From NCBI GenBank assembly GCA_009377375.1, contig WHUE01000006.1:21859-85858 (forward strand): 64,000 bases of DNA. Direction: 5' to 3'. This document shows positions 1-64,000 of this stretch, piece after piece. Positions within the stretch are counted from its first letter, which is position 1; each line of letters begins with the position of its first letter. A program made the translations under genes and the position numbers. Origin of the DNA: Alphaproteobacteria bacterium (GTDB taxonomy: Bacteria > Pseudomonadota > Alphaproteobacteria > MPNO01 > UBA2964). The notes under the pieces are model-generated. The model was not told where the DNA came from and did no database searches. It saw only the letters and a list, made by a program, of their open reading frames with translations.

Positions 1-1262
1 TCGACCTGTCGCTGAAGCCGGTGCGGGACCGGAACGGCGCCGTGGCGAACGTGATCATGGAGGGGCGCGACATCACCGAGCTGCGCCTGCACCAGGAAAT
101 GCTGTTGCGGGCGCAGAAGATGGAGGCGGTGGGCGCGCTGACGGCGGGCGTGGCGCATGACTTCAACAATATCCTGACGGTGATTTCGGGCAATCTGGAG
201 ATTCTGGAGAAGACGGCGTCGCCCGGCGGGCGCGCTGCGAAACGCATTGGCCGTGCGGTGGAAGCGGTGTTTCGCGGCAAGGCGCTGACCCAGCAATTGC
301 TGACGTTCTCCCGCCGCCGCCGGCTCGATCTCAAGGTCGTCTCCATCAACGATCTCGTCGAACAGATGCGGGACATGTTCGCCACGCTCGGCGATGCGGT
401 GACAGTCCGCTTCGATCTGGACGAAGACCTGCCCCTTTGCGAGATCGATCCGGCGATTCTCGAAACAGTGCTGTTGAACATCGCCATCAACGCCCGGGAC
501 GCCATGCCCGAAGGCGGCACGCTCACCGTATCCACCGCGTCGCTGCGGCCGGACGACGACAGTTTCCGCGATGCGGTCGGGACGTTGCCGAGGGGCGTAT
601 ATGCGTGCCTGCGGCTGACGGATACCGGAACCGGCATGACCGAGGCGGTGCGGGATCATGCGTTCGATCCGTTCTTCACCACCAAGGGCGCGCGGGGCAA
701 CGGTCTCGGGTTGAGCATGGCCTATGGCTTCGTCAACCAGTCGGGCGGGGATATACAGATCGATTCGGAGCCGGACAGAGGCACGGAAATCCGGCTCTAC
801 TTCCCGGCGACCGACAAGCCGCTGCCCGCCGCCGTCGAGGTCGGGGAATCAGGGCGGGCCCCGGCCCCGAAGGGGCATTCGCGGCGTGTCTTGCTGGTCG
901 AGGACGACGACACGGTCCGTGCGACGACGGAGGAGGCGCTCTCCGCCATGGGCTTTTCGGTGGACGTCGCCGCAACGGGCGATTCGGCGATCGATCTCAT
1001 CCGCGCCGAAAGAAGCTATGATCTGATCCTGACCGATATGGTCATGCCGGGCACGAGCGGCGGGCCGGAAGTCGCGGCTGCCGCCCGCGCGGTTGCGCCC
1101 GGTACGCCGGTGATATTCTGCTCCGGATTTTCACATCAGTTTTCCGGCGACAGCGCGGCCCCGCGCGAGGGCGCGCATTTTCTCGCCAAGCCCTATCGCA
1201 TGCAGGAGCTCCACGCGCTCGTCGGTCGCGCACTCGAAAGCCGGGACCGCCATGTTGCCTGA
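1..1262 (+). CDS. Hybrid sensor histidine kinase with C-terminal receiver domain (5' end outside window)
   Basis: Reading frame open from the window start; HisKA-like GVAHDFNNILTVISGNLE, HATPase N/G boxes (NIAINARDAMPEGG, DTGTGM, GNGLGLSMAYGFVNQSGG), receiver VLLVEDDDTVR...LILTDMVMPG...LAKPYR. Confidence 0.9.
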   Translation, partial: DLSLKPVRDRNGAVANVIMEGRDITELRLHQEMLLRAQKMEAVGALTAGVAHDFNNILTVISGNLEILEKTASPGGRAAKRIGRAVEAVFRGKALTQQLLTFSRRRRLDLKVVSINDLVEQMRDMFATLGDAVTVRFDLDEDLPLCEIDPAILETVLLNIAINARDAMPEGGTLTVSTASLRPDDDSFRDAVGTLPRGVYACLRLTDTGTGMTEAVRDHAFDPFFTTKGARGNGLGLSMAYGFVNQSGGDIQIDSEPDRGTEIRLYFPATDKPLPAAVEVGESGRAPAPKGHSRRVLLVEDDDTVRATTEEALSAMGFSVDVAATGDSAIDLIRAERSYDLILTDMVMPGTSGGPEVAAAARAVAPGTPVIFCSGFSHQFSGDSAAPREGAHFLAKPYRMQELHALVGRALESRDRHVA

Positions 1263-1361
1263 CGATCAGCGATGCGACTGCCAATGCGGCTCATCGGGCC
1301 GGCCGGCCCTTCCGGACGCGGGATCGGTGCGGATCGCGCGGCGCTCAAAGGGGCATGGCCG

Positions 1362-2180
1362 ATGACGACGGAGGAAACGCTTCGTCAGCGCCGTCAGGGA
1401 GCGGAATCGGGCCGCGGTGCGAAAGGAAACGGCGTCAAGCAGCGCATCGTCGTTGTCGACGATGACGAGGCCATCTGCGAGATGATCCAGGACTACATGT
1501 CCGACGAAGGCTTTCTGGTTGCCACCGCGCTCGACGGGGTCGGACTGCATGCGGCCATTGCCGAGGCGCCGACCCAGCTGGTCATCCTGGATCTGAAGCT
1601 GCCGGACAAGGACGGGTTCGCCCTGGCGCGCGAGTTGCGCGAACACCACGCCGACATCGGCATCCTGATCCTGACCGGCAAGGACGATGTGGTCGACCGG
1701 GTCGCCGGGCTGGAGATCGGCGCCGACGATTATGTCACCAAGCCCTTCCATCTTCGCGAATTGCTGGCACGCGCGCGGTCCATCCTTCGCCGCCGCCAGC
1801 AGGATGCAGCGGCGGCGAACCCGGCCGATCCGGCGCCGCCCCTTCCTCGCGAGGACGGCCATCGGCGGTTCCGCTTTGCGGGGTGGACGCTCGATCTCAC
1901 GGTGCGGGAGCTTCGCGGCCCGGACGGATGCGCGGTTGCGCTTACGGGCGGCGAGTTCGACCTTCTGGTCACCTTTGTCGAGCATCCGGGGCGGCCGCTC
2001 AGCCGGGCTCAGATCCTCGACATGGCCCGCCATCGCGCCGCGGCCCCGTTCGATCGCAGCATCGACGTTCAGGTCGGCCGGCTGCGCCGGAAGATCGAAA
2101 TCGACCCGAAGCGGCCGAAGCTCATCAAGACGGTTCGCAACGCCGGCTACATGCTGGACGCCCCGGTCAGCCGGGCCTGA
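1362..2180 (+). CDS. OmpR/PhoB-family response regulator
   Basis: REC domain IVVVDDDEAICEMI...LVILDLKLPDKDGFALAR...DDYVTKPF plus C-terminal winged helix (LTGGEFDLLVTFVEHPGRPLSRAQILD...SIDVQVGRLRRKIE...IKTVRNAGYML). Confidence 0.93.
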   Translation: MTTEETLRQRRQGAESGRGAKGNGVKQRIVVVDDDEAICEMIQDYMSDEGFLVATALDGVGLHAAIAEAPTQLVILDLKLPDKDGFALARELREHHADIGILILTGKDDVVDRVAGLEIGADDYVTKPFHLRELLARARSILRRRQQDAAAANPADPAPPLPREDGHRRFRFAGWTLDLTVRELRGPDGCAVALTGGEFDLLVTFVEHPGRPLSRAQILDMARHRAAAPFDRSIDVQVGRLRRKIEIDPKRPKLIKTVRNAGYMLDAPVSRA

Positions 2181-2272
2181 CGGTGCCCGCGGAACCATTT
2201 TTCACAGCCGCTGTTCTTCTATCGAGGTCCGGCCGCGTCGAGATCGGCTGTCGACCAGACAAGGAGAGGTTC

Positions 2273-2599
2273 ATGGCTGCATTTCTGATCGTTCACAGGC
2301 GCAACATCACGGATTCGGAAACGCTGAAGGAATACGCCAAGGGCGTCGAAAGCACGATCAAGGCGTTCGGCGGCGAGGTGGTCGTGCGCAGCGATAATTT
2401 CGACGTGCTGGAAGGTCACTGGACGCCGGGCAAGAAGCATGTCGATTCCCGCCCCGAACGGATCACCGTGGTCAAGTTCCCGGATATGCCGGCCCTGAAG
2501 TCGTGGTACGACTCCGACCAGTACGCCGAATTCAAGGTCATCCGCCAGAGCAGCTCGGATTCCGACGTCGTGGCGGTTCAGGGCGACGATCTGCGATAG
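2273..2599 (+). CDS. DUF1330-like protein
   Basis: Short ORF MAAFLIVHRRNITDSETLKEYAKG...FPDMPALKSWYDSDQYAEFKVIR, typical of the DUF1330/dimeric alpha-beta barrel family. Confidence 0.8.
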   Translation: MAAFLIVHRRNITDSETLKEYAKGVESTIKAFGGEVVVRSDNFDVLEGHWTPGKKHVDSRPERITVVKFPDMPALKSWYDSDQYAEFKVIRQSSSDSDVVAVQGDDLR

Positions 2600-2717
2600 C
2601 GTGTCGTGCCGTGGACATTCGCACCGTCGGCGGGACGGATACTGGAACCCGGGCGAGCGCGTTGCGTTCAAAGAACAGCCCTGCCCGGCGCGAAGCCGGA
2701 TTCAGGAGGAGCACAGG

Positions 2718-3251
2718 ATGAAGGACCTGTCAGGACGGAAGATCGCCATACTGGCCACCGACGGCTTCGAGCAGAGCGAGCTCACGATGCCGTTTGAAAA
2801 GCTCGCGGCGGCCAACGGGGATGTGCACGTGATCTCGATCCAGCCCGGCAGCATACGGGGCTGGAACAAGGATCACTGGGACAAGTCCGTGCCCGTGGAC
2901 AGGACGCTCGACGACGTGCGGCCGGACGACTACGAGGTGCTGGTGCTGCCTGGCGGACAGATCAACCCCGATGTGCTGCGCACGAACGAGGCCGCCGTCG
3001 CCTTCGTCCGCGATTTCGTCGCGGCGGGCAAGCCCGTCGCCGCCATCTGCCACGGGCCGTGGATGCTGGTGGAGGCCGGGGTGGTGAAGGGGCGCAAGCT
3101 TACGTCCTACCATTCCATCCGGACCGACATGAAGAATGCCGGCGCGAACTGGACCGATCAGGAGGTCGTGGTGGACGGCAACCTGATCACCAGCCGCAAC
3201 CCCGACGACCTGCCGGCCTTCATAGAAAAGATCGCGGAGGCCGCCGCGTAG
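2718..3251 (+). CDS. DJ-1/PfpI family protein (deglycase/protease-like)
   Basis: KIAILATDGFEQSELTMPFEKL...VLVLPGGQINPDVLR...VAAICHGPWMLVEAGVVKGRKLTSY. Confidence 0.92.
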   Translation: MKDLSGRKIAILATDGFEQSELTMPFEKLAAANGDVHVISIQPGSIRGWNKDHWDKSVPVDRTLDDVRPDDYEVLVLPGGQINPDVLRTNEAAVAFVRDFVAAGKPVAAICHGPWMLVEAGVVKGRKLTSYHSIRTDMKNAGANWTDQEVVVDGNLITSRNPDDLPAFIEKIAEAAA

Positions 3252-3271
3252 ACGGCGCAGGCCCCGGGGTT

Positions 3272-3565
3272 TCAGCGGGCGAGTTCGTAGTGCTTGATGG
3301 AAACCTCGGCGCCCCGGATATTGCGGTTGTGGCGCTTGATCTCCTGGTGATCCTCGGTCTCCAGATACTTCCGGATGCTTTCTTCGCTGTCCCATTCGGA
3401 ATAGGAGATGAATTCGCCCGGGGCGTCCGTGCACCGCAACAGCTCTTCGGTAAGACAGCCTTTCTGCTGGATCATCAGCGGCGCGCATTTCGTCTTCCAG
3501 TTTTCCTGCGCCTGCTTTGCCTGGTCGGCCGGAACACGGACGTAGATCAGTCGCACTATGGACAT
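3272..3565 (-). CDS. Antibiotic biosynthesis monooxygenase-like (ABM/dimeric alpha-beta barrel) protein
   Basis: MSIVRLIYVRVPADQAKQAQENWKTKCAPLMIQQKGCLTEELLRCTDAPGEFISYSEWDSEESIRKYLET. Confidence 0.75.
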   Translation of the reverse strand: MSIVRLIYVRVPADQAKQAQENWKTKCAPLMIQQKGCLTEELLRCTDAPGEFISYSEWDSEESIRKYLETEDHQEIKRHNRNIRGAEVSIKHYELAR

Positions 3566-3707
3566 TGCCTTTCTCCTGTCGTGGGCGGAGGCACCGGCCC
3601 CGGTCCGTTTCTCCACTACCGAAACGCAGCGATGCGGATTTTGTTTCCGCGCTCCGAACTTGCCTGCGGGCCGGCGCATGGCCATGTGAAAAGCTCCTGC
3701 GGCATCC

Positions 3708-3938
3708 ATGAGCGGCCTCGGCATGGGCGGATCGGCGAGAGGAACGGTTCTGAAGACCGTGTCGGACTATCGGGCGGCTCTTCGGCGCGTCGCGGAGCTT
3801 CGCGGCGAGGGCGAGAGGGCGGAGACGAACATGGATCTCGCCGATCTCGAAGGCGCCATCGCGCGCTATGTCGCGAAGCCGGACCGGCCCGCAACGAGGA
3901 AGGGGCGGCCGAAGGAGGGAAGCTCCGACACCACCTGA
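3708..3938 (+). CDS. Small hypothetical protein; weak resemblance to the N-terminal helix of HigA-type antitoxins
   Basis: 76-aa ORF with TVSDYRAALRRVAELRGEGERAETNMDLADLEGAIARYV; no HTH present. Confidence 0.4.
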   Translation: MSGLGMGGSARGTVLKTVSDYRAALRRVAELRGEGERAETNMDLADLEGAIARYVAKPDRPATRKGRPKEGSSDTT

Positions 3939-4056
3939 CGCGGGGGCCGCGGCGCCGTCGGAGAGCGCTTCTGTTCCCCGTCCCGGCCGGAAGGGGGAAT
4001 AACGGCGCGCCGAAAGCGTCTCAACCGGTGGGCCCTGCGCTTACGGGAGACAGCAG

Positions 4057-4473
4057 ATGGAACTGAGAGAAATCATGACAGCCGATGTCTGCATCATCGC
4101 GCCCACGGCGACCATAGGCGCCGCCGCGCGCATGATGCGGGAAAAGAATATCGGCATGCTGCCGGTCGGCGAGAACGACCGGCTGGTCGGATCGATCACC
4201 GACCGCGACATCGCCATCAAGGGCGCCGCCGACGACAAGGACCCGGGGGCTACGTCGGTGCGCGAGGTCATGTCGGAGCGCATCGTCTATGGCTTCGAGG
4301 ACCAGTCGGTGGAAGATGGCGCCCGCCTGATGGGTGAGAACCAGATTCGCCGCCTGCCCGTGCTCAACCGGGACAAGCGCATGGTCGGCATCGTCTCGCT
4401 CGGAGACGTCGCGGAACGCTGCGGGAACGCGGCGCCCGCCGGCGAGACACTGGCCGCCGTGTCGCGGGGCTGA
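4057..4473 (+). CDS. CBS-domain pair protein
   Basis: MTADVCIIAPTATIGAAARMMREKNIGMLPVGENDRLVGSITDRDIAIKG and a second repeat ending RRLPVLNRDKRMVGIVSLGDVA. Confidence 0.92.
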   Translation: MELREIMTADVCIIAPTATIGAAARMMREKNIGMLPVGENDRLVGSITDRDIAIKGAADDKDPGATSVREVMSERIVYGFEDQSVEDGARLMGENQIRRLPVLNRDKRMVGIVSLGDVAERCGNAAPAGETLAAVSRG

Positions 4474-4484
4474 GCCGCGCGGAC

Positions 4485-6089
4485 CTATCGGGAATTCGCC
4501 GCCGGTTGCCGCCGCAGGACCTGACCGGGAAGGGCGCCGGTGTGGCGCTCCTGCTCCAGCACCGACACGCCGTTGACGAAGACTGCATCGATGCCCGTGG
4601 CGTACCGGTGCGGGTCCTGATAGGTGGCGCGCTCGGCGACCGTGTCGGGATCGAAAACCGTGATATCCGCGCGCCAACCTTCGCGCAGCAGCCCCCGGTC
4701 CGCGAGCCCGAGGGCGGCGGCGCTGGCGCCGGTCATCTTGTGCACCGCCGTATGCAGCGGCAGCAGTCCCAGATCGCGGGCGTAATGGCCGAGCACCTTC
4801 GCGAAGGTGCCGTAGAACCGCGGATGCGGCTTGCCCTGGCCGGTGACGCCGTAAGGCGCGACCGAGTTTCCGTCCGAGCCGATCATGATCGCCGGTGAAC
4901 GGATGAGCGTCTGCACGTCATCCTCCGAGATGGAGGAGACAAGCACGCGGGTCTGCGCCCGGTCCTCGACGATGTAGTCCAGCGCGGTCTCGAACCCGTC
5001 CCTGCCGCGCTCCGCGGCGATCTCGGCGATGGTGCGTCCGGCATATTGGGGGAGGTCGGGCGATATCGAGATGCGGATCGCGTCCCAGTCGGGGATGCGG
5101 CCGAAATTATTGAGCCCGTCCGCCTCCACCTCGCAGCGCACGCGGGTGCGCGCCTCCGCATCGCCGAGCCGCGCCAGCAGGGCGTCCACCCCGCCTTCCT
5201 GCAGCCAGGCAGGAAACAGGTTCTTGAGCGGGTTGCTGGCGGCGACATAGGGATACTGGTCGCAATCGATGGCTACCCCCCGCGCCCGCGCCGCGGCCAG
5301 CAGGTCGAGCAGCGTCTGCGCGCCACCCCAGTTGTCGGTGCCCGACAGCTTCACGTGGACGATCTGGACATGGACGCCGGTGCGCTCGCCGAATTCGATG
5401 GCTTCCTGCACCGAATCGAACACGGTGTTGGACTCGTCCCGCAGATGGGTGAAGTAGAGCCCGCCGCGCCGGCGCAGCACGGAACCGAGCTCCACCAGTT
5501 CCTCGCCCTCCGCATAGGAGCCCGGCGCGGTGAACAGCCCCGACGACATGCCGATGGCGCCGGCCTCCAGCGCCTCCTCCAGCAGCCGCTTCATCTGCTC
5601 CAGCTCGGCGGGTTCGGGCGGCCGGTCCTCGAGCCCCATGGTCATCAGCCGCAGCGTGTTGTGGCCGACCAGCATTGCCCGGTTGACCGCGGTCTGCGGA
5701 TAACCCTCCAGATAGCCGGCGTAGCCGGTCTCGAAAAACGTCAGCCACGGCGCGCTCGGGCTCAGATAGTCGCGGATCAGCTCGACCTTGCCGGGCAGGA
5801 CGGGCGCGCAGGAATAGCCGCAATGGCCGATCACCTCGGTCGTCACGCCCTGGCGGATCTTGCTTTCCGCCTGCGGCATCAGCGGCAGCGTCCAGTCGGA
5901 ATGGGTCTTGATGTCGATGAATCCAGGACAGACGATCCTGCCTGCGGCATCGATCTCCCTCGCCCCGCCCGCGGTCAGGTCGTTGCCGATGGCGGCGATG
6001 CGCCCGTTTCGGACGGCGACGTCGGCGCGTGCGCCCGGCGCGCCCGATCCGTCGATGACCGTGCCGCCGCGAATGATGAAATCGTCCAT
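4485..6089 (-). CDS. N-acyl-D-amino-acid deacylase family amidohydrolase
   Basis: DFIIRGGTVIDGSGAPGARADVAVRNGRIAAIG...GRIVCPGFIDIKTHSDW...GMSSGLFTAPGSYA...FTHLRDES...HVKLSG; 534 aa. Confidence 0.9.
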   Translation of the reverse strand: MDDFIIRGGTVIDGSGAPGARADVAVRNGRIAAIGNDLTAGGAREIDAAGRIVCPGFIDIKTHSDWTLPLMPQAESKIRQGVTTEVIGHCGYSCAPVLPGKVELIRDYLSPSAPWLTFFETGYAGYLEGYPQTAVNRAMLVGHNTLRLMTMGLEDRPPEPAELEQMKRLLEEALEAGAIGMSSGLFTAPGSYAEGEELVELGSVLRRRGGLYFTHLRDESNTVFDSVQEAIEFGERTGVHVQIVHVKLSGTDNWGGAQTLLDLLAAARARGVAIDCDQYPYVAASNPLKNLFPAWLQEGGVDALLARLGDAEARTRVRCEVEADGLNNFGRIPDWDAIRISISPDLPQYAGRTIAEIAAERGRDGFETALDYIVEDRAQTRVLVSSISEDDVQTLIRSPAIMIGSDGNSVAPYGVTGQGKPHPRFYGTFAKVLGHYARDLGLLPLHTAVHKMTGASAAALGLADRGLLREGWRADITVFDPDTVAERATYQDPHRYATGIDAVFVNGVSVLEQERHTGALPGQVLRRQPAANSR

Positions 6090-6127
6090 GGCCCGCCGCC
6101 GGTTATTTCCGCGACACCCGGGCGCCG

Positions 6128-7789
6128 CTACGCATCCAGCCCGTCGGCGCCGTCGCGCATGAACGCGACCTTGCCGTTGACCACGGTCATATCCACCGGG
6201 ATGTCCTTGATGTTCTCCGGCGCCACCTCGTACGGGTTCTCGGCCAGAACGGCGAAGTCGGCGAGCTTGCCGGTCTCGATGGAGCCCTTGATCTTCTCCT
6301 CGAACGCGTTGTAGGCGGCGTTGATCGTGAACATCCGGATCGCTTCGCGCACGCTGACGGCCTGGTCGGCGCCGACCGTCTTGCCGGTCCAGGTGCGGCG
6401 CGAGACGGCGGTGCCGAGGTCGCGCAGCGAATCCAGCGGCCAGTAGGCCGGCCCGTCCGAGCCGGAGGTGATCTGCAGCCCCGCATCCAGCATGTCGCGG
6501 ACGTTGAAGCTGCCCTCCAGCCGCTCGTCGCCGATGCAGGCCAGCAGTGAGTCCCAGATGTAGTGCATGAACGGGATGTTCGGCACCGGCAGGATGCCGT
6601 TGCGGACGATGACGTCCATACGCTCGTCGTTGACCAGCCAGTTGCCCAGATGCTCCACCCGGTGCCGGTGGTCGGCGCGCGGATCGGCCGTGATCGCCTT
6701 TTCAAGCGAGTGCAGCGCCATGTCCATCGCCACGTCGCCGATGGCGTGGATGCAGACCCGGTGTCCGGCGCGGTGATAGGCCTCGACCGTCTCGTCCAGC
6801 TCGTCCTGCTCGATGCGGATCAGCCCTTCGTGGCAGGGGTCGTCGACATAGGGCTCGTAGAACTTGGCGACATGGCCGGTGATGCCGCCGTCGATGGACA
6901 TCTTCACCCCGCCGATGCGCAGCCAGTCATTGCCGAACCCGGTCTTGATGCCGAGGTTGAGCAGGCTCTCCTTCTTGATCTGCGCCTCGATCACGCGGAT
7001 CAGGAGGGAGACGCGGATCGGCAGCCGCTCCTCGGCCACCAGCTCCTGATAGGCGCGGATGCTCTCGTGGTTGGTGACAATGTCATGGATGTTGGTGATG
7101 CCGCGCGCGAGGCAGCGCTCGGCCGCGAACATCACCCCCGCCTTCATCTGCTCGTAGGAATAGGTCGGCATGATGTTGCGCACCATGTACTGCGCGCGTT
7201 CGACCAGCTTGCCGGTAGGCGCGCCGTCGTCGTCGAACTCGATGGCGCCGCCGGCGGGCGCGCTGCTCATGCTGTTGATGCCCGCCGCCTCCAGCGCCCT
7301 CGAGTTGGCGATGGTGATATGCGCGCCGAAATTGATCACCGTCGGGTGGTCGGGCGCGACCGCGTCCAGATCATGCCGGTTGGGGAAGCGGCCGTCCGGC
7401 ATGCGGAAATCCTGCATCGGGCTGCCATGCGCGACCACCCACGTACCCGACGCCTGGGCCCTCGCCTGCTCGCCGATCTTCTCGCATATCTGCGCGATGG
7501 ACCGCACGTTGGAATAGAAGTCGCGGCAGTCGATCCGGTGCATCATCGACGCGCCGCCATCGGCGAAATGCACGTGCGGGTCGGTCAGCCCGGGCAGCAC
7601 GCAGCGGCCCTTCAGGTCGATCTTCTTCGTGCGGCCGTCGGCCAGCGCCTCGATGTCGCGGGCGCTGCCCACCGCGCCGATGGTGCCGCCCCAGACGGCC
7701 ACCGCCTCCGCTTGGCTGTCCCCGGCGTCGGCGGTCAGCACGGTGGCATTGGTCAGCACCAGGTCGGGGCTCAGCGCGGTAACACTCAT
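6128..7789 (-). CDS. YtcJ-like metal-dependent amidohydrolase
   Basis: LVLTNATVLTADAGDSQAEAVAVWGGTIGAVG...GRCVLPGLTDPHVHFADGG...TSGSDGPAYWPLDSLRDL; start taken at MSVTALSP. Confidence 0.88.
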   Translation of the reverse strand: MSVTALSPDLVLTNATVLTADAGDSQAEAVAVWGGTIGAVGSARDIEALADGRTKKIDLKGRCVLPGLTDPHVHFADGGASMMHRIDCRDFYSNVRSIAQICEKIGEQARAQASGTWVVAHGSPMQDFRMPDGRFPNRHDLDAVAPDHPTVINFGAHITIANSRALEAAGINSMSSAPAGGAIEFDDDGAPTGKLVERAQYMVRNIMPTYSYEQMKAGVMFAAERCLARGITNIHDIVTNHESIRAYQELVAEERLPIRVSLLIRVIEAQIKKESLLNLGIKTGFGNDWLRIGGVKMSIDGGITGHVAKFYEPYVDDPCHEGLIRIEQDELDETVEAYHRAGHRVCIHAIGDVAMDMALHSLEKAITADPRADHRHRVEHLGNWLVNDERMDVIVRNGILPVPNIPFMHYIWDSLLACIGDERLEGSFNVRDMLDAGLQITSGSDGPAYWPLDSLRDLGTAVSRRTWTGKTVGADQAVSVREAIRMFTINAAYNAFEEKIKGSIETGKLADFAVLAENPYEVAPENIKDIPVDMTVVNGKVAFMRDGADGLDA

Positions 7790-7814
7790 GATAATGTCCT
7801 TTCTCTCCTCATTT

Positions 7815-9146
7815 TCAGGCGACATGGCGGAGCGCTGCGGCCAGCGTCTCCGTCATGCGGTCGATCTCGTCCTTCTCCACGATCAGCGGCGGGGCCAGCG
7901 CGAGGGTGTCGGCGGTCTGGCGCACCAGCACGCCGGCCTCGAAACAGTCGCGGAACACGTCGTAGCCGCGCGCGCCCGGCGCGCCGTCGCGCGGCGCCAG
8001 CTCCACCGCGCCGACCAGGCCGATGTTCCGGATGTCGGCGACATGCGGCAGGCCCTTCAGCCCGTGGATCGCGTCCTCGAAATACCGGGCCAGCGCGCCG
8101 GCGCGGTCGAACAGCCCGTCGCCGGCATAGATGTCGAGCGCGGCCAGCCCCGCGGCGCAGGCCAGCGGATGGGCGGAATAGGTATAGCCGTGGAAAAGCT
8201 CGACGGCCCCTTGGGGGGCGGCGTCCGTCACCGCGTCGTAGATAGCGTCCTGCACCGCGACCGCCGACATCGGCACCGCGCCGTTGGTCAGCCCCTTTGC
8301 CAGCGTCATGATGTCCGCGCGCACGCCGAACCTTTCCGCGGCGAAGGCGCTGCCGAGCCGCCCGAACCCGGTGATGACCTCGTCCAGGATCAGCAATATG
8401 CCGTGCGCGTCGCAGATCGCGCGCAGCCGTTCCAGATAGCCGACGGGCGGGACCAGCACGCCGGTGGAGCCGGCCATCGGCTCGACGATCACCGCGGCGA
8501 CGGTGCTGGCGTCGTGCAGCGCGACCAGCCGCGTCAGGTCCTCCGCCAGATCGGCGCCGTATTCCGGCTGGCCGCGGCTGAAGGCGTTGCGCGCCGGGTC
8601 GTGGGTGTGGCGCAGATGGTCCACGCCGCCCAGCATGTTGCCGAACTGCTTGCGGTTGTTGGAAATACCGCCGACGGCGGTGCCGCCGAACCCGACCCCG
8701 TGATAGCCGCGCTCCCGCCCGATGAAGCGGGTGCGCGTCCCCTCGCCCCGCGCCCGATGATAGGCCAACGCGATCTTGAGCGCGGTATCCACCGCCTCCG
8801 AGCCGGAGCAGGCGAAGAACGCGCGGTCGAGCCCCTCCGGCAGCATGCCGGTCAGCCGCGCGGCGAGCGCGAACGCAAGCGGGTGCCCCATCTGGAAGGC
8901 GGTGGAATAGTCCAGCCGGTCCGCCTGCGTCTTGATGGCCTCGGCGATGCGCCGCCGCCCGTGCCCGGCGTTGACGCACCACATGCCGGAAATGCCGTCC
9001 AGCACCTGCCGGCCGTCCTCGGTCGTGTAGTACATGCCCTCGGCAGCGACAAACATCCGCGGCGCCGCCTTGAACTGGCGGTTGGCCGTGAACGGCATCC
9101 AGTAGGGGCCGAGGTCGTTCGCCATGACGCGCGGGGTGTCGGGCAT
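7815..9146 (-). CDS. Class III PLP-dependent aminotransferase (omega-amino acid:pyruvate type)
   Basis: [47 protein letters not shown]...[47 protein letters not shown]. Confidence 0.92.
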
Positions 9147-9167
9147 GGGTGTCCTTGTGCGCGGATA

Positions 9168-9185
9168 TGTACGGCTCACCGTACA
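9168..9185. promoter_or_regulatory. Putative operator: perfect inverted repeat TGTACGG-ctca-CCGTACA
   Basis: 18-bp dyad in the divergent intergenic region between the aminotransferase (start 9146, -) and the ABC ATPase (start 9328, +). Confidence 0.5.
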
Positions 9186-9327
9186 GGCTGAAATCGTGCA
9201 CCGGCAATCGGCATCCGGCAAGGGCGCGATCCGACGAAGGTGTGACAAGCCGATCCGTTTCATGTGTAATGCCCTGCGTTGTGCCGCGACAGGGCGCGGC
9301 GGCGTGCGACAGGAAAGCATCGATCTG

Positions 9328-10326
9328 ATGGGTGTGCTTCTCTCGGTCCGGGATCTCCAGACCTCGTTTTTCACCAGCGACGGCGAGATCCGCGCGGTCG
9401 ACGGCGTGACCTTCGACATAGACGAGGGCGCGACGGTGGGGCTGGTCGGCGAATCCGGCTGCGGCAAGAGCGTTACCGCGCTGTCGATCATGCGGCTGCT
9501 GTCCAGGGGCACCGGGCGGGTCGTCGGCGGGGAAATCCTCTATCGAGGAGAGAATCTGGCCGAATACAGCGAGGCCGGGATGCGCCGCATCCGCGGCAAC
9601 GAGATTTCGATGATTTTCCAGGAGCCGATGACCTCGCTCAACCCGGTGTTCACCATCGGCGAGCAGATCGGGGAGGCCGTCCGCCTGCACCAGGGGGTGA
9701 GCGCACGGGAAGCGCGCAACCGCGCGGTCGAGATGCTGCGCCTGGTGAAGATCGCCGAGCCCGAAAAGCGGATAAAGGACTATCCGCACCAGCTTTCGGG
9801 CGGGATGCGCCAGCGGGTGATGATCGCCATCGCGCTGAGCTGCAATCCGCGGCTGCTGATGGCGGACGAGCCGACCACCGCGCTGGACGTGACGATCCAG
9901 GCCCAGATTCTCGACCTGATCGGCGAGCTGCAGGAGCGGCTCGGCATGGCGGTCCTGCTGATCACCCACGACCTCGGCGTCGTCGCCCAGCAGGCCGACG
10001 ACGTCGCGGTGATGTATGCCGGCAGGATCGTCGAACGCGCGAAGCCGGAAATCATCTTCTCGCGGCCCATGCACCCCTACACGGTCGGGCTGATGAATTC
10101 CGTGCCCGGCGCGACCGGCAAGAGGCGGCGGCTCGAGGCCATCCCCGGCATCGTGCCGAGTCCGCTGGACTGGCCGTCCGGCTGCCGTTTCCGCACGCGC
10201 TGCACCCGCGCCGACGATGCCTGCGCGCACAGCCCGCCTGAACTGGTGGAGGTGGAGCCCGGCCACTGGGTCTCGTGTCTGAAGGTTTCGGCGGCGGACG
10301 CGCCGGTCCTGGCGGTGGAGGCGTAG
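9328..10326 (+). CDS. Dipeptide/oligopeptide ABC transporter ATP-binding protein (DppD/OppD-like)
   Basis: [64 protein letters not shown]-terminal oligopeptide ATPase extension with Cys motif ([14 protein letters not shown]). Confidence 0.95.
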
Positions 10327-10328
10327 GG

Positions 10329-11324
10329 ATGGCACTGCTGGAGATCCGGAACCTGAAGAAGCATTTTCCTGTCGGCGGCGGATTCCTGGGCCGGGGCGCG
10401 GAAACGGTGAAGGCGGTCGATGGCGTGACGCTGTCGGTCGAGGACGGCGAGACGCTCGGTCTGGTCGGCGAGTCGGGTTGCGGGAAGTCGACCCTGGGCC
10501 GCTGCATCATCCGCCTGATCGAGCCCAGCGACGGGCAGATCGTGTTCGACGGGCAGGACGTGACCGCGCTCGACGCAGATGACATGCGCGTGCTGCGCCG
10601 GCGCATGCAGATCATCTTCCAGGACCCCTACGCGTCGCTGAACCCGCGCATGCGGGTGGGCGAGATCGTCGGCGAGGGCATGCAGATCCACAAGCTGGCG
10701 AAGGGCGGCGAGCTGCGCGACAGGGTGATGCAGCTTCTCGCCCGCGTCGGCCTGCGCGAGGAGCATTTCGACCGTTACCCGCACGAGTTTTCCGGCGGGC
10801 AGCGCCAGCGCATCGGGGTGGCCCGCGCGCTGGCGGTGAATGCGCAGTTCATCGTCGCCGACGAGGCGGTGTCGGCGCTCGACGTGTCGATCCAGGCGCA
10901 GATTCTCAACCTGCTGCAGGATCTGCAGGAAGAATTCAAGCTGACCTATTTCTTCATCTCGCACGACCTGCGCGTCGTCGAGCATATCAGCGACCGGGTC
11001 GCCGTGATGTATCTCGGCAAGCTCGTCGAGATCGCGCCGGCGGAAGCGATCTATGCCAACGCCCAGCATCCCTATACGCGCGCGCTGCTGTCGGCCGCGC
11101 CGCTTCCCGATCCGTCGCGAAAGACAGAGCGCATGGTGCTGCAGGGCGACGTGCCGAGCCCGATCAACCCGCCGAGCGGATGCAGCTTCCACCCGCGCTG
11201 CCCGTTCGCCGAGAAAATCTGTTCGGAGGTGGAGCCTGCGCTTGTGCGCGACGGCGATCACAGCGTCGCATGCCATGTTTTCGGCCCCGGCGCCACGGTC
11301 GGGCGCGCGGCAGAGACGGTGTAG
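10329..11324 (+). CDS. Dipeptide/oligopeptide ABC transporter ATP-binding protein (DppF/OppF-like)
   Basis: [83 protein letters not shown]. Confidence 0.95.
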
Positions 11325-11398
11325 CGGGGCGAGGCTGGCCACCCGCAATAACGCGTGATAGCCTCGCGAGGATCGAAAGTCCCAATAGGGTGTACGAC

Positions 11399-12721
11399 AT
11401 GTCCGCGACCGTCGTCCGATCGAAGCCTTGGGCGCCCCCGGCGCGCGTGGAGCGTGAAGAGCTGGTCGGAATTTCCGACCGGCTTCTGGCCGAACCCGAC
11501 ATTCCCTGGACCCGCGAGGAAGAAATCTCCCGCCTCCATGCCAACGGCATGGACTGGGACATCGGCACGCTGGTCTACGCGCCGGACGATCCGGCGAAGG
11601 CGCCGATCGGCCCCGACGGCAAGAAGATCGGCATCTTCATGACCCATGGCGGCGCCAGCGACTGGCGGTCGATGGACCCGCTGGCCAGGACGTTCTGCGG
11701 CAAGCGCGGGTACAAGGTCTGCTCGATGACCTATCCGGGCCGGTTCTGGTTCGACAATCCCGATCACGACTGGCCGGGCGACACGTTCCACGAGGATGGG
11801 ACCGTGCGCACGCCGGTCTGGCTGCGCGGCGAGACGATCACCCCCGACCAGTACGAGGTGAAGGCCGACGACAGCCACCGCGCGATCTACGGCACGCGCC
11901 GCTATGCCGTGGCCAGGCCGGGCTCGCTGTTCTACCTGCGCATGGCGGCATGGCCCAAGGCCATCGTCGAGGCGATGAAGGACATCTGCGCGCGCCATTT
12001 CCCGCCCGACGAATGGTCGATCTACGTCCACGGCCATTCGACCGGCGGCCCTTTCGTGCATACGCTGATGCAGCGCTGCGAGAACGTGCGCGGGCTGATC
12101 GGGGTGGAGAACTCGCCGTTCGGCTACCTGTTCAACAAGATGACCGGTCATGACTGGCCGACCCCGTTCAACTATATCCTGGTGCGGAACTGGCGCGAGC
12201 TCGCCCGCTACCGCGGCGCCGAGCTCGCCCTCCAGGAAGGAGAAAAGCCGCTGTTCCGCCTCGCCCAGGTGATGGAGGAGATTTTCGACCTCTGGGACGT
12301 CTCGAAGCGCGCGCCGCAGTTCAAGGCGGAGAACTGGTATCACAACCGCACGGTGTCCTGCCTCACCGAGGCGGCGCAGGTCGCCGCCCGCCACCAGAAC
12401 ATGAACGCCGACGAGACGCAGGCGCTGGTGGACGAATACCTGGGCTACGGTGTGCCGCAGCAGGGCGAGGACGCAAGGCCGGTGCCGCCGCTGCTGCACG
12501 GCATCTGCGAATACTCCCGCGACCACCGGCCCGAGAAATACGAGATGATGCGCCGCGAATACGCGGGGCTGAAGCCGGCGCCGAAATTCGAATACGTGCA
12601 GCTCGGCGCCGGGATCCACTCCTACTGGCGGGAGGAGGCGGGGCTGCCGCTCGGCGTCTGTCCGGCCGTGGTCAAGATCTGGGACGAGGCGATCATGAAC
12701 GGCTGGTACGACGTTCCATGA
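11399..12721 (+). CDS. Alpha/beta-hydrolase-fold protein embedded in the ABC transporter operon
   Basis: 440 aa; IGIFMTHGGASDWRSMDPLARTFCGKRGYKVCSMTYPGR and nucleophile elbow GHSTGG. Confidence 0.75.
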   Translation: MSATVVRSKPWAPPARVEREELVGISDRLLAEPDIPWTREEEISRLHANGMDWDIGTLVYAPDDPAKAPIGPDGKKIGIFMTHGGASDWRSMDPLARTFCGKRGYKVCSMTYPGRFWFDNPDHDWPGDTFHEDGTVRTPVWLRGETITPDQYEVKADDSHRAIYGTRRYAVARPGSLFYLRMAAWPKAIVEAMKDICARHFPPDEWSIYVHGHSTGGPFVHTLMQRCENVRGLIGVENSPFGYLFNKMTGHDWPTPFNYILVRNWRELARYRGAELALQEGEKPLFRLAQVMEEIFDLWDVSKRAPQFKAENWYHNRTVSCLTEAAQVAARHQNMNADETQALVDEYLGYGVPQQGEDARPVPPLLHGICEYSRDHRPEKYEMMRREYAGLKPAPKFEYVQLGAGIHSYWREEAGLPLGVCPAVVKIWDEAIMNGWYDVP

Positions 12722-12797
12722 TCGTCAAGGCGCCGCGCGCTGAGCGCGGGGGGTGTGTGCAGGGCACATCGAAGGCAAGAGAAATGAGAGGAAGACC

Positions 12798-14333
12798 ATG
12801 AAAACCAGGCATTTCTTCGCAAGCGGGCGGTTGCTGGCGGCGACCGCCGCGCTGGCGGGCGCGGTGACGCTCGGCGGCGCCGCAGCCGTCGCCAGGTCGC
12901 AGGTGACGGTCGCGGTCGTCAACGATTTCGCCGGCTGGAACCCCTACGCCGATTCCACGTCCCAGATGTACATGATCTGGTGCCAGACCTATGGCTGCCT
13001 CGGCACGTTCGACACCCGCAGCGGCGAATACAAGGGGCTGCTGGCCGAACGCTGGGAGATCGGCAAGGACAACCCCAACGAATGGACCTTCTATCTGAAG
13101 AAGGGCATCAAGCGGCAGGGCGACGGCAAGGAGCTGACCGCCGAGGACGTGGTGCATTCCCTGTGGCGCAACAAGAACGATCCCCGCAGCGCGCAGAAGC
13201 AGAACACCCGGCCGGTGAAGGAAGCCGTCGCGCTGGACAAGTACACGGTGAAGTTCGTCACCAGCCAGCCGACCGCGCCGCTGCTGTCCTTCCTGTTCGA
13301 CCGGCTGATCATCACCGGCAAGGACCTGTACGAGAAGCACGGACAGGACGTGGACCGCAAGGCGCCGCTGGGCTACGGCCCCTACCAGGTGAAGGACATC
13401 GTGGTCGGCCAGCGCATGGTGCTGGAGAAGCACGCGGACTGGCCGGGCATCGAGGCCGGAAACCCCGATCGGCTGATCTTCCGCCGCATCAAGGAGGACG
13501 AGGCGCGGGTCACCGGGCTGCTGAACGGCGAGGTGCAGATCGCGCTGCACATCCCGCCGCATCTGGTCGACCGGGTCAGGGGCGCCTCGAACATCGATCT
13601 GAAGAACGTGCCGTCCGTCGAGGTGATGTTCCTCGCGATGAATCCCAACTTCAAGCCGTGGGACAACAAGCTCGTCCGCCAGGCGGTAGGCTATGCCATC
13701 GACCGGGAGGCCATCGTGAAGGCCATCTTCCGCGGCGGCGCCGATGTCTTGCACGGCCCGATCGGGTCCGGCCAGTACGGCTACGACCCCTCCGTCGCGC
13801 CCAAGTACAACTACGATCCGGAGAAGGCGAAGGCCCTGCTGAAGCAGGCGGGCTATCCGGACGGGGTGGAGATCGATTTCTACACCGCCACCAACCGCTA
13901 CGTGAACGACCGCCAGAGCTCCCAGGCCATCGTGCCGATGCTGGAGGCGGCCGGCTTCAAGGTGAAGTTCCACACGCCCGAGTACTCGACGCATTGGCCG
14001 ATCGTGCGCAAGGGCAAGCGCCCCTTCTACTACCAGGGCCGCGGCTCTGTGGTCGATCCGTCCGCCGCCATCGCGCAGTATTTCGAAACCGGCGCGACCC
14101 CGCGCATCGGGTACTCGAATCCGGAGCTCGACAAGATACTCAAGGCCGAGAGGCAGGAGTTCGACGAGGCGAAGCGCAAGGCGCTGCTGCTCAAGGCGTT
14201 CAACATCATCCAGGAGGACCTGCCCGCGTTCTTCCTGTGGCGCATCCACAACTATGTCGGGATGTCGAAGACGGTCGCGTTCGAGCCGATGTCGACCGAG
14301 CGCATCTTCGGGTTCGATATCGTGGTGAAGTAG
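12798..14333 (+). CDS. ABC transporter extracellular solute-binding protein, family 5
   Basis: Signal peptide-like N-terminus; LAERWEIGKDNPNEWTFYLKKGIKRQGDGKELTAEDVVHSLWR...VRQAVGYAIDREAIVKAIFRGGAD. Confidence 0.95.
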   Translation: MKTRHFFASGRLLAATAALAGAVTLGGAAAVARSQVTVAVVNDFAGWNPYADSTSQMYMIWCQTYGCLGTFDTRSGEYKGLLAERWEIGKDNPNEWTFYLKKGIKRQGDGKELTAEDVVHSLWRNKNDPRSAQKQNTRPVKEAVALDKYTVKFVTSQPTAPLLSFLFDRLIITGKDLYEKHGQDVDRKAPLGYGPYQVKDIVVGQRMVLEKHADWPGIEAGNPDRLIFRRIKEDEARVTGLLNGEVQIALHIPPHLVDRVRGASNIDLKNVPSVEVMFLAMNPNFKPWDNKLVRQAVGYAIDREAIVKAIFRGGADVLHGPIGSGQYGYDPSVAPKYNYDPEKAKALLKQAGYPDGVEIDFYTATNRYVNDRQSSQAIVPMLEAAGFKVKFHTPEYSTHWPIVRKGKRPFYYQGRGSVVDPSAAIAQYFETGATPRIGYSNPELDKILKAERQEFDEAKRKALLLKAFNIIQEDLPAFFLWRIHNYVGMSKTVAFEPMSTERIFGFDIVVK

Positions 14334-14366
14334 CCGGCCGCCCGGCGGCCGCCTCGGAGCGCGCAG

Positions 14367-15374
14367 ATGTTCACCTATATCACCCGCCGCGTGACCGGAA
14401 CGATCCCGGTCATAATCCTGATCTCGCTGCTGGTGTTCATGCTCGTCCAGTCGGCGCCGGGGGACCCCGCCGACCTGCTCCTGTCGGACGAGGCGACCGA
14501 GCAGGACGTGGCGGAGGCCCGCGCGCGCTGGGGCCTCGACCAGCCGGTCTGGGTCCAGTACTGGAAATTCTTCACCGCCGCGATCCAGGGCGATCTCGGC
14601 ACCTCGTTCCGCTATGCCGATCCGGTGCTGTCGATGATCCTCGACCGGCTGCCGGCGACGATCGAGCTGTCGGCGTTCTCGATCCTGATCGCGGTCGTCT
14701 TCGGCGTGCCGCTCGGCGTGTGGGCGGGCGCCCGGCCCAACAGCTGGGCGGACAATTTCGGCTCGCTGTTCGGCTTCTTCGGCATCAGCATGCCCAATTT
14801 CTGGTTCGGCATCATGCTGATCCTGCTGCTTTCGGGGGTGCTCAATCTGCTGCCCTCCTCGGGCCGCGATACCTATGGCATCGCCAGCGACCCGATCACC
14901 GGTTTCTACCTTCTGGACAGCATCCTGCACCGCAACTGGAAGGCGCTGTGGGACGGGCTGGCGCATATCATCATGCCGGCGATCGCGCTGGGGACGAACA
15001 TGATGGGCATCCTGATGCGGGTGACGCGGTCCTCGGTGCTGGAGGTGATGCACGAGGACTACATTACGACGGCGCGGGCCAAGGGGGTGAACGAACGCAA
15101 CGTGCTGTGGCGCCATGCGGTGCGCAACGCGATGATTCCGATCATCACCGTCGTCGGGCTGGAACTCGGCACGCTGCTGTCGGGATCGATCATCGTCGAG
15201 ACGGTGTTCTCCTGGCCGGGCAGCGGCCAGCTCCTGATTTCCGCGATCACCGCGCGCGACTACCCCCTGATCACCGGGACGGTGCTGACCTACACCATGA
15301 TCTTCGTCGTCATCAACCTGGTCATCGACGTGCTTTACGCTGTCATCGATCCGAGGATCCGCTTTGACAAATAG
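14367..15374 (+). CDS. ABC transporter permease (DppB-like)
   Basis: MFTYITRRVTGTIPVIILISLLVFMLVQSAPGDPAD; EAA loop VMHEDYITTARAKGVNERNVLWRHAVRNAMIPIITVVG. Confidence 0.95.
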   Translation: MFTYITRRVTGTIPVIILISLLVFMLVQSAPGDPADLLLSDEATEQDVAEARARWGLDQPVWVQYWKFFTAAIQGDLGTSFRYADPVLSMILDRLPATIELSAFSILIAVVFGVPLGVWAGARPNSWADNFGSLFGFFGISMPNFWFGIMLILLLSGVLNLLPSSGRDTYGIASDPITGFYLLDSILHRNWKALWDGLAHIIMPAIALGTNMMGILMRVTRSSVLEVMHEDYITTARAKGVNERNVLWRHAVRNAMIPIITVVGLELGTLLSGSIIVETVFSWPGSGQLLISAITARDYPLITGTVLTYTMIFVVINLVIDVLYAVIDPRIRFDK

Positions 15375-16281
15375 CGCGCTCACGGAAGAGGCCATCCTGG
15401 CGCGCCCCGCCGCGCAGGGCAGCCGCGTGCCGCGGGGGCTGCGTCCCTGGCTGACGCCCAAGATCGTGCTCGGCGGCGGCATCGTGCTGGTGCTGGTGAT
15501 CATGGGGGTGCTCGCGCCGGCGATTTCGCCGTTCGATCCCAACAGGCAGAACCTGCTCGGCGCGATGCAGGCGCCGCAATGGCTTGCGGGCGCGCATTTT
15601 CTCGGCACCGACCATGTCGGGCGCGACATCCTGAGCCGCATCTTCTACGGTGCGCGCATCTCTCTGGTGATCGCGATCACCGTGGTGGTGATCTCCGGCA
15701 TCGTCGGGGTCGGCCTGGGCGCGATCTCGGGCTATTTCGCCGGCAAGATCGACTTCGCGATCCAGAAGCTGGTGGAGGTCGTGTGGGCCTTTCCGCCGCT
15801 GCTTCTGGCGATCGCCATCATGGCGTTTTTCGGCCAGGGGCTCGGAATCCTGATCTTCGCGCTGGTGATCCAGAGATGGATTCCGTATTGCCGCGTCGCG
15901 CGCGGCCAGGCGCTGTCGCTGCGCAGCCGCGATTTCGTCCATGCGGCCCGGTCGCTCGGCGCGCGCAACGCCCGCATCGTCATGAAGCATATCCTGCCCA
16001 ACCTGATGCAGGCGGCGACGGTGATCGGCACCTTCGCGATGGCCACGGCGATCATCGCCGAGGCCAGCCTCAGCTTCCTCGGCCTGGGCGTGCCGCCCAG
16101 CATTCCGACCTGGGGCGGCATGCTGGCCGACGGCCGCGCCTATATCAGCACCTCCTGGTGGCTGGCGCTGTTCCCCGGGCTGTGCATCTTCTTCACCGTG
16201 CTCGGAATCAACCTGCTGGGCGACGGCATGCGCGACATCTTCGACCCGCGGCTCAAGCGCTCCGGCCAGGGCATGGGCTGA
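15364..16281 (+). CDS. ABC transporter permease (DppC-like)
   Basis: FLGTDHVGRDILSRIFYGARISLVIAITVVVISGIVGVGLGAISGY; EAA loop SRDFVHAARSLGARNARIVMKHILPNLMQ; overlaps the upstream permease by 11 nt. Confidence 0.95.
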   Translation: MTNSALTEEAILARPAAQGSRVPRGLRPWLTPKIVLGGGIVLVLVIMGVLAPAISPFDPNRQNLLGAMQAPQWLAGAHFLGTDHVGRDILSRIFYGARISLVIAITVVVISGIVGVGLGAISGYFAGKIDFAIQKLVEVVWAFPPLLLAIAIMAFFGQGLGILIFALVIQRWIPYCRVARGQALSLRSRDFVHAARSLGARNARIVMKHILPNLMQAATVIGTFAMATAIIAEASLSFLGLGVPPSIPTWGGMLADGRAYISTSWWLALFPGLCIFFTVLGINLLGDGMRDIFDPRLKRSGQGMG

Positions 16282-16580
16282 CGCCCCGCGCCGCTTCCCC
16301 GTTGCCTGGCAATTAATTGCTCCACGCGGCGGCGGAGGACGCCCAGGGTTGCGACGGACGCGAACCGTTGCAGCGAGGATGCGGTGAAACCCACCCGAGA
16401 ATTTCCAGAAGGACGCGGTGGCGGAGCGTCACATCGTCCTGCGCGACCTTTCGCGCCTCAGGGAGGTCGTGGAGGGCGCCTGAAGCCCCATCCGCCTGCG
16501 GATCTCTCTCCCCTTGGCCGGCGGTGCATGCGGGGGATGGCGGCGGCTGTCCTGCCGGCATAGGATGGCGCGGTACAGCC

Positions 16581-19253
16581 ATGCCGTCCGATAACGACCC
16601 GGCCGCGCCGGAAATGCTCCAGGCGCTTGCTTGCGGTCTCGCCTCCGGCGGCGACCGCGATGCCCTCGTCTGGTTCGACGGCGGCGAGATGCGCCGGCGC
16701 GGTTTCGCCGATCTCGCTCGCGATGTCGACCGGCGCGCCCGGTGGCTGGCGGGCAAGGGCGTCCGGGCCGGCGACACGGTCCTGCTCTGCGGTCCTGGCC
16801 GCGCGGACTGGATCGTCGCCTTTCTCGCCCTGCAGCGCTGCGGCGCCTGCGCCGCGCCCGTCGACGCGCAGTTCGCGCCGGAGACCTTCGCCCATGTGCT
16901 GCGCGACAGCGGCGCGCGTCTCGTCCTCGCCGCGCCCTCTGCGGCCGAACGCTTCGCGGAAGCCTGCAAGGAGGCGGGGGTCGAGACGGCCGATCTCGGC
17001 GGCGGCGAGGAGGAGGGGGCGGACGAGGGGGGCGACTTCGCGACCGTCGAGCCGGCGGATCACGCGGTGCTGTTCTACACTTCGGGCACCACCGGCCCGC
17101 CCAAGGGCGTTCCGCTGACCCACCGCAACATCGCCTTCCAGATCCGGGTGCTGGCCGAGGCCCGGCTGGTCGCGGCGGACGACCGGGTCCTGCTGCCCCT
17201 GCCGCTGCATCACGTCTACCCGCTCGTCATCGGCGTTCTCGTGCCGCTCGCGCTGCGCGTCGCCGTCGTGCTGCCGGACGGGTTCACCGGGACGCGCGTC
17301 CTCGACGCATTGCGCCGCGGCAGGGTGACGCTGATGATCGGCGTGCCGCGCCTCTACGACGCCCTCGTCGACGGGATCGAGAACCGCCTGGCGCGGCAGG
17401 GGCTGCTGCCCCTGCTGCTGTATCGGGGCGCGCTGGCGCTGAGCCGGGGTCTTCGCCGGCTCGGGCTGCGGGCGGGCAAGGCGCTGCTGGCGCCGCTGCA
17501 TCGGCGCGTCGGCCCGTCGCTCCGCGCCGTCATCTCGGGCGGCTCCGCGCTCAAGCCGGCGACCGCGCGGACGCTCGAGGCGATGGGCTGGCGGGTCGGC
17601 ACCGGATACGGCCTCACCGAGACGTCGCCTCTGCTTTCCATGAACCCGCCCGGCGCCGGCCGGCTCGACACCGCGGGGCTGCCGGTGCCCGGCGTCGAGC
17701 TCTGCATCGACCGCGAGGCAGGCGACGGCAGCGGGACGGGCGAGGTGCTGGCGCGCGGCCCCGGCGTGTTCGCGGGCTATCGCAACCTGGAGGACAGGAC
17801 GAAGGAGGTGCTGACCGGGGACGGCTGGTTCCGCACCGGCGATCTCGGCCATATCGACGCCGACGGGTATCTGCATCTGGCGGGGCGGAAATCGACGCTC
17901 ATCGTCACGCCCGGCGGCGAGAACGTGCAGCCGGACGAGATCGAGGACGCCTATGCCGCCCATACGGCGATCGCCGAGATCGCCGTGCTGGAGGCGGACG
18001 GCCGGATCGTCGGGCTGATCGTTCCCGATCCGTCGCTGCGCCGCGACGGCGACCCGGAGGAGGCGGTGCGGCGGGCGGTGCGCGCCGTGTCGCGCGACCT
18101 GCCGTCCTACCAGCGGCTTGCGGAGTACCGGATCACAGGTGAGGCGATCCCGCGCACCCGGCTCGGCAAGCCGCGCCGTCACCTGATCGAGGCGCGGTAC
18201 CGGCAGTCGGGGGAGGAGGGCGCCGAGCCGGGCGGGGGCGCGCCGGAGCCGGTGGCGCTGGACGAACTGTCCGGCGACGATCGCGCGCTGCTGGAGAACG
18301 AGGCGGCCTACGCCGCCTTCCTGCTGGTCACGGAGCGCAGCGCCGGGCGGCGGGTCACGCCGGACAGCGACCTCCAGCTCGATCTCGGCATCGATTCCAT
18401 CGAATGGCTCGATCTTTCGCTGGCGCTGGCAGATCGCACCGGCGTCACGCTGTCGGAAGAGGCCATCGCGGAGATCGACACCCTGCGCGACCTGCTGGAG
18501 CGGGTTGCCCACGGCGGTTCGGACGGTGTGCGGGTCGAGGACGCGCTCTCCGATCCGGAAGCGGCGCTCGACGAGGCGCAGCGCCGCTGGCTGGAGCCGC
18601 CCGGCCGGCTCGCGCAGGCGGTGGCCCGCGTCGGTGCCGCGGTCAACGGCGCCGTAATGCGCCGGCTGTTTCGCCTGCGCGTGCAGGGGCTGGAGAACCT
18701 GCCGGACAGTGCGCCGTTCGTCCTTGCGCCCAACCATGCGAGCTATCTCGACCCCTTCGCCCTGGCGGCGGCGCTGGGGACGCGGCGGCTCGACGGGCTG
18801 TGCTGGGCCGGATGGACGGGCGTGGTGTTCACGGGCCCGGTCCGGCGCGCCTTCGCGCGCGTGGCGCGGGCGCTGCCCATCGATCCGGCCGGCGGCACGG
18901 TGTCCAGCCTCGCCTTCGGCAGTGCCGCGCTGAAGCGCGGGCTGAACCTCGTCTGGTTCCCGGAAGGCGCGCGTTCGCCCGATGGCGCGCTGAAGCCGTT
19001 CCGGCCCGGGATCGGGATGGTCCTGAAAAGCCGGCCGGTGTCGGTGGTTCCGGTGGCGATCCGCGGCACGCACGACGCCTGGCCGCCCTCGCGGCGTCTG
19101 CCGCGCCTGCGCCCGGTCAGCGTCGCCTTCCTGCCGCCGGTCGAGCCCGCGGCGCTGGCGGGGGAAGGCGAGGGGGAAACCGAGGCCGCGCGGATCGCCG
19201 GGGCGCTGCATCGCCGCGTTGCCGAGGGAACCGCAGACCCCTCCGCGCGCTGA
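16581..19253 (+). CDS. Trifunctional fusion: AMP-dependent acyl ligase - acyl carrier domain - PlsC-type acyltransferase
   Basis: AMP-binding motifs LFYTSGTTGPPKGVPLTHRN, GTGYGLTETSP, GWFRTGDLGHIDADGYLHLAGRKSTLIVTPGGENVQPDEIED; ACP motif LQLDLGIDSIEWLDLSLAL; PlsC motifs APNHASYLDPF and VWFPEGARSPDGALKPFRPG; about 890 aa. Confidence 0.88.
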   Translation: MPSDNDPAAPEMLQALACGLASGGDRDALVWFDGGEMRRRGFADLARDVDRRARWLAGKGVRAGDTVLLCGPGRADWIVAFLALQRCGACAAPVDAQFAPETFAHVLRDSGARLVLAAPSAAERFAEACKEAGVETADLGGGEEEGADEGGDFATVEPADHAVLFYTSGTTGPPKGVPLTHRNIAFQIRVLAEARLVAADDRVLLPLPLHHVYPLVIGVLVPLALRVAVVLPDGFTGTRVLDALRRGRVTLMIGVPRLYDALVDGIENRLARQGLLPLLLYRGALALSRGLRRLGLRAGKALLAPLHRRVGPSLRAVISGGSALKPATARTLEAMGWRVGTGYGLTETSPLLSMNPPGAGRLDTAGLPVPGVELCIDREAGDGSGTGEVLARGPGVFAGYRNLEDRTKEVLTGDGWFRTGDLGHIDADGYLHLAGRKSTLIVTPGGENVQPDEIEDAYAAHTAIAEIAVLEADGRIVGLIVPDPSLRRDGDPEEAVRRAVRAVSRDLPSYQRLAEYRITGEAIPRTRLGKPRRHLIEARYRQSGEEGAEPGGGAPEPVALDELSGDDRALLENEAAYAAFLLVTERSAGRRVTPDSDLQLDLGIDSIEWLDLSLALADRTGVTLSEEAIAEIDTLRDLLERVAHGGSDGVRVEDALSDPEAALDEAQRRWLEPPGRLAQAVARVGAAVNGAVMRRLFRLRVQGLENLPDSAPFVLAPNHASYLDPFALAAALGTRRLDGLCWAGWTGVVFTGPVRRAFARVARALPIDPAGGTVSSLAFGSAALKRGLNLVWFPEGARSPDGALKPFRPGIGMVLKSRPVSVVPVAIRGTHDAWPPSRRLPRLRPVSVAFLPPVEPAALAGEGEGETEAARIAGALHRRVAEGTADPSAR

Positions 19254-19274
19254 TGCCCGCCCCTTCGGGTGTCG

Positions 19275-19490
19275 TCAGAGCAGGTCGGAAAGGCGGATCG
19301 GCAGGCGACGGACGCGGCGGCCGGTCGCGTGATAGACCGCGTTGGCCACGGCCGCGTTGGTGCCGACGTTGCCAAGCTCGCCGAGCCTTCTCACGCCGGC
19401 CGGGTTGACCCCCTCGTCCACTTCGGGAACGAGGATGATGTCGACTTCGCCGATATTGGCGTTGACCGGTATCAGATAGCCGCACTGGCC
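19275..19490 (-). pseudogene. C-terminal remnant of a xanthine dehydrogenase-family molybdopterin-binding large subunit
   Basis: Reverse frame encodes CGYLIPVNANIGEVDIILVPEVDEGVNPAGVRRLGELGNVGTNAAVANAVYHATGRRVRRLPIRLSDLL, the typical C-terminus of these large subunits; no upstream remainder of the protein, amidase gene in its place. Confidence 0.75.
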
Positions 19491-19525
19491 ATGGTCGCAG
19501 CTGCCGGCGGCTCGCGCCCGCGCGC

Positions 19526-20932
19526 TCAGGCATCGGCGGCTTTCACGATCGCCACGGCGGCGGCGGCGACGCCCGCGGTCTCCAGCGCCGCGGCGACGCG
19601 CAGCGCGTCCGCCTCGCGCCAGGGCGCGGCGACGATCTGCACCGCGACGGGCATGGCCGCGACGCCGGCGATCGGCGCCGCTACGACCGGCAGCCCGATG
19701 AAGGAAACCGGCTGGGTGAAGATGCCCAGGTTGGCGCGCACCGCCATCTCCTGCGTGCCGAGGCAGAACGTCTTCTGGCCGATGGCGGGCGCGGTGCACG
19801 GCGTGGCCGGCGCGATGACGATGTCGACCTCCTCGAACAGCGCCATGACCCGGCGGCGATAGGCGCTGCGGAACCGCTGCGCCTGCACGTACCACTGGGC
19901 GGGGGCGAGCGCGCCCGCAAACAGCCGGTCGCGCACGTCCTCGTCGAAATCCATCGGCCGTTCGGCCAGCCGCTTGCGGTGCAGCGCCGAGGCCTCCGTC
20001 GCGGTGATGACATAGGCGGCGCTGCGCGCGGTCGCGGCGTCCGGTAGCTCCACGGTGCGGATGGCGCCGGCGGCGTCCGCCGCGCGGTCCACGGCGGCCA
20101 GCGCGTCGTCGCTGGCCAGCTCGGCGAAATAGCCGCCGGCGACCGCGATGCGCAGCCCGTCGATGCCGCCGCCCAGCGTCGGCAGGGCCGGGTCCGCCGG
20201 CTGGCGCGCGCAGGCGGGGTCGCGTGCGTCGAATCCCTGCATCGCGTCGTAGGCGAGCGCCAGGTCGGCGGCGCTGCGGGCGAGCGGGCCGACATGGTCG
20301 AGACTGGCGCAGAACGGAAACGTGCCGGCCCGGCTGAGCCGGCCGAAAGTCGGCTTCAGCCCGAACAGGCCGCACAGCGACGACGGCACGCGGATCGAGC
20401 CGTTGGTGTCCGATCCCAGCGTGAAGCAGGCCATCCCCGCGGCCGCCGCCGCGCCGGAGCCGCCGGAGGAGCCGCCCGACATGCGCCTCGGATCGTGCGG
20501 GTTGCGCGACGGGCCGTAATGCCGGTTCTCGCCGGTGAAGTCGTAGGCGTACTCGCCCATGTTGAGCGCGCCGACCAGGATCGCGCCTGCCGCGTTCAGC
20601 CGCTCGATCAGCGTGGCGTCGCCTTCGGCGCAGGGATGCGACGCGTTGATCTTCGAGCCCGCCAGGGTGCGCAGCCCGCGCACGTCGAACAGGTTCTTGA
20701 CCGCGAACGGCACGCCGGCGAGCGGCCCCGGATCGCCGCCGCGGGCTCTCACGCCATCCACCCGCCGGGCCTCGGCGAGCGCGCGCGTCGACGTCACCTC
20801 GGTGAAGGCGTTGAGCGCCGGGTCCAGCCGCGCGATGCGGTCCAGCGTCGCCTCCGTCACGGCGACGGCGGAAACCTCGCCGTTGCGAACCGCTGCGGCG
20901 ATCTCGCGCGCCGGGCTTGCCGCGTCCGTCAT
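19526..20932 (-). CDS. AtzE/GatA-like amidase (amidase signature family)
   Basis: Ser-cisSer-Lys motifs: VPFAVKNLFDVRG (Lys), RRMSGGSSGGSGAAAAAGMACFTLGSDTNGSIRVPSSLCGLFGLKPTFGRL; about 468 aa. Confidence 0.9.
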   Translation of the reverse strand: MTDAASPAREIAAAVRNGEVSAVAVTEATLDRIARLDPALNAFTEVTSTRALAEARRVDGVRARGGDPGPLAGVPFAVKNLFDVRGLRTLAGSKINASHPCAEGDATLIERLNAAGAILVGALNMGEYAYDFTGENRHYGPSRNPHDPRRMSGGSSGGSGAAAAAGMACFTLGSDTNGSIRVPSSLCGLFGLKPTFGRLSRAGTFPFCASLDHVGPLARSAADLALAYDAMQGFDARDPACARQPADPALPTLGGGIDGLRIAVAGGYFAELASDDALAAVDRAADAAGAIRTVELPDAATARSAAYVITATEASALHRKRLAERPMDFDEDVRDRLFAGALAPAQWYVQAQRFRSAYRRRVMALFEEVDIVIAPATPCTAPAIGQKTFCLGTQEMAVRANLGIFTQPVSFIGLPVVAAPIAGVAAMPVAVQIVAAPWREADALRVAAALETAGVAAAAVAIVKAADA

Positions 20933-21120
20933 GGCCGGAACACCGGGGCGGGCTCGTCCTCGTCGCCGAGCTCCGCCGCCATGACCCGTGCGGCGTGGCC
21001 TTCCAGGATCTCGTAATGCTGCATTACGGCGCGGCGGCAGGCGTCGGGGATTCCGATACCGGCCTGTTTCGCGGCGGCGGCCATGATCCGCGCGGTCCGG
21101 CCCTCGTCCTCTGTGTCCAT
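20929..21120 (-). CDS. AtzG-like / DUF4089 small protein, translationally coupled to the amidase
   Basis: 63 aa ending ...ELGDEDEPAPVFRP, the characteristic AtzG/DUF4089 tail; 4-nt ATGA overlap with the amidase start. Confidence 0.75.
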   Translation of the reverse strand: MDTEDEGRTARIMAAAAKQAGIGIPDACRRAVMQHYEILEGHAARVMAAELGDEDEPAPVFRP

Positions 21121-21328
21121 GGGTTGCCTCTTCCTCGACCGTTTGTTCTTTCACCGTAACAGATGCAAGCAACGTGCCAAGCGGTGCGCGGGACGAAATG
21201 ACGGAACTGCGCGGCTTCGGGTCCGTGCGCCCGTGGCGGCGGGGCCGGAATTGCCTGTTATTTGATCAGAGGTCGGCGCGGCGGAAACCGTCCACAGCCC
21301 CATCCGGAGTGTAGTACGCTGGGCAGCG

Positions 21329-22108
21329 ATGGAGACCGAGCTTCCCGACCTGCCGGAGTTCGTTCCCGGCACCGTCTGGCTGGCCGGCGCGGGGCCGGGC
21401 GACCCCGCGCTGCTGTCGCTCGCCGCCTGGCACGGGCTGCGCCATGCCGACGCGGTGATCTACGACGCGCTGGTGGACGAGCGCGTGATCGCCCTCGCCC
21501 GCGACGGGGCGGCGCTGGAATATGCCGGCAAGCGCGGCGGCAAGCCGTCGGTGGACCAGCAGGACATCTCCGAGCGTCTGGTGGCGCTCGCGCGGGCGGG
21601 CAAGCGGGTATTGCGGCTCAAGGGCGGCGACCCCTTCGTCTTCGGCCGCGGCCCCCAGGAATGCGCCGCCCTGATCGCCGCCGGAATCCCGTTCCGCATT
21701 ATCCCCGGCATCACCGCAGGCGTCGGCGGGCTCGCCTATGCCGGGATTCCGCTGACCAGCCGCGAAACCAACACGGCGGTGACCTTCATCACAGGTCATA
21801 CCGCAGTGGGCGGCATTCCCGACGACCTGGACTGGGACGCGCTGTCGCGCGCCGCGCCGGTGCTCGTGATCTACATGGGCAGCCGCCACATGGCGCTCAT
21901 CCGCGACCGGCTGGTCGCCAGCGGACGCGATCCGGCCGAACCGGTCGGCATCGTCAGCGCGGCGACCACGCCGCAGCAGAAGGTGCTGACGACGACGCTG
22001 GCGGCCTGCGCCGAGGATCTGGCCGCCGCCGGACTGCCCGCGCCGATGCTGATCGTGGTCGGCAGGGTCGTCGATTACCACGCGACGTTTCGCTGGTTCG
22101 CGCCGTGA
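21329..22108 (+). CDS. cobA: Uroporphyrinogen-III C-methyltransferase
   Basis: VWLAGAGPGDPALLSLAAWHGLRHADAVIYDALVDERV...VLRLKGGDPFVFGRGPQECAAL...RIIPGITAGVGGLAYAGIPLTSR. Confidence 0.93.
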   Translation: METELPDLPEFVPGTVWLAGAGPGDPALLSLAAWHGLRHADAVIYDALVDERVIALARDGAALEYAGKRGGKPSVDQQDISERLVALARAGKRVLRLKGGDPFVFGRGPQECAALIAAGIPFRIIPGITAGVGGLAYAGIPLTSRETNTAVTFITGHTAVGGIPDDLDWDALSRAAPVLVIYMGSRHMALIRDRLVASGRDPAEPVGIVSAATTPQQKVLTTTLAACAEDLAAAGLPAPMLIVVGRVVDYHATFRWFAP

Positions 22109-22123
22109 CCCGGCGCAACGGGG

Positions 22124-23437
22124 CTATCCCTGGCCCATCAGCCTGTCGGGTAGCCATGTCGCGATTTCCGGGAACAGGCAGAGCAGCAGGATCGCGACGA
22201 TCATGCACGCCATGAATGGCACAGCGCCCTTGAGGATGGTGCGCAGATCGACGTCGGGCGCGATGCCGTTGATCACATAGAGATTGAGCCCGACCGGCGG
22301 CGTGATCAGGCCGAGCTCCATGTTCACGGTCAGGATCACGCCGAACCACACGGGATCGAACCCGACCGTGGTGATGATCGGGATCAGGATCGGGGTCGTC
22401 ATCAGGATCACCGCGGCCGGCGGCAGGAAGCAGCCCGCCACCAGCAGCAGCACGTTGATCCACCCCATCAGCACCCAGCGGTTGACGTCCAGCGCGCCGA
22501 TCCATTCCGCCACCGACTGGGTGACGTAGAGCAGCGACAGCATGTAGCCGAACAGGATGGAGGCGCCGATGATCATCAGGATCATCACCGATTCGCGCAT
22601 CCCGTCGCGCAGGATCAGCCATAGCGCTTTGGGCTGCCACACGCGGTAGATCACGACCACGAGCAGGATGGCCAGCGCGGCGCCGACCGCCGCGGCCTCC
22701 GACGGGGTGGCGATACCGCCGTAAAGCGCGACCACCACGCCGACGATCAGCACGATGAAGGGAAGCACCCGGGGCACCATCTGCAGCCGCTCGCGCAGGG
22801 TGTAGGAGGCGGTATCGGGGTCCAGCCGGCCCTTGCGCTTCCAGCTCAGGAACAGCGCCCACAGGATGAACAGCCCCGCCAGCATCAGCCCCGGCAGGAC
22901 GCCGGCGAGGAACAGCCGGCCGATCGAGGTTTCGCTGGCGATGCCGTAGAGGATCATCGTCACCGAAGGCGGGATCAGGATGCCGAGCGTGCCGCCCGCG
23001 GCGATCGCGCCGGTCGCGAGGTCCGCGTCGTAACCGCGCCGCCGCATCTCGGGAATGCCCATCCGGCCGATGGCGGCGCAGGTCGCCGGGGACGAGCCGG
23101 TGAGGGCCGCGAACAGGGCGCATGCGCCGATATTGGACACCACGAGGCTGCCCGGCACGCGGTAGAGCCAGCGCGCCAGCGCCTCGTAAAGGTCCGCCCC
23201 CGCGCGTGACGACGCCACCGCCGCGCCCATCAGAATGAACATCGGAATCGAGACTAGGGTGAAATCGTTGAGCCCGGCATAGAACGTGTCGGCCAGGATC
23301 GACAGGCTGGCGAAGCCCTCGAACGCGACCAGGAATCCGATGGCGACCAGCCCGAGCCCGAAGGCGACGGGAATGCCGGACGCCAGCACCAGGATCGAGA
23401 CCACGCCGACCAGCAGGCCGATGACCTGCGGGCTCAC
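22124..23437 (-). CDS. dctM: TRAP transporter large permease (DctM-like), GTG start
   Basis: Multi-TM protein; SIPMFILMGAAVASSRAGADLYEALARWLYRVPGSLVVSNIGACALFAALTGSSPATCAAIGRMGIPEMRRRGYDADLATGAIAAGGTLGILIPPS; GTGA overlap with the dctQ stop. Confidence 0.93.
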   Translation of the reverse strand: MSPQVIGLLVGVVSILVLASGIPVAFGLGLVAIGFLVAFEGFASLSILADTFYAGLNDFTLVSIPMFILMGAAVASSRAGADLYEALARWLYRVPGSLVVSNIGACALFAALTGSSPATCAAIGRMGIPEMRRRGYDADLATGAIAAGGTLGILIPPSVTMILYGIASETSIGRLFLAGVLPGLMLAGLFILWALFLSWKRKGRLDPDTASYTLRERLQMVPRVLPFIVLIVGVVVALYGGIATPSEAAAVGAALAILLVVVIYRVWQPKALWLILRDGMRESVMILMIIGASILFGYMLSLLYVTQSVAEWIGALDVNRWVLMGWINVLLLVAGCFLPPAAVILMTTPILIPIITTVGFDPVWFGVILTVNMELGLITPPVGLNLYVINGIAPDVDLRTILKGAVPFMACMIVAILLLCLFPEIATWLPDRLMGQG

Positions 23438-23952
23438 AATCCGGTCTCCGGCGGCATGCCGAAGGGATGGGCGCGTCCGGAGGCGACGCTCCAGATGTCG
23501 GCGACATATTGCAGGACCAGCACGAAGGCGCCGACCGGCAGGCCGAGATAGGGAATCCACAGCCGGGCGCGCCACACGCTGTCGGTGGTCCAGCCCCCCT
23601 CGAACGCCTCCCACCACCAGATCGCCGCATCCCACAGCAGGGCGAGGCAGAACAGCATCGCGGCGGCGGCGGTCGCCAGCGCCAGCGCCCTGCGCGCGCG
23701 CGGGCCGAGATAGAGCGGCAGAAGCTCGACATTGACGTGGCCGCGCGACAGCAGGACGTACGGGCTGCCGATGAAGGTGGCGGCGACCAGCGCAAAGGTC
23801 GCGAATTCCGTCTGCCAGATCACGCCCTGGCCGAGCACCCCGCGGACGAACACCATGTGGCAGACCGCCAGCAGCGCGGCTACGATCAGCAGCACGGCGG
23901 CGACGCCGCAAAGCCGCGACAGGCCGGTGACGATACGGACATAGGATTCCAT
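23434..23952 (-). CDS. dctQ: TRAP transporter small permease (DctQ-like)
   Basis: Four hydrophobic segments, GQGVIWQTEFATFALVAATFIGSPYVLLSRGHVNVELLPLYLGPRARR. Confidence 0.9.
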   Translation of the reverse strand: MESYVRIVTGLSRLCGVAAVLLIVAALLAVCHMVFVRGVLGQGVIWQTEFATFALVAATFIGSPYVLLSRGHVNVELLPLYLGPRARRALALATAAAAMLFCLALLWDAAIWWWEAFEGGWTTDSVWRARLWIPYLGLPVGAFVLVLQYVADIWSVASGRAHPFGMPPETGL

Positions 23953-24037
23953 GCGGCCGGCCGGTTCGTGTGCAGGGCGGAAGCGAAAGGACAACCGGGC
24001 CGCGGGATGCTCCCCGCGGTCCCGGATCGCGTCTCCG

Positions 24038-25045
24038 CTACTTGACGGCCAGCGCCTTGTCGATCAGCGCCTTGCCGCCCTTCACCTTGGCGGCGAAGCT
24101 CTTGTAGGACGACTGCTGCGCGACCTTGCGCCAGGCCTCGAAATCCGCCTCGCTCAGCTCGATCACGTCGACGCCCGCCTTCTTGTAGGCGGCGACCAGC
24201 TTCTCATCCAGCCCGGCGGCGGCCTTGGCGAAGAACGCTTCGGCGGTCTTGGAGGCGTCGAGCAGTGCCTTCTGCTGCGCCGCGTTCAGCTTGCTGAAGC
24301 TGCGCTTCGATATCAGCACCGGCTCGTACATGAACCACAGCGCGTTGGCGCCCGGCGCGGTCAGGCATTTGAGCTGCTCGTACAGGCGGAACGAGACGAA
24401 GCTGCCGGCCGAGGTGTCCGTGGCGTCGACCACGCCGGTCTGCAGCGCGTTGTAGACCTCGTTCGACGACATCGAGACGATGGACGCCCCCGCGGCCTTC
24501 CACATCTGCGCGAAGGTCGCCCCGGCGGACCGCAGCTTCATCCCCTTCACGTCGTCCGGCTTGACGATGCAGCCCTTCTTGGAGCCGAACGCGCCGGCGA
24601 GCCAGGCATCGGCCAGCACCATCGCGCCGCCGCTTTCGATCTCGGCCTTGATCTCTTTCATGAAAGCGGAGTCGTTGAGCTTCTTGGCGTGCTCGTGGTT
24701 CCGCACCAGCCCGGGCATCAGCGTCGCGCCGAATTTCGGATGGCGGCCGGAGGCGTAGTCCAGCGGGAACGATGTGATGTCGAGCTGCCCCTTCACCATG
24801 GCGTTCCACTGTTCCTTGGCCTTGAACAGCGACGCGCCGGGATAGACCTTGATCTCCAGCCCGACATTGGCCTTGGCCACTTCGCGCGCGATGATCTGCA
24901 CCATCTCGTCGCGCACGTCGCCCTTGCCGCCGGGAAACTGGTGCGACGCCTTGAACGTCAGCGCCCCGGCCGGCAGCGCGCCGGCCAGGAGCGGCAGGAC
25001 AAGCGCCGCCGCCCCGGCCGCAATCGTCATTTTCCTGAAAATCAT
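24038..25045 (-). CDS. dctP: TRAP transporter substrate-binding protein (DctP-like)
   Basis: Signal peptide then TFKASHQFPGGKGDVRDEMVQIIAREVAKANVGLEIKVYPGASLFKAKEQWNAMVKGQLDITSFPLDY. Confidence 0.92.
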   Translation of the reverse strand: MIFRKMTIAAGAAALVLPLLAGALPAGALTFKASHQFPGGKGDVRDEMVQIIAREVAKANVGLEIKVYPGASLFKAKEQWNAMVKGQLDITSFPLDYASGRHPKFGATLMPGLVRNHEHAKKLNDSAFMKEIKAEIESGGAMVLADAWLAGAFGSKKGCIVKPDDVKGMKLRSAGATFAQMWKAAGASIVSMSSNEVYNALQTGVVDATDTSAGSFVSFRLYEQLKCLTAPGANALWFMYEPVLISKRSFSKLNAAQQKALLDASKTAEAFFAKAAAGLDEKLVAAYKKAGVDVIELSEADFEAWRKVAQQSSYKSFAAKVKGGKALIDKALAVK

Positions 25046-25228
25046 CTGTTCCTCCTCCTCCGCCGTCCGGTTTAGACCCTTCGGCACCCTGGGTTCTCTG
25101 TCGCAATTCTTTTCCTTGTCCGAAAAATCTTTGTCACGCGCCGTTGCCGCTGGCAAGCGAATCGTCGTGAACCTGGCGTATGGGTGCCGGGGCGGGAACA
25201 GGGCGGAAAGGAGAGGGGCCGCGTTGCG

Positions 25229-26863
25229 CTACACTCCTTCCGCAGGCGCCAGCAGCTTCTTGCCGGCGATCAGGTCGGCGGCGCGGGCGGCCATCATCAG
25301 CACGCAGGCGTTGATGTTGCCGGACACCAGGTCCGGCATCGCCGAGGCGTCGACCACACGCAGGTTCTCCACCCCGCGCACCCGCATCTGCGCGTCGAGC
25401 ACGGCTTCCTCGCCGATGCCCATCGGGCAGGTGCAGGACGGATGATGCGCGGTGACGGTGGTACGCCGGATCCAGTCGTCGATGTCGGCGTCGCTCTGGA
25501 CGTGCTTGCCGGGCGCGGTCTCGACGCCGCGGAAGCCGTCCATCGCCGCGCCCTCGACCACCTCGCGGCAGATGCGCACGCCGCGGCGCAGCGTCGCCAT
25601 CTCGGTCTCGGTCGACAGGAAGTTCTGGATAATGCGCACCGGTTCGGCGGGGTCGGCGGAGCGCAGCAGCACCTCGCCCCGGCTTTCCGGGTGCAGCAGC
25701 ACGGGGCGCATGCCGAACTCCTCGTCGAACGGGTTCTTCACGCCGGGGAACCACATATGCGCCTTGGGCGACGTGCCGCGGAACAGGAACTGGATGTCCG
25801 GCACGGCGAGCTCCGGCCGCGTCCTGACGAATCCGTGCAGCCCGCCGGGCAGCACCGTCGCCGGGCCGGTGCCGAACAGGTAGGCCTGCACCATCGCGCG
25901 GGCGATGCGATCGAACCGCATCAGGTCGCGGAACGGCCCGCCCTTCGGGCGCGACCACAGCAGCAGCACCGCCATGTGGTCCTGCAGGTTCTTGCCGACG
26001 CCCCTCAGGTCCACCACCGGCTCGATGCCGACGTCGCGCAGATGGTCGGCCGGGCCGATGCCCGACAGCATCAGGAGCTGGGGCGAGTTGAACACCCCGC
26101 CGGACAGGATCACCTCGCGGGCGGCCAGGACCTCCCTTGCCTCGCCCTTGCGGGTATAGGCGATGCCGCGCGCCCGCGCGCCGTCCATGACGATGCGGCT
26201 GGCCGTGGCGTGTGTCTCCACGGTCAGGTTGGGCCGCTTCCTCGCCGGGTGCAGCCAGGCCACGGCGGCGGAGGAACGCCGCCCGTCCTTCGTGGTCGAC
26301 TGGCTGCGGCCGAACCCTTCCTGCTGCCTGCCGTTGTAATCCTCGGTGAAGGGGATGCCGGCGTCCTTGCCCGCCTCGAGCCAGGCGTCGTAGAGCGGGT
26401 CGGTGGTCTTCGCGGTCTCCACACCCAGCGGGCCCTTGCCGCCGCGATAGGCGTCCTCGCCGCCCTCGTAGGTCTCGCATTCGCGCATATAGGGCAGGAT
26501 GTCGGCATAGGACCAGCCGGTGCAGCCCTTCTGCGCCCAGCGGTCGTAATCGCCCCGGTTGCCGCGCACATAGGCCATGACGTTGATCGAGCTCGAGCCG
26601 CCCAGCACCTTGCCGCGCATCGCCTCGATCACCCGGCCGCCGAGCTGGGGCACCGGCTCGGTGTCGTAGCCCCAGTCGTGCATGCGGTGCTCGTGCATCT
26701 TGCCGAGGCCGAGCGGGATGTGGATCAGCGGGTCGCGGTCCGCTCCGCCAGCTTCCAGCAGCAGCACCGTCACGGCCGGATCCTCGGTCAGCTTGCTCGC
26801 CAGCACGCAGCCGGCGGACCCCGCCCCGACGATGACGTAATCGTAAGTCGCCTTGTCGCTCAT
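25229..26863 (-). CDS. GMC-family FAD-dependent oxidoreductase (choline dehydrogenase-like)
   Basis: YDYVIVGAGSAGCVLASKLTEDPAVTVLLLEAGG; GKVLGGSSSINVMAYVRGNRGDYDRWA; C-terminal HHPSCTCPMG...DASAMPDLVSGNINACVLMMAARAADLI. Confidence 0.95.
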   Translation of the reverse strand: MSDKATYDYVIVGAGSAGCVLASKLTEDPAVTVLLLEAGGADRDPLIHIPLGLGKMHEHRMHDWGYDTEPVPQLGGRVIEAMRGKVLGGSSSINVMAYVRGNRGDYDRWAQKGCTGWSYADILPYMRECETYEGGEDAYRGGKGPLGVETAKTTDPLYDAWLEAGKDAGIPFTEDYNGRQQEGFGRSQSTTKDGRRSSAAVAWLHPARKRPNLTVETHATASRIVMDGARARGIAYTRKGEAREVLAAREVILSGGVFNSPQLLMLSGIGPADHLRDVGIEPVVDLRGVGKNLQDHMAVLLLWSRPKGGPFRDLMRFDRIARAMVQAYLFGTGPATVLPGGLHGFVRTRPELAVPDIQFLFRGTSPKAHMWFPGVKNPFDEEFGMRPVLLHPESRGEVLLRSADPAEPVRIIQNFLSTETEMATLRRGVRICREVVEGAAMDGFRGVETAPGKHVQSDADIDDWIRRTTVTAHHPSCTCPMGIGEEAVLDAQMRVRGVENLRVVDASAMPDLVSGNINACVLMMAARAADLIAGKKLLAPAEGV

Positions 26864-26950
26864 CCTCACTGACCCCTTGGTTCTTGCGGGGCCAATATAA
26901 CCCAGCGAGGCGTTGCGCAAACCCCGCCCGCTGTCTCCGGGGGACAGGAA

Positions 26951-26970
26951 AATGTTCCACGTGGAACATT
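26951..26970. promoter_or_regulatory. parS: parS-like centromere site (ParB binding), AATGTTCCACGTGGAACATT
   Basis: 20-bp perfect palindrome containing the 16-bp core TGTTCCACGTGGAACA (26953-26968), closely matching the conserved bacterial parS consensus; intergenic between divergent genes. Confidence 0.85.
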
Positions 26971-27063
26971 GTTGAGACGCCGTCTGAGGTCGCGGCCCGA
27001 CGCGGTTGACAGGTCTTGCCCGCGCCCGCATCGTTTCCGCGACGGAACCGCGGAGTCGCCCCC

Positions 27064-28470
27064 ATGCCCCATACGCTCAGGTCCTTTCTGGAGTCCATCG
27101 ACAACCGGGTGCTGCATATCCACGACCCGGTCGATCCGGTCCGGCAGGTCGGCTATCTCTGCTCGGAAAGCCGCGGGCCGCTGATGTTCCACAACCTCGA
27201 CGGGTTCGACGGCTGGCGGCTGACCGACATCCTGATCAAGGACCGTCAGGGCCAGGCCGCCGCGCTGGGACTGGACGACATCAAGCAGGTCTGTCCCTTC
27301 CTCGCCGGCCAGATGGCCAACGGGGCGGGGGGATCGAAGATGGTGAAGGACGCCCCCGTCCATGAAGTGGTGATGACCGGGGACGACGCGGATATCCGCC
27401 ACATCCCGATCCCGATCCATTCGAAGGGCGACGCCGGGCGCTATCTCGGCTCCGGCGTGACCATCACCAGGGATCCGGAAACCGGCATCCGCAACGAATC
27501 GATCCTGCGAATGCAGCTCACCGACGATCCGCACAGGGCACCGTTCTGGATGGCCGCGCGGCACAACTATTCGCACTACCTGAAATACGTGGCGATGGAC
27601 AAGCCGATGCCGATGGCCTTCGCCATCGGGCTGCACCCGGTCTACGAGATCATGGCCAACTGGTCCGGCCGCCACGACACGTTCGACGAGCTGGAATACG
27701 CCGCCGGCGTCCTCGGCGAGACGGTGGAGCTGGTGAAGTGCAGGACCATCGACCTGGAGGTGCCCGCCCATGCCGAGATCGTGATCGAGGGCATGGTGCA
27801 TCCCACCGCGCGCATGCCGGAGGGCCCGTTCGGCGAGTTCACCACGCTCGGCACCGGGGCGGAAGGCCCTGCGCCGGTCTTCACCGTGACCGCGATCACC
27901 CACCGCAAGGACCCGATCTTCCGCCACATGCAGGCGACCTGGTTCACCGACCACCAGCCGTTGATCACCCTGCCGATGGAGGCGGCCTACTACAACCGGC
28001 TGAAGGAGACCCACGGCAACTCCAACATCATCGACGTGTTCGTGCCGCCCTGGGCGTCGCAGTTCATGATGATCGTGCAGATGGAGGCGAAATGGGACGG
28101 GCAGGTGGGCGACGTGCTCATGTCGGCGCTCAGCGGCCCCAACCTGCACGTCAAGACCGTGATCGCCGTGGACGAGGACGTCGATATCTACAATGCCGAG
28201 GACGTGCTGTGGGCCATCGCCTGCCGCTGCAACCCGGAGACGGACGTCTGGGTCCATCCGGGCTCGCGGCTGCACCCGCTGGACGTCTCCATCCCGCAGC
28301 GCGGCGACGAGTACACGGTGATGCGCGTCGGCGGCAAGATGGCCATCGACGCCACCCGCCCGCCGACCTGGCGCAAGGAGGAGCGCGCGAAGCTCGGCCG
28401 CGTCGACCCCATGGGCAAGGGCGACGCCGCCATCGAACGCCTGCTCGAACTGGTCCGCCAGCCGCGATAG
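27064..28470 (+). CDS. UbiD-family decarboxylase
   Basis: VHPTARMPEGPFGEFTTLGTGAEGPAPVFTVTAITHRKDPIF...HPLDVSIPQRGDEYTVMRVGGKMAIDATRP; UbiD-type EGPFGE region. Confidence 0.93.
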   Translation: MPHTLRSFLESIDNRVLHIHDPVDPVRQVGYLCSESRGPLMFHNLDGFDGWRLTDILIKDRQGQAAALGLDDIKQVCPFLAGQMANGAGGSKMVKDAPVHEVVMTGDDADIRHIPIPIHSKGDAGRYLGSGVTITRDPETGIRNESILRMQLTDDPHRAPFWMAARHNYSHYLKYVAMDKPMPMAFAIGLHPVYEIMANWSGRHDTFDELEYAAGVLGETVELVKCRTIDLEVPAHAEIVIEGMVHPTARMPEGPFGEFTTLGTGAEGPAPVFTVTAITHRKDPIFRHMQATWFTDHQPLITLPMEAAYYNRLKETHGNSNIIDVFVPPWASQFMMIVQMEAKWDGQVGDVLMSALSGPNLHVKTVIAVDEDVDIYNAEDVLWAIACRCNPETDVWVHPGSRLHPLDVSIPQRGDEYTVMRVGGKMAIDATRPPTWRKEERAKLGRVDPMGKGDAAIERLLELVRQPR

Positions 28471-28480
28471 GGGGATTCGT

Positions 28481-29335
28481 ATGGCCGTCACCGAGATCGA
28501 AGCCGTCCGTCTCTCACCCCATGTCGGCGCGGAGCTGCGCGGGGTCGACCTCACCCGGCCGCTGGACGCGGCGACGGCGGAGGCGCTGAACGCGCTGTGG
28601 CTGGAGCATCTGGTGCTGGTGTTCCGCGGCCAGTCGCTGGCGCAGGAGGACCTGCTGCGCGCGACCGGCATCTTCGGCACGCTGGCGCCGCTGGCCCGGC
28701 CGAAGGACGAATACCCGAAGGGCTACGCGAAGCTGCTGCCCAACATCATGCTGATCTCCAACATCCGCGAGGACGGGGTGCCGATCGGCGCGCTGCCGGA
28801 CGGCGAGATGATGTTCCATCACGACATGCTGCATGCGGAAGTGCCGCACAAGGGCACGCTGCTCTATGCGGTCGAGGTGCCGAGCCGTGGCGGCAACACG
28901 CTGTTCGCCAACGGCTACGCCGCCTACGACACGCTGCCGGCGGATATCCGCGAGCCGCTGGAAGGCCGCATCGCCCGACACCACTACCATTACGGCTCCA
29001 CCCTGAAGGGCGACGGGCGCGGCACGAAGGCGTCGGCGGCGTCGCGCCATCCGGTGTTCCGCACCCATGACGAGACCGGGCGGAAGGCGGTCTATGTCAA
29101 CCGGCTGATGACGGAGGAGGTCGAGGGGATGGAGCGGGCCGAATCCGACCGGCTGCTCGCCGCGCTGTACGACCATGCGGAGAAGCCGGAATTCGTATAC
29201 GAGCACGTCTGGCGGGTCGGCGACCTGCTGCTGTGGGACAATCGCTGCTCGATGCACGCCCGCACGGATTTCCCGGGCGGCGAGCGCCGGCTGATGTGGC
29301 GCACCACGCTGGAGGGCGAAGCACGGCCGCGCTGA
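28481..29335 (+). CDS. TauD/TfdA-family Fe(II)/2-oxoglutarate dioxygenase
   Basis: HVGAELRGVDLTRPLD; MMFHHDMLH (HxD); LLLWDNRCSMHARTDFPGGERRLMWRTTLEG (distal His/Arg). Confidence 0.93.
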   Translation: MAVTEIEAVRLSPHVGAELRGVDLTRPLDAATAEALNALWLEHLVLVFRGQSLAQEDLLRATGIFGTLAPLARPKDEYPKGYAKLLPNIMLISNIREDGVPIGALPDGEMMFHHDMLHAEVPHKGTLLYAVEVPSRGGNTLFANGYAAYDTLPADIREPLEGRIARHHYHYGSTLKGDGRGTKASAASRHPVFRTHDETGRKAVYVNRLMTEEVEGMERAESDRLLAALYDHAEKPEFVYEHVWRVGDLLLWDNRCSMHARTDFPGGERRLMWRTTLEGEARPR

Positions 29336-29416
29336 CGCAGGGTGTCCTCGCCCCCACCCGCGGCGGCGCCATGCCGCGCGGGCGGGGTTCAGGAAAGTTC
29401 CGCGCGCCGGTGGCGG

Positions 29417-30457
29417 CTACTTCTTGCCTTCGTGATCGACGATGCCCCAGGCGGCGCGGTCGACGATCTTCTGCGGCACGTCCAGCGCGGCCTTGAAGTC
29501 GGTGATGACCTCGTTCCAACGCTGCGGGTTGAGCAGGATGCCGATCTTCTTCGCGTCGGCCTTCATCTGATCCGAGGTGGCGGCCTTCCAGAACGCATCG
29601 CGCATGATGGCGACCTGTTCCGTCGGCACCTTCGGGCCCAGCGTGAACGGGCGCGAGATTTCGGACGGGCCGTAGATGAACCGCATCACCTTGCGGTCGT
29701 CCTCGTTCCTGGCGAGGTCGTAGACCACCGGCGCGCCGCGGAAGGCCGGGTGCGGCTTCGATCCCATCTGCACGATGGGCACCAGCTTGCCGCTCTCCAT
29801 CTCCGCGCGCTGCGGCCCGAGCGCCAGCGACGCCCAGAAGGAGCAGGTCGCGTCGATCTCGCCCTTCTCCATCGCCAGGCGCTGGCTGGCCACGCCGCGG
29901 TATCCGGCGATGACTTTCAGCTTGTATCCGTTGAGGTTCTTCAGCAGCAGCGGCTGGATCGCCGAGGTCGCGGACTTGCCGCTGGCGCCGAAGATGATCT
30001 GGCGTTTCTCGGCGTCCTTGATCGACTTGATGCCGGACCGGTCCGACGCCACGCAGGATTGCGATTCCTGGCTGAGATTGCCCAGCCACTGAAACTTGAA
30101 CATGTCCCAGCGGGCCTGCTTCTTGCCCATCGCGGGCGCGGTGGCGTGGGCCGAGGCGGTCAGCAGAACGACTGTGCCGTCCTGCGGCGCCACGTTGTAG
30201 ACGTGGTTCACCGCCTTGTAGCCGCCGGCCCCGGGCATGTTCTGCACGATCACGCTGGGATTGTCCGGGGTGAAGTCGCCCAGGTGCCGCTCCAGCAGCC
30301 GCCCGAACGTGTCCGCGCCGCCGCCGGCGCCGAACCCGACGACGACCGTAACGGTCCTGCCCTGATAGAAGCCGGCCTCGGCCGGTGCCGCCGCCGCCGC
30401 GGCAACGGCCAGCGCCGCGGCGCCGAACGCGGCCGCGCGATTCCGCGATATATTCAT
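29417..30457 (-). CDS. Tripartite tricarboxylate transporter substrate-binding protein (TctC/Bug family)
   Basis: Signal peptide, GRTVTVVVGFGAGGGADTFGRLLERHLGDFTPDNPSVIVQNMPGAGGYKAVNHVYN. Confidence 0.9.
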   Translation of the reverse strand: MNISRNRAAAFGAAALAVAAAAAAPAEAGFYQGRTVTVVVGFGAGGGADTFGRLLERHLGDFTPDNPSVIVQNMPGAGGYKAVNHVYNVAPQDGTVVLLTASAHATAPAMGKKQARWDMFKFQWLGNLSQESQSCVASDRSGIKSIKDAEKRQIIFGASGKSATSAIQPLLLKNLNGYKLKVIAGYRGVASQRLAMEKGEIDATCSFWASLALGPQRAEMESGKLVPIVQMGSKPHPAFRGAPVVYDLARNEDDRKVMRFIYGPSEISRPFTLGPKVPTEQVAIMRDAFWKAATSDQMKADAKKIGILLNPQRWNEVITDFKAALDVPQKIVDRAAWGIVDHEGKK

Positions 30458-30897
30458 GTCCTTCTCCCGTCTGTCGGCGCACCGCTGCGGTCTTTTGCCG
30501 GTCGGCGTGCCTGGTTCCCTGTCTGCCCCGTTCCGGGGAAACCTCAGTTAATCACCGATACTGCCCGCCATGCAACCGGACCCGTCCGGCCCCCGCACTC
30601 GGAACCGTCACATGAAATTCATCGGCGGAGACGACGGAATCGCGCTCTGCGCCGCGTGTCTATTGTTGAGGAGGCGGTCCCGCGGAGAGCGACGGGCCGC
30701 CGGACGGAGAGGTTTCCTAAAGGGGGATGCCGGGATGGATCGCATGAAGAACGACGACGCCAGCGCGTGGCGCTGCGACGGGGATGCGCGGACAGTGAAC
30801 GTCCTGCGCAGCGCCCCCGGCGGCTGACCGGGACGCGCGGGTCCGCCTGCGCACCCCGCCGGGCTTCTCGGCATTCCTGTCAAGGATTCCCTTCCAA

Positions 30898-31665
30898 ATG
30901 GCAACCAGCATCGCCTTCAGCCCGGCCTTCCCCTACGCCCCGCCGCATGCGGAGGCGACCGCGCTTCTCGCCCCGGACGAGGAAACCGCCCTGATCCGCC
31001 AGTGGAAGGTCGAACATGACGAGCACGCCCTGCACAGGCTGATCCTGGCCCACGCGCCGCTGGTGGCGAAATGGGCCCGGCATTACCGCGCCTTCGGCGT
31101 CTCGGTCGAGGATCTGGTGCAGGAAGGGCAGCTCGGCCTGCTCAAGGCGGCGGAACGGTTCGACCCCGAGTTCGGCATCCGGTTTTCCGGCTATGCCGGG
31201 TTCTGGGTGCGCAGCGCCATCCGCAAGCACGTGCTCGGCAACCGGTCGATGGTCGCCCGCACGCGTGTCGGCCGCCCGACGGACGATCCGGACGGCAGGC
31301 GTCGCCCCACCTGGCCGCAGGCGGACGTGTCGTTGAACCAGCCGGCGGCGGAAACCGGCGAGGAGCGCGAGCGGCTGATCGCCGACGAGTCGGGGACGCC
31401 CGAGACGCATACCGTCGCCAGCGCCAACGAGCGCCAGCGCACCCGGCTGATCCGCGAGGCGCTGGAGTCGCTGGACGCGCGCGAGGTGAAGATTCTCCGC
31501 GCCCGCTGGCTGACCGACAGGCGCACGCCTCTGGTCGATCTCGGCCGGGAGCTCAACCTGACCGGCGAGCGCGTGCGCCAGCTGGAGCGTCGCGCCCTGG
31601 ACAAGCTTGCTGCGCTGCTGCGCGATCGTGTGCAGCGCGCCGCGGACCTGTTCGACGATGTTTAG
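30898..31665 (+). CDS. RpoH-like (sigma-32 group) alternative sigma factor, 255 aa
   Basis: Region 2 LILAHAPLVAKWARHYRAFGVSVEDLVQEGQLGLLKAAERFDPEFGIRFSGYAGFWVRSAIRKHVL; region 4 ALESLDAREVKILRARWLTDRRTPLVDLGRELNLTGERVRQLERRALDKLAALL; RpoH-box (QRKLFFNLR-type) not found. Confidence 0.88.
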   Translation: MATSIAFSPAFPYAPPHAEATALLAPDEETALIRQWKVEHDEHALHRLILAHAPLVAKWARHYRAFGVSVEDLVQEGQLGLLKAAERFDPEFGIRFSGYAGFWVRSAIRKHVLGNRSMVARTRVGRPTDDPDGRRRPTWPQADVSLNQPAAETGEERERLIADESGTPETHTVASANERQRTRLIREALESLDAREVKILRARWLTDRRTPLVDLGRELNLTGERVRQLERRALDKLAALLRDRVQRAADLFDDV

Positions 31666-31697
31666 GCGATTGCCGCCGGCTCGACCGGGGCCGGACG

Positions 31698-33134
31698 CTA
31701 CCGGTTGGCGACCTTCGAGATCGGCGGGGTGGCGACGAGTTGATCGCGCCGGGCTTCCCGCAGCGCGCGGAAGGCGATCAGCTCCGACCCCTTCAGCTTG
31801 CGCCCGGACGGCAGCTTGAGCCGCATCGGGTTGGTCTGCCGGCCTCCCACGTGAATTTCGTAATGCAGATGCGGGCCGGTGGACCGCCCGGTGGTGCCGA
31901 CATAGCCGATCACCTGCCCCTGCCTGACGCGGCTGCCGCGCTTCAGCCCGCGGGCGAAGCGGCTCATATGCGCGTAGGCGGTATCGAACCGGCCGTTGTG
32001 CCGGATGCGGATATACTTGCCGTAGCCGCCGTTGCGGCCGATCCGGTCGATCGAGCCGTTGCCGGCAGCATAGATCGGCGTGCCCGACGGCGCGGCGAAA
32101 TCGACGCCCTGGTGCACGCGGGTATAGCCGAGAATCGGGTGCTTCCGCCGGCCGAACCCGGAGGAAAGCCGCGCCCCGTCGATGGGCGTCTTCATCAGCG
32201 CCTTCTGCGCGCTCTGGCCGCTGGCGTCGAAATAGTCGATGTCGCCTCTGGCGCCCTTGAACCGGTATAGCGGGTATTTCTGCCCGCTCAGCGTCAGCTC
32301 GGCATAGACGATGTCGCCCCAGCGCGCGACTTCGCCGTCGGCATAGTGCATGCGCTCCACCATCACGTCGAAACGATCGCCGGGCTGGATGTCGCGCTGG
32401 AAATCGACGTCCCAGCTGTAGAGTCGGATCAGCTCCACCAGCACGCCGGCGGGCAGACCGGCCTTCTGGGCGGCGGTGTACAGGTTGGACTCGATCTCCC
32501 CGGCGGCGCGGACCTTGCGGGAATCGAGCTCGCGCTCTATCGCCTCGGCACGGAACCCGTCGGTGTCCTCGCGCATGACTACCACGGCGCGGTCGGCCTC
32601 GGCATCGAAGCGGAAACCGTCGAACCGCCGGTCCACGTCCTTCTCGCCCTCGGGGGTGAAGGTCACGGTGACAGCCTGCCCGGGCCGCAGGTCGCGCGGG
32701 TTGAACACGCCTTTCATGGCATCGATGGCGGCGTGGGCTTCGTTGCGGGCGACGCCGGCCCCGAGCATCAGCTTCATGAAGGTGTCGCCGCGCCTGGCCT
32801 CGACCACGCGCTCGACCTGCGAGGGACTCGCGTCCTCGGTGGTCTCTCCGCTCTCTCCGGGCAGGTTTCCCGGCCGCGTCTCGTCTTCCGGCGGCGTCAG
32901 CGCGGCGATCCCCAGCCCGAGGGGCGTTCCGCGCTCGGCATGGCTCTCGAACGGGGGGTCGAGATAGACCAGAAGCCCTGCCGCGACCAGAACCGCGACG
33001 GCTGCCACCTGACAGGGTTTGCGAAGACGCCTGGATTTTCTGTGCAACGCCGACAACTCGGTTCCTAGCCCCGCGACGACTGATCTTAACCATCGCGAAT
33101 ATAAATTAAATTTGGTTAACGATGTATTTAGCAT
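31698..33134 (-). CDS. M23-family murein metallopeptidase (MepM-like); start uncertain (33134 or nearby)
   Basis: HxxxD HQGVDFAAPSGTPIYAAGNG and HxH GPHLHYEIHVGG; N-terminal TM and OapA/LysM-like region. Confidence 0.88.
   Translation of the reverse strand: MLNTSLTKFNLYSRWLRSVVAGLGTELSALHRKSRRLRKPCQVAAVAVLVAAGLLVYLDPPFESHAERGTPLGLGIAALTPPEDETRPGNLPGESGETTEDASPSQVERVVEARRGDTFMKLMLGAGVARNEAHAAIDAMKGVFNPRDLRPGQAVTVTFTPEGEKDVDRRFDGFRFDAEADRAVVVMREDTDGFRAEAIERELDSRKVRAAGEIESNLYTAAQKAGLPAGVLVELIRLYSWDVDFQRDIQPGDRFDVMVERMHYADGEVARWGDIVYAELTLSGQKYPLYRFKGARGDIDYFDASGQSAQKALMKTPIDGARLSSGFGRRKHPILGYTRVHQGVDFAAPSGTPIYAAGNGSIDRIGRNGGYGKYIRIRHNGRFDTAYAHMSRFARGLKRGSRVRQGQVIGYVGTTGRSTGPHLHYEIHVGGRQTNPMRLKLPSGRKLKGSELIAFRALREARRDQLVATPPISKVANR
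33086..33120. promoter_or_regulatory. AT-rich dyad with CtrA-like half-site TTAACCAT and distal TGGTTAAC
   Basis: TTAACCA (33086-33092) and TGGTTAA (33113-33119) form a 7-bp inverted repeat in a locally AT-rich segment. Confidence 0.35.
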
Positions 33135-33225
33135 GCGAATCCAGAACATGAATGTCAACCGAAAATCCGGGAAATCCATATGCTTAGGGGCTTTTTCTCA
33201 TGCGCGACCGCGCGTGCGAAAAAAA

Positions 33226-33257
33226 CGTACACTTCGTATGGCTATACGTCGCCGTAT
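33226..33257. promoter_or_regulatory. Putative operator array: CGTAC-N4-CGTAT-N4-ATACG-N4-CGTAT
   Basis: Four CGTA(C/T)-type half-sites at an exact 9-bp period upstream of the FerB-like gene. Confidence 0.4.
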
Positions 33258-33369
33258 GGTAGGGTGCCGCGCTACATTGCAGGGAATCGGCGATTCAGGG
33301 GGGCGATCCGGCTCCGCCAGCAAGCCCGAGACGACAACCGCGAAACAAGGATGCGAGGAGAGACAGACA

Positions 33370-34263
33370 ATGGCGATAACCAAGCTCGAATGCGTAACCG
33401 TCGAAAAGCAGGACGGCATCACCTGGGTGATGCTGAACCGGCCGGAGAAGCGGAACGCGATGAGCCCGCAGCTGCACTACGAAATGGACGAGACGCTGCG
33501 CGACCTGGAAACTGACCCGGAAACCAAGGTGGTGGTGATCGGCGGCAACGGCGGCTATTTCAGCGCCGGGCAGGATCTGAAGATGTTCTTCCGCGAGAAC
33601 GAGAAGAACCCCGCCGGCCGCAAGCGCGCCGCCGAAGCCGCCAACCGCTGGCGCTGGGAAAGACTCTACAAGTACGACAAGCCGACGATCGCGATGGTCG
33701 AAGGCTACTGCGTCGGCGGCGCCTTCATGCAGCTTCTGGGCACCGACTTCGCCATCGCCGCCGAGGACACCGTGTTCTCGCTCAGTGAGGTCAACTGGGG
33801 CATCCTGCCGGGCGCGCTGGTCAGCAAGGTGGTCGCCGACGCGGTGCTGCCGCGCCACGCGCTTTATTACTGCTGCCTCGGCGAGGCGTTCGACGGCAAG
33901 GAGGCGGAGCGCATCGGCATGATCAATTTCGCCGTGCCGAAGAAGAAGCTCCGCGCCGAGACCATCAAGCTGGCGAAGAAGCTGATGGAAAAGTCGCCGG
34001 CGGTGCTGCGCGCCACCAAGCACGCGGTGCGCCAGGTCCGCACCATGGATTTCGACCAGTCCTACGATTACCTCGCCGCCAAGGGCCAGGCGATCAAGGT
34101 CGGCGATCCGGAGGATTCATACAACACCGGCCTGAAGCAGTTCCTGGACGAGAAGGCGTACAAGCCGACCTTCCAGTCGTTCAAGACGAAGGATGGCGGG
34201 GCGTCCAAGCCGGCGAAGGGCAAGAAGCCCCTCGCGAAGAAGAGCAAGGTGAAATCCGCCTGA
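33370..34263 (+). CDS. p-Hydroxycinnamoyl/feruloyl-CoA hydratase-lyase-like crotonase (FerB/HCHL-like) with Lys-rich C-terminal tail
   Basis: GITWVMLNRPEKRNAMSPQLHYEM, SAGQDLKMFFRE, KPTIAMVEGYCVGGAFMQLLGTDFAIAAEDTVFSLSEVNWGILPGALVSKVVADAV; tail SKPAKGKKPLAKKSKVKSA. Confidence 0.85.
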   Translation: MAITKLECVTVEKQDGITWVMLNRPEKRNAMSPQLHYEMDETLRDLETDPETKVVVIGGNGGYFSAGQDLKMFFRENEKNPAGRKRAAEAANRWRWERLYKYDKPTIAMVEGYCVGGAFMQLLGTDFAIAAEDTVFSLSEVNWGILPGALVSKVVADAVLPRHALYYCCLGEAFDGKEAERIGMINFAVPKKKLRAETIKLAKKLMEKSPAVLRATKHAVRQVRTMDFDQSYDYLAAKGQAIKVGDPEDSYNTGLKQFLDEKAYKPTFQSFKTKDGGASKPAKGKKPLAKKSKVKSA

Positions 34264-34442
34264 TCCCGATGATGCGGGCGTGCGCGGGCGTCGGCGCCCG
34301 CGCACGCGCTTCCGGAAACCTCCGCTCGCCTATGGCGTCGCCGGCAGCGCGTTCCCGCATTTCATGTTCGATACGATCGTCGCCGCGGTGTGGCGCCTGT
34401 CGATGCTTTTCCGGTAGGCTTTGCCGCAACGGATAAAAGGAA

Positions 34443-36542
34443 ATGGAGAAACAGGGAACAATGTTCCATTCGGCTGAGGCGTTCTTTCGGCCCAGGGCGG
34501 TGGCGCTGGTCGGCGCGTCCGAGACGGGCGGCGGCGGCTGGCCGCGGATGATCTACAACAACCTGGAATTCAAGGGCTTCCCGACGAAGCTCTATCTGAT
34601 CAACCCGCGCCGCGAAGAGCTGTGGGGCCGGAAGGTCTATCCGGATTTCGCCTCGCTGCCGGAGCCGGTGGACCTGGCGCTGACCATCGTGCCGGCGGAA
34701 GCGATTCCCGGCGTGCTGGTGGAAGGCGCCGATCACGGGCTCAAGGCGGCGCTGATCTACGCCGCCCGGTTCGGCGAAGGCGACGACCCGGAAGGCCGCA
34801 AGCGCGCCGACGCCGTCCGCGCGGTCTGCGACGAGAAGGGCCTCGTGGTCTGCGGGCCGAACTGCATGGGCGCGCTGGCGCTGACGGACGACCTTCTGTT
34901 CTACCCCGCGACCCGGGTGCGCGACCTGCCGAAGGGGGACATGGGCGTGGTGTTCCAGTCCGGCGGCACCTTCATGTTCTGGATGGAGCGCGCGGCGCAG
35001 CGCGGGCTCGGCATCTCCTACGCGGTGTCGTCCGGCAACGAGCTCAACCTCGACCTCGCCGACTACATCAACTTCCTCGTCGACGACCCGTCGACGCGCA
35101 TGATCGCCTGCATGGTCGAGGGCATCCGCCGCCCGGACGCCTTCATGGAGGCCGCGCGCCGCGCGCTGGCGGCGGAAAAGCCCATCCTGATGGTCAAGGT
35201 CGGGCGCAGCGCGGCGGGACAGGCGGCGGCGCGCAGCCATACCGGCGCGCTGGCCAGCGACGATGCGGTGTTCGAGGCGGTCTGCCGCCGCTATGGCGTG
35301 GTGCGCTGCCCGACGCTGGACCAGCTGGTAGAGACCGCGCTGGTATTCGCCCAGCGGCGCCTCCCGAAGGGACCGCGCATCGGCATGGCCGGGTTCTCCG
35401 GCGGCGGCAAGGGGCTGTTCCTCGATTATGCCGAGGACGAAGGCGCGAAGATCGCGACGCTGACGCCCGAGACGATCGCGAAGATCCGGCCGCAGATCGA
35501 CGAGGGAGTGCCGGCGGAAAACCCGCTCGATTGCGGCGCCGGCATTGCCTATCGCCACCACGATTTCAGCGCCGTCTGCCAGGACCTCGCGCGCGATCCC
35601 AACGTGGACATGATGGCGGTGCAGGGATCGCTGCCGCTGCGCGAGGACGATCCCTCCGATCCCACCGTGTTCTCCAAGATACTGGAATCGACGGACAAGC
35701 CGACGGTGGCCTATATGCGGGTCGCGCAGAACGTCACCGAGGCCGGGCGCGACTTCCAGAAGGCGGCGGGCGTGCCCTTCGTGATGGGCATCCAGGACGT
35801 GGTGCGCGCGCTGCGGGACCTCGCCGGCCATGCCGAGGCGCGGAAGCGCGGCGTCGCGCCGCTGCCCGCGTCCGCGGGAAAGCCGGCCGATCTGGAAGGC
35901 GAGGCGCTGGAGACGTTGCTCGCGGCGAAGGGGCTGACCCCGCCGAAAAGCGCCTTCGCGCCGAACGGCGCCGGCGCGGCCACGGCGGCGGCGGAGATCG
36001 GCTTTCCCGTCGTGCTCAAGATCGTCTCGCCCCAGGCCAGCCACAAGACCGAGGTCGGCGGCGTGTCGCTCAACCTCGCCGATGCGGCGGCGGTCGAGGC
36101 CGCCGCCGGGGCGATGGCCGCACGCCTGCACAAGGCGGACCCAAAGGCGAAGGTCGACGGCTTCCTCGTGCAGGAGATGGTGTCGGGGCTGGAGGTCATC
36201 ATCGGCTGCCGCGAGGACGCGCAGTTCGGCCCGATAATGATCGCCGGGCTCGGCGGCGTGCTGGTGGAGGCCATGCGCGACGTGTCGCTCCGCATGCTGC
36301 CGATCACGGAAGGGGATGCGCGCGCGATGCTGGACGGGCTGCGCGGCAAGGCGCTGCTCGGCGCGTTCCGCGGCACGCCCGCCCGCGACGTCGATGCGCT
36401 GGTGCGCGCCATGTGCGGGCTGTCCGACATCTTCCTCGCCCACCGCAACCATCTGGCCGATCTGGAGGTCAACCCGCTGATCGTGCTGGCGGAGGGCGCG
36501 GGCGTGCGCGCGGTGGACGTGCGCCCGGTGGCGAAGGGCTGA
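34443..36542 (+). CDS. ADP-forming acyl-CoA synthetase (FerA-like candidate); start could be 34461
   Basis: FFRPRAVALVGASETGGGGWPRMIYNNL (CoA-binding), RSHTGALASDDAVFEAVCRRYGVVR, C-terminal ATP-grasp FPVVLKIVSPQASHKTEVGGVSLNL. Confidence 0.9.
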   Translation: MEKQGTMFHSAEAFFRPRAVALVGASETGGGGWPRMIYNNLEFKGFPTKLYLINPRREELWGRKVYPDFASLPEPVDLALTIVPAEAIPGVLVEGADHGLKAALIYAARFGEGDDPEGRKRADAVRAVCDEKGLVVCGPNCMGALALTDDLLFYPATRVRDLPKGDMGVVFQSGGTFMFWMERAAQRGLGISYAVSSGNELNLDLADYINFLVDDPSTRMIACMVEGIRRPDAFMEAARRALAAEKPILMVKVGRSAAGQAAARSHTGALASDDAVFEAVCRRYGVVRCPTLDQLVETALVFAQRRLPKGPRIGMAGFSGGGKGLFLDYAEDEGAKIATLTPETIAKIRPQIDEGVPAENPLDCGAGIAYRHHDFSAVCQDLARDPNVDMMAVQGSLPLREDDPSDPTVFSKILESTDKPTVAYMRVAQNVTEAGRDFQKAAGVPFVMGIQDVVRALRDLAGHAEARKRGVAPLPASAGKPADLEGEALETLLAAKGLTPPKSAFAPNGAGAATAAAEIGFPVVLKIVSPQASHKTEVGGVSLNLADAAAVEAAAGAMAARLHKADPKAKVDGFLVQEMVSGLEVIIGCREDAQFGPIMIAGLGGVLVEAMRDVSLRMLPITEGDARAMLDGLRGKALLGAFRGTPARDVDALVRAMCGLSDIFLAHRNHLADLEVNPLIVLAEGAGVRAVDVRPVAKG

Positions 36543-36581
36543 ACGGAAAGATCGTACACAAGTCAGGAGAGGGTCCGCGTC

Positions 36582-37739
36582 ATGGATTACGAACTGCCCG
36601 AAGAGCTGCGCATGCTGAAGGAGACGGTGCGCCGCTTCGTCGACCGTGAGATCATTCCCATCGAGCGGGAGGCGTATGAGGGCCACAACCTGAAGAAGGA
36701 CGTCCGCGCGAAGCTGGAGGACAAGGCGAAGGAAATCGGCCTCTGGCAGTTCGACGTGCCGGAGGAATACGGCGGGCTCGGCATGGGCCTGCTCGCCAAA
36801 TGCGTCGTGTGGGAGGAGATGGGCCGCACCATCGCCATCCCGACGCGCGGGGGCAGCGTGTTCGGCCCCGCCGTCAGCCCGATCCTCTATCACCTGAACG
36901 ACCAGCAGAAGGAAAAGTACCTGTATCCCGTGCTCAAGGGCGAGAGCTGGGGATGCTTCGCCCAGACGGAGCCGGAGGCCGGCGGCGATCCGGGCGGGAT
37001 GCGCGCCACGGCCGTGCGCGACGGCGACGACTACGTCATCAACGGCTACAAGCGGTTCATCACCGGCGCCGACAAGGCCGATTTCGCCCAGGTGCTCGCC
37101 GCCACCGACCGCGAGAAGCGTTCGCGCGGCGGCATCTCGGCCTTCCTGGTCGACATGGACACGCCCGGCGTGAAGCTGGTGCGGCCGCAGGAAACGATGA
37201 TGGACGACCGGCCCTGGGAAATCTCCTTCGACGACGTGCGCGTGCCGGTCGCCAACCGCATCGGCGAGGAGGGCGACGGCTTCAAGTTCGGCCAGACCTG
37301 GATCACCGCCGGCCGCATGCGCCACGCCGCCCGCGGGCTGGGCGTGGCCGAGCGCTGCATGGAGCTCAGTGGCGCCTACGCCACCCAGCGCTCCACCTTC
37401 GGCGCCAAGCTGTCGGAACGCCAGGCGGTCCAGTTCATGATGGTGGACACCTGGATGGAGACCAAGTCTACCCGCGCGCTGGTGCTCAATACCGCCGCGC
37501 GCTGCGACGACGGCGGCGACATCCGCAGCGACTCCTACATGTGCAAGATCCTCGGCGACGAGCTGGCGTTCCGCGCCTGCGACAAGGCGATGCAGATCCA
37601 CGGCGGCATCGGCCTGACCACCGACCTGCCGATCGAGAAGCTGTGGCGCGATTCGCGCTCCATGGTCATCACCGAAGGCCCGCCGGAGATCCTGCGCATG
37701 GTGCTGGCCCGCGGCTTCTTCCGCGAATACGGAGGATAG
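36582..37739 (+). CDS. Acyl-CoA dehydrogenase
   Basis: FVDREIIPIEREAYE...CFAQTEPEAGGDPGGMRATAVRDGDDYVINGYKRFITGADKADF...QIHGGIGLTTDLPIEKLWRDSRSMVITEGPPEILRMVLARG. Confidence 0.95.
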   Translation: MDYELPEELRMLKETVRRFVDREIIPIEREAYEGHNLKKDVRAKLEDKAKEIGLWQFDVPEEYGGLGMGLLAKCVVWEEMGRTIAIPTRGGSVFGPAVSPILYHLNDQQKEKYLYPVLKGESWGCFAQTEPEAGGDPGGMRATAVRDGDDYVINGYKRFITGADKADFAQVLAATDREKRSRGGISAFLVDMDTPGVKLVRPQETMMDDRPWEISFDDVRVPVANRIGEEGDGFKFGQTWITAGRMRHAARGLGVAERCMELSGAYATQRSTFGAKLSERQAVQFMMVDTWMETKSTRALVLNTAARCDDGGDIRSDSYMCKILGDELAFRACDKAMQIHGGIGLTTDLPIEKLWRDSRSMVITEGPPEILRMVLARGFFREYGG

Positions 37740-37741
37740 CC

Positions 37742-38578
37742 ATGCCGATGCCCGACCCCCGGACGGTCCCGATCAGGGGACGCAGCCTCGCCTGGCGCGA
37801 GCGGGGGGAGGGCGCGGCGCTGGTGCTGATCCACGGCATCGGGGGCAGCTCGGAAAGCTGGGCGCCGCTGTTCGACCGGTTCTCTCGCGGCTACCGCGTG
37901 ATCGCGTGGGACGCGCCCGGGTACGGCGACTCCGAAACCGTGCCGGCCGGCGACTGCACCGCGGAAGGCTATGCCGCGCGGCTGGCGTCGCTGCTCGACA
38001 TGCGCGGCGTGACGACGGCCCATCTGGTCGGCCATTCGATCGGCGCGCCCATCGCCGCCGCGCTGTGGCAGGCGCGCGCCTCGCTCGTGGCGAGCCTGGC
38101 GCTGGTCCATCCCGTCGCGGGATTCGGCGCGCTGGAGGATGCGCATCGCGCGGAGCTGCGCGCCGCCCGGCTCGGGGATATCGCCGGCCGCAGCATGGGC
38201 GAGTTCGGCGTCCTGCGCGCGCCGCAGATTCTGGGCGGGCGCGCCGACGCCGCGGTGACGGCGGAAGTCGCCCGGATCATTGGCCGCATTCCGGAAACGG
38301 GGTACCGCGCGATGGTGGAGGTGATGGCCGCCGCCAACTTGGCCGCCGCGCTGCCGGGACTGGCCTCGCCCGCGCTGGTGATCGCCGGCGAGGACGACCC
38401 GGTCGCCCCGACCGAGGCCTGCCGCGCCATCGCCGCCGCGCTGCCGGACGCCGAATTCGATGCCTATGTCGGGATCGGCCACTACATGCCGCTGGAGGAC
38501 GCCCCCGCCTTCACCGCCCGGCTGGAAAAATTCCTCGGCCGCCACGGCGACGCGACCCGGTCCGCCACGTATCTCTAG
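37742..38578 (+). CDS. Alpha/beta hydrolase
   Basis: GAALVLIHGIGGSSESWAPLFDRFSRGYRVIAWDAPGYGDS; GHSIGAPIA; catalytic His GIGHYMPLEDAPAF. Confidence 0.92.
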   Translation: MPMPDPRTVPIRGRSLAWRERGEGAALVLIHGIGGSSESWAPLFDRFSRGYRVIAWDAPGYGDSETVPAGDCTAEGYAARLASLLDMRGVTTAHLVGHSIGAPIAAALWQARASLVASLALVHPVAGFGALEDAHRAELRAARLGDIAGRSMGEFGVLRAPQILGGRADAAVTAEVARIIGRIPETGYRAMVEVMAAANLAAALPGLASPALVIAGEDDPVAPTEACRAIAAALPDAEFDAYVGIGHYMPLEDAPAFTARLEKFLGRHGDATRSATYL

Positions 38579-38605
38579 GGATGACGGGAAAGCCCGCCGG
38601 CGCCG

Positions 38606-38815
38606 TCAGCGGGCGCGGGTCAGCAGGATGGCGATGCTGCGGGCGGTGCGCCGCCAGTGGTGGAGCGCGGCGCGGTTGCCGTTCTCGCGGGCCTCCTTCG
38701 CCCGGCGCTCGGCGATATTCAGGGCGTCCGGACCCCGGCGGCGCAGCAGCAGGCGGGCGGTCTCATGGATGCGTTCTGCGGCGCTGGGCAATCGCGGATA
38801 ATGATAGGCGGTCAC
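38606..38815 (-). CDS. Conserved-looking small hypothetical protein
   Basis: 69 aa, AERIHETARLLLRRRGPDALNIAERRAKEARENGNRAALHHWRRTARSIAILL. Confidence 0.55.
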   Translation of the reverse strand: MTAYHYPRLPSAAERIHETARLLLRRRGPDALNIAERRAKEARENGNRAALHHWRRTARSIAILLTRAR

Positions 38816-38858
38816 GGCGGCACGGCTCCGGCGGCGAAAAAAAACTTACCGGATTCTA

Positions 38859-38884
38859 TTGCAAATGCGAACTATTCTCAATAG
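38859..38884. promoter_or_regulatory. Putative Fur/iron-responsive box upstream of bfd
   Basis: TTGCAAATGCGAACTATTCTCAATAG contains an imperfect 7-1-7 dyad TGCGAAC-T-ATTCTCA in an AT-rich island. Confidence 0.45.
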
Positions 38885-38927
38885 ATTTCATAAAGGGAGA
38901 CCGGAACGTATCGTCGCTGCAGGGCCA

Positions 38928-39176
38928 ATGTATATCTGTCTGTGCAACTGCTTTCGCGAAACCGAACTGCGCGCCGCCGTGGACGAGGGCGCGCGGAGTG
39001 CCGCCGAAGTGTTCGAATCCCTCGGGTTTCAGCCGCAATGCGGCGGTTGCCTCGACTTCGCCGACACGGTGGTGCAGGAATACCTGGCCGCACGCTCTGC
39101 GGGGCGTCGTGGCGGCGGATACGGCAACGGGCGTGCCCGTCAGTCGTCCCCCGGCTCCATCTGGCTCTGCAGGTAG
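38928..39176 (+). CDS. bfd: Bacterioferritin-associated ferredoxin
   Basis: [18 protein letters not shown]...[15 protein letters not shown]: CxC and CxxC [2Fe-2S] ligands of the BFD family. Confidence 0.9.
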
Positions 39177-39619
39177 TTCTCGAGGCCGACCCTGTCGATC
39201 AGCTCGATCTGGGTTTCCAGCCAGTCGACGTGCCCTTCTTCGTCCTCGAGAATGTCCTCGAACAGTTCCCGCGAGATGTAATCCTTGACCTGCTCGCAAT
39301 AGGCCACGGCCTCGATCAGGTCGTCCCGCGAGGCGGACTCGACCCGGAGGTCGCAGTTCAGCATCTCGGGCACGGTCTCGCCGATGAGCAGCTTGCCCAA
39401 ATCCTGCAGGTTGGGCAGGCCTTCCAGGAACAGGATGCGGTTGATCAGCGCATCCGCATGCTTCATCTCGTCGATCGACTCCTCGTACTCCTTCTCGTTG
39501 AGCTTCTCCAGCCCCCAGTGCTTGTACATGCGCGCATGCAGGAAGTACTGGTTGATCGATGTCAGCTCGTTCTTGAGGATGATGTTGAGGTGGTCGATTA
39601 CCCCCTTGTCGCCTTTCAT
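39140..39619 (-). CDS. bfr: Bacterioferritin
   Basis: [81 protein letters not shown]; ferroxidase residues present. Confidence 0.97.
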
Positions 39620-39698
39620 GGCCTTGACTCCTCGGGTTGCTCCACAACGGTGATGTAAGGGGGAAACCGGCGGAATCCAAGGGAAGATTTGCCCGGGA

Positions 39699-40787
39699 TC
39701 ACTGCGTGCGCCCGCGTGCGGCGATCTCGATCACGCCCTCGACCTCGCCGTCCCGCGCGGCGATGAACATGTCGTAAAGGTTCACCGCGGTGTCGCAATG
39801 GGCCGGCCGGAACAGGACCTTGTCGCCGAGGGCGAGCGGGCAGGGACCGTCCCAGCTCAGCTCGCCATGCTCCTCGCCGCCATAGGCGAAGGCAGCGCCC
39901 GGCAGGTCGATGGGGACGGGCGGGCCGCCGTCGCTGGTCATCGCCTTGTGGCCCATGTCGACGATGGCGCGGTTCGCATCCGGCCGGCTGACGACCGTCG
40001 CCAGCACGCTCAGCGAGGTCTCGAACGGAACCCGGTTGCCGTCGTTCCACTCGATGGCGGCATAGCGCGAATCCATGAACAGGTAGCCGCCGGGCTGCAA
40101 CTCGGTCAGACCGCCGGCGGCGGCGTCGATCGCGCTGGTGCCGGACCCGCCGCCGGTCAGCACCGGCACCTCGATGCCGCCGGCGCGGATCAGCTCCGCC
40201 GTCCCGACCAGCAGCGCGGTCGCCGCGTCGGCGGCTTCCTTGCGTTCCGCGTAACCGCCGGTCATCTGGATGCGGCCCTGATAGCCCTGGAGCCCGCGAA
40301 AATTCAGCCATTCGGCGCCGCGAATGTGTTGTGCCAGCGCCAGCGCCGGCTCGCCCGGCTGCACGCCGCAGCGGCGCTGGCCGACATCGACCTCCACCAC
40401 CACGTCCAGCTTCACCCCCGCAGTCTGCGCCATCTGCGCCATCTCGCCGATATTGCCGGCGTCGTCGGCGACCACGGCGACCCTTGCCTGGCTCGCGATC
40501 TGCACCAGCCGCATCAGCTTGGAGGCGCCGATCACCGGGGTGGTGATCAGGATGTCCCCGATTCCGCCATGCGCCATGACTTCGGCCTCGCCCAGCTTGG
40601 CGCAGCAGATTCCGACCGCGCCCGCCTCGATCTGCATGGCCGCGATGTCGGGCGACTTGTGCGCCTTGGCGTGGGGCCGCAGCGCCACGCCCGCGTCGCG
40701 GCACAGCGCCGCCATGCGGGCGATGTTGCGCTCCATCGCGGCGATGTCCACCAGCAGCACCGGCGTGTCCAGGTCCTCGATCCTCAT
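39699..40787 (-). CDS. DSD1/D-threonine aldolase-like PLP enzyme (alanine racemase N-terminal fold)
   Basis: [67 protein letters not shown]-terminal metal motif [12 protein letters not shown]. Confidence 0.9.
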
Positions 40788-42487
40788 GAAGCTACGTCTT
40801 TCCCTTCGCTGTCGCGATCATAGACCACGCGCCCGCCGACGATGGTCTTCCATGCCACGATATCGCGGATGTCGTCCGCCGCACAGGTGAGCGGATCGGC
40901 GGTGAGGATGGCGAGATCGGCGAGCTTGCCGGGCTCGATGCTGCCCTTCTCGTTCTCCGCGCAGACCACCCAGGCGGCGTCGATGGTGGCGGCGCGCAGC
41001 GCGTCCTCGCGGCTCAGCGCCTGGTCCGGCGCGATGGCGTCGTTGGTGTAGCGGTTGCGCCGCGTGACCGCCTGCCAGATCGGGTGGAACAGCGTCGTCG
41101 GCGTGTTGTCGGTGGCGAGCCCGACCCTCACTCCGGCCTCGCGCAGGCTGCGCAGCGGCGCGATCTCGTTCTCCCGCTCCCAGCCCAGCTTCTCCCGCAG
41201 GATATGGCCTTCCTTGTTGATATAGCGGTTCGTGTGGGCGGTCATCACGAGACCCAGGTCGCGTATGCGGTCGATCTCGTCCGGCGTCGCCGTGCGCAGA
41301 TGGCCCAGCACCCAGCGCCGGTCGGCGATGGGAACGCGCCGATTGACCTCCTCGAACACGTCCAGCATCTCCAGCCAGATGGCGACGCCGCGGATGCCCT
41401 GCCGCGCCGCCTCGCACAGCAGGTCGACCGCGCGCTCGCGCGGCATGCCGTGGTCGTAGTTGAACCCGGCCCAGCCGGTATAGGGCGCGGCGGTGGCGCG
41501 CAGGCGGTTCTCCTCGTCCATGCCGAGCTCGGCATACAGCCCCTCGACGCGCAGCCAGTCGTCGCCGAGCCCGCCATGGCCCAGCCCCGCGGCCCAGCTC
41601 TGCATCTGCCGCGTCTCCGTGCCCGGGGCCACGTGCGACCAGGACGGGCTGAACACGAGATGCGCCCGCATTGTCATGTCGCCGGCTTCATGCACCGCCT
41701 GATAGGCCTGGATCAGCTCCTGCGCGCAGCCATGCTCCTCGAACACGCTGGTGGTGCCGGAGGCGTTGTAGATGCGCATGGCCCGGCGGATGCCGTCGGC
41801 GCGGTGGCCATGGTCGAAGCGCGGCATGTCGCGGAACCAGGCGAGCTCGGCGACGGGCATGTAGGTGTGCTCGAAGATCGCCCCGGTGAGCGCGCCGGTC
41901 GCGTCCGTCTCCAGTTTCACGCTCGCCGGCGCCGCCATGCCGGGACGCAGCCCCGCGCGCTCTATCGCCAGGCTGTTCGCGACCGAGACGATGGGCAGGG
42001 TGTGACGCCAGAATCCCCAGATGGGGCGGATATAGACCGGGTTCTCCGGCGCCGCCTCGTCCAGCTCCCGCCGCGTCGGGAAGCGCTTTTCGCGCAGGCA
42101 CTCCGGCACGTCGAAATAGAATGGCGGCTCGCCGATCGGCATGGTGACGATCCATTCGCCTGGCGCGGCCCGGGCCGCCAGCGCCGCGACGCGCTCCTGG
42201 ATGTCGGCGATGGAGCGGCAGCCGGCGAGGGACGGGAAGACAGGCTTCAGCCCCTCGCGGTCCATATGGGCGTGGCCGTCGATCAGCCCCGGGATCACGG
42301 CGCGCCCGCCGGCGTCGATCACCTGCGTATTTTCCGCCGCCAGCGCCGTAATTTCGGCGTCGCCGCCGATGGCGACGATCCGCCCGGCGCGGACCGCCAC
42401 GGCCTCGGCGACGGTGGAGCGGGGATCGAGCGTGACGATCTTCGCGCGCCGGACGATCAACTCGGGCCCGGCCTGGCCGCCGGCCAT
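40784..42487 (-). CDS. YtcJ-like amidohydrolase (second copy in window)
   Basis: LIVRRAKIVTLDPRSTVAEAVAVRAGRIVAIGGDAEI...GGRAVIPGLIDGHAHMDREGLK...GLATDNTPTTLFHPIWQAV; ATGA overlap with the downstream PLP enzyme. Confidence 0.88.
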   Translation of the reverse strand: MAGGQAGPELIVRRAKIVTLDPRSTVAEAVAVRAGRIVAIGGDAEITALAAENTQVIDAGGRAVIPGLIDGHAHMDREGLKPVFPSLAGCRSIADIQERVAALAARAAPGEWIVTMPIGEPPFYFDVPECLREKRFPTRRELDEAAPENPVYIRPIWGFWRHTLPIVSVANSLAIERAGLRPGMAAPASVKLETDATGALTGAIFEHTYMPVAELAWFRDMPRFDHGHRADGIRRAMRIYNASGTTSVFEEHGCAQELIQAYQAVHEAGDMTMRAHLVFSPSWSHVAPGTETRQMQSWAAGLGHGGLGDDWLRVEGLYAELGMDEENRLRATAAPYTGWAGFNYDHGMPRERAVDLLCEAARQGIRGVAIWLEMLDVFEEVNRRVPIADRRWVLGHLRTATPDEIDRIRDLGLVMTAHTNRYINKEGHILREKLGWERENEIAPLRSLREAGVRVGLATDNTPTTLFHPIWQAVTRRNRYTNDAIAPDQALSREDALRAATIDAAWVVCAENEKGSIEPGKLADLAILTADPLTCAADDIRDIVAWKTIVGGRVVYDRDSEGKDVAS

Positions 42488-42488
42488 G

Positions 42489-44075
42489 TCAGCGCCCGAC
42501 CGCGAAGGCCTCCCGGCGGATGTCGGCAGCGCCGCACATGACGCCATTGGGCAGCACCTCGATGCATTTGGCGGAGCCGAAATAGGACGCGCCGGAGGAC
42601 CGGCTCACCTTGTGGCCCCGGCGTTTCAGCTCGGCCATCACCGCGTCCGGCACCTCGTCGTCCAGCAGCGCGTCGCCTTCCTGGGTGATTGCCCAGCGCG
42701 GCGCCTCGATGGCGGCGGTGAGCTCCATCCCGCGATCCACCATGTTGGTCAGGATCTGCACGTGCGAGATCGTCTGCGCCGCCCCGCCGGGGGTGGACAT
42801 CAGGTAACGCACCTTACCCTTGTCGAAAACCATCACCGGGTTCAGCGTGTGCGAGGGCCGCTTGCCCGGCGCGACCGCGTTGCGGTGGTCGGGCTCGACA
42901 TTGAACCCGGTCATGCGATTATTCAGCAGGATGCCGGTGCCGGGATCGAGAAAGGCCGAGCCGAAGACGTGGAACACGCTCTGGACCACAGTCACCGCGT
43001 TGCCGTCTCCGTCCATCATCGCGATGCAGGACGTGCCGCCGGCGCCGTGGCGTGACTGGCCGCCGGGCGCGGCCTCGCGCACCAGCGCCTGCAGCCGGCC
43101 TGTCATCTGCCCGCCGAGCAGCTCGTCCAGCGGGGCGGGATGGACGCGCGGGTCGCAGATATAGGGCTGGCCCTCGGCGAAGGCGCCGCGCGCCGCCGCC
43201 ATCAGGCAGGCCAGCCGGTCGGCGGGATCGGCGTCGAAGGCCGCCGGATCCAGCCCGCCGAGCGCGTTGAGCTGCATCAGCATCAGCAGGCCGTAGGAGT
43301 TCGGCGGCATCACGTTGACTTCCAGCCCGCGATAGCCGGTCTTCAGCGTCTCCACCCATTCCGGCTGGTAGTCCCTGAAATCGGCGGCGGACAGCAGCCC
43401 GCCATGCGCCTGGCTGTGGCGGCCGATGCTCTCCGCGATGGGGCCCTCGTAATAGGCGCCGCTGCCCTGCTCGGCGATCAGCTTCAGCGATTTCGCCAGC
43501 GCCGGCTGGCGGACGATGTCGCCCGCGACCATCGCCTTGCCGTCGGGCATGTAGAGCGCGGAGCAGCCCTCGTCTCTTGAGACCGGCTCCCTGTAGAGCA
43601 GCAGCGCCTTGGCGAGGACGCGGGACAGCGGGTGGCCGTTCTCCGCCAGGTCGATGGCGGTCTCGAACAGGCTGGCCCAGGGCAGCTTGCCGCGCTTCCG
43701 GTGAAGCTGCTCCCACCCGCGCACGATGCCGGGCACGGAAGCGGCCAGCGGGCCGTGCACCACCATGCCGTCCCTGAAGAATTCGGTCGTCGCCCCGGCC
43801 GGCGCGGGGCCGGAGGCGTTGAGCCCCTGCGTCGTGCCGTCCTTCGCGTCGTGATAGATGATGAAGGCGTCGCCGCCCAGCGACGTCGCCTGCGGCAGCG
43901 TCACGCACAGCACGGCCGAGGTGGCGATCATGGCGTCCGCGACGGAGCCGCCGGCCTCCAGCGTGCGCAGCCCCGCCAATGACGCCAGCGAATGGCCGGA
44001 CACCACCATGCCCCGCTGTCCGTAGACGGGAGACCGGGGCTGTTTCACCCCTGCGAAGGCATCGACGGTGGCCAT
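42489..44075 (-). CDS. Gamma-glutamyltransferase family protein
   Basis: GMVVSGHSLASLAGLRTLEAGGSVADAMIATSAVLCVTLPQATSLGGDAFIIYHDA...GAGGTSCIAMMDGDGNAVTVVQS (autoprocessing Thr)...MSTPGGAAQTISHVQIL. Confidence 0.93.
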   Translation of the reverse strand: MATVDAFAGVKQPRSPVYGQRGMVVSGHSLASLAGLRTLEAGGSVADAMIATSAVLCVTLPQATSLGGDAFIIYHDAKDGTTQGLNASGPAPAGATTEFFRDGMVVHGPLAASVPGIVRGWEQLHRKRGKLPWASLFETAIDLAENGHPLSRVLAKALLLYREPVSRDEGCSALYMPDGKAMVAGDIVRQPALAKSLKLIAEQGSGAYYEGPIAESIGRHSQAHGGLLSAADFRDYQPEWVETLKTGYRGLEVNVMPPNSYGLLMLMQLNALGGLDPAAFDADPADRLACLMAAARGAFAEGQPYICDPRVHPAPLDELLGGQMTGRLQALVREAAPGGQSRHGAGGTSCIAMMDGDGNAVTVVQSVFHVFGSAFLDPGTGILLNNRMTGFNVEPDHRNAVAPGKRPSHTLNPVMVFDKGKVRYLMSTPGGAAQTISHVQILTNMVDRGMELTAAIEAPRWAITQEGDALLDDEVPDAVMAELKRRGHKVSRSSGASYFGSAKCIEVLPNGVMCGAADIRREAFAVGR

Positions 44076-44211
44076 GGGAAGATCCTCGGGATTGCGCGGT
44101 TTTCGGGCGGGAGGCCGCAACTTTCCCCCTCGCGGCTGCGCTTGTCAACGCACCGGCCGCGGCCCCATACTCCCCGTCCAGCAATCCGGCCGGAATGCAG
44201 CGGAGGCGACC

Positions 44212-45036
44212 ATGAGCGTACCCGAGATGAAGACCGTCGATATCGGCGGCGGCGAGACCATCAGCTATCGCGAGCGGGGGGGCGGCACGCCGCTCGTGTT
44301 CCTGCACGGGCTCGGCGGCCGGTCGGAAAGCTGGGTAACGCAGTACGAGACCTTCGGCCCCCGCTACCGCGTGGTCGGCTGGGACGCGCCGGGCTACGGC
44401 AACTCGACCCAGCCGAAAAGCGACGATCCCGGCATCGCGTACTACATGGACGCCGCGACGCGCTTTCTCGACGCGCTCGGGCTTGACCGGGTGCATCTGG
44501 TCGGCCATTCGGTCGGCACGGTGATCGCCGCCTCGTTCAACAAGCATCACGGCGACCGGCTGCTGAGCCTGACGCTCGCCGAGGCCGTCACCGGCAGCGG
44601 CGCGGAGCCGGAGGAAGCCCGCAAGAAGGCCGTTGCCGCCCGGCTGGACGAGCTGGACGAGATGGGCGCGGCCGGGTTCGCCAAGGCGCGCACGCCCAAC
44701 TCGCTGTCGCCCCGCGCCACGACGGAGCTGGTCTCGCGCGCGGTGGAGTTCGCCTCGCGCATGAATGTAGAAGGCTACAAGAAGCTGTTCCGCACCCTGA
44801 TCGGCGCCAACATCTTCGACGAGGTGGCGCCGCTGAAGGCGCCGTCGATGATCGTTGCCGGGTCCGACGACCGCTCCGCCCCGCCCGCGATGGTGAAGGA
44901 GATCGCCGCCGCCTTCCCCGGCATCCGGCACGAGACCATCCCCGGAATCGGCCACCAGATCGCCATCGAGCACCCGCGGCGGTTCAACCTGCTGCTGGAA
45001 CAGTTCCTCAACGCGGCGGCAAAGAAGGCGGCATAG
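44212..45036 (+). CDS. Alpha/beta hydrolase, related to the 37742-38578 protein
   Basis: TPLVFLHGLGGRSESWVTQYETFGPRYRVVGWDAPGYGNS; GHSVGTVIA; GIGHQIAIEHPRRF. Confidence 0.92.
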   Translation: MSVPEMKTVDIGGGETISYRERGGGTPLVFLHGLGGRSESWVTQYETFGPRYRVVGWDAPGYGNSTQPKSDDPGIAYYMDAATRFLDALGLDRVHLVGHSVGTVIAASFNKHHGDRLLSLTLAEAVTGSGAEPEEARKKAVAARLDELDEMGAAGFAKARTPNSLSPRATTELVSRAVEFASRMNVEGYKKLFRTLIGANIFDEVAPLKAPSMIVAGSDDRSAPPAMVKEIAAAFPGIRHETIPGIGHQIAIEHPRRFNLLLEQFLNAAAKKAA

Positions 45037-45047
45037 GAGCGGCAGCG

Positions 45048-45071
45048 CGGCGGCGGCTCAAGCCGCCGCCG
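45048..45071. terminator. Hairpin between convergent genes (11-bp perfect stem CGGCGGCGGCT-ca-AGCCGCCGCCG)
   Basis: Inverted repeat overlapping the stop region of the 45058 minus-strand gene, 12 nt past the plus-strand stop at 45036; no T tract. Confidence 0.45.
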
Positions 45072-46197
45072 GCGAATAGCCCCACACTTCCTTCGCGATG
45101 TCGACCACGAGGCGCAGCTTGGCGTCCTGGCTGTCGAAGTTGGACGCGTTGCCGATGGGGCTGGAGGCGAAGCCGCACTGGGGCGAGACGGCGAGCCGGT
45201 CGAGGGCCACGTATTTCGACGCCTCCTCGATGCGGCGCAGGATCGCGTCGCGGTCCTCCAGCTCGGTCGTCTTGGTGGAGACGAGGCCCAGCACCACGGT
45301 CTTGTCGTCCGGCACCTCGGCCAGCGGCTCGAACGTGCCCGCGCGGGGCGAATCGAACTCGAGGAAATAGTAGGGGATGGCAAGATCGCGGAACAACGCC
45401 TTGGCGATGTCGTCATAGCCCGCCTCGGCCTGCCAGTGCGACGACTTGTTGCCGCGGCAGAGATGCATGCCGACGCTCATCCCCTTCGGCGCGCGGCCGA
45501 CGATGTCGTTGATGACGGCGGTATAGGCGGGAAGCAGGCCCCGCCAGTCGTCGCCGCGCTTCGCCAGCCCCTCGCGGATCTTGGGGTCGCCCAGCTTGGC
45601 GATGGAGGTCTCGTCGAGCTGTATGTAGCGGCAGCCGGCGTCGAACAGCGCCTGCATCTCCCGGCCGTAGGCGACGGCGAGGTCCTGCCAGAACGCGTCG
45701 AGGTCGGGATAGACGTCCGGGCTGATATGGTCGCGCCCGGACCGGAAATGGATATAGCAGGGACCCGGCAGGGTGATCTTGACGCGCTCCGCCGGGACCA
45801 GCCCGGCCAGGTACTCGAAATTGGCGACGTTCACGGGGCCCGGCCATTCCAGCCTCGCCACCACCAGCGGCAGGCGGCCCTCGATGGTGTCGCCGCTGGC
45901 GTCGGCATAGGACCAGCTCCGGTCCGCCGTCGTGCCCATCTTCACGCCCTCGAACACGTCGGTGGTGAAGCTGGACGAATAGGTGTTGCGGCGGAACTCG
46001 CCGTCGGTGAACGAGGCGAGGCCGATCTGCTTCTGATAGGTCACCGCCTCGGCGATGGCCGCGTCCTCGGCGGCGCGCAGCGCGTCGTCGTCGATCTTGC
46101 CGTCCTGGTGCCGGGCGCGGACGTCGAGCAGCGCCTGCGGGCGCAGAAGGCTGCCGATATGTTCGGCGCGGAAGGGCGGGTCATGCGGCGCGGTCAT
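45058..46197 (-). CDS. MetE C-terminal-like (cobalamin-independent methionine synthase II family) protein
   Basis: FRAEHIGSLLRPQALLDVRA...GCRYIQLDETSIAKLGDP...GMHLCRGNKSSHWQAEAGYDDIAKALF. Confidence 0.85.
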   Translation of the reverse strand: MTAPHDPPFRAEHIGSLLRPQALLDVRARHQDGKIDDDALRAAEDAAIAEAVTYQKQIGLASFTDGEFRRNTYSSSFTTDVFEGVKMGTTADRSWSYADASGDTIEGRLPLVVARLEWPGPVNVANFEYLAGLVPAERVKITLPGPCYIHFRSGRDHISPDVYPDLDAFWQDLAVAYGREMQALFDAGCRYIQLDETSIAKLGDPKIREGLAKRGDDWRGLLPAYTAVINDIVGRAPKGMSVGMHLCRGNKSSHWQAEAGYDDIAKALFRDLAIPYYFLEFDSPRAGTFEPLAEVPDDKTVVLGLVSTKTTELEDRDAILRRIEEASKYVALDRLAVSPQCGFASSPIGNASNFDSQDAKLRLVVDIAKEVWGYSPAAA

Positions 46198-46294
46198 CGA
46201 AAGGGTCCCTGTACTGCGTTTCGGAATACCCGCACCCTATCAGCCCCGCCGGGTGGGACAAACCCGTGGGACGGAGGGAATCGCCCTCGCGCCG

Positions 46295-46531
46295 TCAGAT
46301 TTCGTCTTCCCAGCCGGGGTTGCGCGCAACGGGGCGCAGCAGGCGGAAGACGATGATGAGGACCACGCCGAACAGGAACGGGTACATCCACCACGGCGCG
46401 GCGGGGCTGACGAGCGACGCGATCAGGGTCACCAGCGCGGCGGCGACCAGCGCGATCGCGGCGGCGTAACGCCGCACCCGGATGCGCGGGGCGGGCGGTT
46501 CGTCCGGCGCGGAATCGGGCGCGCCCGTCAC
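46295..46531 (-). CDS. Small predicted membrane protein
   Basis: 78 aa with two hydrophobic segments (YAAAIALVAAALVTLIASLV; WWMYPFLFGVVLIIVFRLL); overlaps the upstream M20 gene by 4 nt. Confidence 0.6.
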   Translation of the reverse strand: MTGAPDSAPDEPPAPRIRVRRYAAAIALVAAALVTLIASLVSPAAPWWMYPFLFGVVLIIVFRLLRPVARNPGWEDEI

Positions 46532-47703
46532 GGCTTCGGCGCGAGGCGGGTTTCGGCGAGCCGGGCCCAGTAGGTGGCGCCCAGCGGCAGGATCTCGTCG
46601 TTGAAGTCATATTGCGGGTTGTGCAGCCAGCACCCGCCGACGCCGGGGCCGTTGCCGATCCAGATATAGCAGCCCGGCTTCTGCTGCAGCATGAAGGAGA
46701 AATCCTCCGCCCCCATCTTGGGGTCGGGGTCCTGGATCACGTTCTCGCCGCCGACGATCTCCGCGGCGATCTCGGCGGCGAAGTCGGATTCGGCGGCATC
46801 GTTCACCGTGGGCGGGTAGCCGCGCGCGTAATCGATAGCGATCTCCAGCCCGGCGGCCTGGGCCACGCCGGCGGCGATCCGGCGCAGCGCCGCCTCGGCG
46901 GCGTCCTGCACCGCCGGCGTGAAGCTGCGGATGGTGCCGCGCAGCACCGCGTCCTCGGGGATGATGTTGTAGGCGTCGCCGGCGTGGAACTGGGTGACCG
47001 TCACCACCACGCTTTCGACCGGGTCGATGCTGCGGCTGGCGATGGTCTGCAGCGCGGCGACGAGCTGCGAACCGGCGAGGATGGTGTCGGTGGCGAGATG
47101 CGGCGCGGCGGCGTGGCCGCCCTTGCCCCTGATGCGGATATCGAACCGGTCGGCGGCGGCCATCGCCGGGCCGCGGCAGACGGCGAAGGTGCCGGCGTCC
47201 TGGCCGGGGAAGTTGTGCATCCCCCACACGGTCTCGCAGGGGAACCTGTCGAACAGCCCTTCCTCCACCATCACGCGGCCGCCGCCCTCGTTTTCCTCCG
47301 CCGGCTGAAAGATGAAATGGACGGTGCCGGCGAAGTTGCGCGTCTCCGCCAGGTAGCGCGCCGCCCCCAGCAGCATCGTGGTATGGCCGTCATGGCCGCA
47401 GGCATGCATCTTGCCCGGCACCTGCGAGCGCCAGGCATGCGCGTTCTTTTCCGCCATGTTCAGCGCGTCCATATCGGCACGCAGCCCGATGGCCGGTCCG
47501 TCGCCTTTCGCGCCTTTCAGCGTGCCGACGACGCCGGTCCGGGCCAGCCCGCGATGCACCTCGATGCCGAAGCCTTCCAGCGTCTCGGCGACGAAGGCGG
47601 CGGTCTTCACCTCCTCGAAGGCGGTCTCCGGGTTCGCGTGGATGCGCCGCCGCCATTCGGTCATGTCGGCGTGGAACTCCGCGATGCGGTTGATGATGGG
47701 CAT
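46528..47703 (-). CDS. M20-family amidohydrolase (hippurate hydrolase/IAA-amino acid hydrolase-like)
   Basis: WRRRIHANPETAFEEVKTAAFVAETLEGFGIEVHRGLARTGVVGTLKG...MHACGHDGHTTMLLGAARYLAE...IFQPAEENEGGGRVMVEEGLFDRFP. Confidence 0.95.
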   Translation of the reverse strand: MPIINRIAEFHADMTEWRRRIHANPETAFEEVKTAAFVAETLEGFGIEVHRGLARTGVVGTLKGAKGDGPAIGLRADMDALNMAEKNAHAWRSQVPGKMHACGHDGHTTMLLGAARYLAETRNFAGTVHFIFQPAEENEGGGRVMVEEGLFDRFPCETVWGMHNFPGQDAGTFAVCRGPAMAAADRFDIRIRGKGGHAAAPHLATDTILAGSQLVAALQTIASRSIDPVESVVVTVTQFHAGDAYNIIPEDAVLRGTIRSFTPAVQDAAEAALRRIAAGVAQAAGLEIAIDYARGYPPTVNDAAESDFAAEIAAEIVGGENVIQDPDPKMGAEDFSFMLQQKPGCYIWIGNGPGVGGCWLHNPQYDFNDEILPLGATYWARLAETRLAPKP

Positions 47704-47781
47704 GATGCGGTCCCGCTGCTCTCGGTCCCGCGATGGTTTGTCGCGGGCCGCCGCAAGTCAAGGGGAAGGACCGCCCGCCGG

Positions 47782-48270
47782 TCAGCCGGCGCTGAGTATC
47801 GCCGCCACCCGTTCGGTCAGCGTGTGGGGCATGAACGGCTTGACGATCAGATCCACCTCTTCGCGCGCGATCCGGCGTCCGCTGACCGCCTCGTGCGGGT
47901 TTCCTGACATGAACAGGACGCGCAGCCCCGGATACGCGCGCTTTACCGCCAGGGCGAGATCGATCCCGTCCATTTCGCCGGGCAGCCCGATATCGCTCAA
48001 CAACAGGTTTATCCCGGCACAGTCGCGCACCGTTGCCAGCGCGGTTTCGGCGTCCGCCGCCTCCAGCACCTCGTATCCGGATACGAGCAGCACGGCCACG
48101 ACGTAATCCATGACGTCCGGATCGTCCTCGACGACGAGAATCCGCGGCCTGCCGGGCTGCGATGATGCGCCCTGCCCCTGGCGGCGCCGGTCGTCATCGG
48201 AACGTTCCGGCGGCGGGACATCCCGCGTCACCAATAATCCGCCGTCCCGGGCGGGCGCGTATTGCCACAT
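47782..48270 (-). CDS. Stand-alone receiver-domain response regulator
   Basis: PRILVVEDDPDVMDYVVAVLLVSGYEVLEAADAETAL...NLLLSDIGLPGEMDGIDLA...VLFMSGNP...LIVKPFMPHTLTERV; no output domain. Confidence 0.88.
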   Translation of the reverse strand: MWQYAPARDGGLLVTRDVPPPERSDDDRRRQGQGASSQPGRPRILVVEDDPDVMDYVVAVLLVSGYEVLEAADAETALATVRDCAGINLLLSDIGLPGEMDGIDLALAVKRAYPGLRVLFMSGNPHEAVSGRRIAREEVDLIVKPFMPHTLTERVAAILSAG

Positions 48271-48429
48271 TCGGCTTTCCTTTCCGGATTCTCGATCAGG
48301 CCAGTACAATCTAGCAAATCGGGGCGTGCCGGACTTGTCCATGCGTCCGCAATTCTTTACCGGTCGTTCAGAATTCAGCTGTAATACCGACCGAGTTTCG
48401 GCCGCACTCCATACGGGGCTTTTTCGAAC

Positions 48430-49512
48430 GTGACCCGTTCAGCCGACAAGGCGCCGCCCGGCGCCGACGCACAGCAGCCCGTACCGCGCTCGGTCTTTTC
48501 CGTGGATTCCGTGCCGACGCGGGAGCGCTACGACGTCTGGCGCGAGAGCATATCCTGCATCTTCGACGTCGACGCCGACCGGCCCACGCGACAGGACGGG
48601 TTCGCGGCCAGCGTGGACGTGCACATGTTCGGCCCGGTCCTGCTCGGCCGCACCACGACGGTCCGGCAGGAATGGACCCGCTCGCCGCTGACGATCGCGC
48701 GCGACGGCATGGATCACTACATGATCCAGCTCTACGAATCCGGCCATATGATCTGCGAGCACAGCGGCGGCGTCACGGAGATGCCGACCGACGGGCTGGT
48801 GGTCTTCGATCTCGCCCGGCCGGTGATCAGCAGGACGGACAACTTCACCAACATGTCGCTGGTGCTGCCGCGCAGCATGCTCGACGGCATGCTCAAATCG
48901 GCCGACGACCAGCACATGCGCGCGCTGACCGGCAATGAGCCGATGGTCGCCCTATTGCGCGATCACATGCTCTCGCTGAAGCGGCTCGCCCCCCGCATGA
49001 CGGCGGCGCAGGCGGTGGAGATCGGGCCGGCCACGGCCGGGCTGGCCGCCGCCTGTCTCAACGGCTCGATGGAGGACATCGCCCTCGGCGCCGGACGGCC
49101 GACCCTGCGCGAAGCGTCGGTCATGGAACGCTGCCGGCGGTTCGTCGAAGCCAACCTGTCGCGCGCCGACCTGACTCCGGCGCTGGTGGCGACGGAGCTG
49201 GGTCTGTCGCGTACGCGGCTCTATCAGCTGTTCGAGCGTCGCGGCGGGATCGCGCGCTATATCCGCGACCGGCGGCTGCGTCGGGCGCTGCTTGCGCTGA
49301 CCGACAGGGGCGCGCGCGACCGGCCGATCTATGACATCGCGCTCGCCGCGGGCTTCACCAGCGACGCCGCCTTCAGTCGTCAGTTCCGCCGGCAGTTCGG
49401 CATGGCGCCGAACGATGTCCGGCAGGGTGGCCTCGGCACGGCCGCCGGCGCCGCGCCGGGCCCCGATGTCGACCGGCGCTACGAGAGCTGGCTGAACCGC
49501 CTGGCCGTTTGA
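48430..49512 (+). CDS. AraC-family transcriptional regulator (GTG start)
   Basis: C-terminal two-HTH module: VATELGLSRTRLYQLFERRGGIARYIRDRRLRRAL...IYDIALAAGFTSDAAFSRQFRRQFGMAPNDVR. Confidence 0.93.
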   Translation: MTRSADKAPPGADAQQPVPRSVFSVDSVPTRERYDVWRESISCIFDVDADRPTRQDGFAASVDVHMFGPVLLGRTTTVRQEWTRSPLTIARDGMDHYMIQLYESGHMICEHSGGVTEMPTDGLVVFDLARPVISRTDNFTNMSLVLPRSMLDGMLKSADDQHMRALTGNEPMVALLRDHMLSLKRLAPRMTAAQAVEIGPATAGLAAACLNGSMEDIALGAGRPTLREASVMERCRRFVEANLSRADLTPALVATELGLSRTRLYQLFERRGGIARYIRDRRLRRALLALTDRGARDRPIYDIALAAGFTSDAAFSRQFRRQFGMAPNDVRQGGLGTAAGAAPGPDVDRRYESWLNRLAV

Positions 49513-49539
49513 CGGCTGCAACCGCCGGCCGGGCGGCGC

Positions 49540-50223
49540 TCAGCGCGACTTGCGCAGAAGGTTGACCCTGATCGGCTGGTCGAAGATCATCCGGCCGCCG
49601 CGCGCGGCGCCGAGGGTCTCGAACTTCTCGCGAATTTCGCTTTCATTGGCAGCGAAGGCGCGGGTGCGGCGCTCGCCGCGCACGACCGCGTCGCGGAATG
49701 ACGGGAAATTGTCGAAGGGACGCTCCTGGATGAAGACCAGTTCGCCTTCCTGTTCCAGCCCGGCATTCGCCGCTGCGGCGCGGATGGCGTCGCGTGCGCT
49801 CGCCCGGATTTCGGCCTCGTCCTCGATCGCGCGGGTCAGTTCGTAGCGCGGGCCCTCCGCCAGCGGTTCCGAGATGAACAGCTCCCCGTCCGGCGCCAGC
49901 ACGCGCCGCGCCTCGGCCAGCGCCGCCGCCTGCCGGTCGGGCGCAACGTGGTGCAGGCTGTTGAAGAACACCACGATATCCTGCGAGCCGTTGTCGAACG
50001 GCATGTCCTCCGCCGGCGCGACCAGGAAGGTTTCGCCGCGCACCGGCGTCGCCGCCTCGGCGCGGCCGATCTTGTCCGCGTCCGTGTCGATGCCGATGAC
50101 GATGGCGCCGCGCTCGGCCATCGCGCGGGCCACGGTGCCCGTGCCGCAACCCGCATCGACCACGCGCTTGCCGTCGAAATCGAGAAAATCCATCATGACG
50201 TCCTTCGGGTGACGTCTCAGCAT
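49540..50223 (-). CDS. Class I SAM-dependent methyltransferase
   Basis: KRVVDAGCGTGTVARAMAERGAIVIGIDTDADKIGRAEA...VAPAEDMPFDNGSQDIVVFFNSLHHV. Confidence 0.92.
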   Translation of the reverse strand: MLRRHPKDVMMDFLDFDGKRVVDAGCGTGTVARAMAERGAIVIGIDTDADKIGRAEAATPVRGETFLVAPAEDMPFDNGSQDIVVFFNSLHHVAPDRQAAALAEARRVLAPDGELFISEPLAEGPRYELTRAIEDEAEIRASARDAIRAAAANAGLEQEGELVFIQERPFDNFPSFRDAVVRGERRTRAFAANESEIREKFETLGAARGGRMIFDQPIRVNLLRKSR

Positions 50224-50273
50224 GGCGGGCGGCCTCCTTCGAACCGCTGGTTCGGTGCTAAGCCTTGCAGGAA

Positions 50274-50291
50274 TTTTACGCTAGTGTAAAA
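50274..50291. promoter_or_regulatory. TetR-like operator TTTTACGCTAGTGTAAAA
   Basis: 18-bp near-perfect palindrome (8 of 9 symmetric pairs) in the divergent methyltransferase/acyl-CoA dehydrogenase intergenic region. Confidence 0.55.
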
Positions 50292-50318
50292 CGAGGATCC
50301 CAGGCATGCGAGGCATTG

Positions 50319-51473
50319 ATGACTGATCCATACGCGGATATCCGCGAGGCCGTGTCGCGGCTGTGCGCCGATTTCCCCGGCGAATATTGGCGCAGGCTCG
50401 ACCGCGAGCGGGAGTACCCGACCGACTTCGTCCGTGCGCTGACCGGGCACGGCTGGCTGTCGGTTCTCATCCCCGAGGAGTACGGCGGCAGCGGCCTGCC
50501 GATCTCGGCCGCCGCGGCGATCCTCGAGGAGATCCACAAATCCGGCGGCAACGGCGCCGCCTGCCATGCGCAGATGTACACGATGGGCCTCGTGCTGCGC
50601 CATGGCAGCGACGCCCAGAAGCAGCGCTACCTGCCCGGCGTCGCCACCGGCGAACTGCGCCTGCAGGCGTTCGGCGTGACGGAACCGACCAGCGGCACCG
50701 ACACGCTGGCGCTGCGGACTACCGCGATGAAGGACGGCGATGGCGGCTATGTCATCAACGGCCAGAAGATCTGGACCTCGCGGGCGGAACATTCCGACCT
50801 GATGCTGGTCCTCGCCCGCACCACCCCGCGCGACAAGGTCGAGAAGCGCACCGACGGGCTGTCGGTGTTCATCGTCGACATGCGCGAGCATCTGGGCAAG
50901 GGGCTGACCGTCCGCCCGATCCGGACCATGATCAACCACGCCACGACCGAGGTGTTCTTCGACGATCTGCACGTGCCGGCCGACGCGCTGGTGGGCGAGG
51001 AGGGCAAGGGGTTCCGCTACATCCTGACCGGGATGAATTCGGAGCGCATCCTGATCGCCGCCGAATGCATCGGCGACGCGCGCTGGTTCATCAAAAAGGC
51101 GACGGATTACGCCAACGAGCGCAACGTCTTCGGCGGGCCGATCGGGAAGAACCAGGGCATCCAGTTCCCCATCGCCGAGAGCTTCGCCGAGACCGAGGCC
51201 GCCGACCTGATGGTGAAGCAGGCCGCTTCCCTGTACGACGCCGGCGAGGATTGCGGGCCGCAGGCGAACATGGCCAAGTACCTGGCGGGCGAGGCCTCGT
51301 GGAAGGCGGCGGATATGTGCATGCAGACCTTCGGCGGCTTCGCCTTCGCCGAGGAGTTCGACGTCGAGCGCAAGTTCCGCGAGGCGCGGCTCTACCGCAT
51401 CGCGCCGATCTCCACCAACCTGATCCTGTCCTACCTCGCCGAGCACGTGCTCGGCCTGCCGCGGTCCTATTGA
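50319..51473 (+). CDS. Acyl-CoA dehydrogenase
   Basis: FGVTEPTSGTDTLALRTTAMKDGDGGYVINGQKIWTSRAEHSDLMLVLART...GMNSERILIAAECIGDARWFIKKATDYANERNVFGGPIGKNQGIQFPIAE. Confidence 0.95.
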   Translation: MTDPYADIREAVSRLCADFPGEYWRRLDREREYPTDFVRALTGHGWLSVLIPEEYGGSGLPISAAAAILEEIHKSGGNGAACHAQMYTMGLVLRHGSDAQKQRYLPGVATGELRLQAFGVTEPTSGTDTLALRTTAMKDGDGGYVINGQKIWTSRAEHSDLMLVLARTTPRDKVEKRTDGLSVFIVDMREHLGKGLTVRPIRTMINHATTEVFFDDLHVPADALVGEEGKGFRYILTGMNSERILIAAECIGDARWFIKKATDYANERNVFGGPIGKNQGIQFPIAESFAETEAADLMVKQAASLYDAGEDCGPQANMAKYLAGEASWKAADMCMQTFGGFAFAEEFDVERKFREARLYRIAPISTNLILSYLAEHVLGLPRSY

Positions 51474-51478
51474 CGGGC

Positions 51479-52609
51479 ATGAGCGCCGAATCCACCCTCG
51501 ACGGCGTTCTTGTCGTTTCGCTGGAACAGGCGGTGGCGGCGCCGTACTGCAGCTCCCGGCTGGCCGATGCGGGGGCGCGGGTCATCAAGATCGAGCGCGC
51601 GGAAGGCGATTTCGCCCGGGGCTACGATAGCGTGGTGCACGGCGAAAGCGCCTATTTCGTCTGGCTCAACCGCGGCAAGGAATCGCTGGTTCTCGACATC
51701 AAGAAGGCGGAGGACGCCGCGCTGCTGCACCGCATCGTCGCGCGCGCCGACGTGTTCATCCAGAATCTCGCCCCCGGCGCCGCGGCGCGTGCCGGTTTCG
51801 GCTCCGACGACTTGCGGGCGAAACACCCGCGGCTGATCGCCGTCGACATCTCCGGCTACGGCGAGGAAGGGCCCTATGCCGACATGAAGGCCTACGACCT
51901 GCTGGTGCAGGCGGAATCGGGCCTGTCCTCGGTGACCGGCCGCCCGGAAGGGCCCGGGCGCGTCGGTGTCTCCGCCTGCGACATCGCCTGCGGCATGTAC
52001 AGCTACATGGCGGTGCTGGAAGCGCTGATCGCGCGCGGCGTCTCGGGGCGGGGCCGCGCCATTCGCACCTCGCTGTTCGAAGGCATGGCGGACTGGATGG
52101 CGGTGCCGCTGCTGCATTTCGACTATGGCGGCATCGCGCCGAAGCGGGTGGGGCTCAACCACCCCTCGATCCATCCCTACGGCGCGTACGCGACCGGCAG
52201 CGGCACGGACGTCCTCATTTCCATCCAGAACGAGCGCGAGTTCCGCAGCCTGTGCGAAAAGGTGCTGGAGCGTTCCGACATCCCGGCCGACGAGAGATTC
52301 GCAACCAACGAGGCGCGCTGCGCCAACAGGAATGCGCTGGATGCCGTGATCGACGGCGTTTTCGGCGCGCTCGACCGTGATGCGCTGGTCGCGCGGCTGA
52401 AGGAGGCCGGCATTGCCTTCGGCGAGGTCAACGAGGTCTCCGGCCTGTCCGCCCATCCGGCGCTTCGCCGCGTGACCGTGGACACGCCGACCGGACCGGC
52501 CGATATCCCGGCTCCGCCCGCCCGTCTCGACGGCCGCGCCCCGGCCTTGCGCCCGGTGCCGGCGCTGGGGCAGCATAGCGAGACGATACGGAAGGAATTC
52601 GGCGCATGA
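51479..52609 (+). CDS. CaiB/BaiF (class III) CoA-transferase
   Basis: LDGVLVVSLEQAVAAPYCSSRLADAGARVIKIERAEGDFARGYDSVVHGESAYFVWLNRGKESLVLDIK...AYDLLVQAESGLSSVTGRPEGPGRVGVSACDIACGMY. Confidence 0.95.
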   Translation: MSAESTLDGVLVVSLEQAVAAPYCSSRLADAGARVIKIERAEGDFARGYDSVVHGESAYFVWLNRGKESLVLDIKKAEDAALLHRIVARADVFIQNLAPGAAARAGFGSDDLRAKHPRLIAVDISGYGEEGPYADMKAYDLLVQAESGLSSVTGRPEGPGRVGVSACDIACGMYSYMAVLEALIARGVSGRGRAIRTSLFEGMADWMAVPLLHFDYGGIAPKRVGLNHPSIHPYGAYATGSGTDVLISIQNEREFRSLCEKVLERSDIPADERFATNEARCANRNALDAVIDGVFGALDRDALVARLKEAGIAFGEVNEVSGLSAHPALRRVTVDTPTGPADIPAPPARLDGRAPALRPVPALGQHSETIRKEFGA

Positions 52610-53472
52610 CCGGGGCAGCGCCCGCGGAGATGGATTTTTCCGATTGGGTCGGACGCAGCGAGGAGACGACGGCGGAGATCGCCGCCTACCAGGCCGACGC
52701 GATGGCGGCGACGCTGGACCGCGACGACCCGCCCTTCGCGAAGGGCGATCCGATCCCGCCCAACTGGCACCTGTTCTACATGCGCGAGGTGGTGAAGCTG
52801 GCGGACACCGCGCCGGACGGCCATCCGAAGCGCGGCAGCTTCATGCCGCCGGTACCGCTGCCGCGCCGCATGTGGGCCAGCACGAAATCGACCTTCCACG
52901 CGCCGATCCGCGTCGGCGACACCATCCGTCGCGTCTCCACCATCGAGTCCGTGACGCCGAAATCCGGCACGTCGGGTCGGCTCTGCTTCGTTACCGTGCG
53001 GCATGAGATCGCCAATGCGGGCGGCCCCTGCGTGACGGAGCTGCACAACACCGTCTACCGCGAGGCGGCGCAGCCCGGCGCGGCGGCCCCCGCGCCGCTG
53101 CCACGCCCGATGGAGCCGGCCTGGCGGCGCGAGATCCGTCCCTCCGCAGTGCTGCTGTTCCGCTTCTCCGCGCTGACCATGAACAGCCACCGCATCCACT
53201 ACGACTGGAAATACGTCACCGAGGTCGAAGGCTATCCCGGGCTGCTGGTCCATGGCCCGCTGACGCAGACATTGCTGTGCGACCTGTTCCGGCGCGAGCG
53301 GCCGGAGGCGACGCTGAAAACCTTCGATACGCGCGCGGTCTCGCCGCTATACGACACCCATGATTTTGCCGTCGAGGGCGCGCCGGGGGCGGACGGGCGC
53401 AGCGCCACGCTCTGGGCCGTCAACCACCAGGGCGGGCTCGCGATGACGGCCGAGGCGACGTTCGAGGAATGA
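52606..53472 (+). CDS. HTD2/mesaconyl-C4-CoA hydratase-like hot-dog-fold (MaoC-like) dehydratase
   Basis: FSDWVGRSEETTAEIAAYQADAMAATLDRDDPPFAKGDPIPPNWHLFYM...FRFSALTMNSHRIHYDWKYVTEVEGYPGLLVHGPLTQTLL; ATGA overlap with the CoA-transferase. Confidence 0.85.
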   Translation: MTGAAPAEMDFSDWVGRSEETTAEIAAYQADAMAATLDRDDPPFAKGDPIPPNWHLFYMREVVKLADTAPDGHPKRGSFMPPVPLPRRMWASTKSTFHAPIRVGDTIRRVSTIESVTPKSGTSGRLCFVTVRHEIANAGGPCVTELHNTVYREAAQPGAAAPAPLPRPMEPAWRREIRPSAVLLFRFSALTMNSHRIHYDWKYVTEVEGYPGLLVHGPLTQTLLCDLFRRERPEATLKTFDTRAVSPLYDTHDFAVEGAPGADGRSATLWAVNHQGGLAMTAEATFEE

Positions 53473-53476
53473 CGGG

Positions 53477-54115
53477 ATGAGCCGGGTCCACGACATCACG
53501 GTCGCCTTCCGCCCCGACGGCCCGCTCTGGCCCAACGATCCGCCGCCCAGGGTGACGCTGATGAAGAGCGTGGAGGGCGGCTACCGCTGTAACGTCACGC
53601 GGCTGGATACGGGTGTGCATTTCGGCACCCATCTGGACGCGCCGTGTCACTTCATCGAGGGCGGCCGGACGGTGGACGAGCTCGACCTGTCGGTCCTTGT
53701 CGGCCCCTGTACCGTGGCGGAGGTGCCGGATGCCGCCGCGATCGGGCCGGAGCACCTGGACGCGCTGGACCTCGCGCCCGGCGCGACCCGGCTGCTGCTC
53801 AAGACGCGAAACTCCGCCTTCTGGGACGACCCTGCCCATGAATTTCGCAGGGACTTCACCGCGCTGACCGCCGATGCGGCGCAGTGGGTGGTGGACCGGG
53901 GGATCCGGCTGATCGGCATCGACTACCTGTCGATCCAGCTCTTCGACGACGCGGTCAGCACCACCCATCTGGTGCTGCTCGGCGCCGAGGTGATCATTGT
54001 CGAGGGGCTGGACCTGCGCGCCGTCGCGCCCGGCGATTACCACCTGACCTGCCTGCCGATGAAGCTGGCCGGCGCTGACGGCGCCCCGGTCCGGGCGATA
54101 CTGACCGGGACGTAG
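53477..54115 (+). CDS. Cyclase/kynurenine formamidase-like metal-dependent hydrolase
   Basis: CNVTRLDTGVHFGTHLDAPCHFIEGGRTVDELDLSVLVGPCTVAEV (HxGTHxDAPxH motif)...GIDYLSIQLFDD. Confidence 0.9.
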   Translation: MSRVHDITVAFRPDGPLWPNDPPPRVTLMKSVEGGYRCNVTRLDTGVHFGTHLDAPCHFIEGGRTVDELDLSVLVGPCTVAEVPDAAAIGPEHLDALDLAPGATRLLLKTRNSAFWDDPAHEFRRDFTALTADAAQWVVDRGIRLIGIDYLSIQLFDDAVSTTHLVLLGAEVIIVEGLDLRAVAPGDYHLTCLPMKLAGADGAPVRAILTGT

Positions 54116-54206
54116 AACGCCGCAAGGCGTCGGAAATATTTACAACCGTCGCTTCGGCATCGCTTGATGAACCTGTAGCATATTGAAAACCAACAGCATT
54201 TTATTC

Positions 54207-54222
54207 TGGCACGGGTTTTGCA
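54207..54222 (+). promoter_or_regulatory. Sigma-54 (RpoN) -24/-12 promoter TGGCACGGGTTTTGCA
   Basis: Full match to TGGCACG-N4-TTGCW with GG-N10-GC spacing, 51 bp upstream of the PEP-CTERM gene start. Confidence 0.8.
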
Positions 54223-54273
54223 TGGCTGCCTGCCGGCGCGTCGAGCGTCGGCCGGGATGACGGAGAGCTGACG

Positions 54274-55044
54274 ATGATGAGACCGTTTCTGACAGCGCTC
54301 GCGCTGGTCATGGCGATTGCCGGGCCGGCGAAGGCGGTCACGGTGACCTTCACCGGGCTTGGCAGCGCGGCTTCCGGCGTGATCGGGCACGAGGCGGTGG
54401 CCGTGGGCGCAACCGCCCCCGGGGCTGCGGCCTACACGCCGCTGGGCGTCGTGCACATCTACGCGGCGCTGGTGTCGCCCGATGCATGGAACACGGCAAC
54501 GGGGACCGAGGTCGCCATCGGGACCAACGCGCCGGCAACGGGTTTCGGCGGCACGGCCGCGGCGCCGCACGGCCTGGAGCCCGCGGGCATCGCCGGCGAC
54601 ATCCATATCGGCATCGCCGGGCTGACGCTCGACTACACCAACAGCGCCGATCTCTTCTTCTCCGATGCCTTCCACGAAACGCGGTTCTATCGCGGCGGGA
54701 CGGTGAAAATCCTCGAGGAAACGTCGCCGGGCGTCTACAGCGTTCTGGCGGCGTATACCGATCTCGTGATGCAGGTCGACATCGACTATACGACCGGGGA
54801 AATCGTCAGCACCGCAACAGCCACCCGCATCCTCGGCTCGTCGCTGTTCCCGGAATCCTGGGGCGGGCTCTCCTTCGATCCGATCGACGTGGTGGGCACA
54901 ACCCCGACAGGGGCCTATGGCGGCTTCAGCGCCACGACGAGCATGGCGTTCGACACCGGCGGCCTGCCGTTGCCCGAGCCCGCCATGCTGGCGCTGTTCG
55001 GCCTCGGCCTCGTCGGGATCGGCGCGATCCGCCGTAGGGGCTAA
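54274..55044 (+). CDS. PEP-CTERM sorting-domain protein (secreted, exosortase substrate)
   Basis: N-terminal signal peptide MMRPFLTALALVMAIAGPAKA; C-terminus LPLPEPAMLALFGLGLVGIGAIRRRG = PEP motif + TM helix + basic tail. Confidence 0.92.
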   Translation: MMRPFLTALALVMAIAGPAKAVTVTFTGLGSAASGVIGHEAVAVGATAPGAAAYTPLGVVHIYAALVSPDAWNTATGTEVAIGTNAPATGFGGTAAAPHGLEPAGIAGDIHIGIAGLTLDYTNSADLFFSDAFHETRFYRGGTVKILEETSPGVYSVLAAYTDLVMQVDIDYTTGEIVSTATATRILGSSLFPESWGGLSFDPIDVVGTTPTGAYGGFSATTSMAFDTGGLPLPEPAMLALFGLGLVGIGAIRRRG

Positions 55045-56018
55045 TCCGGCGCCAGCAGCGCCGCCAGGCCGGGGAAGGCCGGGTAGCGGTGGGTGACGAC
55101 CCAGCTGGGAATTGCCTTCATATAGCCTTCGAATCGGCCCTTGGCCTCGAACCGGACGCGGAAGGGGGACGCGACGAAGGCGTCGCCGAGCCGCGGCACG
55201 ATTCCGCCGGCGATCCATACGCCGCCGCGCGCGCCGAGAGACAGCGCCAGGTCGCCCGCCACCGTGCCGAGGAACGCGCAGAACAGCTCCACCGCGCCGA
55301 CGCACAGCGGATCGTCGCCGAGCAGCGCGCGGGCGGTGATCTCCGGCGGGGTCAGGGTTTCCGCATCGCGCGCTTCGATGCGGGCCAGGGCCTCGTAGAG
55401 GTTCACCAGCCCGGGCCCCGACAGCACGCGCTCCGCCGAGACGTGCTCATAGCGCCCGCGCAGATAGTCGATCACCGCCATCTCGCGCGCATCCGTCGCC
55501 GGCAGGGTGACATGGCCCCCCTCGGTTGCCAGCGCGGTCCAGTTTCCGCCGCTGTCCGGCACCAGCCCGGAGACGCCGAGCCCGGTGCCCGGACCGATCA
55601 CGGCGACCGGCGTGCCTTCCGCCGGTTCGCCGCCGCCGACCTGTATGCGGTCGGCGGGACCGAGGCGCGGGATGGCATGGGCGACGGCGGTGAAATCGTT
55701 GACCACTTCCAGCCGCGCGAGCCCCAGCCGCGTTCGCAGCGCCTCGATCGAGAACGACCAGCGCCGGTTGGTCAGCCGGATTTCATCGCCGGTGACGGGA
55801 GAGGCGACGGCGACGGCCGCCTGCGACGGCCGCGAGGCAGGGGCGGATGCCTGAAGGAAGGATTCCGCCGCCTCGGCGAGTCCGGGAAAGTCGTCGCAGG
55901 AAAGCACCGAGACCGCGCCCGGCGCGCCGTCCGCGCCGGCGAGCGCGAACCGGGCGTTCGTTCCGCCGATATCGGCCAGCAGCGCCGATCCTCCACCGCC
56001 CGAGCGGTCGCCCGGCAC
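55041..56018 (-). CDS. glk: Glucokinase (Glk family), GTG start
   Basis: LLADIGGTNARFALAGADG...VIGPGTGLGVSGLVPDSGGNWTALATEGGHVTLPATDARE...VSAERVLSGPGLVNLYEALA...GGVWIAGGIVPRLGD. Confidence 0.92.
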   Translation of the reverse strand: MPGDRSGGGGSALLADIGGTNARFALAGADGAPGAVSVLSCDDFPGLAEAAESFLQASAPASRPSQAAVAVASPVTGDEIRLTNRRWSFSIEALRTRLGLARLEVVNDFTAVAHAIPRLGPADRIQVGGGEPAEGTPVAVIGPGTGLGVSGLVPDSGGNWTALATEGGHVTLPATDAREMAVIDYLRGRYEHVSAERVLSGPGLVNLYEALARIEARDAETLTPPEITARALLGDDPLCVGAVELFCAFLGTVAGDLALSLGARGGVWIAGGIVPRLGDAFVASPFRVRFEAKGRFEGYMKAIPSWVVTHRYPAFPGLAALLAPD

Positions 56019-56022
56019 GGGT

Positions 56023-57405
56023 TCAGCCCTCGTCCGGCATGCGCTCGAGCGCGCCCAGGAATTCGTTGCGCCACTGATGCACGTCATGGCGCCTGACCTG
56101 CGCAATCAGCGCGCGCCACCGCGCCTTGCGCTCGCGCAGCGGCATGGTCAGCCCCTTGTGGATGGCATTGGCGACATCGCCCAGGTCGTAGGGATTGACG
56201 ATCAGCGCGTCCTCGAGCTCGTGCGCCGCGCCGGCAAAGCGCGACAGCACCAGCACGCCGGGATCCTTCTCGTTCTGGGAGGCGACGAATTCCTTGGCCA
56301 CCAGGTTCATGCCGTCGCGCAGCGGCGTGACCAGCCCGACCTTGCTGTGGCGGTAGAAGCAGGTCAGCTCGTCGCGGTCGAAGCTCTTGTTGAGATAGCG
56401 GATCGGCACCCAGTCGAAATCGGCGAACCGGCCGTTGATATGTCCGGCGAGCGTCTCCAGCTCATGACGGATTTCGGTATAGCCGCCCACCGCCTCGCGT
56501 GACGGCGGCGCCACCTGCATCAGCGTCACCTTGCCGTGCATCGACGGCTCCGCCTCCAGCATCGCCTCGAAGGCGCGGAACCGCTGCGGCAGTCCCTTCG
56601 AGTAGTCGAGCCGGTCGACGCCGATGATGAGCTTCCGGTTGTGCAGCACCTCCTTCAGCCGCGCCGCTTCGGGGGAACTGTCGTGCTTGGCCGCGATCTT
56701 GACGATGTTCTCCGCGTCCACCCCGATGGGGAACACGCCGGCGCGCAGCGTCCGCCCGTAGGCGTGCACCGTCCCGTCGGGTCTCACCTCCCCGCCGGTT
56801 TCCAGCACGATATAGTCGTAGAATGCCGACAGGTCGTGCACGGTCTGGAAGCCGACCAGATCGTACGCGCAGAGCGCCCGCATGAGCTGCTCGTGCCGGG
56901 GCAGGGCCAGCAGGATCTCGACCGCCGGCAGCGGCGTGTGCAGGAAAAAGCCGATCGGGTGATCGCTGCCCGCGCGGCGCAACTCGTCGCCCAGGGGGAT
57001 CAGGTGGTAGTCATGCACCCATATGCGGTCATCCACCCGCAGCAGCGGCTGCAGCGCGCGCGCGAAACGGCTGTTGACCCGCAAATAGCCGGTGAAGTTG
57101 CGCTGGTCGAACTGCGTCAGGTCCAGCCGGTAATGGAACAGCGGCCACAGCGTCGAGTTGGCGAAGCCGGTGTAGTAGTCGTTGTAGTCGCGCCTGGTCA
57201 TGCCGATGGTGGCGTAGGACAGCTGGCCGACTTTCGTCAGATCCGGCTTCGACGGCTGGGTCGGCGTGATCTCGCCGTTCCAGCCGAACCAGATGCCGCC
57301 GGTTTCCGAAAGCACCGCCAGCACGCCGACCGCCAGCCCGCCCGCCGCCGGCTGGCCCTCGTCGATCGGCGCGACGCGGTTGGAAACGACGACCAGGCGG
57401 CTCAA
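56023..57405 (-). CDS. otsA: Alpha,alpha-trehalose-phosphate synthase (UDP/ADP-forming), probable TTG start
   Basis: [43 protein letters not shown]...[20 protein letters not shown]...[21 protein letters not shown]...[17 protein letters not shown]. Confidence 0.95.
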
Positions 57406-59207
57406 AAGGCTTCCTCCCAGCTCTTCGACAGCCGCATGGCCGAGGTAATCAGCCCGACCAGCGAATAGGTCTGCGGGAAGTTGCCCCACAGCTCGCCGTT
57501 CTTCAAATCCAGGTCTTCCGACAGCAATCCGACATGGTTGCGCTTCTCCAGAAGGGTCTCGAACAGCGCCCGGGCCTCGTCCTTGCGGCCCAGCGCCGCC
57601 AGGGCGTCGATGTACCAGAAGGTGCAGATGGTAAAGGCATTGTCCGGCACGCCGTAATCGTCCGGCGCAGCATAGCGCAGCAGGAAGCTGCCGCGCATCA
57701 GGTGCTTCTCGATCGCCGCCACCGTGCCGGCGAAGCGGCTGTCCCTGCCGTCCACGAACCCCAGATGGTGCAGCAGCAGCAGCGAGGCGTCCAGATCGCT
57801 CCCGCCGAACGCATCGACGAAGCTGTTCATCTCCTCGTTCCATGCCTCGCGGTAGATGACCGCGCGGATGCGGTCGGCCTGATCCTGCCAGTACTCGGCC
57901 CGCGCCATGATGCGGAGCTGGCGCGCGACCCGGGCGAGCCGGTCGCAGGCCGCCCAGCACATGGCGGCGGAAAACGTATGCACCTTTTCCTTGGTGCGGA
58001 ACTCCCACAGTCCGGCGTCCGGCTTGTCGAATACCCGGACCGCCTGGGCGCCCACCGCTTCCAGCCGCTCGAAAATCCGCGTGTTGCCGGGATGCACGAG
58101 TCGTTGGTCGAAGAACACCTGCGCCGCGGCCATCACCACCGCGCCGTAGACGTCGTTCTGGATGTGCTCGTAGGCCTGGTTGCCGACGCGCACCGGCCCC
58201 ATGCCGCGGTAGCCGGACAAATGCGGTTCCTCGCGCTCGAACAGCTGGGCTTCCATGGTGATCGAATAGACGGGCTGCAGATGCCCGTCCGCCGCCATGG
58301 CGGCGATGTTGGTGATGTAGCGGAGGTATTCCTCCATCGTGCGGGTTGCGCCCAGCCGGTTCAGCGCGTGCACCACGAAATAGGAATCGCGCAGCCAGCA
58401 GTAGCGGTAGTCCCAGTTGCGCCTCGTGTGCGGCGCCTCGGGGACCGAGGTGGTCATCGCGGCGATCACCGCGCCGCTTTCCTCGAAGGCGCACATCTTC
58501 AGCGTGATGGCGGCGCGGATCACCGCTTCCTGCCACTCGAACGGAATGGACAGCGACCGCGACCATTCGCGCCAGTAGGCGGTGGTCTGTTCCAGATATT
58601 CGCGCCCGGTCTCGCTGATGCCACGCAGCAGGGTCTCGTCCGGCCCGAAGATCAGCGTCTGGGCCTCCTCCAGGATGAAGGGCACTTCCTTGAGGATGAA
58701 GGAGACGGGGACATCGGTGGTCACGCGCATCGGCGCGTCGGTCAGCAGGTAGCGGACATGGTTGCTGCCGTGGGTGATGTCCGGCCGGCGCGCGGCGTAA
58801 TCGGCGACGGGGCGCAGCTTCACCCGGATGCGCGGATTGCCGATTACCGGGCGCAGCTGGCGCACCATCATGATCGGGCGGTAGACGCGCCCGAGCTGCT
58901 TGAAGCGCGGCGCGAAGTCGGTGATCTCCACCGCCGAGCCGTGGCTGTCGTAGAGCGTGGTGATGACGATGGCGGTGTTCTGCAGGTAGGTCTGCTCGCT
59001 GCGGGCGAAATCCTCGATCTCGACCTCGAAATACCCGTCGTCGCGCGACGCTTCGCCGCCGTCGAGCAGCGAGCAGAACACGGGGTCGCCGTCGAACCGC
59101 GGCATGCAGCACCACGCGATGCGCCCGCGCCGGTCGATCAGCGCGCCGTAGGAACAGTTGCCGATGACGGCGAGGTTCAGGTCGACCTTGTGTGGCTCTG
59201 CGCTCAT
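57402..59207 (-). CDS. GH15-family glycoside hydrolase (glucoamylase/trehalase-like)
   Basis: NLAVIGNCSYGALIDRRGRIAWCCMPRFDGDPVFCSLLDG...RNWDYRYCWLRDSYFVVHALNRLG...DNAFTICTFWYIDALAALGRKDEAR. Confidence 0.93.
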   Translation of the reverse strand: MSAEPHKVDLNLAVIGNCSYGALIDRRGRIAWCCMPRFDGDPVFCSLLDGGEASRDDGYFEVEIEDFARSEQTYLQNTAIVITTLYDSHGSAVEITDFAPRFKQLGRVYRPIMMVRQLRPVIGNPRIRVKLRPVADYAARRPDITHGSNHVRYLLTDAPMRVTTDVPVSFILKEVPFILEEAQTLIFGPDETLLRGISETGREYLEQTTAYWREWSRSLSIPFEWQEAVIRAAITLKMCAFEESGAVIAAMTTSVPEAPHTRRNWDYRYCWLRDSYFVVHALNRLGATRTMEEYLRYITNIAAMAADGHLQPVYSITMEAQLFEREEPHLSGYRGMGPVRVGNQAYEHIQNDVYGAVVMAAAQVFFDQRLVHPGNTRIFERLEAVGAQAVRVFDKPDAGLWEFRTKEKVHTFSAAMCWAACDRLARVARQLRIMARAEYWQDQADRIRAVIYREAWNEEMNSFVDAFGGSDLDASLLLLHHLGFVDGRDSRFAGTVAAIEKHLMRGSFLLRYAAPDDYGVPDNAFTICTFWYIDALAALGRKDEARALFETLLEKRNHVGLLSEDLDLKNGELWGNFPQTYSLVGLITSAMRLSKSWEEAF

Positions 59208-59971
59208 CCTGCTGTCTCCCGCGCGGGCGCCGCGGCCAGCCGCGAGAGCCAGCCGTATACCGCCTCCGTGCTTTCCATCCGGAAGCCCGCCTCGGTCGGG
59301 GCGGCGGGATCGCCGACGCGGACGGAGACGCCGCCCAGCGCATTGACGGCGCGAAATCCGTCCTCGTCGGTCACGTCATCGCCGATGAACACCGGCACGC
59401 GCCCGGCGAAGGGCGGTTCGGCCATGAAGTCCCGCACAACGCTGCCCTTGTCGCCGCCCGCGGGGCGCAACTCCACCATCATCTTGCCGCGCTGTATCCT
59501 CAGCGCGCCGGCCAGCTCGTCTTCCAGCGTCTCGGCCAGCCGCTCGGCCCCTTCGGCCAGGGCGGGCGCGCCGCGGTAATGCAGCGCGACGGAAAGCGAC
59601 TTGTCCTCGACCAGCGCGCCCTGGTGCCCGGCGGCGAAGACCGCGAAGGCCCTGCGGGCGCGTTCCAGCGCGTCCCGCGGGGCGGGCGGCTGGATCAGCA
59701 AGCCGTCCGCCCTGCGCCGCTCCAGCCCGTGATTGCCGGCGCAGGCCAGGTTGAGGGGCGCGAACAGCCGGTCGAGCGAGGCCACCGACCGGCCGCTGAC
59801 CAGCGCGACCGCGCCGGCCAGGGCCTGTTCCAGCGTACGCAGCAACCCGACCAGCCGCGGCGGGACCACAACCGCGTCGGGGGCCGGCGCGATCTCCACC
59901 AGCGTACCGTCCACATCGAGGAAGAGCGCCCAGCGCCCCTGCGGGTCGGGTGGGGTGACGGCTGGCTCCAT
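59204..59971 (-). CDS. otsB: Trehalose-phosphatase
   Basis: WALFLDVDGTLVEIAPAP...ALVSGRSVASLDRLFAPLNLACAGNHGLERR...PVFIGDDVTDEDGFRAVNALGGVSVRVG. Confidence 0.95.
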   Translation of the reverse strand: MEPAVTPPDPQGRWALFLDVDGTLVEIAPAPDAVVVPPRLVGLLRTLEQALAGAVALVSGRSVASLDRLFAPLNLACAGNHGLERRRADGLLIQPPAPRDALERARRAFAVFAAGHQGALVEDKSLSVALHYRGAPALAEGAERLAETLEDELAGALRIQRGKMMVELRPAGGDKGSVVRDFMAEPPFAGRVPVFIGDDVTDEDGFRAVNALGGVSVRVGDPAAPTEAGFRMESTEAVYGWLSRLAAAPARETAG

Positions 59972-60099
59972 ACGGCCCCTTTCGTCCTGTCGGGCGCCGA
60001 TGGACGCCCAAAATCGGCTTCATGGTCAGGACGTTCAGGAAAGGTATCCGGCGCGGCAATGTCAAGCGCGCGGCGCGAGGGCGGGCGTGGGGAGATGTC

Positions 60100-60762
60100 C
60101 TAACGGTCGATACGGTGGGCGATCCGCGTGGCCTGCGCGGCATTGATGCGCGCCTCGCGGCGGGCGCGGAAGTCCCGCCGTCGTTCCTCGTTCCACAGCG
60201 CGAAGACCCGGCGCCAGTACGGCCGGCCGTGTTCCGGCGTGCCGGAATGGTAATGCGTCACCGCGGCGGACCACGACCGCCGGGTCACGCGCAGGTTTTT
60301 CAGGTGCCGCGCGGCGTAGGCCACGTTGTGCACCGGGTCCAGCGCCTGCGCGACGCTGTCGAAATTGCCGCCGTGATACATCAGGTTCACCTGCATGCAG
60401 CCGACATCGATGTTCTTCACGCCCCTTGCGCGCAGCGCCTCGATCTCTGCCATCGCCGCCTCGCGGGTGGGGTAGTACCGGCCCCGCCCCTCGGCATAGA
60501 CGGTCCAGGGCCAGGCAGTATTTGCCTGGGCCTTTGCGTTCCAGCGCCCGGATTCGGCCAGGCTGACCGCGTGCAGCAGCATGCGCGGCAGCCTCATCAG
60601 CCGTTCCGCGGTTTCCGTCAGCTCGGCGCAGATCAGGCGCGGGTCCATGGAATCCGCCGGATCGGCGGCGTGCGCGGCCGGCGCAGTTCCCGCCATGCCG
60701 GCGAGCAGCAGCGCGACGGCGAGCGTTCTGCGCATGTCTTTCCTGACGATCGTGCGAACCAT
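60100..60762 (-). CDS. SLT-type lytic transglycosylase, secreted (start could be 60735)
   Basis: Signal peptide; LLHAVSLAESGRWNAKAQANTAWPWTVYAEGRGRYY...NIDVGCMQVNLMYHGGNFDSVAQALDPVHNVAYAARHL. Confidence 0.85.
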   Translation of the reverse strand: MVRTIVRKDMRRTLAVALLLAGMAGTAPAAHAADPADSMDPRLICAELTETAERLMRLPRMLLHAVSLAESGRWNAKAQANTAWPWTVYAEGRGRYYPTREAAMAEIEALRARGVKNIDVGCMQVNLMYHGGNFDSVAQALDPVHNVAYAARHLKNLRVTRRSWSAAVTHYHSGTPEHGRPYWRRVFALWNEERRRDFRARREARINAAQATRIAHRIDR

Positions 60763-60809
60763 GATGCGGCGCGCGATGCAAGCCGCGTGCCAGCCGGGTT
60801 AAGTCGGTC

Positions 60810-61370
60810 TTACCCTTCCGGCGGCGCCTGGTCGCCTTCGCCCAGCGCGCGGGTCATGATCACGGAATCGACCCAGCGGCCGAGCTTGAATCCGACGGAG
60901 GGCAGGACGCCCGCGGCGCGGAAGCCCAGGCTGGCATGCAGCCCGATCGAGCCGGCATTGGCGGAATCGCCGATCACCGCGACCATCTGGCGGTATCCCA
61001 GCGCGGTGCAGCGTTCGATCAGCGCGACCAGCAGCGTCCGGCCGATGCCGCCGCGCGCCGCCCCATCGGCGACATAGACCGAGTCCTCAACCGTATAACG
61101 GTAGGCCGTGCGTTCGCGATACCGGGCGGCATAGGCGTAGCCGACCACACGGCCGTCCTGCTCCGCCACCAGATAGGGCATTCCCGCCGCGGTCACCGCC
61201 GCGTGGCGGCGCGCCATCTCCGCCCCGTCGGGCGGCACCTCCTCGAATGAGGCGACGCCGGTGCGCACATGGTGGGCGTAGATGGCGGCAACCTGCGCCA
61301 TGTCGCCGGCGACGGCCTCGCGCAGCCGGATCTGCGCCGTCGGTACGATGTCCGGCATCGCGTCGTTCAT
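60810..61370 (-). CDS. GNAT-family N-acetyltransferase (phosphinothricin acetyltransferase-like)
   Basis: IRLREAVAGDMAQVAAIYAHHVRTGVASFEEVPPDGAEMARR...YRYTVEDSVYVADGAARGGIGRTLLVALIERC...SLGFRAAGVLPSVGFKLGRWVDSVIM. Confidence 0.93.
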   Translation of the reverse strand: MNDAMPDIVPTAQIRLREAVAGDMAQVAAIYAHHVRTGVASFEEVPPDGAEMARRHAAVTAAGMPYLVAEQDGRVVGYAYAARYRERTAYRYTVEDSVYVADGAARGGIGRTLLVALIERCTALGYRQMVAVIGDSANAGSIGLHASLGFRAAGVLPSVGFKLGRWVDSVIMTRALGEGDQAPPEG

Positions 61371-62254
61371 TTGACCCGCAGCACCGTCGGGTCGATCGCG
61401 GCCAGCGCCTCGATTACCGCGGTCAGCTTGGCGGTCAGGGCGTGCATGCCCTCGGCGGGCCGGATCAGCGCCTCGTCCATATAGAGGCCGCGGTTGAGCT
61501 CGATCTGGATCGCGTGCAGCCCTTCGCGCGGGCGGCCGTAATGGCGCGTGGTGAAGCCTCCGGCGAAGGGACGGTTGCGGGTGACCACCAGCCCCTGCCG
61601 CGTCAGCGCCTCGTCCAGCATGGCCAGGACCGCGTCGTCGCACGAGGCGCCGAAGCAGTCGCCGAGCACCACGTCCGGCCGCCGCCGCCCGGCATCCGGG
61701 TCGTTCGGGCCGCCGACCGACGGCATCGAGTGGCAGTCCACCAGCAGATAGCAGCCGAAGGCCTTGCGGGTCCGGTCCAGCAGGTCGCGCAGCGCGCGGT
61801 GATAGGGCCGGTAAAGCCCGTTGATCCGTTCCGCCGCGTCGGAGAAGCGCAGGCGGCCGGGATAGATTTCCTGACCGGAGCTGACAATGCGGGCGATGGT
61901 TCCCAGCCCCGCCGCGACCCGGCTCGAGCGGGTGTTGGCGTAGGCGGGCAGCGCGTCCTCGAACATGTCGGGGTCGAGTTCGAACGGCTCCCGGTTGGGA
62001 TCGATATAGGCCCGCGGGAACAGCGCCCGCAGCAGGGGCATGCCGTTCCCGGCGGCGGCGGCGAACAGCTCGTCGACGAAGCTGTCCTCCGACCGGCGCA
62101 GGCTCAGCAGGTCGAGCGGCGATTCGTTAACGAAGCGGGGCGGGTAGCCGGTGCCGCTGTGCGGAGACGCGAAAACCACCGGCGCCGACTGGCGGTCCGG
62201 CGCCATCACGTCGAACGGGCTGGATTCGCCGGCCTCGGGTTTCACTGTCGCCAT
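61367..62254 (-). CDS. N-formylglutamate amidohydrolase family protein (HutG-like)
   Basis: PVVFASPHSGTGYPPRFVNESPLDLLSLRRSEDSFVDELFAAAAGNGMPLLRALFPRAYIDPNREPFELDP...LVDCHSMPS; ATGA overlap with the GNAT gene. Confidence 0.92.
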   Translation of the reverse strand: MATVKPEAGESSPFDVMAPDRQSAPVVFASPHSGTGYPPRFVNESPLDLLSLRRSEDSFVDELFAAAAGNGMPLLRALFPRAYIDPNREPFELDPDMFEDALPAYANTRSSRVAAGLGTIARIVSSGQEIYPGRLRFSDAAERINGLYRPYHRALRDLLDRTRKAFGCYLLVDCHSMPSVGGPNDPDAGRRRPDVVLGDCFGASCDDAVLAMLDEALTRQGLVVTRNRPFAGGFTTRHYGRPREGLHAIQIELNRGLYMDEALIRPAEGMHALTAKLTAVIEALAAIDPTVLRVK

Positions 62255-62479
62255 GACAAAATGATTTAGCGGATCGCAACCGCAATGTCATCCGGCGGCG
62301 CGGCGACGCGCGCAGATGGCGGCTCCGGAGGGGATTTCGCGCCCTGCCGTTAACGATTGGACAGGAAAGCCCGTCTATGGTGATCTTCCGCCCGCGTTGG
62401 CGCCGCCGGCCGGCGGCGCCGCATCGTGGGGAGGATCGGACGGCTCACAAAGCGGCGGGAACGCGCCCGGCGCACGCGG

Positions 62480-62854
62480 ATGGACATGGCAAGAATTCTG
62501 CTGGCGGAAGACGACGAATCCCTCAGGCTGTTCCTGGCGCGCGCGCTGGGGCGGGCCGGGCACGCGGTGACCGATTGCGGCGACGGCATCGTCGCGCTCC
62601 AGCACCTGCAGGCGCGCGACGCCGCCTACGACCTGCTGCTGGCCGACATCGTGATGCCGGGCATGGACGGGATCGAGCTCGCCCGCCGCGGCGCGGAGTC
62701 GCTGCCGGCCCTGCGCGTGCTGTTCATCACCGGCTTCGCCGCCGTGGCGCTGCATGCGCGCCGCGCCGGGCCCACGGCGGACACAAAGGTGCTGTCCAAG
62801 CCCTTCCATCTGCGCGACCTGGTCGAACAGGTGGACCGCATCCTCGCCGCCTGA
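62480..62854 (+). CDS. cpdR: CpdR-like single-domain response regulator
   Basis: MARILLAEDDESLRLFLARALGRAGHAVTDCGDGIVALQHLQARDAAYDLLLADIVMPGMDGIELARR...LRVLFITGFAAVAL...VLSKPFHLRDLVEQVDRILAA; CpdR-like length and divergent hutG-like neighbour. Confidence 0.78.
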   Translation: MDMARILLAEDDESLRLFLARALGRAGHAVTDCGDGIVALQHLQARDAAYDLLLADIVMPGMDGIELARRGAESLPALRVLFITGFAAVALHARRAGPTADTKVLSKPFHLRDLVEQVDRILAA

Positions 62855-62876
62855 GTTCCCCGCCTCGATGAGCGAA

Positions 62877-62900
62877 GACGGCGGCCCGAAGGCCGCCGTC
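62877..62900. terminator. Bidirectional hairpin GACGGCGGCC-cgaa-GGCCGCCGTC
   Basis: Perfect 10-bp stem with CGAA tetraloop between convergent cpdR (+) and the 62929 gene (-). Confidence 0.55.
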
Positions 62901-62928
62901 GCCGTGTCGAGAAGGCGCGGAAACGGAG

Positions 62929-63228
62929 CTAGCCGCGCGGCTTCAGCATGATGCGCCCGTCTCTGATGACCACGACGTCGCGGTCGTCGCCGGTGGCCAC
63001 GAACTTGCCGGCGCCGGGGCCGGACTCGAGCTGCACGTTGCAGATCTCGGTGCACACGCCCTTGAGGCTCTTGCCGGGAGCCAGCTTCATTGTCTGCGGG
63101 CCGCCGTCGCCGACGGCGATGGTGACGGTATGCTCGGTGCCGTCCTCGTTCTGGATGTCGGCGGCGAGGGAAGGATAAGCGAACAGGATCGCGGCCGCGG
63201 CCGCGGTGGTGGCAAGCAGCTTGCTCAT
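62929..63228 (-). CDS. Small secreted/periplasmic hypothetical protein
   Basis: Signal peptide MSKLLATTAAAAAILFAYPSLAA then DIQNEDGTEHTVTIAVGDGGPQTMKLAPGKSLKGVCTEICNVQLESG. Confidence 0.75.
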   Translation of the reverse strand: MSKLLATTAAAAAILFAYPSLAADIQNEDGTEHTVTIAVGDGGPQTMKLAPGKSLKGVCTEICNVQLESGPGAGKFVATGDDRDVVVIRDGRIMLKPRG

Positions 63229-63450
63229 GATATGCCTCCGAAAGGCCGGACTGTGTTGTCCAGGGGCGGCAGGCGTCCGGGCCCTGCCGTGGCTTGCCCC
63301 GCGGTTCGAAACAGTTCGAACGAGAGTCAGGTGACCGGGCGCGGCCCGATTGCAATGGGCGCGCGCGGTGTCACGAAAATATTCTCGCGCCTGCCGGCGC
63401 GGGCGGGCTGCGGGCGCCGCCCGGGCCGGAAAATCCATGCCCCGCAACGC

Positions 63451-63478
63451 TTGCCAATCGCCGCGCTTCGGCTATAAA
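63451..63478 (+). promoter_or_regulatory. Housekeeping-type promoter for tRNA-Val
   Basis: TTGCCA (63451-63456), 16-bp spacer, TATAAA (63473-63478), tRNA starts at 63496. Confidence 0.6.
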
Positions 63479-63495
63479 AGGCGTCCCTCGATTCC

Positions 63496-63570
63496 GGGCG
63501 CGTAGCTCAGCGGGAGAGCACTACGTTGACATCGTAGGGGTCGCTGGTTCAATCCCAGCCGCGCCCACCA
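63496..63570 (+). tRNA. tRNA-Val(GAC), CCA encoded
   Basis: Acceptor GGGCGCG/CGCGCCC, discriminator A + CCA, anticodon stem-loop CTACG-TTGACAT-CGTAG with GAC anticodon, T arm GCTGGTTCAATCCCAGC. Confidence 0.95.
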
Positions 63571-63628
63571 TTTCCACCCAGAATTCACGCAAGCAGCTAT
63601 TTCCTGGGCTGTCCAACCAGCCGTGGCC

Positions 63629-63886
63629 TCAACAGGCACCAAGGATCGTCACGCCGTGATGATCGAACATCTCGCGTAGAAACATCTCGGCCAGTTCGGC
63701 CGCTTGCTTTTCATCGACCCCGTAGATGGCTTTGTCGGACGAAAGGATAGCGGGACACTGGACGATGCAATACCAACTCGGGTGTCCCGCTTCGCGCGAT
63801 GGTCGGGAAATTGCCGCGGCGACCTCTGTGATTGTACCATCAGCATTGGTGACAAATCCGGTCAGTCGTGCGCCCGATCCCATCAA
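63629..63886 (-). CDS. Hypothetical protein in a lower-GC segment downstream of tRNA-Val
   Basis: 85-aa ORF ...WYCIVQCPAILSSDKAIYGVDEKQAAELAEMFLREMFDHHGVTILGAC. Confidence 0.5.
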   Translation of the reverse strand: MMGSGARLTGFVTNADGTITEVAAAISRPSREAGHPSWYCIVQCPAILSSDKAIYGVDEKQAAELAEMFLREMFDHHGVTILGAC

Positions 63887-64000
63887 ATATTACTTACCTC
63901 CAATTGATTACATCCAACGGCGGCAGCTCGTCCATCGAAGGGTCTCTACCGGGCCCCGTGTCCATGCGCCGGATCGTTCCGGTGCCTGTGATAGTGCTGG

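Follow-up and report, generated by a model that had tools for sequence, protein, structure and literature searches.

The PEP-CTERM protein gene at positions 54274–55044 of the window (the entire 64,000-nt stretch of DNA analyzed here) is very probably a unit of an XrtA/PEP-CTERM regulon, in which PrsK/PrsR, an IHF-induced bend and sigma-54-dependent activation would govern expression of a product processed by XrtA. Both the prediction of this regulon and its name go back to Haft et al. 2006 (PMC1569441), and so the assignment is not a discovery; the gene appears to add one ordinary but well-supported member to what had been published. The promoter anatomy described here is sharper than the published version, and earlier accounts of the known regulon seem to lack the predicted IHF bending site as well as the helical spacing. 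The features concerned are as follows.

54128–54144, plus strand: motif 1 of the PEP-CTERM box (CGTCGGAAATATTTACA), predicted PrsR-binding enhancer site, 0 mismatches to CGGAAANNTTTACA
54176–54188, minus strand: IHF-like site, plus strand TAGCATATTGAAA, reverse of WATCAANNNNTTR, 7 of 9 specified bases
54207–54222, plus strand: sigma-54 −24/−12 promoter TGGCACGGGTTTTGCA, perfect match
54233, plus strand: predicted transcription start, 12 nt past the C of the −12 GC, as expected from sigma-54 geometry
54262–54267, plus strand: probable ribosome-binding site GGAGAG, identified by eye
54274–55044, plus strand: PEP-CTERM protein gene, 256 amino acids, above the PF07589 and TIGR02595 cut-offs
54973–55038, plus strand: C-terminal sorting signal (PEP motif, hydrophobic helix, RRR), PF07589 match at residues 234–255

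The gene and its promoter box

The PEP-CTERM ending that a preliminary description had given the product is borne out by both PF07589 (23.7 bits, cut-off 20.7, residues 234–255) and TIGR02595 (17.2 bits, cut-off 16), the tail reading LPLPEPAMLALFGLGLVGIGAIRRRG. By eye, the N-terminus (MMRPFLTALALVMAIAGPAKA) resembles a signal peptide of about residues 1–21, and no Pfam domain was found in the body of the protein, the PEP-CTERM tail excluded. The gene forms a single-gene unit, since the putative cyclase gene on its 5′ side, on the same strand, ends at 54115 and the glucokinase gene on its 3′ side is convergent. A full-length relative (47–48% identity) occurs in another genus of the same family; upstream of the best such relative (G008, 48% identity) no motif 1 or −24/−12 element is recognizable, so inheritance of promoter and gene is sometimes uncoupled.

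In the description of Haft et al. 2006 (PMC1569441), proteobacterial PEP-CTERM genes are preceded by a 17-nt motif 1 ending in TTTACA, the predicted PrsR site, which a spacer of mean length 62.8 nt (SD 10.6) separates from motif 2, a sigma-54 motif. With membership in this box regulon defined as motif 1, a spacer of 32–92 nt and the sigma-54 motif 2, the window gene belongs to it, its motif 1 lying 62 nt from the −24 element. The region 54130–54205, proposed earlier to hold an enhancer-binding site, thus does have a predicted one in the published motif 1 at 54128–54144, and contains the IHF-like site as well.

The middle element and helical spacing

An unbiased information profile of 22 promoters of this genome, aligned on the −24 element, revealed an extra conserved block 19–31 nt before −24. 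Read on the opposite strand, its consensus YAANNNNTTGAWW becomes the IHF consensus WATCARNNNNTTR (as quoted in PMC7962754). At least 8 of the 9 IHF positions are matched in 20 of the genome's 27 promoters (0.6 expected in dinucleotide shuffles) and, with G003 left out because of its second promoter class, in 18 of 27 promoters from family relatives (2.7 expected); the match is weaker in boxes near prsR genes in other Proteobacteria, where 8 of 22 reach this level against 1.9 in simple shuffles. In most promoters of the genome the element lies 30–32 nt past motif 1 and 18–19 nt before −24, and the window copy occupies the modal position, 31 nt past motif 1 and 18 nt before −24.

An IHF site is the best reading of this element on present sequence evidence. 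Unlikely alternatives are a second PrsR site, a target of some different regulator or an A-tract with intrinsic curvature. In their favor, the window copy is imperfect (7 of 9), the part that varies least (A, TTGA) does not span a complete IHF site, and some promoters of the family and of other classes have no good IHF match at the middle position. Against this, the core and its spacing agree with WATCARNNNNTTR, the location between enhancer and −24/−12 is the classical one for IHF (PMC7962754), and both subunit genes are present in the genome (ihfA, 140 bits, cut-off 111; ihfB, 147 bits, cut-off 120).

The spacing of the boxes is also consistent with an IHF-induced bend. Among the genome's own promoters (n = 27), 22 have motif 1 and the sigma-54 element 75–78 nt apart, two 64–66 nt and two 88 nt, with one outlier at 142 nt, and promoters of the family fall into the same three spacing classes. 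Because one peak dominates both of these sets, the informative test of phasing is provided by 80 prsR neighborhoods of Alpha-, Beta- and Gammaproteobacteria, which yielded 22 boxes; a control search, run with motif 1 in reverse, yielded 1. The spacings of the 22 boxes are 66, 76–78, 86–88 and 99–100 nt; this set, which contains some related loci, fits best to a period of 10.9 bp, a periodicity that no random set out of 2000 equaled. The interval on one side of the IHF-like element can shift by about one turn with the other side constant; steps of about one turn occur in both flanking intervals and therefore fit the expected bend. In the box context, Haft et al. 2006 (PMC1569441) report spacer length only as mean, SD and range, and phasing, bending or IHF were not found there. 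Among the papers searched, few of them from subscription journals, none pairs PEP-CTERM with IHF as whole words. What the sequence itself shows is which parts the promoter has, where they lie and that they recur in the genome and the phylum.

Separately, G003 harbors, on many short contigs, a second promoter class with TTAACCATTGTCATCGG replacing the IHF-like element; several of these second-class boxes are alike, which suggests duplication of PEP-CTERM units.

Regulon, activator and sigma-54 element

No exosortase, prsK/R or EPS genes accompany the gene in the window, and its earlier designation as an orphan member of a trans-controlled regulon is supported by a profile search of the genome (4.36 Mb, 373 contigs), which located XrtA, PrsK, PrsR, PrsT and rpoN on other contigs. 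The preliminary description had tied its reading to an exosortase; there is exactly one, of type XrtA (exosortase A; 338 bits, cut-off 208), on contig C55. The same locus encodes PrsK (745 bits, cut-off 300), PrsR (690 bits, cut-off 503) and PrsT (817 bits, cut-off 312), with prsK, prsR and prsT adjacent, together with EPS proteins of the XrtA type that exceed curated cut-offs, and a single copy of rpoN is found on contig C356. The genome contains about 25 PEP-CTERM matches. The shared promoter and enhancer anticipated for these genes recur as the pair of motif 1 and −24/−12 upstream of at least 18 of the 24 PEP-CTERM ORFs with upstream sequence; in two of the 24 a perfect −24/−12 lacks a good motif 1 at the customary distance, and four PEP-CTERM-like ORFs have neither. 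Across the family, the combined pattern has matches in 9 of 13 genomes, the reversed-pattern control giving 0 in all 13, and a phylum-wide scan with the pattern returned mostly background and supports none of the conclusions here.

PrsR is the only protein in the genome above the PrsR cut-off and sits in the XrtA locus, and PrsR and motif 1 share a phylogenetic profile (PMC1569441). Binding of motif 1 by another NtrC-type protein, with PrsR not being the activator, is accordingly improbable, even though three further proteins reach 320–370 bits with the PrsR model, short of the 503 required.

The GG-N10-GC element noted earlier 51 nt 5′ of the gene proved to be a perfect −24/−12 (GG at 54208–54209, GC at 54220–54221, 51 nt to the ATG at 54274). 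Taken singly, this match is weak evidence, at chance level: TGGCAYN5TTGCW has three perfect matches in the window, and 2.1 matches with at most one mismatch are expected by chance. Its significance derives from motif 1, since the only motif-1 match in the window (54131–54144, 0 mismatches) lies at the canonical distance from it, and all 10 exact copies of CGGAAANNTTTACA in the 4.36-Mb genome have a sigma-54 element 75–88 nt downstream, start to start. That the −24/−12 is a chance match and the gene is served by a sigma-70 promoter is thus very hard to credit: about two matches with at most one mismatch are expected per 64 kb, but here the match comes together with motif 1 and the middle element at exactly the expected spacing, and no sigma-70-like site was found in 54050–55300.

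Another perfect match, TGGCAC-N5-TTGCA, lies at 60777–60792 (minus strand), 14 nt 5′ of an ORF at 60100–60762 (minus strand) that encodes a lytic transglycosylase SLT domain; it has no motif 1, and is probably a chance match or an element served by a different activator. In G000, two boxes in divergent orientation lie at C144:28107–29270, separated by about 1.1 kb; a PEP-CTERM-like ORF follows either one, and one of them has a spacing of 88 nt, one turn longer. Boxes at L008, L003 and L024 precede tiny ORFs of 33, 43 and 53 amino acids, the products of which resemble signal-like peptides or peptides with a single membrane span; of these boxes, the one at L008 is part of the XrtA–PrsK locus.

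From these elements we infer protein binding, activation, a start site, processing and a role in aggregation, as follows. The kinase PrsK would phosphorylate PrsR, which would occupy motif 1 at 54128–54144, and IHF binding at 54176–54188 would bend the DNA such that PrsR could touch the closed sigma-54 RNA polymerase at 54207–54222, with ATP hydrolysis opening the complex. The mRNA would have its 5′ end near 54233, and the protein would be exported by Sec, processed at its PEP-CTERM tail by the single exosortase A and probably deposited in the exopolysaccharide matrix.

The window unit shares with the system of Haft et al. 2006 (PMC1569441) a cis-regulatory sequence composed of a motif 1 ending in TTTACA, a spacer of about 62 nt and a sigma-54 motif, as well as its organization as a single gene for a protein with a likely signal peptide and a PEP-CTERM tail, and a genome with PrsK/PrsR/PrsT and an exosortase; it differs in the IHF-like third element at a fixed place and in the helical-step spacing. 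In Aquincola tertiaricarbonis, disruption of prsK or prsT abolishes flocs (Xia et al. 2023, PMC9850573), and pepA is RpoN1-dependent, with mapped TGGCAC and CTGCTT elements (PMC9850573). The window gene is likewise an RpoN-type PEP-CTERM gene with a TGGCAC −24, its RpoN dependence being predicted. By contrast, Aquincola pepA adjoins prsT and is experimentally supported, whereas the window gene is isolated, alphaproteobacterial and known from sequence. The protein bodies are also unlike: the PepA family model NF033554 gave no full-length match to the 256-residue product, with 20.3 bits against a cut-off of 80, on the tail only. The order of enhancer, IHF site (predicted here) and −24/−12 is that of the IHF-assisted nifH and TOL Pu promoters (PMC7962754). 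Unlike these, the predicted activator is PrsR, the spacer is only about 62 nt, and one architecture is common to dozens of promoters of proteins with unrelated bodies.

An isolated gene of otherwise unknown function is thereby placed in a defined surface-protein regulon, and the stricter promoter definition, with three elements and helical spacing, lets such regulons be listed in draft genomes.

Box-hairpin units

Complete boxes on contigs C22 and C44 have no PEP-CTERM coding sequence behind them; instead, 81–100 nt further on, there is a hairpin with the invariant loop TGACGCCAACCCCGG, followed by a GC-rich terminator-like stem. The same succession of box, hairpin and terminator is found in G003, G005, G008, G009 and G012. 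Across eight sequences, the hairpin displays compensatory changes at 10 of 25 predicted pairs. Of the order's 27 genomes, 14 contain a covariance-model match at E ≤ 0.01; strong matches are confined to some of the 14, but scores above 70 bits extend to a second family. In L248 and L239 (~1520, reverse strand), the hairpin lies at the 3′ end of intact PEP-CTERM genes, with the TGA in its loop and protein ends of ...RRRRRAI* and ...RRRKTV*. Because the hairpin ends these intact genes, the short units look like a promoter joined to a PEP-CTERM 3′ end, which makes them candidate small RNAs or remnants of decayed genes. No such hairpin is present in the window gene at 54274–55044. Matches to Xoo2 (RF02241) were not counted as membership, the scores of 20–32 (gathering score 45) coming mainly from the GC-rich terminator.

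Judging by the hairpin transcripts, RNAs may belong to the regulon, a possibility that to our knowledge had not been considered before. A broader reading, which we put forward tentatively as possible rather than probable, is that PrsR boxes across the Proteobacteria are IHF-bent three-part switches with both intervals quantized in helical turns, and that within this order of Alphaproteobacteria such switches also drive short RNAs from PEP-CTERM 3′ ends, laid out as promoter, stop-codon hairpin with loop UGACGCCAACCCCGG and terminator, which may regulate or titrate PEP-CTERM mRNAs. The hairpin transcripts merit study of their own.

The IHF-like element is not clear in every promoter copy of the hairpin units. 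Those in G000 are at L007:1501–1650 (plus strand) and L067:1252–1420 (reverse strand), and those of relatives at L143, L145, L146, L147 and L149, the distance from box to hairpin ranging from 67 to 163 nt overall.
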